The notes beneath the pieces are model-generated. The model saw nothing but the letters and a program-made list of their open reading frames with translations. It was not told where the DNA came from and did not search any database. The position numbers were made by a program, and so were the translations under genes. A DNA stretch of 36,480 nt from a virus. Location: positions 1 through 36,480 of the IMG/VR virus record IMGVR_UViG_3300036759_000105; one strand, 5' to 3'. Shown here piece after piece: positions 1 through 36,480 of this stretch; the first letter of the stretch is position 1; every line of letters begins with the position of its first letter.

Positions 1-133
1 CCGTCTCGGGCAGCTCGACCGGTCGGAATTGCGACACGTTGACCCAGGCACCGCCAATCTTGAGACCTTTCGCGTTGGTGGCTTCGACCACGCCCTCGAC
101 CTCTTCGGTCGGCACGCGTCCGTTCATGGCCAT
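1..133 (-). CDS. N-terminal fragment of an unidentified protein (cut by window edge)
   Basis: An open frame starts at an ATG at 133 and runs off the left edge, giving 44 residues. The start shares one base with the TGA stop of the HNH gene at 133-510 (a TGATG junction), so translation is probably coupled and this is the next gene of the minus-strand operon. The visible part reads EVEGVVEATNAKG, then IGGAWVNVSQFRPVELP. This alternating beta pattern with G-x-W-x-N-x-S resembles small OB-like phage DNA-binding proteins, but the fragment is too short for a family call. Confidence 0.55.
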   Translation of the reverse strand, partial: MAMNGRVPTEEVEGVVEATNAKGLKIGGAWVNVSQFRPVELPET

Positions 134-510
134 CAGAGTGCTTCCTTGTACTTCGGCTGCTGGCGGTCCCAGAGTCGGTGACACGATCGGCACAGCCAGC
201 GAACACGGAGCGGTTCGCTGTAGTCGTAGTGCGCAGCTTCCACGGGCCCCTCGTGTCCGTTCTCGCAGTGATCTGGTTTGATGAGATCACCGCGCCGGAC
301 CGCATCTGCGACTCTCTTTCTGACCCGGCCCAACAATCGCTTCCGATCAGGATTGTCGATCTCGATCTGCCGTACGCGCGCGACCACGAGGGCGGCGTGC
401 TCGGCATACCAGCGGCGAGTGCGAGCCGCTTGGCAGGGACGGCAGGGCAGTTTCGGATTGGAAAAGGCGTTCGGCAGGAGTGCCACCTTGCAACCAGGGC
501 AGATGCGCAT
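133..510 (-). CDS. HNH-like zinc-ribbon protein, 125 aa
   Basis: A small protein with two cysteine clusters. The N-terminal pair is CPGC (residues 5-8) with CRPC about 20 residues later. The C-terminal half has CENGHEG, then EAAHYDYSEPL, then WLCRSCHRLWD, the Cys...His...CxxCH pattern of compact phage HNH proteins whose central His is near an HxDY motif. A basic helical segment (about residues 45-75) links the halves. Such proteins nick or cut DNA, and many are free-standing homing endonucleases, although some may only bind DNA. It lies in the minus operon two bases downstream of the 91-aa gene and overlaps the next gene by one base. Nuclease activity is inferred from the motif only. Confidence 0.7.
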   Translation of the reverse strand: MRICPGCKVALLPNAFSNPKLPCRPCQAARTRRWYAEHAALVVARVRQIEIDNPDRKRLLGRVRKRVADAVRRGDLIKPDHCENGHEGPVEAAHYDYSEPLRVRWLCRSCHRLWDRQQPKYKEAL

Positions 511-512
511 GA

Positions 513-788
513 CTAGAAGGCCACCTCCTCATCCTCGAAGATGGGCAGAGCGCGACGATCGGTGCGTCTGAGCACGTCCTCGACGCGGCCGTCCTCGAGC
601 AGGCACAAAAGCTCGCGCAGCACGGGGACCAGGTCGACCAGGCGGGCGCTGTCCTGCAAAGCCGCGCGGCCGCCGGCGCGCCAGGCGGCGCCCCACACCG
701 CGGCGGCGTCCTCGGACTCGCGCGGGTGGTGGTGCTTCCAAGCGAAGTACTGGCTGGCGGCGCTGGTGAGCTGGAGCGGGGCTGGCAT
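513..788 (-). CDS. Unidentified 91-aa protein
   Basis: I do not recognise this protein. It starts at an ATG at 788, three bases after the SWIM gene stop, and ends two bases before the HNH start, so it is placed in an operon. The N-terminal part is rich in aromatic and His residues (SQYFAWKHHHP). The middle is a probable amphipathic helix with many Ala and Leu, and the end is acidic (FEDEEV). No membrane segment or metal site is obvious. A longer overlapping minus-strand reading at 529-1113 is Arg/His/Pro-rich and looks like a frame shadow; this frame fits the operon spacing better. Confidence 0.55.
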   Translation of the reverse strand: MPAPLQLTSAASQYFAWKHHHPRESEDAAAVWGAAWRAGGRAALQDSARLVDLVPVLRELLCLLEDGRVEDVLRRTDRRALPIFEDEEVAF

Positions 789-791
789 GGC

Positions 792-1187
792 TCAGTCCTC
801 CCGCTCGATCTGGGCGGCTGGGATGACGCCGCGGCGCGGTTTTGTCCGGCCGAGGATGCGCGAGAGGTCGGCCGTGGGGAGTGGTCGATCGTCCTGCTCG
901 AAGCGGGCGAAGATGTCGACGACCTTCGAGGAGGCCTGCTGCTCGGCGACCAGAGCGCAGTGCAACTGGACGGCCAGCATGTGCTTGCACTCGTGGCGAC
1001 GGGCGTCGTAGCAGGTGCAGCTGGTGCGCGTGGTGAAGTAGACCTCGTTCGAGTCGCGGCTTGAGCGGATGCCGTACGCCTTGCGCCCGTCGCGGGTGCG
1101 GCACTTGAGCCACTGGCCGCTATCGGTGGCGATGGCGACGGCCTTGGGGCCGCGCGGGTCAGTCTCGGGAAGCAGTACGGTTGTCAT
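792..1187 (-). CDS. SWIM zinc-finger protein, 131 aa
   Basis: The protein carries a SWIM-type zinc-binding motif, CxCx(n)CxH: Cys57, Cys59, Cys67 and His69 within SCTCYDARRHECKHM. SWIM domains bind DNA or protein partners and occur in transposases, helicases and small phage proteins. Before it lie two short beta-rich stretches typical of the SWIM surround (GQWLKCRTRDGRKAYGI). The C-terminus is charged and probably flexible. It is the first gene of the leftward operon; the start at 1187 has AGGG about nine bases upstream, and a promoter candidate lies at 1273-1301. A role in DNA metabolism or regulation of the early minus operon is inference. Confidence 0.75.
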   Translation of the reverse strand: MTTVLLPETDPRGPKAVAIATDSGQWLKCRTRDGRKAYGIRSSRDSNEVYFTTRTSCTCYDARRHECKHMLAVQLHCALVAEQQASSKVVDIFARFEQDDRPLPTADLSRILGRTKPRRGVIPAAQIERED

Positions 1188-1272
1188 TGGTCGATGCCCT
1201 CATGTCCAGGGTGTTGATCACGGGCAGGTCGGCGGTTACGACGCTGGCCTGCCCTTTGTGTGTCACTCCTTC

Positions 1273-1301
1273 ACTATACACGATGACGGTTACTCATGCA
1301 A
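1273..1301 (-). promoter_or_regulatory. Sigma70-like promoter for the leftward operon
   Basis: Read on the minus strand, TTGCAT (1301-1296) and TATAGT (1278-1273) are separated by exactly 17 bases. This fits a -35/-10 pair and would start transcription near 1266, giving a leader of about 80 bases before the SWIM gene start at 1187. Confidence 0.6.
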
Positions 1302-1337
1302 CCAAATAGGTGGCGAAATAGCTCGGAGCGTCGTACA

Positions 1338-1562
1338 ATGGCTAGCATGTCCAGTACACGCACCATGCCGCGACGTCGCGCCGATGCACCTGAGCCACCA
1401 GAAGATACCGTTGCGGTGACCATCCGCTTTCCCGCGACGCTGCGAAAGCGCGCCATCGACGTCGCTCTGAGCGAAGATCGCACCTTTTCATCGCTCGTGA
1501 TCTACGCCTTGCGTCGCTACGTCACCGAACGCGAACGCGAAACTGAGCCATCCGAGGCATGA
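1338..1562 (+). CDS. Ribbon-helix-helix (CopG/Arc-like) regulator, 74 aa
   Basis: The central part, VAVTIRFPATLRKRAIDVAL, then TFSSLVIYALRRYV, matches the beta-strand, helix, turn, helix pattern of RHH DNA-binding proteins. These dimerise and insert the paired strand into the DNA major groove, usually repressing nearby promoters. The start at 1338 is preferred because GGAG at 1325-1328 lies nine bases upstream; an in-frame ATG at 1347 is possible. The gene is divergent from the leftward operon and overlaps the next gene by four bases (ATGA), so it probably controls this divergent region or integrase expression. The regulatory target is inferred. Confidence 0.75.
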   Translation: MASMSSTRTMPRRRADAPEPPEDTVAVTIRFPATLRKRAIDVALSEDRTFSSLVIYALRRYVTERERETEPSEA

Positions 1563-1732
1563 CCACCGACTACGTCACTCATCCTGAACTCGAGGCTGCG
1601 CTTGCGCGGCTGGAAACCAGCTTCGAGAAAACCGTTCACGCCCAGACTCGCCAGATGTTCAACCTGTTGCTGCCCGTCTACGGCGGCATCATCATTGGAC
1701 TGCTGCTGTTCATCGCCTCGAAGGTGCTGTGA
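1559..1732 (+). CDS. Small single-pass membrane protein, 57 aa
   Basis: The first ~35 residues form a charged helix (HPELEAALARLETSFEKTV). The last ~20 are a hydrophobic segment, NLLLPVYGGIIIGLLLFIAS, ending in a positively charged tail, so an inner-membrane anchor with the helix in the cytoplasm is likely. It overlaps the RHH gene by four bases and touches the integrase start (TGATG at 1730-1734), so all three are probably translated together. I do not know its function. A helix-plus-anchor layout like this is seen in small prophage membrane proteins, including exclusion factors, but nothing here shows that role. Confidence 0.7.
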   Translation: MTTDYVTHPELEAALARLETSFEKTVHAQTRQMFNLLLPVYGGIIIGLLLFIASKVL

Positions 1733-2865
1733 TGAGTCGCCGCGGCAATGGCGAGGGCTCCATCTACAAGCGCGAGCAGAGCTACACGCGCAAGGACGGC
1801 ACCCTCGTCACCAGGACCGTCTGGTGCGCCGCCGTCTCGCTGGACTTCGGCCAGCGCAAGATGCTGTATGGCACGACGCGTCAGGAAGTCGCCGACAAGC
1901 TCAGGGGCGACACGGGCAAACCCGGCGCCGGCGTGCAGCTCAAGACGGCGCAGTACCTCGAGCAGTGGCTCGAAGACACGGTCAAGCCGGCGCGCAAGCC
2001 GCTCACCTACGTGCGCTACGCCAACGTCGTGAGCAAACACCTCGTGCCGATTCTGGGCAAGGTGCCGCTCGTAAAACTGGGACCCGAGCATGTGCAGCGT
2101 CTGCAACGCCACCTGCTGGCGAAGGGTCTCAGCCCGGCCAGCGTGCAGGCCGCGCGCAACACGCTCAGCGCCGCGCTCAGCCAGGCCGAGCGTTGGCAGC
2201 TCATCCCGCGCAACCCGGTGCAGCTCGTGGAGCGGCCGCACGCCGAAGACAAAGAGCCGCGCGTGCTCAGCCGCGACGAGTCGGATCGATTCCTAGCAGC
2301 GGCGCGTGGCGACGACATGGAATACCTGTTCATGCTCATGCTGGCCACCGGTCTGCGGCCAGGCGAGGCGCGCGGGCTGGCCTGGGCGGCTGTCGGGTTC
2401 GAGACGCTCGAGGTGCGCCAGCAGTCCATCGACCTGGGGCGTGCCCTGGCAGCCCCCAAATCGCGCCACGGGCGGCGCACGGTCCCGATGGTGCCGCTCG
2501 CCCAGCAGGCCCTCGCAGCGCAGCGACAGAGGCCTCTGCGTGGCTTTCTGAACGACCTGGTCTTTCCCGCGGCTGACGGTCGACCGCTGGCGGCTCGCAC
2601 GGTGCGCGACCACTTCGCGCTGATCGCCGAGCGCGCCGGCATTGTGGGCGCCACCCCGCACAGCTTGCGGCACTCGACGGGCACCTATCTGCTCGCCGCC
2701 GGCGTGCCCGATCGGGTGGTGCAGGAGATCCTGGGCCACGGCTCGGCGGCCATGACGCGGCACTACCAGCACGTCACGTCGAGCATGCTGAGCGATGCCG
2801 GCACACGTCTGGCGGCTTACTTTGAGGCCGGCGTTGCTACACAATCTGCTACACAAAATGGCTGA
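1732..2865 (+). CDS. int: Tyrosine recombinase (phage integrase), 377 aa
   Basis: This is a full-length site-specific recombinase. An N-terminal arm-binding-like segment (residues 1-60, GEGSIYKRE) is followed by a SAM-like core-binding domain (about 70-165) and a catalytic domain (about 178-365). The catalytic set is visible: Arg209 in TGLRPGEARG, Lys243, His310 and Arg313 in HSLRH, His336 in LGHGS, and Tyr345 in RHYQHV. It integrates and, with a directionality factor, excises the phage. The ATG at 1732 is taken because it overlaps the upstream stop; a GTG one codon earlier is possible. The 3' end of the gene runs into direct repeats of the probable attP, a common arrangement. Nothing appears disrupted. 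Confidence 0.95.
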   Translation: MSRRGNGEGSIYKREQSYTRKDGTLVTRTVWCAAVSLDFGQRKMLYGTTRQEVADKLRGDTGKPGAGVQLKTAQYLEQWLEDTVKPARKPLTYVRYANVVSKHLVPILGKVPLVKLGPEHVQRLQRHLLAKGLSPASVQAARNTLSAALSQAERWQLIPRNPVQLVERPHAEDKEPRVLSRDESDRFLAAARGDDMEYLFMLMLATGLRPGEARGLAWAAVGFETLEVRQQSIDLGRALAAPKSRHGRRTVPMVPLAQQALAAQRQRPLRGFLNDLVFPAADGRPLAARTVRDHFALIAERAGIVGATPHSLRHSTGTYLLAAGVPDRVVQEILGHGSAAMTRHYQHVTSSMLSDAGTRLAAYFEAGVATQSATQNG

Positions 2866-3024
2866 GCAGGCTGATTTTGAACTCAGAATGAGAGGTATCG
2901 CCGAGACGTGCCAGTTCTTATTTTGCCTCTGGCCGGACCTCGTTTTGAGTTCAAAAAGCGCCGCCGAGCACCGCCCAGAATTGCTACACAACGCCGGCGT
3001 TGCTACACAAATTGCTACACAAAA
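2827..3024 (+). repeat. attP: Probable attP region: arm-type direct repeats and inverted repeats
   Basis: TGCTACACAA occurs five times: 2835-2844, 2847-2856, 2982-2991, 3001-3010 and 3013-3022. Two of these form pairs at 12-base spacing, inside a 32-base direct repeat (2827-2858 and 2993-3024) that differs at only two positions. Between the repeat groups lie TTTTGAACTC (2875-2884) and its exact inverse GAGTTCAAAA (2947-2956), plus the compact inverted repeat TTTTGAGTTCAAAA (2943-2956). Direct repeats flanking an inverted-repeat core right after int are what an attP looks like in tyrosine-recombinase phages. The crossover core is not identified. The rest of 2866-3295 has no convincing gene. 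Confidence 0.6.
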
Positions 3025-3201
3025 AACCGCCGAACGCGAGCGGCATTCGCGTGTCACAATCGGCGCCGCGACGATGTTGCGTTGATGTCGCACATAGAGT
3101 TGTGCCGCGTGATACCGTGCATCGCTGAGCACCGCCATAGTTGATAGATGCACGTTGACGCAACTCTCGCGTGGGCATAGCGTCCTTAGTGGAAAACACA
3201 C

Positions 3202-3230
3202 AGAACCTTGAAGTTCTCTTCAGGGGTTCT
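3202..3230. terminator. Strong hairpin between int and the rightward operon
   Basis: AGAACCTTGAAG and CTTCAGGGGTTCT pair around a TTCT loop, giving about 12 base pairs with one bulged G and one G-T pair. On the plus strand it is followed by only TTT. Read on the minus strand the hairpin is followed by GTGTGTTTT, so it may work as a weak terminator in either direction or as an RNA structure. Confidence 0.4.
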
Positions 3231-3263
3231 TTACAGGCAGCGGCCTGGGGCGGACCGTTGTTA

Positions 3264-3281
3264 CTAGAATATCTGTTCTAG
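3264..3281 (+). promoter_or_regulatory. Operator with promoter -10, SOS-box-like
   Basis: A perfect inverted repeat, CTAGAA-tatctg-TTCTAG, lies 15 bases before the RHH gene start at 3296. Its left arm contains TAGAAT (3265-3270), a likely -10 element, so a bound protein would block transcription. The core GAAT-ATCT-GTTC matches 7 of the 8 defined bases of the Gram-positive LexA box GAAC-N4-GTTC. It may be a LexA site or the RHH protein's own operator. Confidence 0.55.
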
Positions 3282-3295
3282 GGAGGAGTGCGTGC

Positions 3296-3475
3296 GTGGC
3301 GGCAGAGCGATATGTCCGACAAGTCATGGGGATGGTCACTGACGAGCAGGCAGACGCCATCGAGCTGCTCGCCGAGGAGCGTCAGGTCTCCATGAGCAGC
3401 ATCGTGCGCGAAGCGATTCGCGAATATCTGGCCCGCGAGAAAGCCGAACACCTCGCGGCCGTCGCGGCCGGATGA
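3296..3475 (+). CDS. Ribbon-helix-helix (CopG-like) regulator, 59 aa
   Basis: The sequence YVRQVMGMVTDEQADAIELL, then SMSSIVREAIREYLARE, matches an RHH fold: one strand and two helices. It would dimerise and bind a palindromic operator, and one is present just upstream (3264-3281). The GTG at 3296 is chosen because GGAGG lies about eight bases upstream and the frame stays open; the other two nearby GTG codons lead to stops or non-RHH sequence. It is the first gene of the long rightward early operon, so autoregulation of that operon is a reasonable inference. Confidence 0.75.
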   Translation: MAAERYVRQVMGMVTDEQADAIELLAEERQVSMSSIVREAIREYLAREKAEHLAAVAAG

Positions 3476-3482
3476 GGGGCCG

Positions 3483-3725
3483 ATGGACCCCGTCAACCTC
3501 ACCGTACGTGAGACCGCCGCTGTCCTGAAGCTCGGCATCACCAAAACGCGGCAACTGATCCAGACTGGCGAGCTGCTGGCGATTCGTATCGATCGCCGCA
3601 TCCTGATCCCGATCGCCGCCATCCAGGAGTATGAGGCCGAGCGTCTCAACGACGCGCGTGCTGAACGCGACAACCACCGCGCACGCCAGCAACGTCTGAA
3701 GCGGTTGCGCCAGAAGCCCGCGTGA
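3483..3725 (+). CDS. Excisionase-like HTH protein, 80 aa
   Basis: The first ~55 residues, LTVRETAAVLKLGITKTRQL, then IRIDRRILIPIAAIQEYE, are the winged-helix HTH_17/excisionase fold: two helices, a short basic wing and the closing helix. The tail is strongly basic and helical (RARQQRLKRLRQK). Such proteins bend attP DNA as recombination directionality factors or act as small repressors. It follows the RHH gene by seven bases and is cotranscribed. It is the best candidate for the factor that partners the integrase in excision, although it lies 0.6 kb from int and on the other side of attP. Confidence 0.75.
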   Translation: MDPVNLTVRETAAVLKLGITKTRQLIQTGELLAIRIDRRILIPIAAIQEYEAERLNDARAERDNHRARQQRLKRLRQKPA

Positions 3726-4057
3726 GCACGGTCGAGGGCGCGCGGCGCAGGACGTACTTCGCGTGGCTGCAGCGGCATCCCAGTGAGGCGGCGGCGCTGC
3801 GCGACGTGCCGCCCGAGGTGCTCTCGCGCTTGTGGCTGGACGCCTGGCAGGCCGGCTCGTGGGACGCCATCAAACGCAACACGGATCTCGGGCTGAGCCT
3901 GGCGCAGATCGTCCAGCGCCTCGAGGAGCTCGCTGAGCTGTTCCGCGTCGAAGATATCGAACGCGAGGCCGAAAATGGCTCGACGTACTGGCGCACTGAC
4001 GAGCAGGGCAGCGAGTACTGGAGCGACGAGGCCGTCGACGAGGCCATCCCGCAATGA
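3722..4057 (+). CDS. Unidentified 111-aa early protein
   Basis: This starts with a GTG overlapping the previous stop by four bases. The N-terminal half is helical (RRTYFAWLQRHPSEAAALRD, then SRLWLDAWQAGSWDAI). A leucine-rich helix (LAQIVQRLEELAELF) and an acidic, tyrosine/tryptophan-containing end follow. No catalytic or metal motif is seen. The pattern of W and A in SRLWLDAWQAG resembles part of the 91-aa protein at 513-788 (VWGAAWRAGG), and both genes have a similar N-terminal FAW stretch, so they may be distant relatives. Function unknown. Confidence 0.65.
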   Translation: MSTVEGARRRTYFAWLQRHPSEAAALRDVPPEVLSRLWLDAWQAGSWDAIKRNTDLGLSLAQIVQRLEELAELFRVEDIEREAENGSTYWRTDEQGSEYWSDEAVDEAIPQ

Positions 4058-4161
4058 TGTTCGAGTTTTTTCCTGGCTGGGCGTGGGTCATTGTCGGCTG
4101 GTGTCTGGCGAGCGCGTGCTTCGGCGCGGCGTGCGCGCGGTGGTTCCGATTTCTCCGATGA
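4054..4161 (+). CDS. Very small membrane peptide, 35 aa
   Basis: Reading from the ATG at 4054 gives MMFEFFPGWAWVIVGWCLAS followed by ACFGAACARWFRFLR: one hydrophobic helix with a positively charged end. Its start overlaps the previous stop by four bases and its stop overlaps the next start (ATGA at 4158), which supports real translation. The function is unknown. It may serve mainly to couple translation of the VRR-NUC gene. Confidence 0.55.
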   Translation: MMFEFFPGWAWVIVGWCLASACFGAACARWFRFLR

Positions 4162-4622
4162 CGCGACTCGCCGTTCTCACGCGCCGAGGGCCTGCCCGGC
4201 CACAGGCGTACCGCGTCGTTCCTGCGCGCGGTCCGTTCTTCACGCCCGCGCGGCTCAAGCTCCTCGAGGGCGCCGGCGAGGAGGAGTTCACCCGCGCCGT
4301 CAAGGCGTGCGCGCACTTCTACGACTGGATGGGCTTTCACACGCGCGACAGCGACGGCGTGATGGAGAGCGTGCACCTCGAGCGCCTCGATGGGTTCACC
4401 GAAGCCAGAGGTGTGCCGGACTGGTACTGGTGGCACGAGGGGTTCGGGCAGCATTTCTGGTCGGAGCTGAAGGGCGCCACGGGCACATTGAGCAAGTACC
4501 AGAAGCGCGAGCTGCCATCCATGCGCCGCGGCGGTGCCGTGTGTTTCGAGTGGTATCCGAAGGATGCGCCGACGATCGAGCGCATCTTTCGCTTCGGCCT
4601 GGAGTCCTTATGGGCCAGCTAA
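4158..4622 (+). CDS. VRR-NUC type PD-(D/E)XK nuclease, 154 aa
   Basis: A compact VRR-NUC domain. Glu in the first helix (GEEEFTRAVKACAHFYDW, about residue 42) is followed by GVPDW with Asp88, then SELK with Glu103 and Lys105, and a final LSKYQ with Gln115. This E...PD...ExK...Q order is the VRR-NUC signature. The family includes phage Holliday-junction or structure-specific nucleases acting in recombination and replication. The start at 4158 gives a normal length and a four-base overlap; a longer upstream reading overlaps other genes. It probably works with the RecT/Bet annealase encoded 3 kb downstream in the same operon. Confidence 0.8.
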   Translation: MTRLAVLTRRGPARPQAYRVVPARGPFFTPARLKLLEGAGEEEFTRAVKACAHFYDWMGFHTRDSDGVMESVHLERLDGFTEARGVPDWYWWHEGFGQHFWSELKGATGTLSKYQKRELPSMRRGGAVCFEWYPKDAPTIERIFRFGLESLWAS

Positions 4623-4900
4623 CTGTCAGCTACGAGCGCAAATTTTCCGACGGCAATTACGGTTCGGAAGGTCTGAGCGCGTCGTGGACGTGGGACTCAG
4701 ACGTGGACGAGAGCAACACCGAGATCGAAGGGATGCGGGCCGCGGCGAACACGCTGCGCGACCTGGTGCTGCACGAATTGTCCCGCTCGGCCGCCGAACG
4801 CGTGCGCTGGGCCGCTAACCACGAGCTCCACGCCCACGACCCGAAAGTGACCAATGGCGAAGCGGTCGCGATCACCGACATCGAGGACCTGCCGTTCTGA
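4610..4900 (+). CDS. Unidentified 96-aa early protein
   Basis: The start at 4610 overlaps the nuclease gene by 13 bases. The N-terminal part is beta-rich with many Ser, Gly and Tyr (LTVSYERKFSDGNYGSEGLS, then SWTWDSDVDESN). The middle is helical and the end reads ITDIEDLPF. The acidic C-terminal tip ending in D-L-P-F recalls single-stranded-DNA-binding proteins, whose acidic tails end in such motifs, but no OB fold is evident from sequence alone. It lies between a recombination nuclease and unknown early genes, so a DNA metabolism role is possible, not shown. Confidence 0.6.
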   Translation: MGQLTVSYERKFSDGNYGSEGLSASWTWDSDVDESNTEIEGMRAAANTLRDLVLHELSRSAAERVRWAANHELHAHDPKVTNGEAVAITDIEDLPF

Positions 4901-5319
4901 TGAGCCTGATCCTTCCGCCGCACGTCAAGCGCGCACACGGTCGCGACCTGTGGCCGCCGCCCGACGTGTTCAAACTCGCCAGTGGTGCGCTACTGAAGCA
5001 CCACGGTGAGTGGATTCCGATCGCCACCACGACCGGCAAGGTGTATCGCGGGCCGCATGACCTGACGGTCATTGTCAGCCTGGATGACCGGGGTGACCCG
5101 TGGGGTGAGCTGCTGCACCTGAGCATGAGCCTGCCGCGCGGCTATCCCGATTGGGACCTGATCTACGCCGTGACACGCGCCGTCTTCGGTAGCGAGGTCG
5201 ACGCCATGCTGCCGCTGCCGCGCGAGGAGGCCTTCATTCACGGCGTGGTGAAGCATCAGCGTCAGGTCTTTCATGTGGTGGAGATGCCGCAGGCCTGGCC
5301 GGCTGAGGGCTACATCTGA
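4900..5319 (+). CDS. Unidentified phage protein (DUF7694-like), 139 aa
   Basis: Starts at an ATG sharing one base with the previous stop. The core, HDLTVIVSLDDRGDPWGELL then SLPRGYPDWDLIYAVTRAVFG, with a Pro-rich closing strand, resembles a small domain common in phage early regions where a beta sheet is followed by a helix containing P-x-W. I recall this kind of domain as DUF7694, function unknown; the assignment is from memory of the pattern. No catalytic residues can be proposed. It is cotranscribed with its neighbours and overlaps the next gene by one base. Confidence 0.6.
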   Translation: MSLILPPHVKRAHGRDLWPPPDVFKLASGALLKHHGEWIPIATTTGKVYRGPHDLTVIVSLDDRGDPWGELLHLSMSLPRGYPDWDLIYAVTRAVFGSEVDAMLPLPREEAFIHGVVKHQRQVFHVVEMPQAWPAEGYI

Positions 5320-5525
5320 TGAGTGTGTTCGAGTATTGCCACTTGTGCGACTGCGTGATTGGGTGGCTGCACAACGCGACGGACCACACGCCCAGCCAGT
5401 ACTTCGCGCACGCGCCATTTCTGGAGGACGAGTGCCCTCTGTGTGAGCGGTTTTTGTGCGCCGAGCATGACCAGCTGGTACCCGTGCGCCGCCATGATTG
5501 CCTCAAGGGCAAGGCCGATGAGTGA
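5319..5525 (+). CDS. Zinc-ribbon-like protein, 68 aa
   Basis: Three paired ligand sites are visible: CHLCDC (residues 7-12), CPLCERFLCAEH (about 39-50), and a final H-D-C. The CxxC...CxxC/CxxH spacing suggests one or two zinc ions, so this is a small metal-binding protein, probably for protein or nucleic-acid contact. It overlaps the next gene by eight bases. Function unknown. Confidence 0.6.
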   Translation: MSVFEYCHLCDCVIGWLHNATDHTPSQYFAHAPFLEDECPLCERFLCAEHDQLVPVRRHDCLKGKADE

Positions 5526-5709
5526 GCAGCGTCGGCGTCCTGCGTGGATCAAGGGTGAGGACTCGTGGACGTTCACGTGTCTGGACTGCTCGACGCCGAG
5601 CGTATGGGTAGCTCAGGTGCCGCCCCAAGGTTTTCGGTGTGCCCAGTGTGTATGTGCGTTGTTCCAGGTCACCTATGCCAGTTTGCAGCGGGCGATGTTC
5701 GACGCGTGA
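5518..5709 (+). CDS. Zinc-ribbon protein, 63 aa
   Basis: Starting at the ATG at 5518, the protein reads WTFTCLDCSTPSVWV, then GFRCAQCVCALFQV: two CxxC knuckles about 18 residues apart, a classic zinc ribbon. The start lies inside the end of the preceding zinc-ribbon gene, as in the rest of this packed operon. A longer upstream reading in this frame overlaps most of the previous gene and is rejected. Function unknown. Confidence 0.6.
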   Translation: MSEQRRRPAWIKGEDSWTFTCLDCSTPSVWVAQVPPQGFRCAQCVCALFQVTYASLQRAMFDA

Positions 5710-5792
5710 GCGATGAGCAGCTGCGCGTGGGCCTGGTCGTGGTCGTGTTCGTGACGCTCGTGGTCCTGTTCGTCGCCAGGAGCATGAACTAG
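5706..5792 (+). CDS. 28-aa membrane peptide
   Basis: A GTG at 5706, overlapping the previous stop by four bases, begins SDEQLRVGLVVVVFVTLVVL then FVARSMN: a short acidic head, one hydrophobic helix and a basic end. It is too short for a family call. The head-to-tail overlaps on both sides (its TAG shares one base with the next GTG) argue that it is translated. It may couple translation of the secreted transglycosylase that follows. Confidence 0.45.
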   Translation: MSDEQLRVGLVVVVFVTLVVLFVARSMN

Positions 5793-6205
5793 TGGCAAGG
5801 TTCGTCGTGGGCGCAGTGTTCGGTCTGGTGGTCGGCGTCGTTGGTGGCGCCGCGTTAGGCCTGCACGCTGCAGCTGACGGCGGTGGTGTTCAGGACGTTG
5901 AAACGGAATCGCCCGCGGAGCCGGCACCGGTGGGCGTCGAGCCCACGCCAGAACCGGCGTACGGGATCTGGGACCGGTTGGCGCAATGCGAGAGCAGTGG
6001 GCGGTGGTCGGCCAACACCGGCAATTCGTATTTCGGTGGGCTGCAGGAAGACCTGGTGTTCTGGCGGCGGCACGGTGGACTTGCGTACGCGCCGAGGCCG
6101 GACCTTGCCAGTCGCGCTGCTCAGATCGCTGTGGCCCAACGCGGGCTCAGTGTGCAGGGCTGGAAGGCATGGCCCGCGTGCTCGCGAGCGTTGGGGCTGC
6201 GCTGA
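5792..6205 (+). CDS. Rpf-like transglycosylase domain protein, 137 aa
   Basis: An N-terminal hydrophobic signal or anchor (residues 3-27) and a Pro/Glu-rich spacer lead into a compact domain: WDRLAQCESSGRWSANTGNS then FGGLQEDLVFWRRHGG, ending WPACSRALG. This is the resuscitation-promoting-factor (transglycosylase-like) fold, with catalytic Glu67 next to Cys66, and Cys66 probably bonding the C-terminal Cys near residue 131. Rpf enzymes cleave peptidoglycan glycan strands and stimulate growth of dormant actinobacterial cells. It sits in the early operon, not with lysis genes, so its use during infection or lysogeny may not be host lysis. GTG start, sharing one base with the previous stop. Confidence 0.85.
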   Translation: MARFVVGAVFGLVVGVVGGAALGLHAAADGGGVQDVETESPAEPAPVGVEPTPEPAYGIWDRLAQCESSGRWSANTGNSYFGGLQEDLVFWRRHGGLAYAPRPDLASRAAQIAVAQRGLSVQGWKAWPACSRALGLR

Positions 6206-7170
6206 TGCTGAAAGTGGGGCTGATCCAGGTGGGCGGGTCGCTGCCGAATGTCGCGTTGATGCGGCTGGCAACGTGGCACCGACGTATCGGCGACGAGGTG
6301 ATCCTGGACGCGAAGCCGACTGACGCGTGCGATCGCGTCTACGTCTCGACGCTCTTCACGTGGCAGCGGTCGAAGGTGATCGAGCTCGCGGCGCATTTCA
6401 GTCCGCATGCTGACGTCGAGATTGGTGGCTCGGGCTGGGACCTTGCGAAGCGGCTACCCGCCGAGGTCGACGCCATGCCGAACGAGTACAGCCTGTACGG
6501 CATCAGCTATGGCGTTGGCTACAGCTCGCGGGGCTGCATTCGCCATTGTGCCTTTTGCCCGGTCCCGCGGGCGGAGGGGCACGTCCGCGAAGACCAGCCG
6601 ATCGCAGCGCTGCTCAACCCACTAAGCAACCGGCTGATACTGCTCGACAACAACTTCTTCGCGTCCGACTGGCGTCCAAAGATCGAGGAGATTCGGAACC
6701 GCGGGCTGGTAGTTGATTGGCCGCAGGGCATCGACATCCGCCTGGTGGACCGTGAGCAGGCTTCGGTCCTGGGCGACCTGCGTACGCACGGCCAGCTCAG
6801 CGGTGATCGTTTCACACGCCCGGGCACGCTGCACTTTGCGTGGGATTTGCCGTCGAACGATGCACGCCCCGACACGGTCACCGGTGGAATCCGTCTGTTG
6901 TTCGACGCCGGCTTTCGGCCGCGCGACCTGCGCTGCTACGTGCTGATTGGCTACCCGGGCTATGACCTAGCCGAGGAGGTGGCGCGGCTCACGACGCTGC
7001 ACGCGCTGGGCATCGAACCCTACGTGATGGTGTATCGCGACTTCGGTGAGCGCGATCGCCGAGACGTTCGGCGGATGGACCTCCAGCACTGGAATAACGG
7101 CCACGTCTGGCGCTCGGTTGAGTGGCCGGAGTACCGGCGTCGGTCTCGGAAGGGAGCTGTATTTGCATGA
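6205..7170 (+). CDS. Radical SAM protein, 321 aa
   Basis: Cys111, Cys115 and Cys118 in RGCIRHCAFCPV form the CxxxCxxC motif that holds the 4Fe-4S cluster used to split S-adenosylmethionine. The first ~90 residues (VGLIQVGGSLPNVALMRLA, then EVILDAKPTD) look like the B12-binding-type Rossmann domain seen at the front of many radical SAM enzymes, without an obvious cobalamin DxHxxG motif. The rest has barrel features such as LLDNNFFASDW and YVLIGYPGYDLAE. The substrate is unknown; no linked cofactor or nucleotide-modification genes are present. The ATG at 6205 shares one base with the Rpf gene stop. A longer upstream reading of this frame overlaps the Rpf gene and is rejected. Confidence 0.85.
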   Translation: MLKVGLIQVGGSLPNVALMRLATWHRRIGDEVILDAKPTDACDRVYVSTLFTWQRSKVIELAAHFSPHADVEIGGSGWDLAKRLPAEVDAMPNEYSLYGISYGVGYSSRGCIRHCAFCPVPRAEGHVREDQPIAALLNPLSNRLILLDNNFFASDWRPKIEEIRNRGLVVDWPQGIDIRLVDREQASVLGDLRTHGQLSGDRFTRPGTLHFAWDLPSNDARPDTVTGGIRLLFDAGFRPRDLRCYVLIGYPGYDLAEEVARLTTLHALGIEPYVMVYRDFGERDRRDVRRMDLQHWNNGHVWRSVEWPEYRRRSRKGAVFA

Positions 7171-8015
7171 CCCAAGCGCTCGAAAAGCGCCAGGACTGGA
7201 ACATCAAGAGTCAGTCCAACCTGGCCCAGGTGACCGGCTTCGATGACCGGCTGATCAAGCTCATCAAGGCCACGGTCTGCCCGGGCGCGACGCCGCTCGA
7301 GTTGGCGACGTTCCTGTACAACGCGCGGCGCCTCGGGCTGGACCCGATGACGCACCAGATTTATTTCATCAAGTACGACCGCAGCAAGCCGGGCGAGATC
7401 GTCACCGGCATCGACGGCTACCGCTCGCGCGCCGAGAGCAGTGGCGTGTACGCCGGCTCCGACGACCCGGTCTACGAGTACGAGGACGTCGGCCAACCCA
7501 GGGGCGCGCCGTCGAAGGCGACCGTCACGGTGTGGAAGATAGTCGGCGGCCAGCGCGTGGCGTTCACCGCCTCGGCGCGCTGGGAGGAGTTCTACCCGGG
7601 CGACGGCAAGCAGGGTGAGCAGTACCGCAAGCGGCCGCACAACCAGCTGGGCGTGCGTGCCGAGTCGCACGCGCTGAGAAAAGGGTTTCCGCAGCTCATG
7701 CAGGAGCTCGACATGCAGGCTCCGCCGCAGCACTGGTCCGCAGCCGCCGAAGCCGACGAGGAGGCGCGCGACGATCCGCGGGAGATCGCGCGTCTGGCGC
7801 AGCGGCACCGGGAAATCTTCGACGTTGAGGAGGACGAGCCACCGGCACAGACGAAAACTCAAGCACCGAACCAGGGCGCTCCGGTTGGGGCGCCCGAGTC
7901 TAACGGTGCTGAGCGTGCCGCGGAGATCGTCGACAAGGCCAGGGCCGCGGCCCGTCAGCGTGAGCTGGACCTAGCTGAGATCGACCGCCAGCGCAAAGAG
8001 GAAGGTCTGATCTAG
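7167..8015 (+). CDS. bet: RecT/Bet-family single-strand annealing protein, 282 aa
   Basis: The core reads NLAQVTGFDDRLIKLIK, TPLELATFLYNARRLGLDPM, QIYFIKYD, and IVTGIDGYRSRAESSGVYAG: the RecT/Bet (Redbeta-like) annealase, with the typical helix-then-sheet order and the GIDGYR motif. It anneals complementary single strands in phage recombination and repair. The last ~90 residues are acidic and Pro/Ala-rich, ending in a charged helix; this tail may contact a partner. The VRR-NUC nuclease at 4158-4622 is a possible recombination partner, and no classical exonuclease partner is seen in the window. ATGA overlap with the radical SAM gene; normal family length. Confidence 0.9.
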   Translation: MTQALEKRQDWNIKSQSNLAQVTGFDDRLIKLIKATVCPGATPLELATFLYNARRLGLDPMTHQIYFIKYDRSKPGEIVTGIDGYRSRAESSGVYAGSDDPVYEYEDVGQPRGAPSKATVTVWKIVGGQRVAFTASARWEEFYPGDGKQGEQYRKRPHNQLGVRAESHALRKGFPQLMQELDMQAPPQHWSAAAEADEEARDDPREIARLAQRHREIFDVEEDEPPAQTKTQAPNQGAPVGAPESNGAERAAEIVDKARAAARQRELDLAEIDRQRKEEGLI

Positions 8016-8017
8016 CC

Positions 8018-8200
8018 GTGCCGTATCGCAGCGCTGAACGACGGCGTGCCAATGCTCGCGATCGGTGGCAGCGCTATCGCGTGTTGCCGTTCAGCGCACA
8101 CTGTCGGCTGTACCGCCACTGGGCATGCTTCGGGCGGCGAGGTGAGGGCGCTCCGAAACGGGCCTGTGAGTGCCCGTGTCACCAGGAGACGTCCACCTGA
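8018..8200 (+). CDS. Small basic Cys/His protein, 60 aa
   Basis: Starts at a GTG three bases after the annealase stop and overlaps the next start by one base. It is rich in Arg and contains HCRLYRHWACFG and CECPCH near the end, which could bind one zinc ion. I do not recognise it. The coding call rests on the continuous operon spacing and the clustered cysteines; alternative frames over this stretch are Arg/Pro/Ser-rich shadows. Confidence 0.5.
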   Translation: MPYRSAERRRANARDRWQRYRVLPFSAHCRLYRHWACFGRRGEGAPKRACECPCHQETST

Positions 8201-8457
8201 TGTCGAAGCCGGCGGCGCTCGAGGGCGAGACGCAGCGGGAGTACGCCTGGCGCGTGTATCCCGACGACGCGCGCGAGCTGCTGCTGGCGCAGGCCGCACC
8301 GGCGCGCAAGTGCGGTCAACCCTTGTGCCGCGCGGATGTGTGGTGGGGATTTACCAGAGCCAACAACCGGCGCTGTCCGTTCGACATCCGGCCGGACGGC
8401 ACCCGGACCGGCACCAGTCACTGGCGGACGTGTCGAGACCGACCGAGAAAGGAGTGA
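8200..8457 (+). CDS. Zinc-ribbon-like phage protein, 85 aa
   Basis: The N-terminal helix is charged (EGETQREYAWRVYPDDARELL). The C-terminal half has CGQPLCRADVWW, then RCPFDIRPDGT and SHWRTCRDR, the pattern C-x4-C...P-x-D...SH-x3-C found in a small metal-binding domain common among phages of actinobacteria. The start at 8200 shares one base with the upstream stop. Function unknown, probably DNA or protein contact. Confidence 0.65.
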   Translation: MSKPAALEGETQREYAWRVYPDDARELLLAQAAPARKCGQPLCRADVWWGFTRANNRRCPFDIRPDGTRTGTSHWRTCRDRPRKE

Positions 8458-8464
8458 AAGGTCC

Positions 8465-8677
8465 ATGCAATTTCGAGCGCGACTGGCAGCGGTGAGTGGC
8501 ACGGCGCCGCGGTCCGACAAGCCGAATGTCATCAGCATCAAACTGGAGCCGATGGAGCTGCTCGAAGCGGAGTGGCTGTTCGAGCGGTTGGGCGACGACG
8601 TGGTGGTGGACCTGGTGGACGCGCCACCCGAACGCACGCCCATGGAAGAGGCCATCAAGCACGCGCTGGGCCGCTAG
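8465..8677 (+). CDS. Unidentified 70-aa protein
   Basis: Starts at the ATG at 8465, with AAAGG a few bases upstream and GGAG a little further. An opening basic segment is followed by a short beta strand (PNVISIKLEP) and a helix with many Glu/Leu residues (MELLEAEWLFERLGDDVVVD). No motif is recognised. It lies between the zinc-ribbon gene and the replication gene and is probably cotranscribed with both. Confidence 0.6.
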   Translation: MQFRARLAAVSGTAPRSDKPNVISIKLEPMELLEAEWLFERLGDDVVVDLVDAPPERTPMEEAIKHALGR

Positions 8678-8691
8678 AGCAGGCGCACACT

Positions 8692-9276
8692 ATGGCGTGG
8701 ATCGAGGTCCATCAATCGCTGGTGTCCCACAAGAAAACCATGGCATTGTGCGATGCGCTGGCGATCGAACCGGCGCACGCGGTGGGCCATCTGGTGTGCT
8801 TGTGGACCTGGTCGATTGACAATGCGCCGCACGGTGACCTGTCCGGAGTCCAGCCGGCGACCATTGCCAGGGCCGCGGGTTGGCCGCGCAACCGGACCCA
8901 GCAATTGTTGGATGCCTTGGTCCAGTCCGGCTTTCTGGAGTGCGCGGACGAGCGGCTCCGCATCCATGATTTCGAGGACTATATCGGCAAACTCATCGCC
9001 CGCCGGGAGGCGAATGTATTGCGCACACGGGCCGCGCGTTCGCGTAACATCACGCGAACAAAGGATTCCGGTGTGGAGGACGTCACGCGCACAAATGGGG
9101 TCGGTAACGGTGCTACACAACCGGACCCAACACAACACAACCGGACCCAACCGGACCACCCCCCCGGTTCCCCCCCAACCGAGAACGCGAACGGTGCGCT
9201 CGCCGCGAGTTGCTGCACGAAGTTCGCGGCAACGGGACGGCTGCACCTAGCGTCTTGCGAGAAGGCGAGGGCATGA
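8692..9276 (+). CDS. Replisome organiser-like (DnaD-like N-domain) protein, 194 aa
   Basis: The first ~110 residues (MAWIEVHQSLVSHKKTMALC, VGHLVCLWTWSIDNAPHGDL, ARAAGWPRNRTQQLLDALVQ, GFLECADERLRIHDFEDYIG) match the winged-helix domain of phage replication-initiation proteins that bind the origin and load the host helicase. The tail is low-complexity (Asn, Thr, Gln, Pro), encoded by repeats that may be origin iterons, and then by two runs of seven C. The final ~35 residues look unlike a folded domain, so the end may be truncated or frame-altered. An HNH gene on the other strand abuts the stop with no gap. Confidence 0.75.
   Translation: MAWIEVHQSLVSHKKTMALCDALAIEPAHAVGHLVCLWTWSIDNAPHGDLSGVQPATIARAAGWPRNRTQQLLDALVQSGFLECADERLRIHDFEDYIGKLIARREANVLRTRAARSRNITRTKDSGVEDVTRTNGVGNGATQPDPTQHNRTQPDHPPGSPPTENANGALAASCCTKFAATGRLHLASCEKARA
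9115..9157 (+). repeat. Iteron-like direct repeats inside the replication gene
   Basis: ACACAACCGGACCCAA occurs at 9115-9130 and again at 9135-9150, a 20-base period, and a partial CCGGACC follows at 9151-9157. A run of seven C and a second run of seven C come next. Repeats within a replication-initiator gene recall the lambda O gene, where the origin lies inside the coding sequence. The decamer TGCTACACAA of the attP region also occurs here at 9111-9120. Confidence 0.4.
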
Positions 9277-9621
9277 CTACGCCACTCGGCGGGGGGCGCA
9301 GCCACATGATTCCCCTCGCGTTCTCTCTTCGATCCTTTGGTGACAGCGACGATGCACCGCGACCAGGTCTGACGCTTCTTCGTAGCCGAGAGCTGCGTAG
9401 CCATTGGAGTGGTGAACGTCGTAGTACTTGCCGAGCAGGTAGCCGCATTCCCAGCAGCGAAACTTCTGGCGTACGAGCGCCTCGTACTTCTGGTGGTCAT
9501 GGCGTGGCGAGCACCACCAGCGACGGTACTGCGCCGTGGGCCAGACCCGGGGGCTCGTCACCTGAACGACGTAGCGACTGCGATCGAAGAGCGTCGGCTG
9601 TAGCGACTGAGCACGGAACAT
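9277..9621 (-). CDS. HNH endonuclease, 114 aa
   Basis: The core reads QKFRCWECGYLLGKYYDVHH, NGYAALGYEEASDLVAVHRR and CHQRIEE: CxxC, HH and a final C-H, the HNH zinc-nuclease layout. It would be a nicking or homing nuclease. The ATG at 9621 is chosen because GGGTG lies about seven bases before it; an upstream ATG at 9693 would overlap the divergent regulator and its operators. Its stop directly abuts the stop of the replication gene on the other strand. The gene is AT-richer than its neighbours, which suggests acquisition. Free-standing homing is inferred. Confidence 0.8.
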   Translation of the reverse strand: MFRAQSLQPTLFDRSRYVVQVTSPRVWPTAQYRRWWCSPRHDHQKYEALVRQKFRCWECGYLLGKYYDVHHSNGYAALGYEEASDLVAVHRRCHQRIEERTRGESCGCAPRRVA

Positions 9622-9655
9622 ATGACACACCCTAAGCGCAGCTACCTTTACGGAC

Positions 9656-9702
9656 ACGTGCACACTGCACGTTCCCAAATAGCTAACGTGCATGGTGCAC
9701 TA
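9656..9702. promoter_or_regulatory. Pair of identical-type operators, 30 bases apart
   Basis: ACGTGCA-CAC-TGCACGT (9656-9672) is a perfect 7-base inverted repeat. ACGTGCA-TGG-TGCACTA (9686-9702) has the same left arm and five matched positions on the right. Their centres are exactly 30 bases apart, about three helical turns, so two dimers could bind the same face. The second site covers the ATG of the LuxR-type gene at 9692, and both lie between it and the divergent HNH gene. Confidence 0.6.
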
Positions 9703-10144
9703 CGGAAAGGTCAGTGAATTACTCGCGATGCCCTGGCTATTAGCTGATGAACCATCGCTTGAGCAAAGCGCGCTGCCGGGGTTTCCGACTCCGATTAGTC
9801 AACGTCAACGTCGCTTACGTCGACGACTCGTGAGACCGTTGGTGAGAAATCTGAGCATTCCGGACGAGTGGCTATTGCCAGTCGAGGTGTGGGTCGGAGT
9901 TCGGCATGATGAGGATGATGAGGCCATCTTGGCGTGCCTGTGTCGAGGAATGTTGCAACGAGCTATCGGGGAGCGAACCGGCTTCACGCGAAGAGGTTTG
10001 GATGAGCGACTGGTGCGACTCCGCTCGCGGTTCCAAGTCGACAATACGCGTGACCTGATTGCCTTGGTGAGTGATCGTGCGGCAGCAGCGCGTGTGATGA
10101 CTCGTACGCTCGATGAGCAAAGGCGGGTGATTCGATCATCATGA
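9692..10144 (+). CDS. LuxR/GerE-type HTH regulator, 150 aa
   Basis: The C-terminal ~65 residues (AILACLCRGMLQRAIGERTG, then TRRGLDERLVRLRSRFQVDN then TRDLIALV) match the LuxR/GerE helix-turn-helix, where a second helix and a recognition helix precede the conserved V-x-N-R/T position. The first ~70 residues are Leu/Arg-rich and have no sensor domain I recognise. It probably binds the paired operators at 9656-9702, one of which overlaps its own start, so autoregulation is likely. No ribosome binding site is visible before 9692: the message may be leaderless, or the start may be the ATG at 9728. It precedes the late genes, so it is a candidate late-switch regulator. Confidence 0.7.
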   Translation: MVHYGKVSELLAMPWLLADEPSLEQSALPGFPTPISQRQRRLRRRLVRPLVRNLSIPDEWLLPVEVWVGVRHDEDDEAILACLCRGMLQRAIGERTGFTRRGLDERLVRLRSRFQVDNTRDLIALVSDRAAAARVMTRTLDEQRRVIRSS

Positions 10145-10353
10145 CCACCAGGTGGCAGCAGTCCCGCCTCCGCGCCCTGGCGAGACGCATGGTTGCTCTT
10201 GAGGCCCAGGCCAAACGTCACGAGCTGCTCGGCAACCATGCCCGCGCCGACGATTTCTGGGACCGCCGCGAGACCGTCCAGTGGATGCGCTCGCTGCTGC
10301 TCCGCGACGGCTGGGCCAACGCTGCCCGCGAGTCGTCACTCGTGAAACAATGA
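10141..10353 (+). CDS. Unidentified basic helical protein, 70 aa
   Basis: Starts at an ATGA overlap with the regulator gene. It is mostly helical and Arg/Ala-rich (LRALARRMVALEAQAKRHEL, then DRRETVQWMRSLLLRD). It could be a small DNA-associated protein of the packaging region. No motif is recognised. It ends three bases before the small terminase gene. Confidence 0.55.
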   Translation: MTTRWQQSRLRALARRMVALEAQAKRHELLGNHARADDFWDRRETVQWMRSLLLRDGWANAARESSLVKQ

Positions 10354-10356
10354 GCC

Positions 10357-10773
10357 ATGACCCGCGGCGTGCCCCACTCGCCCGAGCTCCGCGCCCAGGT
10401 CGTCGCCGCAGTGCTGGCTGGCGAGTCCATCAGTGAGGTTGCGCGTCGCTTCGGTGTCGACAAGTCATCAGTTATCCGCTGGGCCGCGGCGGTGCAACCG
10501 GTTGAACCGACCGTCGCGCGCACACGCGAGGCCCTCAGCGAGCTGATCTGGGATGCCGTCGCCGAGACCCTCAAGTCGCTTATTGCTCGAGCCGCAATTA
10601 CTGGACAGGCGGATTGGATCGAGAAACAGTCCGCTGCCGACCTTGCCCAACTGGGCGCTACCGAGTGGGACCGGATCATTCGCATGGTCTCTGGGTTCCG
10701 ACCCGTCGACGACGAGCCAGACGGTCTCCCTGAGCCTGCCCCCGCCGAGTCCGCCGCAGTTGCGGATGCTTGA
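10357..10773 (+). CDS. terS: Probable small terminase subunit, 138 aa
   Basis: The N-terminal helix-turn-helix (HSPELRAQVVAAVLAGESIS then EVARRFGVDKSSVIRW) is the type found in small terminase subunits and transposase OrfA proteins. It is followed by a helical oligomerisation-like region (TREALSELIWDAVAETLKSL) and an acidic Pro-rich tail. It sits directly before the large terminase, overlapping it by eight bases, which is the usual order. Small terminases recognise the packaging site and hand DNA to the large subunit. No transposase OrfB partner is present, so a terminase role is preferred. Confidence 0.8.
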   Translation: MTRGVPHSPELRAQVVAAVLAGESISEVARRFGVDKSSVIRWAAAVQPVEPTVARTREALSELIWDAVAETLKSLIARAAITGQADWIEKQSAADLAQLGATEWDRIIRMVSGFRPVDDEPDGLPEPAPAESAAVADA

Positions 10774-11965
10774 GCAGCGCAAACGGTTCAACGTGGCCGC
10801 GTGCGGACGGCAGATGGGCAAGACGACACTCGGCATTCGGCTTGTGGCACTCGGCGTCCAGGACGGCTGGCCGTGTGCCTGGATGGCACCCACGTACAAG
10901 TACCTCGAGGACGTGTGGCGTCAGTTGCGCCAGGTGCTCGAGCCGATTACCAGCGGAAAGAGCGAGCAGCAGCACCGCATCGCCACGCGCAGCGGCGGCT
11001 CGGTGGAGTGCTGGTCGCTGGACGATCCGGATGCGGCGCGCGGCAGAAAATACCGCCGCATCGTGGTCGACGAGGCGGCGCTGGTGCGCGACCTGGAGAC
11101 GGTCTGGCAAGCATCCTTGCGACCGACGCTGAGCGTGCTGCAAGGCGACGCGTGGTTCCTGTCGACGCCGAAGGGACTGGACACGTTCCACGCGCTGTAC
11201 CAGCTCGGCCAGGACCCACTGCAAACCGAGTGGCAGTCGTGGCAGATCCCCTCGAGCGCGTCGCCGTTCATCAAGCCCGAGGAGCTCACTGCGGCGCGCG
11301 CGGAACTACCCGAGCGGACCTTCGCGCAGGAGTTCCTGGCCGACTTCGTGCAGCTCGAGGGCGCCGGCGTCTTCCGTGGCGTGGACGCCGTCGCTCGTCT
11401 CGAGCCGCAGCCGCCCGCGCAGTACCACCAGTACGTCTTCGGCGTCGACTGGGGCCGCTCGAACGACTTCACCGTCATCAGCATCATCGATGCCACCACG
11501 CTCGAGCAGGTGGCCGTCGATCGCTTCACCCAGATCGACTGGGAGTTCCAATCCGAACGCTTGCACCGCTGGGCCGACCTGTACCAGCCGCGCGCCATCG
11601 TCGCCGAGACCAACGCCATGGGCAACCCGCTCGTCGAGCGCCTGCAGCAGGGCTACGGGCGGGTGTACGGCGACAGCCGGCGCGCGCTACCCATGCAGCC
11701 GTGGCTGGCCACCAACGCGAGCAAGGCCGCGGCCATCCAGTCGCTCAGTCTCGCCATCGAGAACGGCGACATCACGCTGCTGGACGACCAGGTCCAGACG
11801 GGCGAGCTGCTGGCGTACGAGGCCGAGCGATTACCCTCGGGCATGCTCAGGTACGGCGCGCCACAGGGCCAGCACGACGACACGGTCATCGCCCTGGCGC
11901 TGGCCTGGCTCGGGGCGAGCGTGCCGCAGGTCACCACCCGCTCGAGCTACGCGTTCAGTCGATGA
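10766..11965 (+). CDS. terL: Large terminase subunit, 399 aa
   Basis: The ATPase domain has Walker A GRQMGKTT (residues 14-21), Walker B IVVDEA with Asp102/Glu103, and the coupling motif FLSTPKG (131-137). The RNase H-like nuclease domain has Asp228 in FGVDWGRSND, Glu281 in VAETNAMGN and the closing acidic pair in GQHDDTVIALALAW. The protein pumps DNA into the capsid and cuts it. The only ATG giving the right N-terminus is at 10766; no GTG lies upstream in frame. The gene is intact and overlaps the next start by four bases (ATGA). Confidence 0.95.
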   Translation: MLEQRKRFNVAACGRQMGKTTLGIRLVALGVQDGWPCAWMAPTYKYLEDVWRQLRQVLEPITSGKSEQQHRIATRSGGSVECWSLDDPDAARGRKYRRIVVDEAALVRDLETVWQASLRPTLSVLQGDAWFLSTPKGLDTFHALYQLGQDPLQTEWQSWQIPSSASPFIKPEELTAARAELPERTFAQEFLADFVQLEGAGVFRGVDAVARLEPQPPAQYHQYVFGVDWGRSNDFTVISIIDATTLEQVAVDRFTQIDWEFQSERLHRWADLYQPRAIVAETNAMGNPLVERLQQGYGRVYGDSRRALPMQPWLATNASKAAAIQSLSLAIENGDITLLDDQVQTGELLAYEAERLPSGMLRYGAPQGQHDDTVIALALAWLGASVPQVTTRSSYAFSR

Positions 11966-12252
11966 AGCTAGTGACCGTGTGCGAGGAGGGCCTGAACCGC
12001 AGCGTGGCGGCGCGCTGGCTGCTGCAGTACGTCGGCCACGAGGTGATCCCGGTGGGACTCAATCGCCACACCGACGAGACGCTGCAGATGCTGTACGCCT
12101 GGGCGGATCGCGTCGTGGTGCTGGACAGACGCCTGAGCGCGCGCGTGCCACCGGAAAAACTCGTGGTGTGGGACGTCGGGCCCGACCGCTACCCGCATCA
12201 CTACCACCCCGACCTCGTGCGCCGGCTGCGCCTGTTCCCCGCCATCGAGTGA
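11962..12252 (+). CDS. Low-molecular-weight phosphatase-like protein, 96 aa
   Basis: The N-terminus MKLVTVCEEGLNRSVAARWL contains C(x5)R-S, with Cys7 and Arg13-Ser14: the P-loop of low-molecular-weight protein tyrosine phosphatases and arsenate-reductase relatives. A later Asp in VVWDVGPDRY is placed like the general acid. At 96 residues it is shorter than the usual ~150, so parts of the fold are reduced. It lies between terminase and portal and overlaps the terminase stop. It may modify a host or virion protein, or may have lost catalysis. The role is unknown. Confidence 0.7.
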   Translation: MKLVTVCEEGLNRSVAARWLLQYVGHEVIPVGLNRHTDETLQMLYAWADRVVVLDRRLSARVPPEKLVVWDVGPDRYPHHYHPDLVRRLRLFPAIE

Positions 12253-12308
12253 TGCGCCGGCGCGTGAAACGTTACCCGTGAAACATTGGCGTTACACTGG
12301 CGCGCAGC

Positions 12309-15263
12309 GTGGCAGTTGACGATCCGCCGACCGCGTCGTATCTGTGCGAGCTCCAGACGGAGATGTACGACAGGTATCGCCGCGACGACGTGCAGATCGA
12401 CACCACACGCGCCCAGCGCGAGATGCGCATCCCGGCGATGATGGGCGCCGACGAGAAGTTTTCGCTGGTCAACGTGGATCCGCGCGACCCCGACGTCTCC
12501 GAGGAAGGTTTTCAGCAGACGGCCATGCTCACGCTCGAGCGGCCCAAGCTGCACCTCGACGGGGGCGAGTCGGACACGGCCCAGACGGCGGCCTCGCAGC
12601 GCGAGCACTGGACCGAAGAGTGCCTGTGGACGTGCGGCGCAAGAACGCCGGGCATGGACACCATGACGTTCATCACCGACGCGGCGCTGAACGATGGTGG
12701 CGCGTGGAGCAAGATCCTGTTCCTGCCCGACGCGTGGGACAAGCGCTACGCGTATCCAGCGCCCAACCCTGGCGAGTCGTACGAGGCCTGGCAGCACTAC
12801 GACAAGGCCACCGAGGACCTCAAAAAGACCTGCGGCCCGCCGTTTACCTGGGAGTTCGTTGACCCGCGCACGGTCTACCCGGACACCATGGGCGGCCGCG
12901 TGTGCGAGGTGCTCGAGGTCACCGACCGACCGGTCAGGACCACCTTCCGCCGCTACCGGTTAGGACTGGACGGTGACGGCAATATCGTGCCCGAGGAGAT
13001 GGGCCAGCCGCAAGCGTCCAACGCGTGGGGCGCCAACCAGCGGCCGATCCTGCCGACGAGCGTGACGATGATCGAGCACTGGGACGAGACATGGTGTTTT
13101 CCAGCCAACACGCGCGTCGAGTCAGACAGCGATCTCGTCGGGGCCCACAAACGCTGGTACGAGGGGGAACTCGCGACCATCCGCACCGCCCGCGGATACG
13201 AGTTGTCCGGTACCCCGAATCACCCGGTAATGACCGAGCGTGGATGGGTCCCGCTGGGTCAACTCAAACAGGGCGACCGCGTAGTCAGCCGCACGTTCCG
13301 TGAGCAGGCCTCGCCGCGGTATCCACACCCACAGGACCGTCAGGCCCCAATTGGTCAGGTATTTGGTCTTCTTGACCGCCTGGGCGTGCGCCAGGGGCGA
13401 ATGGGGTCCGTGCAGGATTTCCACGGCGACGGGCAGGATCGCCGCGTCGATGTTGTACGAACCGAACGCCTTCTGTGGGATCGGATCAAGACCTCGCTCG
13501 CGCAGCCAGTTCACGATTTCGCGCTCGCCCCGCCCAATCATGACCAGCGACTGCTCGTTGGTGCGGGCCTGTCGTTCGAGATGCGCGGCGGATCGCGGCT
13601 TGCCACGGATCGCGGCGTGCCCCTTCTCGGCAGCCGCGGCCAGGACCGCGCGTTGCTCGGGGGTCATGCGTTCCCACCGGATGCGCGCCGCTTCGAGGTT
13701 GGTGCGCGTCTGGCGTCCCGCGCGACGAATGACCGCGTTGATGTTGCGCGTGTTGTGGCCCAGCTCGGTGGCGATCTGGACCGTCGACTGAGTGAGGTCG
13801 AAATAGCGGTGCAGGACATCGACTGGGTCGATAACGCGGCCGCGCGCGTCCCACATTATGCGTCTAGCCTCGCTGGCCGAGCGCATCGGAATCCCCGCAG
13901 CTTCCAGCCGCGAACTGATGGTGCGATGCGCAACGCCCAGGTCGTTGCCGATCTGGACGCAGGACTGACGGAGTTCGACATAGCGATGGACGATGTCGTC
14001 CATGTCGAGCGGAAGCAGTGGGCGGGGCACGTTTTTAACCTTGAGAGTATAGGTCACACGTACAGCGCCAACGGCATTATTGTGCACAACTGCTCGTGGT
14101 GCGTCTCGGGCCAGAACTACAAGAGCGAGCCGACCGGCCAGGTCGTCAAGCAGTTCAAGCACAACTACGGTTTTCTGCCCTACGACTTCGCGCCCGGTCT
14201 GTGGATGAACTTCTGGCGCAACAGAAAAGTCGGCTGGGGCGTGTCGCAGACGAAACTGTGGCTGGTGCAGTACCGCCAGTACCTGCGCGCCATGCACGCG
14301 CAATATGTCGCACGAGACCTGCTCAGCCCGCTAGTGACCTACGGTGACTCGAGCGCCGCGCCGGTGATCGGCGACGACGGCAAGCCGCGTGATCGCGATC
14401 CGGGGCCGCTGCCGGGCGAGGTCATCAACCTGGGGCCCGGCCGCCAGCTGCAGCGCATCAACTACCCGGACGCGACCACGCTTGAAAAGCACATGTCGCT
14501 GATCGACCAGGCCATTCGCGAGCTCGAGTCGCCGCGGGTCACCACGCTCTCAGGCATGGAGGGCGCCGGCTTCGCCATCTCGCAGGTGCTCAGCTACCAG
14601 CGCGTGCGCGTCGGACCGATCGTCAACAACATCCAGAGTCTGCTCAAGCGTCAGACCGAGAAGCTGTGGGACCTGGCGCAGAACAAGGTCCAGGAAAAGA
14701 TCTGGGTCGGCTACACCGGTCAATCCACCAAGACCGGCAGCGGCTACATCGGCCTGGGCCCTGAGGACTTCGCGCGGCCGGTCCGCATCGAGTGGGACGT
14801 CAAGCAGGAATTGCCGACCGACGACCTGATCAAGGCGCGCTACGCGCACGAGCGCTTGCAGGCCGGCACGTGGGGTAGCGACGAGGCGATCGACTATCTG
14901 GGCGACAACCCAGATGAGATCCGCCGCTCCAAGGCCCGCGATCGCATCCGCCAGTCGCCGGAGTACCAGAAGTGGCTGGATCAGCAAGTGTTTCAGTTCG
15001 CGGGTCGCGGCGACATCCTCGGCGTCGCCGCGCAGGCGCAGGCGATGGCAGCCCAGGGCCAACTGCCGGGAGCTGCGCCTGGAACACCGGGTGGTATGGC
15101 AACGCCAGCACCGGGTGTTTTTGAAGGGGGCGCGGCCGGCGCAGGGGGCGTGCCGGATTTAGCCGCGTTGGCGACGGCGCCGAATGGAGCCGGCGCACTA
15201 CCACCACCTGGTCAGCAGGTGATGCAGGGCGCCGCGGCGAACGTCGGCGCACCGGGTGGATAA
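12309..15263 (+). CDS. Portal protein precursor containing an intein, 984 aa
   Basis: Portal proteins form the ring through which DNA enters and leaves the head. The position after terminase, the long acidic and helical N-terminal part and the Pro/Gly/Ala-rich tail fit a portal of about 652 residues after removal of an intein. Residues 263-594 are the intein. The exteins flank it as EHWDETW and CSWCVSGQNYK. The C-terminal extein has portal-like stretches (MEGAGFAISQVLSYQRVRVG, then IVNNIQSLLKRQTEKLWDLA). The GTG start at 12309 has no clear Shine-Dalgarno site; GTGAAAC direct repeats lie just upstream. Identification as portal is by order and length, not by an exact motif. Confidence 0.8.
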   Translation: MAVDDPPTASYLCELQTEMYDRYRRDDVQIDTTRAQREMRIPAMMGADEKFSLVNVDPRDPDVSEEGFQQTAMLTLERPKLHLDGGESDTAQTAASQREHWTEECLWTCGARTPGMDTMTFITDAALNDGGAWSKILFLPDAWDKRYAYPAPNPGESYEAWQHYDKATEDLKKTCGPPFTWEFVDPRTVYPDTMGGRVCEVLEVTDRPVRTTFRRYRLGLDGDGNIVPEEMGQPQASNAWGANQRPILPTSVTMIEHWDETWCFPANTRVESDSDLVGAHKRWYEGELATIRTARGYELSGTPNHPVMTERGWVPLGQLKQGDRVVSRTFREQASPRYPHPQDRQAPIGQVFGLLDRLGVRQGRMGSVQDFHGDGQDRRVDVVRTERLLWDRIKTSLAQPVHDFALAPPNHDQRLLVGAGLSFEMRGGSRLATDRGVPLLGSRGQDRALLGGHAFPPDARRFEVGARLASRATNDRVDVARVVAQLGGDLDRRLSEVEIAVQDIDWVDNAAARVPHYASSLAGRAHRNPRSFQPRTDGAMRNAQVVADLDAGLTEFDIAMDDVVHVERKQWAGHVFNLESIGHTYSANGIIVHNCSWCVSGQNYKSEPTGQVVKQFKHNYGFLPYDFAPGLWMNFWRNRKVGWGVSQTKLWLVQYRQYLRAMHAQYVARDLLSPLVTYGDSSAAPVIGDDGKPRDRDPGPLPGEVINLGPGRQLQRINYPDATTLEKHMSLIDQAIRELESPRVTTLSGMEGAGFAISQVLSYQRVRVGPIVNNIQSLLKRQTEKLWDLAQNKVQEKIWVGYTGQSTKTGSGYIGLGPEDFARPVRIEWDVKQELPTDDLIKARYAHERLQAGTWGSDEAIDYLGDNPDEIRRSKARDRIRQSPEYQKWLDQQVFQFAGRGDILGVAAQAQAMAAQGQLPGAAPGTPGGMATPAPGVFEGGAAGAGGVPDLAALATAPNGAGALPPPGQQVMQGAAANVGAPGG
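13095..14090 (+). other. Intein (332 aa) within the portal gene
   Basis: The intein starts with Cys (TGT at 13095) in CFPANTRV (block A). Block B is GTPNHPVMTERGWVPLGQL, with the T-x-x-H splice helper. The end reads HVFNLESIGHTYSANGII followed by VHN and then Cys+1 at 14091, so blocks F and G, the terminal His-Asn and the +1 nucleophile are all intact. The splicing Hint parts cover about the first 65 and last 35 residues. The ~230 residues between have no endonuclease motif in this strand; they are the reverse complement of a nuclease gene on the other strand. There is no stop in the 996 sense bases, so cis-splicing should work. Confidence 0.9.
13122..14030 (-). CDS. Antisense homing endonuclease nested in the intein: HTH repeats plus Vsr/PD-(D/E)XK-like nuclease, 302 aa
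   Basis: The protein has two related HTH units, RYVELRQSCVQIGNDLGVAH and RYFDLTQSTVQIATELGHNT, each followed by an AG and basic segment. Then comes a nuclease domain: GEREIVNWLRERGL, PIPQKAFGSYNIDAAILPV, AVEILHGPHSP, and a final KTKYLTNWGLTVLWVWI. The Glu...Asp...Glu pattern fits the Vsr-like/EDxHD and DUF559 group of restriction-fold nucleases, which includes homing enzymes near inteins and introns. The GTG at 14030 has AAGG eight bases upstream; an ATG at 14003 is also possible. The homologous part ends near 13250, and the rest reads through the intein block B code. Balanced composition separates it from shadow frames. Confidence 0.85.
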   Translation of the reverse strand: MPRPLLPLDMDDIVHRYVELRQSCVQIGNDLGVAHRTISSRLEAAGIPMRSASEARRIMWDARGRVIDPVDVLHRYFDLTQSTVQIATELGHNTRNINAVIRRAGRQTRTNLEAARIRWERMTPEQRAVLAAAAEKGHAAIRGKPRSAAHLERQARTNEQSLVMIGRGEREIVNWLRERGLDPIPQKAFGSYNIDAAILPVAVEILHGPHSPLAHAQAVKKTKYLTNWGLTVLWVWIPRRGLLTERAADYAVALFELTQRDPSTLGHYRVIRGTGQLVSAGGADGREFPLVPAFVGPDEIAV

Positions 15264-15284
15264 ACACAGGAGGAGTCCAGGCGC

Positions 15285-15476
15285 ATGGCCAACAAGAGCG
15301 GCGGGTGGAAACCACCCTCGGGCGATCAGCACCCACCTTTCAAGGGCGGACAGAAGACGAGCTGCATCGGCGGCAATCACGACGCGGGCCCGATGAACAA
15401 CCACGGCGGCGGCGGCGAGGGCACCGTCCACGCCAATGCGGTGACGCGTCCGCCGAACGGCATCCGGACGAAGTGA
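15285..15476 (+). CDS. Unidentified Gly/Asn-rich protein, 63 aa
   Basis: It has AGGAGG 11 bases before the ATG. The sequence is rich in Gly, Asn, Pro and Lys with few hydrophobic residues (GGWKPPSGDQHPPFKGGQK), so it is probably disordered. Its place right after the portal, with two more very small basic genes, suggests a minor head component or packaging accessory. Function unknown. Confidence 0.55.
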   Translation: MANKSGGWKPPSGDQHPPFKGGQKTSCIGGNHDAGPMNNHGGGGEGTVHANAVTRPPNGIRTK

Positions 15477-15619
15477 TGGCCAAGGCCAAGAAGTGGACCG
15501 AGGCGAGCGATGCCGCGGCCGACAAGCGCGCCGGCATACGCCAGGGGAGCGCGAAGGACAACGCGCTTGACCGTGCGCGCGGCGTGCCGGTGCGCAAGGC
15601 AGCCAAGAAGGGCAAGTGA
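15476..15619 (+). CDS. Very small basic protein, 47 aa
   Basis: Starts at a TGATG junction with the previous gene. Lys, Arg and Ala make up much of it (MAKAKKWTEASDAAADKR, then RKAAKKGK), which suggests a helical nucleic-acid-contacting or virion-packaged peptide. No family recognised. Confidence 0.5.
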   Translation: MAKAKKWTEASDAAADKRAGIRQGSAKDNALDRARGVPVRKAAKKGK

Positions 15620-15623
15620 GCGC

Positions 15624-15806
15624 GTGGCCGAGAAATGGATCCAGGGCGCGATTCGACGGCCAGGGGCGTTCACGGCCAAGGCGAAGAAGGCCGGCATGAG
15701 CGTCTCGGAGTACGCCAACAAGGTCGGCAAGCCTGGCTCGAAAGCCAGTACCCAGACCAAACGCCAGGCGGCGCTGGCCAAGACGCTGAGCAAACTGCGG
15801 AAGTAG
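15624..15806 (+). CDS. Small basic phage protein, 60 aa
   Basis: A GTG at 15624 opens AEKWIQGAIRRPGAFTAKAK, then a helix ending in lysines. The WIQ-x-AI-x-x-PGAF/L motif at the front of a short Lys-rich protein is a recurring phage and metagenomic pattern of unknown role, normally near head genes. This one ends just before the transglycosylase gene, on a TAG followed closely by the next GTG. Confidence 0.6.
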   Translation: MAEKWIQGAIRRPGAFTAKAKKAGMSVSEYANKVGKPGSKASTQTKRQAALAKTLSKLRK

Positions 15807-15807
15807 C

Positions 15808-16848
15808 GTGCCGCCGCAGACGGACACCGAGGCGCTGAGAAACTCGCTCACCCGCGAGGTGACCAACGACGCGTACGCCATCTCGAGCCAGATCTTCAAG
15901 GGCCAGGAGCCCGACGTGGCGCGCGTCAGCAACGAGCAGGTCGACGCGCGCTACCGCCAGGCGTTTTCGACCAATGACCGCAGCTATCTGCAGCAAGAGG
16001 CGGTGCGCGACCCGGTGCAGTTCATGGCGAGCATGCAGCGCTTGGGCGTGACGATGCCGGCCGGCCAGGAGATCACGCCCGATCCGAAGCTGCCCAAGGA
16101 TGCCAAGGCCAACGTGCCACTGCCGAAGCCGCCGGAGTCGGCGACGCAGACGACGTACGACCAGCTGCAGCAGGTACCAGCCCCTGCTCCGGTGGTCCCA
16201 CTCCCCCAACCGGCGCCAGCGGTGGCCATGCCCCCACCGGTGGCGCCCGGTGGACCTCCACCGCTCGCCGCGCCGCCGGTCGCCATGCCGCCACCGCCGG
16301 GCGTGATCCCCGCGATGGCGGAGGGCGGCGTGGTGACGCAGCCGACCGTGGCGCTCATCGGCGAGCAGGGGCCCGAAGCCGTGGTACCGCTCGCGCCAAC
16401 GCCGACCCCACAGGAATCGCTCGAGCGCATCGGCGGCACGATCGCCAATCCGAGCTCGATCGCGCCCCAGGGCACCGAGATCCAGCAGTACATCGAGCAA
16501 TCCGCGCGCGCCCGCGGCATCGACCCCGTGACGGCCCTGTCGGTGGCCTACAACGAGGGTGGGTTGACCAACCCCGCCGCACGCGGCACGTTCAAGACGG
16601 GCTCGTCCTGGTGGCCGTTCCAGTTGCATTACGGCGGACCCGGTTACGAGCAGTACGGCACGACCGCGGGCATGGGCAACGAGTTCACGGCGCAGACCGG
16701 CTACCAGCCGGGCGACCCCGCGGCGTGGCGCGCCAGCGTCGACTTTGCGCTGGACCAGGCGCTCAAGCGAGGCTGGTATCCCGGTTGGTACGGCTCCGTG
16801 CCGGCGCACGTCAGTCAGTGGCAGGGCCTGCCCGGCCGAGCCGCGTAG
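15808..16848 (+). CDS. Virion-associated lysozyme-like transglycosylase, 346 aa
   Basis: Residues 1-95 are a charged helical segment, then a long Pro-rich linker. A stretch reading GGVVTQPTVALIGEQGPEAV followed by VPL lies about residues 180-205; that motif is common near the end of tape measure proteins. The last ~115 residues (SARARGIDPVTALSVAYNEG, then SSWWPFQLHYGG and GDPAAWRASVDFALDQALK) form a lysozyme-like fold with the Glu of YNEGG as likely catalyst. It would cut peptidoglycan so that the genome can enter the cell. It is followed by the larger ejection protein. GTG start at 15808. Confidence 0.75.
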   Translation: MPPQTDTEALRNSLTREVTNDAYAISSQIFKGQEPDVARVSNEQVDARYRQAFSTNDRSYLQQEAVRDPVQFMASMQRLGVTMPAGQEITPDPKLPKDAKANVPLPKPPESATQTTYDQLQQVPAPAPVVPLPQPAPAVAMPPPVAPGGPPPLAAPPVAMPPPPGVIPAMAEGGVVTQPTVALIGEQGPEAVVPLAPTPTPQESLERIGGTIANPSSIAPQGTEIQQYIEQSARARGIDPVTALSVAYNEGGLTNPAARGTFKTGSSWWPFQLHYGGPGYEQYGTTAGMGNEFTAQTGYQPGDPAAWRASVDFALDQALKRGWYPGWYGSVPAHVSQWQGLPGRAA

Positions 16849-16856
16849 CTAGATAG

Positions 16857-19800
16857 ATGCCGTTTCTGCTGCTGGACGACGCGACCGACGAGGCCACGCG
16901 GCGCCTGCGCGAGTTCGGCCAGGGGTTGCTGCAGCCCATCACCACGACCATCGAACAGGCCGGCGCTACGGTCCAGCCGGGCCCGCAGGTGGTCCCGCCC
17001 GGTGCGGCGATTCCCAATGCGCAGGCGGCCACGCAGCGGCTGCAGGACTACGGCTCGAGTTTGCTCCAGCCGCTCATCCCGCAGGCGCCGACGCAGATCC
17101 AACCGACCGAAGCGGGCGGCTTGCAGGACATCCTGCCCAGACTGCAGCAGCACGGGCAGCAGGCCCTCGACCAGGCCACCCAGCAGGCCCAGCAGCTCCA
17201 GACGCAGACGCAGCAACTGCTGCAGCCACCCCAGGAGGGCCAGCTGTTCGGCCCCGGTGCCCAGAGCCAGGCGCAGCAAGCGGCTCAGGCGCAAGTCGTC
17301 CAGCCATCAGGGGGTGAAGTCACACCGGGCGGCGACCTGCGCACCTTCGCACGTCAAGTCGCGCAGCAGGCCGGCATCGACCCCGACATTTTCATCCGTC
17401 AGATCCAGCAGGAATCCGGCTTCAACCCCACGGCCAAGTCCCCCGCCGGCGCCATCGGCATCGCCCAGTTCATGCCGGCGAGCGCGGCGGGGCTGAATCT
17501 GGACCCGACCGACCCGTACGCGTCGCTCCTCGCGGCGGCGAAGGAGGACGCGCAGAAGCTGGCGCAGTATGGCGGCGACTGGGCCAAGACGCTGGCGGCG
17601 TACAACGCCGGCCCCGGCGCGGTCGAGAAGTACGGGGGCGTGCCGCCGTACGCCGAGACGCAGAGCTACGTCAAGACCATCCTGGGCGACAGGAACCCGA
17701 TCCAGGCCGTGCAGCAGGGCGCGCAACAGGCCGTCCAGGGCGCGCAGCAGGCGGTATCCAACGTGCTGCCGGCCGTCTCGCAGTTCGGCGACAAGCAGCT
17801 CACCGCGGCGGAAGCGTACGCCGCGTGCGGGCCCGCGGCCGCCGTCCGCTTCGCGCAGATGATGGGCCGCAACCCGACGCTGCAGGAAGCGATCGGACTC
17901 GCGCAGCAAGTGGGCTGGACCGTCGACCAGGGCATGGCCGGCCTGAGCTCCGAGTCGCGACTGTTCGACAAGATGAACATCCCGCACCGCATGGTCGGCG
18001 CCGACTGGTCAGCACTCGCGAAGGAAGCACAGAGTGGCAATCCCGTCACGCTGAGCACGCCCGGCCACTACTTCACCGCCGACAGCTACGACCCCAACAC
18101 GGGCGCGTTCCACGTCGGCTCGAGCGGCACCGACCTGCGGGGCGGCTCGGAGTGGATGACGCCGGCGCAGATGGAAGCGCGTATGGGCCAACTGCAGGGC
18201 GGCATGGCCGTCGACAACCCGCAGGTGCCGGGCCCGTCGCCCCTGGCGAATCCCGTGCAGGCCGCGCAACAGGGGCTCGGCAACCTGGTGCAGGGCGCGG
18301 GCCAGAAGGTCCAGCAGGGACTCCAGGACCTGACCAACTTTGCCTCACCCGTCACCGACTTCGTGGCTCGGCAGAACCAGTTCGCACGCGAGGGGCGGGC
18401 ACAGGCCGGCCTGCCCGAGGACCCGCTGCTGGCACCCGTTGACCTGAGTCGACCAGGCGCCAACTTTGGCTTCGATCCTTACCGCGACATCGTCGAGCAA
18501 GGGCTGCCGAGCATCGCCCAGGGCGTGCAAAAGGGCGACGTTGGGCAGGTGCTGGGTGGTGTGCTGCAGACTGGCCTGGGCGCGATCGGCGCCGCGGCCG
18601 GGCCGGCGGGTCCTGAGGCGCGTGCCGGGGTCGATGCCGTCGTGGCCGCGCGCGATACCGCCGCCAACCAACTTCAGACGCTCGAGCGGGTCCTCGACGA
18701 ACCCGGTATCACGGGCCAGGCGCGGGGCGAGCTCGAGGACCTGGCGACGCAGCAGCGAGGCGCCGTGGCGGATCTCGGTCAGCGCGTGCAGAACCTGCTC
18801 GGGGGCCGGCAGGGCGGGCCCGATGATGTCACACGTCAGCTAGGCGCCGCGAGCCCGATGTTCGCGGCGCGCCTCGCGGGTGGTGTCGGCGGCGGACTGC
18901 TGGGCAATGTCACCACGCCACCCGAAGCCAGCCCCTTCGAGCGCGCACTGCGGGTCGGGACACTGGCGACCGCAGGTGCCGCGGCACCTGGCCTGGCCGA
19001 TGTCGCCGCGGTTCGGAACCCGGCGATCGACCAGACGATCCTCGAAAACCTGCGCGCCGGTGGACTCAATCCCAACGTGTACCAGAGCCAGGGGCGCGGC
19101 TTGATCGGCACCGCTGTCGACCTGACCAAGCAAGGCATGCTCTCCAATCCGGTGACCAGCATCACCAACGCGATCGGCAACACCATCGAGTTGCTCCGCT
19201 CGCCGGCCGCGCTGGCGCTCGGTGGTCGACCGTCGGATGCCGCCGCGGGCATGGCCGCGGTTGGGCAGGCGATCCCCGAGGCCGGCCTGAACGCGTGGCG
19301 GGCGCTGCGGGGTGTGCAGGGTCCCACGCTTGGCGCGGGCGCCTCCACCACGCGGCCATGGGAGCCGGTGTTTCGTCTGCTGGGCGCCGCGGACATGTTC
19401 ACGCGCACGCTGGGTGAGTACCAGGGCATGGCCGAGCGCGGCTCACAGCTGCTCCGAGACGCGGGCATGCGACCGAGCGATCCGGGTGCGGCCAACTTCC
19501 TGGCGAGCCACGCGCAGGAGCTCTACGACGCCGGTACGGCGAGCGGCGGCCGGAGTGTCTTCCAAGCCGTGCGCGATGCCAGCAGTGGGTTGCCTTTCCT
19601 GGACAACATGTTCCGCAACTACGCTACCTGGAAAGAGGGCATGCTCAACTCCCCGCGCCTGCGCGACCAGGCGCTCGGTGCGCTCGCCGACTTCCAGATC
19701 CCCTTTGCGGGCGTGCCGACACGCATGGTGCAGATCGGGCTGGGTCGCCTGCCGCCGGTGACGCAGGCGACGGGTGCCGTGCGCGCCATCCGCGCGCTCA

Positions 19801-20894
19801 CACAGGGCGACATCCCCGCAGCGCAACGGGCCATCGGCGAGACTGCGCTCGAGAGCATGATCCAGGCACAGATCGCCAACGGCATTCGCGAAGGCAACAT
19901 CGTCGGTGCCGAGGACCCCGACCATCCCGGTGGCGCCATTCGGGTGGCTGGCAACTGGTACAACTTCAACGATCTCGGCGCGTACGCGCTGCCGTTCAAC
20001 ATCATGGCGAGCTTCGCGGACGCGGCGGAGAAGGCCGGCCAGGGCCAGCCGTTCGACAACGAGTGGGACCAACGCGCCGCGCAGACCCAGGCCGGTTTCA
20101 ATGCGAGCCTGAAACCGTTCATGGACGCGCTACCAGGCATGCAGCTGGTCCACATGCTGGCCGCGCTGGGTCAGGGTGGTGCGACGGGTGCGTTGCGGCA
20201 GCAGGCGCAGGACACCATGTCGCGCATCACGGCACCGGGTGCCGCTGCGTTCATCGAAAACCTGATGGACCCCGTGGCGCGCGACATCAACAAGCAAGGC
20301 GTGCAGTCGCTGTGGGAGTACCCCCAGTCGCGCTGGCCGGGCCTCGCGGAGCTGCTGCCAGCCAAGATCGACCCCACGACCGGCCAAGTGCTCGAGAAGC
20401 GACGGACAGGTCCCGGCATCCTGGTCGGTCAGGAAAACCCGGACGTCGAATCGCTCATCACCCAGGAAGCCAACCGACTCAAGAAGCAGGGCTACGACAT
20501 CAGCGCGCCGAAGGCGTATCCGCAGTCCGTCACGATCGGCGGGTCAAAGATTCCCCTCAAACCCGACCAGCAGCGCGCGGTCACCGAGATAACGGGCCAG
20601 ATGCTGGGCAACTTCGCCGATCGTCTCAACCAGCCGGCGTACCAGAACGCCTCCGATGATCAGAAGGCAAAGATGATGCAGGCCTACCTGAACGCGGCTG
20701 ATCGTGCCCGCGTCTCAGCCGCGGTGCAGGTGCTGGGGCGTGATGAGGCGCGGCGGCTTCAGGTGAAGTACCGCGACGTAGCTGGTCGCCTGGTGAACGC
20801 CGGCGTCCCGGCATCCTCGGAAGAGTTGCCCTTCAGCATGGCGAGTAGCCAGAACGTGCTGGATCAGATGCGCGGACTGGCAGGTGTCGCCTAA
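16857..20894 (+). CDS. Large internal virion (ejection) protein with SLT and C39-like domains, 1345 aa
   Basis: Domains in order: an N-terminal Gln/Ala-rich region; a soluble-lytic-transglycosylase domain at 161-280 with catalytic Glu186 in QQESGFNP, AGAIGIAQFMP and AYNAGPGAVEKYGG; a cysteine-peptidase (C39/papain-like) domain at about 318-450 with Cys324 in AACGPAAAV, His404 in TPGHYF and Asp412 in YDPNTG; then ~900 residues of Ala/Gly-rich helical sequence, with hydrophobic stretches around the middle. T7 gp16-type proteins similarly join a transglycosylase to a very long virion protein that helps build the channel across the cell envelope. Here the peptidase adds cross-link cutting. No frame break is seen. 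Confidence 0.8.
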   Translation: MPFLLLDDATDEATRRLREFGQGLLQPITTTIEQAGATVQPGPQVVPPGAAIPNAQAATQRLQDYGSSLLQPLIPQAPTQIQPTEAGGLQDILPRLQQHGQQALDQATQQAQQLQTQTQQLLQPPQEGQLFGPGAQSQAQQAAQAQVVQPSGGEVTPGGDLRTFARQVAQQAGIDPDIFIRQIQQESGFNPTAKSPAGAIGIAQFMPASAAGLNLDPTDPYASLLAAAKEDAQKLAQYGGDWAKTLAAYNAGPGAVEKYGGVPPYAETQSYVKTILGDRNPIQAVQQGAQQAVQGAQQAVSNVLPAVSQFGDKQLTAAEAYAACGPAAAVRFAQMMGRNPTLQEAIGLAQQVGWTVDQGMAGLSSESRLFDKMNIPHRMVGADWSALAKEAQSGNPVTLSTPGHYFTADSYDPNTGAFHVGSSGTDLRGGSEWMTPAQMEARMGQLQGGMAVDNPQVPGPSPLANPVQAAQQGLGNLVQGAGQKVQQGLQDLTNFASPVTDFVARQNQFAREGRAQAGLPEDPLLAPVDLSRPGANFGFDPYRDIVEQGLPSIAQGVQKGDVGQVLGGVLQTGLGAIGAAAGPAGPEARAGVDAVVAARDTAANQLQTLERVLDEPGITGQARGELEDLATQQRGAVADLGQRVQNLLGGRQGGPDDVTRQLGAASPMFAARLAGGVGGGLLGNVTTPPEASPFERALRVGTLATAGAAAPGLADVAAVRNPAIDQTILENLRAGGLNPNVYQSQGRGLIGTAVDLTKQGMLSNPVTSITNAIGNTIELLRSPAALALGGRPSDAAAGMAAVGQAIPEAGLNAWRALRGVQGPTLGAGASTTRPWEPVFRLLGAADMFTRTLGEYQGMAERGSQLLRDAGMRPSDPGAANFLASHAQELYDAGTASGGRSVFQAVRDASSGLPFLDNMFRNYATWKEGMLNSPRLRDQALGALADFQIPFAGVPTRMVQIGLGRLPPVTQATGAVRAIRALTQGDIPAAQRAIGETALESMIQAQIANGIREGNIVGAEDPDHPGGAIRVAGNWYNFNDLGAYALPFNIMASFADAAEKAGQGQPFDNEWDQRAAQTQAGFNASLKPFMDALPGMQLVHMLAALGQGGATGALRQQAQDTMSRITAPGAAAFIENLMDPVARDINKQGVQSLWEYPQSRWPGLAELLPAKIDPTTGQVLEKRRTGPGILVGQENPDVESLITQEANRLKKQGYDISAPKAYPQSVTIGGSKIPLKPDQQRAVTEITGQMLGNFADRLNQPAYQNASDDQKAKMMQAYLNAADRARVSAAVQVLGRDEARRLQVKYRDVAGRLVNAGVPASSEELPFSMASSQNVLDQMRGLAGVA

Positions 20895-21061
20895 TGCAGC
20901 AGTTGGGACGCCCAGGCGAGGGCGTGGAACAGCAAGGGGATGCCGTAGTTGACCAACGCCAGAAAAACCATGACGGCGGAAAAGCCGATACCGACGATGG
21001 CGAAGAAGGCCATGAGGCCCTGGTGGGTGGGTGGCGTGCTGGAGTTCCTGTCGGAGGTCAT
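20891..21061 (-). CDS. Small membrane protein, 56 aa
   Basis: A short polar head (MTSDRNSSTPPTHQ) leads into a ~40-residue hydrophobic region (LMAFFAIVGIGFSAVMVFLA, then GIPLLFHALAWASQLL), enough for two closely spaced membrane helices. The ATG at 21061 is chosen because it overlaps the upstream gene's stop (ATGA); an ATG at 21079 is possible. It lies opposite to the surrounding late genes and overlaps the end of the ejection-protein gene by four bases. Holin-like or exclusion roles are possible, not shown. Confidence 0.6.
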   Translation of the reverse strand: MTSDRNSSTPPTHQGLMAFFAIVGIGFSAVMVFLALVNYGIPLLFHALAWASQLLH

Positions 21062-21327
21062 GGTGTCATTGGCTCCCACGGCCAGCGAAACATGATCCGA
21101 CGACGCTGGAGGCCGTCAATGCTCGCCAGGACGCGCTCAAGGATGTGCGCCTGTTCGACGCGAAACTCGCTGAACTCCCGATGGAAGCTCTGGAAGTCGG
21201 TGCGCAGACCGACGACGGCGGCCTCGACGTTGGTCAGGCGTTGCTCGATGCGGTCGAGCTGGTCGATGCGCTGCTCGAGCCGAGCGACGCGTTCCTCGAG
21301 CGTTGGTTCGTTAGACTGGGTCTGCAT
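21058..21327 (-). CDS. Coiled-coil protein, 89 aa
   Basis: Residues 8-75 carry continuous heptads (EERVARLEQRIDQLDRIEQR, LTNVEAAVVGLRTDFQSFHR, then EFRVEQAHILERVLASIDGL), so it should form a coiled-coil rod. A basic Trp-containing end follows (RRRIMFRWPWEP). Together with the downstream membrane protein it forms a two-gene minus-strand unit inserted among plus-strand virion genes. Coiled coil plus small membrane protein pairs resemble some phage exclusion or lysis modules; that is inference. An extended -10-like GCGTATAGT lies upstream on the minus strand near 21400. Confidence 0.65.
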   Translation of the reverse strand: MQTQSNEPTLEERVARLEQRIDQLDRIEQRLTNVEAAVVGLRTDFQSFHREFSEFRVEQAHILERVLASIDGLQRRRIMFRWPWEPMTP

Positions 21328-21451
21328 TCGGGAAGGTCACTTTCCTGGGTGCCAGGGTCCCGGCCGTTCCTGCGGCGCGGGGCCTTTTGTTGACGCTACT
21401 ATACGCGCCAACTGTCAAAGCTCGGCTAAAGCGGCGTAAAGGGTTGACCCG

Positions 21452-23314
21452 ATGAGCACCATCACGGAACTGGTCAACGGTCTCGGCACTGGCTGGAAGG
21501 TCAGCGGCACGGGCAACCCCGTCGAAGAGACCGCGCCGGTGGTCGTGCGCGACCCGACTGGTGTCGATCCCGATAAGACCGTCAACCGCGGCACCGGTCG
21601 CTACTACGTCGTCGTCCAGGACCCCGAGGGCCACCAGCGCGCACTATTCCTGAAAGCGCAGCCGGTCACGACCGGCGTCGGTGGTCAACCCTCACCGATT
21701 CAGGTCAAGCAGTCGGGCGTCAATGACACCGACCCCTCGCAAGTCATCTCCGACCCCGAGAAACTGAAGACGCTGGCGTGGGATCAGGCCGGGCCTGTCG
21801 CCGACGTCCCCAAGGACACCACCAAGGACGTCTCGAAGCTCGAGGACCTGCGCAAGATCGACGCTGACGGCAACGACGCCAGCAAATCCGGGAAGCCGGC
21901 GGCCAAGCTGTACGACGACAAGACCGGCCAGAGCTATCCGATCGACAGGGACAAGCCGAGCTACACGTCCTTTGGCGACGACCTGGTCCAGATCAACCCC
22001 GACGGCTCGACCAAGACGCTGCTGAGCAAACCCGACAAGCCGTCGACCGTCACCGTGCCCGGCGTCGGGCTGGTCGAGTACGACCCGACGACGCACACGG
22101 CCAAGACCATCGCGGCCACGCCCAAGGGCCTGCAGGCCAACCAACTCCAGCCGCGAGAGAGCAACGGCAAAACCTACATCCCGTACGACACTGACGAGGG
22201 CGTCGCCTGGAAGGAAGCCGAGGGGCTGCCCGCAAACGTCACCTGGACGAGCGCCACCAACGACCCGCGCAGCCAGTACATCCAGCTGATCGGCTCCAAC
22301 GGCGAGACCAAGAATATTCCCAAGCCGCCCGACTGGAAGCCGCCACCCAGTCCGCAAGCTGGCCAGGCGCTGTCGCCCGACACCACCTCGCCGTTCGTGG
22401 TGACCATCGGCGACAACGGACAACCGGTCTTCACCGAAAACAAGAACCGCGCCAGCATCTCGGAGGCCCAGAAGGACCTCATCCAGCAGCTCGGCGGCAA
22501 GGTCGCCGACGGCTCGATGACCGAGCAACAGGCCAAGGACCTCATCGCCTCGACGACCCAGGCGATGACGGCCCAGGCGGCCAAGCAAAACGCGCAAGCC
22601 AACATGCTGCAGGCCCAGACCCAGCAGCAGAACCTCGGGGTGCAGGCCGGCAGCGACATCCTGAGCAATATCCAGAACGCGGCGCAGACCGGCGCGGGCG
22701 TGCTGCAGAACCGCGTCACCAACGCCACCGGCGCGCTGCAGAACCTGGTGGGCCAGGCCGCGGGCGCGAAGAATCTGATGAGCGTGCCGTCCGGGCTCGG
22801 CCAGCAACTGGTCGGCGGCATCCAGAGCTGGGCGACGGAGCTCGGCGGCGGTCAGGACGTCTACGACTCGGCCGCCAACCTGGTCAAACGTGCCGACCCC
22901 AACAACGGGCTCGGTGGCGACGCGGCCAACGCGTACAGCGCGCTCGGGCAGATGCTGCAAAAGTACCGCGACCTGACGGGCCAACCTCATCCGGCCGAGG
23001 CGATCGCCAACCAGCCCCAGCAAAACGCGCCCTTCCCCGCGCCGACGACAACGCCGCAACAGGTGCTCAATCAACAGGCTGCGGGCCAGCAGCTCGCCGC
23101 GGCGACCGCGAATCCCGCCAATGCCCCCTTTGGCGCGATCGGCAACAACCCCATGCTCGCCGCCCAGCAGGCCTATAACCGCGCCCAGGCCTCGCGGCAG
23201 ACCGCGGCAGCAACCCAGCAGTTCGGCGGTGGACCCTTTGGCGCCATCGGTGCCAGTCCCTTCCTGGCGCCTGTGACGGTCGTGGCCCCGCCGCCGCAGA
23301 CGGTGACGGTCTAA
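21452..23314 (+). CDS. Putative internal virion protein, 620 aa
   Basis: No enzyme motif is seen. The first ~60 residues form a beta-rich head (GTGWKVSGTG, GRYYVVVQDPEGHQRALFLK). Then come Asp/Thr/Lys-rich repeats of beta hairpin type (KLYDDKTGQSYPIDRD, DDLVQINPDGSTKTLLSK, GVGLVEYDPTTHTAK), like strings of short beta units. The last third is Gln/Ala-rich and helical. Near the C-terminus two similar short units occur, PFGAIGNNPMLA and PFGAIGASPFLA. Its position between ejection proteins and scaffold suggests an internal virion or injected protein. Confidence 0.65.
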   Translation: MSTITELVNGLGTGWKVSGTGNPVEETAPVVVRDPTGVDPDKTVNRGTGRYYVVVQDPEGHQRALFLKAQPVTTGVGGQPSPIQVKQSGVNDTDPSQVISDPEKLKTLAWDQAGPVADVPKDTTKDVSKLEDLRKIDADGNDASKSGKPAAKLYDDKTGQSYPIDRDKPSYTSFGDDLVQINPDGSTKTLLSKPDKPSTVTVPGVGLVEYDPTTHTAKTIAATPKGLQANQLQPRESNGKTYIPYDTDEGVAWKEAEGLPANVTWTSATNDPRSQYIQLIGSNGETKNIPKPPDWKPPPSPQAGQALSPDTTSPFVVTIGDNGQPVFTENKNRASISEAQKDLIQQLGGKVADGSMTEQQAKDLIASTTQAMTAQAAKQNAQANMLQAQTQQQNLGVQAGSDILSNIQNAAQTGAGVLQNRVTNATGALQNLVGQAAGAKNLMSVPSGLGQQLVGGIQSWATELGGGQDVYDSAANLVKRADPNNGLGGDAANAYSALGQMLQKYRDLTGQPHPAEAIANQPQQNAPFPAPTTTPQQVLNQQAAGQQLAAATANPANAPFGAIGNNPMLAAQQAYNRAQASRQTAAATQQFGGGPFGAIGASPFLAPVTVVAPPPQTVTV

Positions 23315-24507
23315 TGCCGACGTACCCGAATCCCGCCGGCGGCTCGATGCAGGCCGCCAACGATGCGGATGCGAGGAGCAAGGGCTGGACGCCCAGCATG
23401 GGCACCTTCGGCGTCAACACCTACCCCGACAGCAGTGGTGGTGGTGGTGGCGGGAGCGCCGGTGGTGGCGGTGGTGTTGCTGCACCGGCAGCGACCGTGC
23501 AGTCCGGCGCCAGTCAACTCGGTGCTGGCATCAACTCGCTGCTCGGTGCGATCGCCTCCGGCAACAAACAAGCCTTCGACGAGGCGGTGCGTCAGTTCAA
23601 CGCCACCTTCGGCCTGGACACAGACAAGTTCAACGAGTCGGTGCGTCAGTACAACGAGGGTCTCGCCGTCACCCAGGCGGGTCTCACGGGCACCTATCAG
23701 GGCCAGGAGACGCAGCAGGCACAGATGCAGGCTGCGAATATCGCGGCTCAGGTTGCGGGATTGACGGGCTACTACAACGCGCCAGCGGGTGTCGCCGCCG
23801 CGGGTCCGGGAGGCACCGCCGCACCGACCGCGGCGTCCTACGTCCAGGCGCGCACGGCGCAATTGCAGCAAGTCGCCGGCATGAACCCGACGCAAGCTGC
23901 ACAGACCGCACAAGCCGAGTGGTCGCAGGGCCTGGCGCAAGCCGGCAATATCGCCTATGGGCTGCCAGCAGGTATCAGTTTCGCGCCCGTCCAGGCGGCC
24001 GCAGGTGGCGTGGGTGGCGCGCCCCAGGGCACGCCGACGATGGCATACCAGGAGCAAACCTACCGTCAGCAGCTCGATGCGATCAATGCCGCCGCGGCAC
24101 TGCAGGCTAGCCCCTTCCGTCAGCAGCAGGTCATCGGTCAACTCGGGCGGGTGCTCGGTGGCCAGGGTGTGGCCGGCTTCTCGGCGCCGAACACCGTCGC
24201 GGGCGTGGGCACCGCGGGCGGCAACACCGCCGGCGGCATGGGCTACATGCAGCAGATGATCGACGACATCCGCGCCGGCACCAACTCGGCCAACTCGCAG
24301 TCGATGAACGACGTGCTGAATGGCATTCCCACGCCGAACAAGATCAACTCCCAGGATTTCCTGCGCTCGCCGGCCAGCACCCAGAACTTCCTGCTGCAGG
24401 GCATGCAGGAGCGCTACGGACTTGATCCGGCTGACAGTTTGGCGCAAATAAAGAATACGCTCCCCCAGTTCGTCTCGCCGACCACGTTCGGGACCATTAA
24501 GGGTTGA
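23314..24507 (+). CDS. Putative internal virion protein, 397 aa
   Basis: Starts on a TAATG overlap with the previous gene. A short N-terminus is followed by a glycine run (residues ~40-55), then a Gln/Ala/Gly-rich helical body containing FDEAVRQFNATFGLDTDKFN and ESVRQYNEGLA, two related ~15-residue units. The composition matches the C-terminal part of the 620-aa protein, so the two probably pack together in the virion. No enzymatic signature is seen. Confidence 0.65.
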   Translation: MPTYPNPAGGSMQAANDADARSKGWTPSMGTFGVNTYPDSSGGGGGGSAGGGGGVAAPAATVQSGASQLGAGINSLLGAIASGNKQAFDEAVRQFNATFGLDTDKFNESVRQYNEGLAVTQAGLTGTYQGQETQQAQMQAANIAAQVAGLTGYYNAPAGVAAAGPGGTAAPTAASYVQARTAQLQQVAGMNPTQAAQTAQAEWSQGLAQAGNIAYGLPAGISFAPVQAAAGGVGGAPQGTPTMAYQEQTYRQQLDAINAAAALQASPFRQQQVIGQLGRVLGGQGVAGFSAPNTVAGVGTAGGNTAGGMGYMQQMIDDIRAGTNSANSQSMNDVLNGIPTPNKINSQDFLRSPASTQNFLLQGMQERYGLDPADSLAQIKNTLPQFVSPTTFGTIKG

Positions 24508-24542
24508 TGTGACGCCACGTTCGTCGCTTGCCAACTGGTTGC

Positions 24543-24698
24543 ATGCCGGCTAAGTCGAAGGCGCAGTTTCGGTTCATGAAGGGCGTAGAGAACGGCTCGA
24601 TCAAAGCGCCGGGCCTGAGCAAGGCCAAAGCTGCTGAATTTACGTCTGGTCAATCGCCGAAAGGTCTGCCGAAAAAGGCGAAGAGCAAGAAAGCATGA
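24543..24698 (+). CDS. Small DUF3008-like basic protein, 51 aa
   Basis: MPAKSKAQFRFMKGVENGSI, then KGLPKKAKSKKA, matches the short phage proteins that begin MP-x-KS-x-x-Q-x-x-F/M and end with KGLP (DUF3008 type). Lysines and alanines dominate. These genes normally lie among head genes and their role is unknown. The frame is complete from 24543 to the TGA at 24696-24698. Confidence 0.7.
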   Translation: MPAKSKAQFRFMKGVENGSIKAPGLSKAKAAEFTSGQSPKGLPKKAKSKKA

Positions 24699-24753
24699 GA
24701 CGCAGACTCGTCCGTCGTCAGTGGTTGTTCACACGGCGGTACTGCGTGTGACG

Positions 24754-25680
24754 ATGGACCTGCGCCGCTCGACGCATCCTGACCTCTTGGACGAGCTCGA
24801 GCAGCAGCCGAGCCCGTCCCCGCCTGCGGACGGGTTGAATCCAGTGCGAGCCAGACGCAGGCGCAACGGTGCGACGGCCAAGCCCGAGGTTTCCCCTCCC
24901 GGAGACACTGCGGACACTCCCGCCGCCGAGGAGGGCGGCTCGGGCGAGTCACTAGCGCCCGAGCCGGCTACTCCCGAGTCCGCCGCCGCTCCCGAGTTGC
25001 CTGAGTGGCTCTCGCAGGCCAGGGCCGCCGCTGACCCGCTCGAGTCGCTCAGGCTGCTGGTCAAGAACGTGCCGCGCGACGAGATGGAAAAGGACGACAC
25101 GCTGCGCGGCTGGCTCGGCGACTACGCCAATCAGCGCGCGCGCAAGATGCTCGAGGAGCAGGAGCGCGCACGTCAGGATCGCGCACGCCAGGAGGCGTAC
25201 GACAAGGGCGACCTGTACACGCTCGGCCAGCTCGAGGCGACCAACCTGCAGCAGCAGCGGCAGGCGCTCGAAGCCCAGACGCGGGCCGAGCTCGACCCGT
25301 ACCTGGTCGCGGTGCGCAACTTCCAGGCCAACCTGCCCGAGCCGGTGCAACTCGAGGTACAGGGAAAGAACTACGATTCGTTCGGCGCCTACTTGTCCGC
25401 CGTCCAGAGCGCTGCGATTCGCCACGGCGTCTCGGAAGAGGTCAAGAAGCGCTCGGGGGCTCTGGAAAAGGCAGAGCTCTCCACAACCGTCGGAAGCGAG
25501 ATGTCCCCGGAGCTAGACGGAGGACCTGCACAGGCGTACCGCGAGATCACGGACGCCCAGGTCGCTGCCATGACGCTCGAGGAATATGACCGCTACTTCG
25601 ACGACAAGGGCCGACCCAAGCCTGGCGTCAGAGTCAGCTTGACGCGCGGCATCGACGTGCGCCGCGAACAGCGGCGGTGA
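24754..25680 (+). CDS. Probable scaffolding protein, 308 aa
   Basis: The first ~80 residues are Pro/Ala/Glu-rich and probably disordered. The middle is a long charged helix (ARKMLEEQERARQDRARQEA, then LQQQRQALEAQTRAELDPYL). Later segments are mixed, ending in basic residues (RREQRR). An acidic disordered front, a long coiled helix and a basic end directly upstream of the coat gene are the usual features of scaffolding proteins, which guide head assembly and then leave. The ATG at 24754 is taken as start; GTG codons at 24748 and 24721 are alternatives. Confidence 0.7.
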   Translation: MDLRRSTHPDLLDELEQQPSPSPPADGLNPVRARRRRNGATAKPEVSPPGDTADTPAAEEGGSGESLAPEPATPESAAAPELPEWLSQARAAADPLESLRLLVKNVPRDEMEKDDTLRGWLGDYANQRARKMLEEQERARQDRARQEAYDKGDLYTLGQLEATNLQQQRQALEAQTRAELDPYLVAVRNFQANLPEPVQLEVQGKNYDSFGAYLSAVQSAAIRHGVSEEVKKRSGALEKAELSTTVGSEMSPELDGGPAQAYREITDAQVAAMTLEEYDRYFDDKGRPKPGVRVSLTRGIDVRREQRR

Positions 25681-25684
25681 TCTC

Positions 25685-25703
25685 CTCACCCGCTTAGGGT
25701 GAG
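25685..25703 (+). promoter_or_regulatory. Hairpin in the coat gene leader
   Basis: CTCACCC-GCTTA-GGGTGAG is a perfect 7-base-pair stem with a five-base loop, placed between the scaffold stop and the coat gene start. An AT-rich leader with AAGGAA before the ATG at 25732 follows. There is no T-run, so a stabilising or processing structure for the highly expressed coat message is more likely than a terminator. Confidence 0.45.
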
Positions 25704-25731
25704 ACGCAACTAAATAAAGGAACTAACAACT

Positions 25732-27352
25732 ATGGCGACCGGCGCGAGCGAATTTGTTGACAAGACTATTGCTGATGGTATTTTCTCGCCTGACATTTGG
25801 TCGAAGCAGGTACTTCGAGCAACTGAATCTAATTTAGTCTTTGCCAAATGCGTCAATCGGGGCTTTGAAGACGACGCCAGTGTGGGGAAGTCTGTCAAGG
25901 TTGCTTCGATTGGCAATGTGGCAGCGCGGGCAAAGACCGAAAATACAGCCATCGTGTACGAAACGGTCGCGGAAACTGCGACTACCATCACCCTTGACCG
26001 AGAGGTTGTGGGGGCACGCCTCGCCGCCTAGGGCGAGAGTGACAAACACCGGGTGAACTGTCGGGAACCCTAAACATCAACCAGATGCCAACGAACATGC
26101 AGCACATTCACAGTCATGGAATTACTCGATGCTGCCTGGCTCGCAGGCTTTCTGGACGGCGAAGGATCGATCACGCTCTATCGCAGCATCTGGAAGTGGA
26201 AACCGGACGGACCCAACACGCGGCGACTACGCAATCACGAGCGGGAGCCCGAGCGCTACCGCGCGCTCATTGCGATCTCCCATACGGACTTTCCGACCTG
26301 CGACCACGTCTCGGAATTGCTCACGCTCATCGGGGCCAAGCACTACTACTTGCGCGATCCCAAGGTCGCGGATCCAACGCGATTGGGGAAACGTCCGCAA
26401 CGTCACATCTCGGTCATGAGCTTCGTCGCCGCACGGCGTGTCCTCGACGCGGTCATGCCGTACCTCGTGGCCAAGCGTGCTCAGGCCGAGGCACTGAGTC
26501 GGTTTATCGACATCGCTCAGAGCCGCGATCCGCATCTGCACTATACCGACGAGCAACGCCAGATCGTTCTTTTTCTTCGCCGTCATCCGAGGCATGGGAA
26601 TCCGCAGCCAAGCCAGGCCGGGGCAGCCTAACGCTGTGTAGCCTGGAAGGTTCAGAGACTAGCGGGTGAGTCCCAACAATAACCCCGCATTAGCGCCCGG
26701 CTCGCGTTCACACGAACGCGATGATGAGATAGTCCAGCCCCCGTCGAAAGGCGGGGACCGCTGCAACATTTGGGATTACTCCGCGGTTGGCATCGAAGAC
26801 ATCGTCAAGGTCCAGAGCATCGTCGACGTGCAGAACGAGTACCAGATGAAGATGGGCTACGCCATCGCGCGTGATATCGACTCGAAGCTCGCCGCCGACG
26901 TGGCCGGCTTCACCCAGACCGTCGGCACGCTCGGCACGGCGCTGGCCGACGTCGACGTGGTGCGCGCCAACCAGTACCTGGACGACGCCGACGCACCGGC
27001 CGATGACCGCTTTCTCATCATGTCACCGGCGGAAAAGGCGAACAAGATCGTCCTGGACCGCTGGTCGAATGCGCTGTACATCGGCAATCCCAAGCCGGCG
27101 GTCAGCGGCAGCCTGGGCGACATGTACGGGCTGAACATCATGGTCACCACCAACCTGGTCAAACCGGCTGGCGGCCAGGCCAACAACTTCGTGTTCCAGC
27201 GCGAGGCGCTCGCGCTCATCATTCAGCGCTCGCCCAAACTGCACCTGTTCTACGACATCGACTTCTTCACCTGGAAGCTGGCCAGTGAAGTCATTTTTGG
27301 ACATCAGATGATGAGGCCAACGTTTGGAGTCTGGGCGAAAGGTGTCGGGTAG
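25732..27352 (+). CDS. Major capsid (coat) protein, split by a group I intron; about 284 aa after splicing
   Basis: Exon 1 runs from 25732 to about 26006 and reads MATGASEFVDKTIADGIFSP to TITLDRE. Exon 2 runs from about 26773 to 27352 and reads DYSAVGIEDIVKVQSIVDVQ to TFGVWAKGVG. Together they match P22/phage-coat-like capsid proteins, in which a T-(I/L)-D strand and an (A/S)F/V-x-I-x-DI-x-x-VQ-x segment are adjacent. With splice points at 26006 and 26773 the frame is kept (855 bases). Without splicing, exon 1 would stop at 26031. Exon 1 uses A/T-ending codons far more than exon 2 (about 42 of 91 against 5 of the first 60). Exact splice sites are not proven. Confidence 0.85.
26007..26772 (+). 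ncRNA. Group I intron in the coat gene
   Basis: Conserved core elements are recognisable. The R element GTTCAGAGACTA (near 26650) and the S element GATAGTCC (near 26729) pair as P7 (GACTA with TAGTC). A P/Q-like stretch GTGAACTGTCGGGAACCC lies near 26053. P9 is CCCCGTC-GAAA-GGCGGGG just after S. P2 is CTCGCC...GGCGAG at 26020-26037. P1 can form between exon GAGGT (26002-26006) and GCCTC (26018-26022), with the U-G pair at the splice site. The intron would end at a G near 26772. It carries a LAGLIDADG gene. Boundaries may be off by several bases; a 3' end at 26763 also keeps frame. Confidence 0.85.
26116..26631 (+). CDS. Intron-encoded LAGLIDADG homing endonuclease, 171 aa
   Basis: WLAGFLDGEGSI (residues 8-19) is a LAGLIDADG motif, so this is a single-motif enzyme that would act as a dimer. 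After it come beta strands with basic residues (RALIAISHTDFPTCDHVSEL, GAKHYYLRDP), the DNA-binding face, and a helix VLDAVMPYLVAKRAQAEAL. Such enzymes cut the intron-free coat allele and lead to copying of the intron into it. The whole gene lies within the intron, downstream of its P/Q stretch. There is no strong ribosome binding site before the ATG at 26116. The reading frame is intact. Confidence 0.9.
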   Translation: MELLDAAWLAGFLDGEGSITLYRSIWKWKPDGPNTRRLRNHEREPERYRALIAISHTDFPTCDHVSELLTLIGAKHYYLRDPKVADPTRLGKRPQRHISVMSFVAARRVLDAVMPYLVAKRAQAEALSRFIDIAQSRDPHLHYTDEQRQIVLFLRRHPRHGNPQPSQAGAA

Positions 27353-27891
27353 TGACTGATCTCCTCGAGCGCCTCGAGCAGCGCGCCGCGCCGAGCTCCG
27401 GCGTGGCGACCAGCGGGCTCAGCTACAACTTTCCACTTTCCTGGTATCGCCGGCCGGACGGCGACATCGTGCAGCTCCAGTCCGATCCCTACAACCGCAC
27501 CATGTACGAGGACCTGGGCTTCGTCTTCCTGCGTCCGGACGAAGCCAGAGAATGGGTCAAGGATGTTCGGCCTGGCATCGTGCTCGAGCAGAAAAAACGC
27601 GCCGGGCTGATCACCCAGATCCGCCGCATCGCGCAGCGCGTACCGCAGTACGTACTCGACGAGGACCAGGACAACCCGCTCAGCGAACGCACCACGGCCG
27701 AGCTCGAAGAGATCTTCGAGGACGCCAAGCAGGCGACCGGTCTGAAGATGCGTTTGCCCGCGGTCAAGCTCGATCCGCGCGACGCGCCGCCGGCGCCGGA
27801 TGAGACCGTCGGGAGCGGCGAGGAGCTCGAAGCAAAGTTGACGCGTGGTCGGGGCTACGACCCGCTGCGCGAAGCAAGGAGACGCGCATGA
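27352..27891 (+). CDS. Unidentified head-completion region protein, 179 aa
   Basis: A GTG shares one base with the coat stop. The N-terminal part is beta-rich (SYNFPLSWYRRPDGDIVQLQ, then DPYNRTMYEDLGFVFLRPDE), the middle is a basic helix and the end is acidic and Pro-rich. Position right after the coat gene suggests a head-completion or connector protein, but no motif confirms this. ATGA overlap with the next gene. Confidence 0.6.
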   Translation: MTDLLERLEQRAAPSSGVATSGLSYNFPLSWYRRPDGDIVQLQSDPYNRTMYEDLGFVFLRPDEAREWVKDVRPGIVLEQKKRAGLITQIRRIAQRVPQYVLDEDQDNPLSERTTAELEEIFEDAKQATGLKMRLPAVKLDPRDAPPAPDETVGSGEELEAKLTRGRGYDPLREARRRA

Positions 27892-28187
27892 GCGAATGGC
27901 TCGACGCGGCGCAGACCACCCCGTACGTTGCGCCGCAGGCCACCCCGCCGGGTGACCTGCACTTCACCTACCAGACGCCGGCCGGCGACAGTTTCGTGAC
28001 CACCGCGGCCAACGTTGAGCAGTACCTGCGGCTGGGCTACACCGTCACCGGCGAGCTGACCATCAGCGACTCGGAGACGTATCGCGACCTGGTCAGTCCG
28101 GGCACCAACCTGCCGCCGGCTTCGGGCACCGAGACTCCACCCGTGGCGGCCGCCGAAACCACAGCGACCACGGATACCACGGAGTAG
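27888..28187 (+). CDS. Unidentified virion-region protein, 99 aa
   Basis: Overlaps the previous gene by four bases. The middle (LHFTYQTPAGDSFVTTAANV, EQYLRLGYTVTGELTI) looks like a small mixed fold in which a beta hairpin is followed by a helix with Y-x-x-LGYT. The end is Thr/Ala/Pro-rich and disordered. A role in head or tail joining is inferred from position only. Confidence 0.6.
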   Translation: MSEWLDAAQTTPYVAPQATPPGDLHFTYQTPAGDSFVTTAANVEQYLRLGYTVTGELTISDSETYRDLVSPGTNLPPASGTETPPVAAAETTATTDTTE

Positions 28188-28194
28188 GTCGACC

Positions 28195-28620
28195 ATGGCC
28201 GTCGTCACACAAACGGGCAACGCGGGCGGGTTGTGGACGCACACGCCGGTGGACTGGCGCGGCAACGAGACGGGCGGCAAGCCTGGCAACTGGCCCACCG
28301 ACGCGGTCAATGGCGCCCAGGGCTTGGGCACGCGTCCGCTCGAGCAGATGCCCGCGCCTGGCCTGACGGTGCTGTCCTCGACGCCAGGCTCGGGCACGGT
28401 GACCATCACCTGGACCACCAGCGTGCTCTCGGATTCGAACATTGACCTGGGCGTGACCACGAGCTACGGCCAGCACTACAACGACCCAACGATGACACTG
28501 ACTCACTCGGTCGCCATCACCGGCCTGCTGCACTCGCAGCTCTACAACTACCGCGCGTCATCCAACGGTTCCGGCTACAGCATCGTGAGTGCCAACAGCA
28601 CGTTCACCACCCTGGCATGA
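28195..28620 (+). CDS. Fibronectin type III-like protein, 141 aa
   Basis: Residues ~60-140 form an Ig/FnIII-like sandwich: LSSTPGSGTVTITWTTSVLS, DLGVTTSYGQHY, THSVAITGLLHSQLYNYRA and a closing STFTTL. The W in strand B and the L-x-x-x-x-Y-x-Y-R-A in strand F are hallmarks. The N-terminal part is Gly/Asn/Trp-rich. Such domains decorate phage heads and tails and bind host surface sugars. ATGA overlap with the next gene. Confidence 0.7.
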   Translation: MAVVTQTGNAGGLWTHTPVDWRGNETGGKPGNWPTDAVNGAQGLGTRPLEQMPAPGLTVLSSTPGSGTVTITWTTSVLSDSNIDLGVTTSYGQHYNDPTMTLTHSVAITGLLHSQLYNYRASSNGSGYSIVSANSTFTTLA

Positions 28621-29027
28621 ATCACCGTCCTGGCTGCACCTTCGGTCCGGGTTTTTTCAGGATCGAGCTCATCTCCGGCACGCGCCGCTACTGCCAGGAC
28701 GAGGACCAGGTGCGCCAGGTCTATTCTTTGCTGCTGCTGGACTCCATCAAACGCGTCGCCAGGGACGGCTACTGCCTAGACCCGCTTGAGGCCGGGCCCA
28801 GTCCGCACGTGATCGAGGGCGAGCAGTTTCTGAACATGCCCAAAGAGGCCGCTCAGGAGGCGCTGGGCGGGGCCACGGACGAGGAATACGCCCAGGCCTA
28901 CCGCGCGATCGAGGACGCGGTTCTGGCGCGTGACAGGGCCGTCGCGGCGGGTTCGACGGACCGTCCGTCGATTGTCATCAAGAAGAAGGGACGCATGATC
29001 CACGATGTCGGTCCAGGCGTCGTCTAA
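28617..29027 (+). CDS. Unidentified virion-region protein, 136 aa
   Basis: A beta-rich front (GFFRIELISGTRRYCQDEDQ) is followed by a helix (VYSLLLLDSIKRVARDG) and an acidic helical region (EEYAQAYRAIEDAVLARDRA). It ends in a basic segment (IVIKKKGRMIHD). No family recognised. The last 23 bases overlap the next gene. Confidence 0.55.
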   Translation: MNHRPGCTFGPGFFRIELISGTRRYCQDEDQVRQVYSLLLLDSIKRVARDGYCLDPLEAGPSPHVIEGEQFLNMPKEAAQEALGGATDEEYAQAYRAIEDAVLARDRAVAAGSTDRPSIVIKKKGRMIHDVGPGVV

Positions 29028-29373
29028 AACCTCCTCCATCCAGGGCTTCCTGCATGGTTACCTGGCCACTGGCAACACCAACGGTCAGGTGCTGGACATG
29101 ATGATCGCCGGACGTCCGGCGGTGATCAGGGAGGTCGTCGCCGCGGCGCAGGGCGGCGGCACGACCACGATCCTGGACGTGCTCAACAACGGCGTGAGCG
29201 TGTGGACCAATCCCGCGAGTCGGCCGACGTTGAGCGGCGCGGCGTCGGGCCGGTTTGTGGGTGGTCGCATCAATCGCAGTGCCGTGCATCTCGGCGACGT
29301 GCTCGAGATCGTCGTCGCGCAGGCGGGCAACAAGACGCAGATCACCGCGACGGTGCCGCTCGAGGAGCCTTGA
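29005..29373 (+). CDS. Tail or fibre-associated beta protein, 122 aa
   Basis: The sequence is strongly beta and Gly/Thr-rich: PAVIREVVAAAQGGGTTTIL, DVLNNGVSVWT, then GDVLEIVVAQAGNKTQITAT. The V-x-V/A...G-T-T...I-D-V-L-x-N-G pattern is common in short repeats of phage fibre and tail-spike proteins, including the phrase D-V-x-x-NG-x-S-V-W. It probably assembles with the collagen-like protein just downstream. Confidence 0.6.
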   Translation: MSVQASSKTSSIQGFLHGYLATGNTNGQVLDMMIAGRPAVIREVVAAAQGGGTTTILDVLNNGVSVWTNPASRPTLSGAASGRFVGGRINRSAVHLGDVLEIVVAQAGNKTQITATVPLEEP

Positions 29374-29380
29374 TCACGCA

Positions 29381-30223
29381 ATGACCGAGACGCCGGTCCT
29401 CAACCCAATCGCGCCGGTGCAGGCGCCGCCACTGCAGCCAGTGAGTGGACCGCTCGCGCCGCCACTGGTCCCGCCGGGCGTGCCGCCACCCCCGCCCTCC
29501 TTGCAGCCGGACTATCCGCCGGCGTGGGTGGGTCCACCTGGACCGATGGGTCCTCAGGGACCGCCCGGTGCCGACTCGACGGTGCCCGGTCCGCCCGGAC
29601 CGATTGGGCCGACTGGTCCCGCGGGAGCCCAGGGAGCCACCGGTCAGGGCGTTCCTGCGGGTGGTGCGAGTGGCACGGTGCTGGCGAAGGCTTCAGCAAC
29701 AGACTTCGACACGGCCTGGCGGACGCTGAGCCCTGGCTTGACACTGCCGTTCACCCAGAACCTGACGTTTTCGCCCGACAACTCCTTCGACATCGGCACT
29801 TCTGGAGCTAACCGGCCCCGCTACATCTTCGCAGCGAGCCAGCTACTGATCGGAGATACCCCGACGCATTACGGGCCGGGCTGGTTGCAGTCGCCGAGCT
29901 CCTTTTCTGTCTGGACGAATGGCACGACGAATGGGTGGCAATTCACCCCGAGTAGCAACTTTATTGCGGAAACCGATAACGCCTACGACATCGGCGCCTC
30001 CGGAGGCGCCAACCGCCCGCGCAACGTATTCATCGCGGGTGCCGTGACCACCGGCGTCAAGGCTGGCCCCGCGATAGATGGCGACGTGAGCGCGCCGACC
30101 GACGGCATGCTGCGCGTTGATTCGACCAATAGCCGACTGTATGTGCGCGTTGGTGGCGTATGGCTCTTCACACAACTCGCCTCAACACCGGTGAGCATCG
30201 AGGATCTCCTGTATGCGGGCTGA
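29381..30223 (+). CDS. Collagen-like tail fibre protein, 280 aa
   Basis: Residues ~1-50 are Pro-rich. A Gly-X-Y repeat follows (PPGPMGPQGPPGADSTVPG, then GPPGPIGPTGPAGAQG), expected to form a triple helix and so a trimeric fibre. Next comes the VLAKASATDFDTAW phrase seen in many phage fibre proteins, then two repeated beta units each with D-I-G-(T/A)-S-GANRPR and an I-A-A/G segment. The end reads LRVDSTNSRLYVRVGGVW. It probably binds the host surface. The ATG at 29381 is the first after the previous gene. Confidence 0.85.
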   Translation: MTETPVLNPIAPVQAPPLQPVSGPLAPPLVPPGVPPPPPSLQPDYPPAWVGPPGPMGPQGPPGADSTVPGPPGPIGPTGPAGAQGATGQGVPAGGASGTVLAKASATDFDTAWRTLSPGLTLPFTQNLTFSPDNSFDIGTSGANRPRYIFAASQLLIGDTPTHYGPGWLQSPSSFSVWTNGTTNGWQFTPSSNFIAETDNAYDIGASGGANRPRNVFIAGAVTTGVKAGPAIDGDVSAPTDGMLRVDSTNSRLYVRVGGVWLFTQLASTPVSIEDLLYAG

Positions 30224-30410
30224 GACTCACGTGATTCAGGCCCAGTCGCCCTACACCATGAACGACCTGCTGCTCTTGCTGGGCCAGTGCACGGTCGAAC
30301 TGGCGTATCTGCGCAGCCAGATGGCGCAACTGCAGCAGCGGCTCGCTGAGCTGGAGCCCTCGCCCAACGGTCAGGTCGAAGCGCCTGGCGACGTGCTGGC
30401 CACCTCCTGA
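30213..30410 (+). CDS. Small coiled-coil protein, 65 aa
   Basis: Starts ten bases before the fibre stop. A helix with Leu heptads (MNDLLLLLGQCTVELAYLRS, then QMAQLQQRLAELE) forms a short coiled coil, and the end is Pro/Gly-rich. It may act as a fibre or tail assembly factor. It shares one base with the next start (TGATG). Confidence 0.6.
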   Translation: MRAETHVIQAQSPYTMNDLLLLLGQCTVELAYLRSQMAQLQQRLAELEPSPNGQVEAPGDVLATS

Positions 30411-31450
30411 TGCCTAGCCTGGCTGCATACCGCTCCACCTTCAGCGTGGAGGCGGGCCCGTACATTGGACCCGACTCGTACGACGTGCGCGCGACGAGCG
30501 GCTCGAATCTCTCCAGCCTGTTCTGCGATGCGTACCCCATCAAATCCGGCATTCCGCAGCAGGACCAGCTCATCGACCGCCCGCTCTACCGGCCGCAGGC
30601 GGTGCAGCAGACCGACCGCCACCGCTACGTGCAGGCCTACGACCCGTCGCAGGGCCTGATCACGCCCGACCTGGCCTGGGCGTTGCCGCCACTGGCCGAT
30701 CCTGGCGTGGGCACCGAGTACCAGGACCTCGAGGCCTTCACCTACGCCGAGTTGGAGACACAGATCTACGACGACCTGGAGAACACCGGGCTCGCCGGCT
30801 ACGGCGAGCGCTTCGAAGTGCTGGGCCCGTTCGACGTGCCGACGACCCACCGGCTGATCAACGACGGGCTGAAAAACTGCTGGCTGGTGGTCGAGGTAGT
30901 GTGCGTCCCGACGCCACTGATGAATCGGCACGATCTGTCGGTGGTGTGTCCCTGGCTGCAGGACCCGTCGGACGTGCTCCAGGTGGGCGTGCTGCACCCG
31001 CCCGACGATCGCAACATGATCGACCCGTTCGAGAACGTCGTGCGCGGCATGGTCGAACGCGACGGCGGAACGCACTACCTGAACACGGGCACCACCACCT
31101 TCGTCGATGGCGACACGCTGTACCTCAGATGCCTGAAGCGGGCGTACGACCACTGCCGCGCGAGTGGTGGTGAGTTCGGCGAGCAGGCCGGGCTCACGCT
31201 CGAGACCGACGAAGCGCCGGTCGAGCGCACCTGGGCGGCGGCCGCGGCACTGACCATCGCCTGGCGCAGGTTCGCGCACCTGCTCGAGCCGCAAGCCAAC
31301 CAGCGCCTCATCCGCGACCAGGCGACGGCCGCGGCCTGGTTCACCGACGAGACCCGCAAGCACTTCACCGCGCCACTGCCGCAGCGCACGCTCCGACGCC
31401 GTCGCTACTTCGGGCCCCCGCGCCAGCTCGCGGGGCAGTACTGGGGCTGA
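30410..31450 (+). CDS. Unidentified tail-region structural protein, 346 aa
   Basis: No enzyme motif. The sequence is mixed, with acidic and aromatic residues (FTYAELETQIYDDLENTGLA, WLVVEVVCVPTPLMNRHDLS) and a basic end (RTLRRRRYFGPPRQL). The regular helix-strand pattern and the place before the 649-aa tail protein fit a tail-tube or adaptor-like component of a short tail, but that is positional. It ends one base before the next ATG. Confidence 0.6.
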   Translation: MPSLAAYRSTFSVEAGPYIGPDSYDVRATSGSNLSSLFCDAYPIKSGIPQQDQLIDRPLYRPQAVQQTDRHRYVQAYDPSQGLITPDLAWALPPLADPGVGTEYQDLEAFTYAELETQIYDDLENTGLAGYGERFEVLGPFDVPTTHRLINDGLKNCWLVVEVVCVPTPLMNRHDLSVVCPWLQDPSDVLQVGVLHPPDDRNMIDPFENVVRGMVERDGGTHYLNTGTTTFVDGDTLYLRCLKRAYDHCRASGGEFGEQAGLTLETDEAPVERTWAAAAALTIAWRRFAHLLEPQANQRLIRDQATAAAWFTDETRKHFTAPLPQRTLRRRRYFGPPRQLAGQYWG

Positions 31451-31451
31451 G

Positions 31452-33401
31452 ATGTCACTGTATGCCAAGCGCGAGCCGTGGCCGTTCATGCTGAAGATCG
31501 ACGGCGCCGGCTTTCTGCTGGGCTCGCCTGGGCCCAATCAGCCAGCGCTGCTGTCGTCCAAAGCCGAGGATATCTCCAGCGTCGATCCGCCCGACTTCTC
31601 GTACGCGAACCTGTCGCCACTGGCCGACCGCGAGCAGCCGTACGAGTCGCTCACGATGGGCCTCGGCATGCGCACTCAGCACAAGTGGCAGGACTACCGC
31701 TACGCCGAGGCAATGGGCGTCGACCTGAGTGTGTGGCCGTGGTGCAAGGGCCCCGAGGTGCTCGATTCGACGGGTCAGGCCAACGGCGAGATCGTCGACT
31801 TCTTCGAGCTCGGCAGCACGCTGTACGCCGCGGGCGGCTCGCAGATCCTGCGCTACACGCCGGCGACCAACACCTGGGCGGTGTCGCACGAGTTCGGCGC
31901 CGGCCACACCATCGTCGCTGCGGTCGTCTTCGCCTCGAACTTCGACGGCGTGCAGCGCGTGTGGGTCGGCTTCGGCAACGGTGTGCTGGCCCAGTACTCC
32001 AGCGACGGCACGACCTTTACCGCGATGGCCACCTTCGGCGCGCTGGCCTTCATCCGCATCGCACGCGAGTGGTGGTGGGCGGACAGTACCAACCTGCTCC
32101 GAAAGTGCGACACCAACGCCGACCCGACCAACGAGGCGAACTACACCGCGCTGATCTTCCGCGTGGGCGACATGAGCGCGCCGATCACCTCGCTCCAGGC
32201 CACCGCCGGCGGCGTGCTGATCATCGCCAAGACGGACGGGCTGTACACGCTGGATGCCGCGGGCGACGATCATCCACTGTTTCCTTTCCTGCAATACGCC
32301 CCCAACGCGCGCAACGGAAAGTGCCGCGGCCAGTTCGGCAATGACCTGTACTTCGGCTACGGCACCAACCTGAACCGCCTGGGCACCGACCTGGCGCTCG
32401 AGGAGATCGGGCCCGAGCGCCTGCCCGACTACGACGGCCCCGTGCGCGGTCAGATGACGTGCATCACCGGCGTCGGCAGCATGTTCAGCCTGGCCGGCAT
32501 CTGGAACCCGGATACCAACACGTCGTACCTGATGAAGTTCGGCGCGTTCATCATCCAGGGCACGTTCTCGACGTACCAGACGCTGACCAACGTGCTGGCC
32601 AATCCCGAGCGCATCGACGCCTGGCACGGCAGTCTCAACGGTGGCTGGTCGGGCAAGTACCCGAGCCGCATGTCGGCCACGGCGATCGGCGCGCCGGCCG
32701 GCCACACGTTCACCATGATCGGGTTTTCCGATGGGACGGTGGCGCGCCTGATCAACCCGTGCGTCTACAACCCGTTGGCGTGCAGCGTGTACCGCTTCCG
32801 AACCGGCGACGACTGGGTGCGCCTGTCGCTGTGGAACGGCACCTATTCGGCCAGCCGCAAGACGCTGCGCTCGTGGGCCGTCACCGGGCCCAGGCTGGAC
32901 ACCAACAACTACCTGACGCTCGAGTACAAGACCGACCCCAGCCAGACGTCATACACGGATTTTGGCTACAACTTCAGCCACGGTACCTTCGACCGACACG
33001 TGTTCCCGGTCGGCACGGTGGCCATCCTGGCCGAGTTCCGCGTGCATTTGCACAACACCGTCAACACCGCCTCGCCCGCGGTGTCGTCGGTGTCCATCGG
33101 CCACGCGCTGCGTCCGTCGCGGATCATGACCTTCGAGGGCGACATCCTGTGCGCCGACGGGCTGGTGCGGCGCGATGGGGTGATGATGCGCAAGGGCCGC
33201 CTGCAGATCAGAAGCGAGGTCGAGGCGGCGGTCGACAACCCCGGCGCGGTGCTGTGCGTGCTACCCGACGAGAAGAACATGTACCTGAGTTTTGTGGATT
33301 ACAAGATGGGTCAGTCATTCGATGAGGTTGGACGTCAATGGAGAGGATCGTTGCACGTGAAGGCAGTACAATGGTCCGCCGTAGAACCTCCGCCGAGCTA
33401 G
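31452..33401 (+). CDS. Beta-propeller-like tail protein, 649 aa; 3' end recoded by HNH insertion
   Basis: Repeated beta units of propeller type run through the protein (EIVDFFELGSTLYAAGGSQI, NTWAVSHEFGAG, QRVWVGFGNGVLAQYSSDG, GVLIIAKTDGLYTLDAAG), followed by a beta-sandwich-like C-terminal half. This suggests a tail or receptor-contacting structural protein. The last ~40 codons (from about 33285) switch to A/T-ending codons (GGA, CGT, CAA, AGA, GTA). The final 15 codons are repeated at 34106-34150 with synonymous changes. The HNH gene on the minus strand overlaps the stop by three bases. The gene therefore seems to have been restored by sequence brought in with the HNH element. Confidence 0.75.
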   Translation: MSLYAKREPWPFMLKIDGAGFLLGSPGPNQPALLSSKAEDISSVDPPDFSYANLSPLADREQPYESLTMGLGMRTQHKWQDYRYAEAMGVDLSVWPWCKGPEVLDSTGQANGEIVDFFELGSTLYAAGGSQILRYTPATNTWAVSHEFGAGHTIVAAVVFASNFDGVQRVWVGFGNGVLAQYSSDGTTFTAMATFGALAFIRIAREWWWADSTNLLRKCDTNADPTNEANYTALIFRVGDMSAPITSLQATAGGVLIIAKTDGLYTLDAAGDDHPLFPFLQYAPNARNGKCRGQFGNDLYFGYGTNLNRLGTDLALEEIGPERLPDYDGPVRGQMTCITGVGSMFSLAGIWNPDTNTSYLMKFGAFIIQGTFSTYQTLTNVLANPERIDAWHGSLNGGWSGKYPSRMSATAIGAPAGHTFTMIGFSDGTVARLINPCVYNPLACSVYRFRTGDDWVRLSLWNGTYSASRKTLRSWAVTGPRLDTNNYLTLEYKTDPSQTSYTDFGYNFSHGTFDRHVFPVGTVAILAEFRVHLHNTVNTASPAVSSVSIGHALRPSRIMTFEGDILCADGLVRRDGVMMRKGRLQIRSEVEAAVDNPGAVLCVLPDEKNMYLSFVDYKMGQSFDEVGRQWRGSLHVKAVQWSAVEPPPS

Positions 33402-34027
33402 TCGACATGCGCCCAAGCTTGTCGTGTGCAGATGCGGTGTACCAGCGAAAGGTGGACACCGAACAACTCCGCGAGTCTGCGAAGGGGCGCGCCGGATTCG
33501 CGCAACGCCCGCATTTCTCGGACGAGTTCAACCGTCAGTTTCGCATTCCACAACTGCTCTCCACGAGGCTGGCTGCGTTGTGCGTATGCGCGTTGCCACG
33601 CGGCGCCCGTAAGCGGCGTGAGCGGCCCCCGTGGTTTGGCTCGGCCTTTGGCCCACATGTCACGGTTGTTGTCGAGATGCGAGCCAACAAAGAGGTGGTC
33701 GGGACGTACGCACGAAGGCACGTCGCACCTGTGGCAGAGGATGTATCCGGTGGGGACTGGACCGATGAGCAACTCCCAGCAATACCGATGTGCATACATG
33801 CGCCGCGCATCGAGAATTTCGATCACGGTACGACCGGGTGCTTGCTCCAGGACTTTGTACTGCCGACTGACGTAGAACATCCCGTACCCGCCTCTTCCGC
33901 GCGCCGTGAAAATTCTGTCGCCCTGCCACAACCAGCAACCGGTACTCAGGTCGCACAAGACCTTCATCCAGAAACGCGTTTCGCTCGGCAGCCCGTGAGG
34001 GCGCAAAACGGTAATCTCAGAACGCAT
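33398..34027 (-). CDS. HNH homing endonuclease, 209 aa
   Basis: The nuclease core reads RFWMKVLCDLSTGCWLWQGD, RMYAHRYCWELLIGPVPTGY and ILCHRCDVPSCVRPDHLFVG, then SHLDNNRDMWAKGR: the HNH_3-type layout with C-H-x-C...C-V-x-P-x-H-L, followed by the N-x-x-D-x-x-x-K-G-R of a NUMOD-like region. The C-terminus is an HTH (ELVREMRALRESGAPLRRLA, then ELFGVHLSLVHRI) for site recognition. The ATG at 34027 is chosen, with GGGAG eleven bases upstream. Its stop overlaps the tail gene stop through a shared CTAG. It has probably inserted into the 3' end of that gene. Confidence 0.9.
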   Translation of the reverse strand: MRSEITVLRPHGLPSETRFWMKVLCDLSTGCWLWQGDRIFTARGRGGYGMFYVSRQYKVLEQAPGRTVIEILDARRMYAHRYCWELLIGPVPTGYILCHRCDVPSCVRPDHLFVGSHLDNNRDMWAKGRAKPRGPLTPLTGAAWQRAYAQRSQPRGEQLWNAKLTVELVREMRALRESGAPLRRLAELFGVHLSLVHRICTRQAWAHVD

Positions 34028-34105
34028 CGAGGGGTCCACTCCCTTGGTGTCAGGCCGGCGGTAGGTGACACTGCGCGCCGGCCACTTGTTGTCTTGAATT
34101 GTACT

Positions 34106-34150
34106 GTCAAGGCCGTGCAGTGGACCGCGGTCGAGCCACCACCCAGCTAA
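34106..34150 (+). pseudogene. Remnant 3' end of the tail gene (displaced copy)
   Basis: This 45-base stretch encodes VKAVQWTAVEPPPS and a stop, nearly the same as the true end of the tail gene at 33357-33401 (VKAVQWSAVEPPPS). Twelve bases differ: eleven at third codon positions and one that changes Ser to Thr. Its codons (GCC, GTG, CAG, GTC, GAG) match the phage's usual high-GC usage, so this is probably the native end, stranded by the HNH insertion. No start precedes it, so it should not be expressed. Confidence 0.8.
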
Positions 34151-34166
34151 GGAGCGACTGTTAGCA

Positions 34167-34805
34167 ATGGCGCGCACCAACGCAACCAACTTCACCGGAC
34201 CGCTGCAGTTCCCGTACGCCACGGCGGGCACGGACATCTTCAGGAAGGAAGACGTCCAGACATTGGCGCTGGCCGTTGACGGGCACGATCATTCGACGGG
34301 CAAGGGGCTGATCTTGCCGCTGTCAGCCATTCCCGTCCTGGACGCGAGCAAAATCCCGCCGATCACCTCGGCGATGATTACCGATGGCACGATTCAAACA
34401 GCGGACCTGGCAGCCAATTCCGCTACTGCGCTGTTAGGTGAGTACAACGCGCTACCTTCGTTCAGCACGACAACAGTCGGGTCCTGGCTCGCAACACCGA
34501 TTGCTGTCAATTCAGTCATCACTACCGGTGCGCGGCTGATCATGGTGGCGATTGTGAATCTGCATCATTCGGCGGCAGGAGCCAATTTTTTCACCGGACT
34601 TGCGATAGACGGCGGGCCGGCTGGTATTGGCTCGCATACCGTATCGACAGCCAATGGAGCACTGTGCGTCACGTGGACGTATATCGCGGGATTGTCGGCT
34701 GGAACCCATAGCTTCGTGTTCTACGTGCTCAACAACACCGCTGGCACGCTCAGTATGGATGCCTCAATCGGAGCGCACCTCACGGTCACAGAGGAACGAA
34801 GATGA
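34167..34805 (+). CDS. Tail fibre-like protein, 212 aa
   Basis: The front NATNFTGPLQFPYATAGTDI, then LALAVDGHDHSTGKGLILPL, is typical of phage fibre proteins, where V-D-x-H-D-H-S-x-G-K-G is a known motif near the attachment end. AMITDGTIQTADLAANSA follows, a repeat seen in tail-spike stems. The last ~110 residues are a beta-rich, Thr/Ala-rich head (NSVITTGARLIMVAIVNLHH, then GALCVTWTYIAGLSAGTHSF). It probably forms a trimeric host-binding fibre. GGAGCG lies 13 bases before the ATG. Confidence 0.75.
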   Translation: MARTNATNFTGPLQFPYATAGTDIFRKEDVQTLALAVDGHDHSTGKGLILPLSAIPVLDASKIPPITSAMITDGTIQTADLAANSATALLGEYNALPSFSTTTVGSWLATPIAVNSVITTGARLIMVAIVNLHHSAAGANFFTGLAIDGGPAGIGSHTVSTANGALCVTWTYIAGLSAGTHSFVFYVLNNTAGTLSMDASIGAHLTVTEERR

Positions 34806-35092
34806 CAGATGCACAGCTAGCGGTGACGGGCATCGACGTATCGGGGCGGATCATTGATCTCGGACAGTTGGAACAGGACTTGACCATCGGTGGGGTGCCG
34901 GTGCCCAACGGACTGACTGTCGTCGGTCCATCCCTGTCCGTGCCGCCCATACCAGTGCCACCACCGCCTGGTCTGCAGCCGTTCGTGGATGGGTCGAAGC
35001 TCTTTACCTATGACGGCAATGGTGATCCGACCGATTTGCCACCCGAGGCCGTACCGATCGTCAACGCCTATACGTACGAGCCACCCTCATGA
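34802..35092 (+). CDS. Unidentified tail-region protein, 96 aa
   Basis: Starts on an ATGA overlap with the fibre gene. The sequence is beta and Pro-rich (GIDVSGRIIDLGQLEQDLTI, then PSLSVPPIPVPPPPGLQPFV), ending TYEPPS. No motif recognised; probably a fibre-associated or assembly protein. It overlaps the next start by four bases. Confidence 0.55.
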   Translation: MTDAQLAVTGIDVSGRIIDLGQLEQDLTIGGVPVPNGLTVVGPSLSVPPIPVPPPPGLQPFVDGSKLFTYDGNGDPTDLPPEAVPIVNAYTYEPPS

Positions 35093-35322
35093 CCGACACC
35101 AGTCCGTACTCGGATGACCAGGCCGCCCAGATCACCCAGCTCCAGCAACAGCAGGGGCTGTTCACCCAGGCGCTCAAGGCCGCCGTGGAGGGCCACTGGG
35201 TTGGAGCAGGTTCGGTTGAAGCCTTTTTGTACGCATTGGATCCTAATCTGCAAGGGAGCGTCACCCCGGACCCGCCCGTCCTGGATTCGGAGTATGAGGA
35301 GCCAGACGACCCAAAAGCGTGA
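35089..35322 (+). CDS. Unidentified helical protein, 77 aa
   Basis: A Gln-rich helix (DDQAAQITQLQQQQGLFTQA) leads into a mixed segment (VEGHWVGAGSVEAFLYALDP) and an acidic Pro-rich end (PDPPVLDSEYEEPDDP). It may be a small tail or chaperone component. Overlaps on both sides support translation. Confidence 0.55.
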   Translation: MTDTSPYSDDQAAQITQLQQQQGLFTQALKAAVEGHWVGAGSVEAFLYALDPNLQGSVTPDPPVLDSEYEEPDDPKA

Positions 35323-35786
35323 CCTGGGACCCGGACTGGTTCATGCCGAACCAGGCCCATTCCTGGACCTGCTCGGTGTGCAGTTGCACCTGGGTGCTCC
35401 AGGCCTCGGCCACGGCGTACCAGGACTCGGACATCTACGACGCCCGCCACGCTGTTGGCGAAAGGATGGGCTATCCCAGTTGCGTCAACGAGACGTATGG
35501 CTGCATGAGCGATCAGTGCGTCATCGACACGTTCGCCAGCTACGGGCTGATCGCGCGCCAGGCCTACTGCACGTTCGACCAGGCGTACGCCATTGCCAGG
35601 ACCAACACCGGCACGATCAACCCGCAGGCCCAGTATCACTTCATGGCCATCCGTGGCACCAGCGGCGCGGACATCTGGGTGGCCAACAGCGCGCCGGGCT
35701 ACATGGGCGTGGGCGACACGCTCTCGCGCAGTCAGTTCAACGCCCTGGGGCCGGTGTCGGTGATCTACGTGGAGTCGCGGGCCTGA
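35319..35786 (+). CDS. Cysteine-peptidase-like protein, candidate endolysin, 155 aa
   Basis: The N-terminus has Cys18, Cys21 and Cys23 in HSWTCSVCSCTWVLQASA. Later come CVNETYGCMSDQCVIDTFAS, QYHFMAIRGTSG with His near 107, and WVANSAPGY, then LSRSQFNALGPVSVIYV. A front Cys, a late His in a hydrophobic strand and a following Asn fit a C39/papain-like cysteine peptidase. Position just before a holin-like gene suggests an endolysin or spanin-like lysis role. There is no signal peptide. GTG start with a four-base overlap. The enzyme class is inferred from residue order only. Confidence 0.6.
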   Translation: MTWDPDWFMPNQAHSWTCSVCSCTWVLQASATAYQDSDIYDARHAVGERMGYPSCVNETYGCMSDQCVIDTFASYGLIARQAYCTFDQAYAIARTNTGTINPQAQYHFMAIRGTSGADIWVANSAPGYMGVGDTLSRSQFNALGPVSVIYVESRA

Positions 35787-35790
35787 TGGC

Positions 35791-35964
35791 GTGCAGTTCG
35801 TGTTCGAATTGTTCACCAACTTGGCAGGGCATTCGCCACCGTTCGTGGATGGCATGCTCGGGGGCGCGTTCATGTCGCTACTGATCCACGTCCTGGGCAA
35901 GTTCCGCTGGCGCATCGTGCGCGTCGCAAAGGAGGATGACCGTGCAGATAACGACCGTGGGTAA
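35791..35964 (+). CDS. Small lysis-region protein, 57 aa
   Basis: A GTG at 35791 opens QFVFELFTNLAGHSPPFVDG, then GGAFMSLLIHVLGKFRWRIV and an acidic tail. One amphipathic or membrane-touching helix with a basic flank is possible. It overlaps the holin-like gene by 23 bases, and that gene's Shine-Dalgarno site lies inside it. Function unknown; possibly a lysis regulator. Confidence 0.55.
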   Translation: MQFVFELFTNLAGHSPPFVDGMLGGAFMSLLIHVLGKFRWRIVRVAKEDDRADNDRG

Positions 35965-36103
35965 CTACGCCATCACCATCGGCTGGCTGATCGCCCTGCT
36001 CGTGTTGATCCTCGCCATTCTGGGACTGCTGGGCGTACTGCCGCTGAGCACCACGGTGGTGTTCGGGCTGTTTGCTGCGCTGGCCGTTGCGCGCTTGCTG
36101 TAG
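35942..36103 (+). CDS. Holin-like protein, 53 aa
   Basis: Two hydrophobic helices: ITIGWLIALLVLILAILGLL (about residues 11-30) and TTVVFGLFAALAVARLL (about 37-53), joined by GVLPLS. Such short two-helix proteins open the membrane for the endolysin. A near-ideal AAGGAGG lies six bases before the GTG at 35942. It stands just after the peptidase-like protein, as expected in a lysis cassette. Confidence 0.75.
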   Translation: MQITTVGNYAITIGWLIALLVLILAILGLLGVLPLSTTVVFGLFAALAVARLL

Positions 36104-36242
36104 GCAGACCCAGAGCACCGTCGAGTACGCGCTCCTGCTGGCCACGCTGGCGCTGCTGGTGCTCGTCGGCGGCTACGTCTTCGGGAATGCGATCCAGCGC
36201 TGGCTGGACGCAGTGCTCGACCACGTAACCTACGTACCGTAG
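36087..36242 (+). CDS. Flp/TadE-like small membrane protein, about 51 aa
   Basis: After an uncertain start (TTG at 36087, with no clear ribosome binding site) the protein reads QTQSTVEYALLLATLALLVL then VGGYVFGNAIQRWLDAVL. The T-x-x-EYALLL start to a hydrophobic helix is the Flp-pilin or TadE-type motif, where Glu lies five residues into the helix. It overlaps the holin-like gene by 17 bases. In a phage it may be a second membrane component of lysis, or an acquired pilin-like peptide. Confidence 0.5.
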   Translation: MRACCRQTQSTVEYALLLATLALLVLVGGYVFGNAIQRWLDAVLDHVTYVP

Positions 36243-36251
36243 GAGGGTCAC

Positions 36252-36351
36252 GGTCCGGGATCGAGGCCTAGTGAGCGGCGACGTCCTTCTCCCAAGCTCC
36301 CCCAGCACAGAACACGTTTCAACCGTTTGTCGACCGCTTCGATCCCGGACC
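36252..36351. repeat. 16-base inverted repeat forming a long hairpin
   Basis: GGTCCGGGATCGAGGC (36252-36267) and GCTTCGATCCCGGACC (36336-36351) pair along 16 bases with one G-T pair, around a 68-base loop. It lies between the last rightward gene and a leftward gene end, so it may be a bidirectional terminator, a structured RNA or a genome-end signal. It is not a tRNA: the stem is too long and no anticodon arm is seen. A weaker hairpin (GAGG...CCTC) follows. Confidence 0.55.
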
Positions 36352-36399
36352 CTGAGGTTGGTCTACCCCAGCCACCTCCCCGGCACTCTTCCGCCTCTA

Positions 36400-36480
36400 T
36401 CAAGCCATGTCTTCAAGGCCATGCTCCCTGAGTAGGTGTCTCAACCGCTCGTTCTCGGCGTGCTTCCATTTCAACTGTTT
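36400..36480 (-). CDS. C-terminal fragment of an unidentified protein (cut by window edge)
   Basis: On the minus strand the last 26 codons read KQLKWKHAENERLRHLLREH then GLEDMA and a TGA stop at 36402-36400. This is an amphipathic, Leu/Arg/Glu-rich helix of coiled-coil type, as found at the end of HTH or transposase-like proteins. It faces the phage late genes, with the long hairpin between, so it may belong to another unit or to flanking DNA. Confidence 0.5.
   Translation of the reverse strand, partial: KQLKWKHAENERLRHLLREHGLEDMA

Follow-up and report, generated by a model that had tools for sequence, protein, structure and literature searches.

A phage homing intein that very probably carries its endonuclease gene on the opposite strand of its own DNA

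Results

A probable portal gene interrupted by a contiguous intein

The window analysed here is the whole of the viral record IMGVR_UViG_3300036759_000105 (36,480 nucleotides), in which a gene for the terminase large subunit is followed by a long uninterrupted frame with the following features on and around it:

10553–11965: TerL, the terminase large subunit (PHROG 2, phrog_2, 2.3e-40)
12309–15263, plus strand: host gene, probable portal, 984 codons (uninterrupted frame, downstream of TerL, with intein-free relatives)
12309–13094, plus strand: N-extein
13095–14090, plus strand: intein of 332 residues, between a W codon and the +1 Cys codon (motifs, Pfam and TIGR profiles, Foldseek)
13095, plus strand: Cys1 of the intein
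13212–13223, plus strand: block B, TPNH (T40 and H43 invariant in 41 inteins)
13416–13430, plus strand: sense DFHGD, lying over the antisense catalytic strand VAVEI (both strands frozen)
14025–14042, plus strand: block F, GHVFNL (the His312 codon is the antisense start codon)
14067–14093, plus strand: block G, ANGIIVHN, then Cys+1 (14091)
14091–15263, plus strand: C-extein

The host gene, a late gene, is probably a portal gene, a label that the earlier note had also used and that is supported by the position after TerL only, with no portal match in Pfam, PHROG or PDB. Farther downstream, positions 16857–20894 encode a virion protein of 1345 aa with a lytic transglycosylase-like region (PHROG 669, 1.3e-31).

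The earlier reading of the insert as a contiguous intein at 13095–14090 is borne out, as its frame is open, Cys1, TPNH and the C-terminal HN followed by Cys+1 are present (the class 1 HINT criterion), and it matches Pfam Intein_splicing (2.3e-9), TIGR01445 and TIGR01443. Across the family, Intein_splicing is matched by 41/41 members and Cys1 is invariant in the 41 aligned inteins. On these intact motifs, we infer that the intein splices. The predicted sense structure resembles the splicing domain of the Mtu RecA intein (Foldseek, E 1.7e-4): residues 1–126 and about 290–332 fold, whereas residues 127–290 have a pLDDT below 50, and neither a family match nor an in-frame endonuclease domain was found in the sense core by profile search. 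The proposal that the sense side of the nuclease region is only a loop thus applies to residues 127–290 but is too broad for the rest, as residues ~80–126, DFHGD included, form part of the HINT fold and are under constraint from both strands, and as the nuclease gene reaches beyond the loop to overlap block B and part of block F.

Comparison of related host genes with and without the insert places the junction precisely. Nineteen intein-free IMG/VR relatives of the host gene (L006–L024) are 80–96% identical to it, with the junction falling exactly between codons, and the nearest empty relatives read DETW-ASWC where intein-bearing genes read DETW-intein-CSWC, with Ala instead of Cys at +1; two relatives (L021 and L022) have Cys at +1 although they lack the intein. 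A single metagenome yielded both a near-identical intein-bearing contig (L004) and an intein-free relative (L019).

A nuclease gene antisense to the intein

Over nearly the same bases, the minus strand is free of stops from 14303 down to 13122, with the following features:

13122–14030, minus strand: antisense nuclease gene, GTG start at 14030, 302 aa, stop at 13122–13124
13899–14003, minus strand: HTH unit 1, antisense residues 10–44 (AlphaFold model; profile match to 2lvs)
13722–13826, minus strand: HTH unit 2, antisense residues 69–103 (AlphaFold model; family profile)
13320–13538, minus strand: restriction-fold nuclease core, residues 165–237 (E169 near-invariant, D195 and E204 invariant)
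14039–14042, minus strand: Shine-Dalgarno AAGG, 8 nt before the start, within block F
14076–14081, minus strand: −10-like AATAAT in block G (5/6, no TG), at the site of TGnTATAAT in other members; weak in the window

The GTG at 14030 is most likely the true start, and the stop falls at codon 10 of the intein. Both frames are in exact codon register, sense first positions being antisense third positions. Taken alone, the nuclease of the window falls below Pfam thresholds and finds nothing in PDB, so that single-protein searches would suggest that it has no homologue, a difficulty resolved by profiles built from its relatives. The family profile matches the DUF559 nuclease 3hrl (1.4e-7), the HTH protein 2lvs (1.2e-8) and the homing endonuclease I-Bth0305I (3r3p; 0.0017), and among 44 members 38 match the MTES_1575 REase and 13 match DUF559 (E<=0.01), with HTH_23 found in 21. 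In agreement with this, the AlphaFold model of the antisense protein (pLDDT 87) consists of two three-helix HTH units and a restriction fold, as the earlier note had deduced from the translation, and I-Bth0305I ranks second and third among its Foldseek matches (prob 0.96–0.98), at modest E values of 0.055–0.092. The fold is Vsr-like, but the best relatives are MTES_1575, DUF559 and I-Bth0305I rather than Vsr itself; the VAVE[VI] strand contains no literal EDxHD signature, with which the conserved E169, D195 and E204 were not superposed. The N-terminal HTH part (residues 1–80, window 13122–14093) matches PHROG families named HNH endonuclease (7.7e-8 and 3.2e-6), which suggests that DNA-binding modules are common to homing nucleases of different catalytic folds.

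The nested arrangement is widespread

It had been stated beforehand that the absence of any homologue of the minus-strand protein, or relatives of the intein with the same loop and no open minus frame, would refute the nesting, and neither was encountered. Queried with the minus-strand protein, tblastn returned 127 phage records, mostly at genes annotated MuF-like or head morphogenesis, from Gordonia phages, Jersey- and Kagunaviruses, Aaphi23, and Vibrio, Pseudomonas and Klebsiella phages, and isolate phages also carry the nested design; a search with the sense intein returned 125 records. Scanning IMG/VR through the nuclease gave 330 relatives, and all 80 that were kept lie nested in an open sense ORF, with intein motifs recognisable in nearly all. 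The same is true of 16/16 further loci found through the nuclease in bacterial genomes (Chloroflexota, Ignavibacteriota, Actinomycetota, Acidobacteriota, Bacillota, Cyanobacteriota and Pseudomonadota). Starting from the sense protein instead, the nuclease was present in 72/72 relatives with both ends identified and its frame fully open in 71 of them, the remaining one (L218) having a single antisense stop, at the usual start position; as the ranking in this search favours full-length relatives, rare nuclease-free versions may be missed.

No full-length free-standing copy of the nuclease was found among the relatives retrieved through it; partial, weaker matches to free-standing genes exist, as expected for a DUF559-like core. 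None of the opened records (e.g. L025, L026, L027, L030 and L032) has the nuclease annotated, only the sense gene, and Snoke is one record in which the intein is annotated. In two loci from Streptomyces and Microbacterium (L135 and L137), the match is confined to the C-terminal half of the nuclease and no block B pattern was found; they possibly form a divergent subfamily.

Selection acts on each strand in its own part of the intein

Wherever the antisense frame has TTA, CTA or TCA, the sense strand reads a stop. At the 64% GC of the window, only ~3.5 such forbidden codons are expected per strand and none is seen, which is weak evidence taken alone; it is the comparison across the family that makes double coding decisive. 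In 85 nuclease genes, which include members at 32–46% GC, 454 forbidden codons are expected from the codon usage of the exteins and none is seen. The reverse count (585 expected, 0 seen) is partly built in, since the antisense ORFs were chosen from open frames.

Substitutions also distinguish the two strands. In the interior, differences at sense positions 1/2/3 number 833/317/537, with position 1 exceeding position 3 in 12/12 independent pairs, whereas the N-terminal and C-terminal splicing parts show 109/31/191 and 17/16/75, respectively, with position 1 exceeding position 3 in 0/12 pairs for either part, so that a single ORF evolves under the sense reading at its two ends and under the antisense reading in between. 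Where sense DFHGD overlaps antisense V-A-V-E-[VI], the antisense Ala is GCC in 51/51 cases and the Val is GTG in 50/51, synonymous usage being frozen on both strands. No constraint specific to the antisense frame is seen in its ~60 C-terminal residues, which lie over blocks A and B, and this tail seems to do no more than shadow the sense strand.

Initiation signals embedded in intein motifs

Read on the opposite strand, the block F His codon, present in 52/55 inteins, supplies the start codon of the nuclease, and the Leu codon of the same block supplies its Shine-Dalgarno; this Leu is written CTC in 43/55 inteins versus 13.5 expected (p 2e-19). In block G, I-I-[AT] is coded ATT ATA GCA/ACA, which reads on the antisense strand as TGnTATAAT, a perfect extended −10; this is the case in 13/20 members versus 0.24 expected, and these 13 represent nine lineages below 50% identity, with an extein GC of 0.45–0.71. 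The Shine-Dalgarno and promoter p-values ignore relatedness among members and are thus optimistic. For the window, a sigma-70 scan called no promoter. Five members (L085, L086, L087, L114 and L115) lack the standard block F start codon and Shine-Dalgarno, and in a control with canonical inteins from genomes, a His before block F was found in 0/6 usable cases, too few for statistics.

A conversion tract flanks the intein in near-identical phages

Most relatives have an empty site. In Guernseyvirinae, it is uninterrupted in 413/497 records, judged by matches that cover 80% or more of a 600-nt query, and among Gordonia phages, Angelicage has the intein and Geodirt does not, at 97% identity there. 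The most telling pair consists of two Salmonella phages, SaI_NFG_5577 with the intein (L040, PQ488694.1) and vB_CECAV_044 without it (L278, PQ220373.1), which match at 98.9% identity along 21.7 kb of one flank and at 99.8% along 6.4 kb of the other. At the insertion, they differ at 33 positions in the 117 nt upstream and 14 in the 38 nt downstream (2384–2500 and 3317–3355 of PQ488694.1), mostly by synonymous changes, and outside this tract they do not differ at all for >500 and >750 nt. Such clustered differences in near-identical phages are a gene-conversion tract derived from a diverged donor, the kind of scar that homing is expected to leave. For the window itself, evidence of mobility is limited to presence/absence and the changed +1 codon, co-conversion being known from its relatives. 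The window also encodes a RecT-family recombinase (7122–8015; Pfam 8.1e-16), which might act together with the intein in homing by recombination.

Discussion

We propose, with high confidence, that this element is a homing intein and that its own DNA, read on the opposite strand, encodes its endonuclease, with splicing, expression and cleavage specificity being inferred. The sequences by themselves show the intein motifs, the in-register nuclease gene, strand-specific selection, the initiation signals and, in one pair, a recent transfer that left a conversion tract; that the antisense product does the homing is an inference, made without RNA, protein or cleavage data and strongly backed by that natural tract. 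The claim of a nuclease gene lying antisense within a contiguous intein, formulated from the window alone, is borne out by the evidence, the nesting recurring in 80/80 IMG/VR and 16/16 bacterial loci.

Could the sense interior rather be a real conserved domain, and the minus ORF its shadow, produced by high GC and codon register? In-register antisense ORFs are indeed common in GC-rich DNA, block B is shadowed by the C-terminus of the antisense frame, and sense DFHGD is conserved too. However, interior substitutions fall at antisense third positions, the nesting holds at 32–46% GC, a Shine-Dalgarno and start are embedded, and it is the antisense translation that folds and matches nuclease and HTH families while the sense core does neither, which leaves this reading with almost no credibility. 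For the interior taken as a whole, the strand flip and the low-GC members rule out a shadow of the sense protein, and the latter members also rule out a GC artefact; insertion of a pseudogene is ruled out by the retention of all splicing residues. That the intein still splices while the nuclease of the window is a fossil is hardly more plausible: the weak antisense promoter of the window would fit such decay, but the 302-aa frame is intact with every catalytic residue present, and the closest pair differs most at antisense third positions (11/4/7, admittedly small numbers).

Somewhat less improbable, albeit still unlikely, is that the nuclease is real and serves not homing but superinfection exclusion or defence, sheltered in the intein, as a nuclease joined to HTH units is a general design for targeting DNA. 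Yet PADLOC assigns no defence family to the window protein, the nuclease always lies within an intein, a homing endonuclease is among its closest folds, and the conversion tract and presence/absence pattern speak for mobility; besides, cutting of intein-free rivals would yield both effects together.

If the homing reading is correct, the sense strand would be read through as part of the host protein, in which the HINT domain would fold from both ends, excise itself and ligate the exteins, with most of the middle tolerated as a loop. The antisense gene would be translated separately, from the block F start codon and its Shine-Dalgarno, and in many members it may be driven by the extended −10 promoter in block G, probably early, from its own promoter and ahead of the late genes. 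Its two-HTH, Vsr-like/DUF559-type product most likely recognises the intein-free site and cleaves it, and repair would then copy intein and nuclease together.

Among known systems, in-frame LAGLIDADG/HNH homing inteins (PI-SceI, Mtu RecA intein) share the HINT blocks, a conserved insertion site, an endonuclease gene between blocks B and F and presence/absence among relatives, but here the endonuclease lies on the opposite strand, has its own translation signals and extends over block B and into block F. The I-Bth0305I/EDxHD homing endonucleases and "fractured genes" reportedly occur free-standing or between the halves of split inteins; they have in common with the present family the Vsr-like fold, homing and a link to inteins, and differ from its antisense nesting in a contiguous intein. 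REase_MTES_1575 (PF18741) and DUF559 (PF04480) share the nuclease core and the catalytic D...E strand, which are here fused to two HTH units and found at full length only inside inteins. In nuclear rDNA, some group I introns carry homing genes antisense to the host transcript, a like orientation, but the intron is RNA and its reverse strand need not encode protein, whereas here both strands do. The ShiLan insertion in a mycobacteriophage methylase, which does not splice, contains an HNH nuclease encoded on the same strand but in another frame, with no detectable RBS (PMC11855218); there too, a phage homing nuclease lies hidden across a host frame that stays open, although here the strand is opposite, the insert has a splicing domain, and a Shine-Dalgarno and often a promoter are embedded. 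We found no published antisense endonuclease within an intein, the nearest case being that of PMC11855218, in a partial coverage of the literature that excluded Dassa 2009 and a preprint on actinophage inteins (10.1101/2025.01.02.630785, "Non-Canonical Architecture"), which may already have recorded the Gordonia cases.

More generally, we consider it likely that such entangled inteins are widespread: one segment would encode two proteins on opposite strands, blocks G and F would hold the promoter, Shine-Dalgarno and start of the nuclease, DFHGD and VAVE would share bases, so that neither protein could easily be lost alone, and the nuclease would be made before the late genes from its own promoter. 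A gene found in more than 100 deposited phage genomes appears to have escaped annotation. The arrangement breaks with the textbook view of the intein endonuclease as a domain of the intein polypeptide and offers, in cultured phages, a clear example from nature of the same bases encoding a functional protein on either strand, with selection measurable on each. It is relevant to the persistence of homing genes in the face of decay, to the acquisition of nucleases by inteins and to the evolution of genes that overlap on opposite strands.
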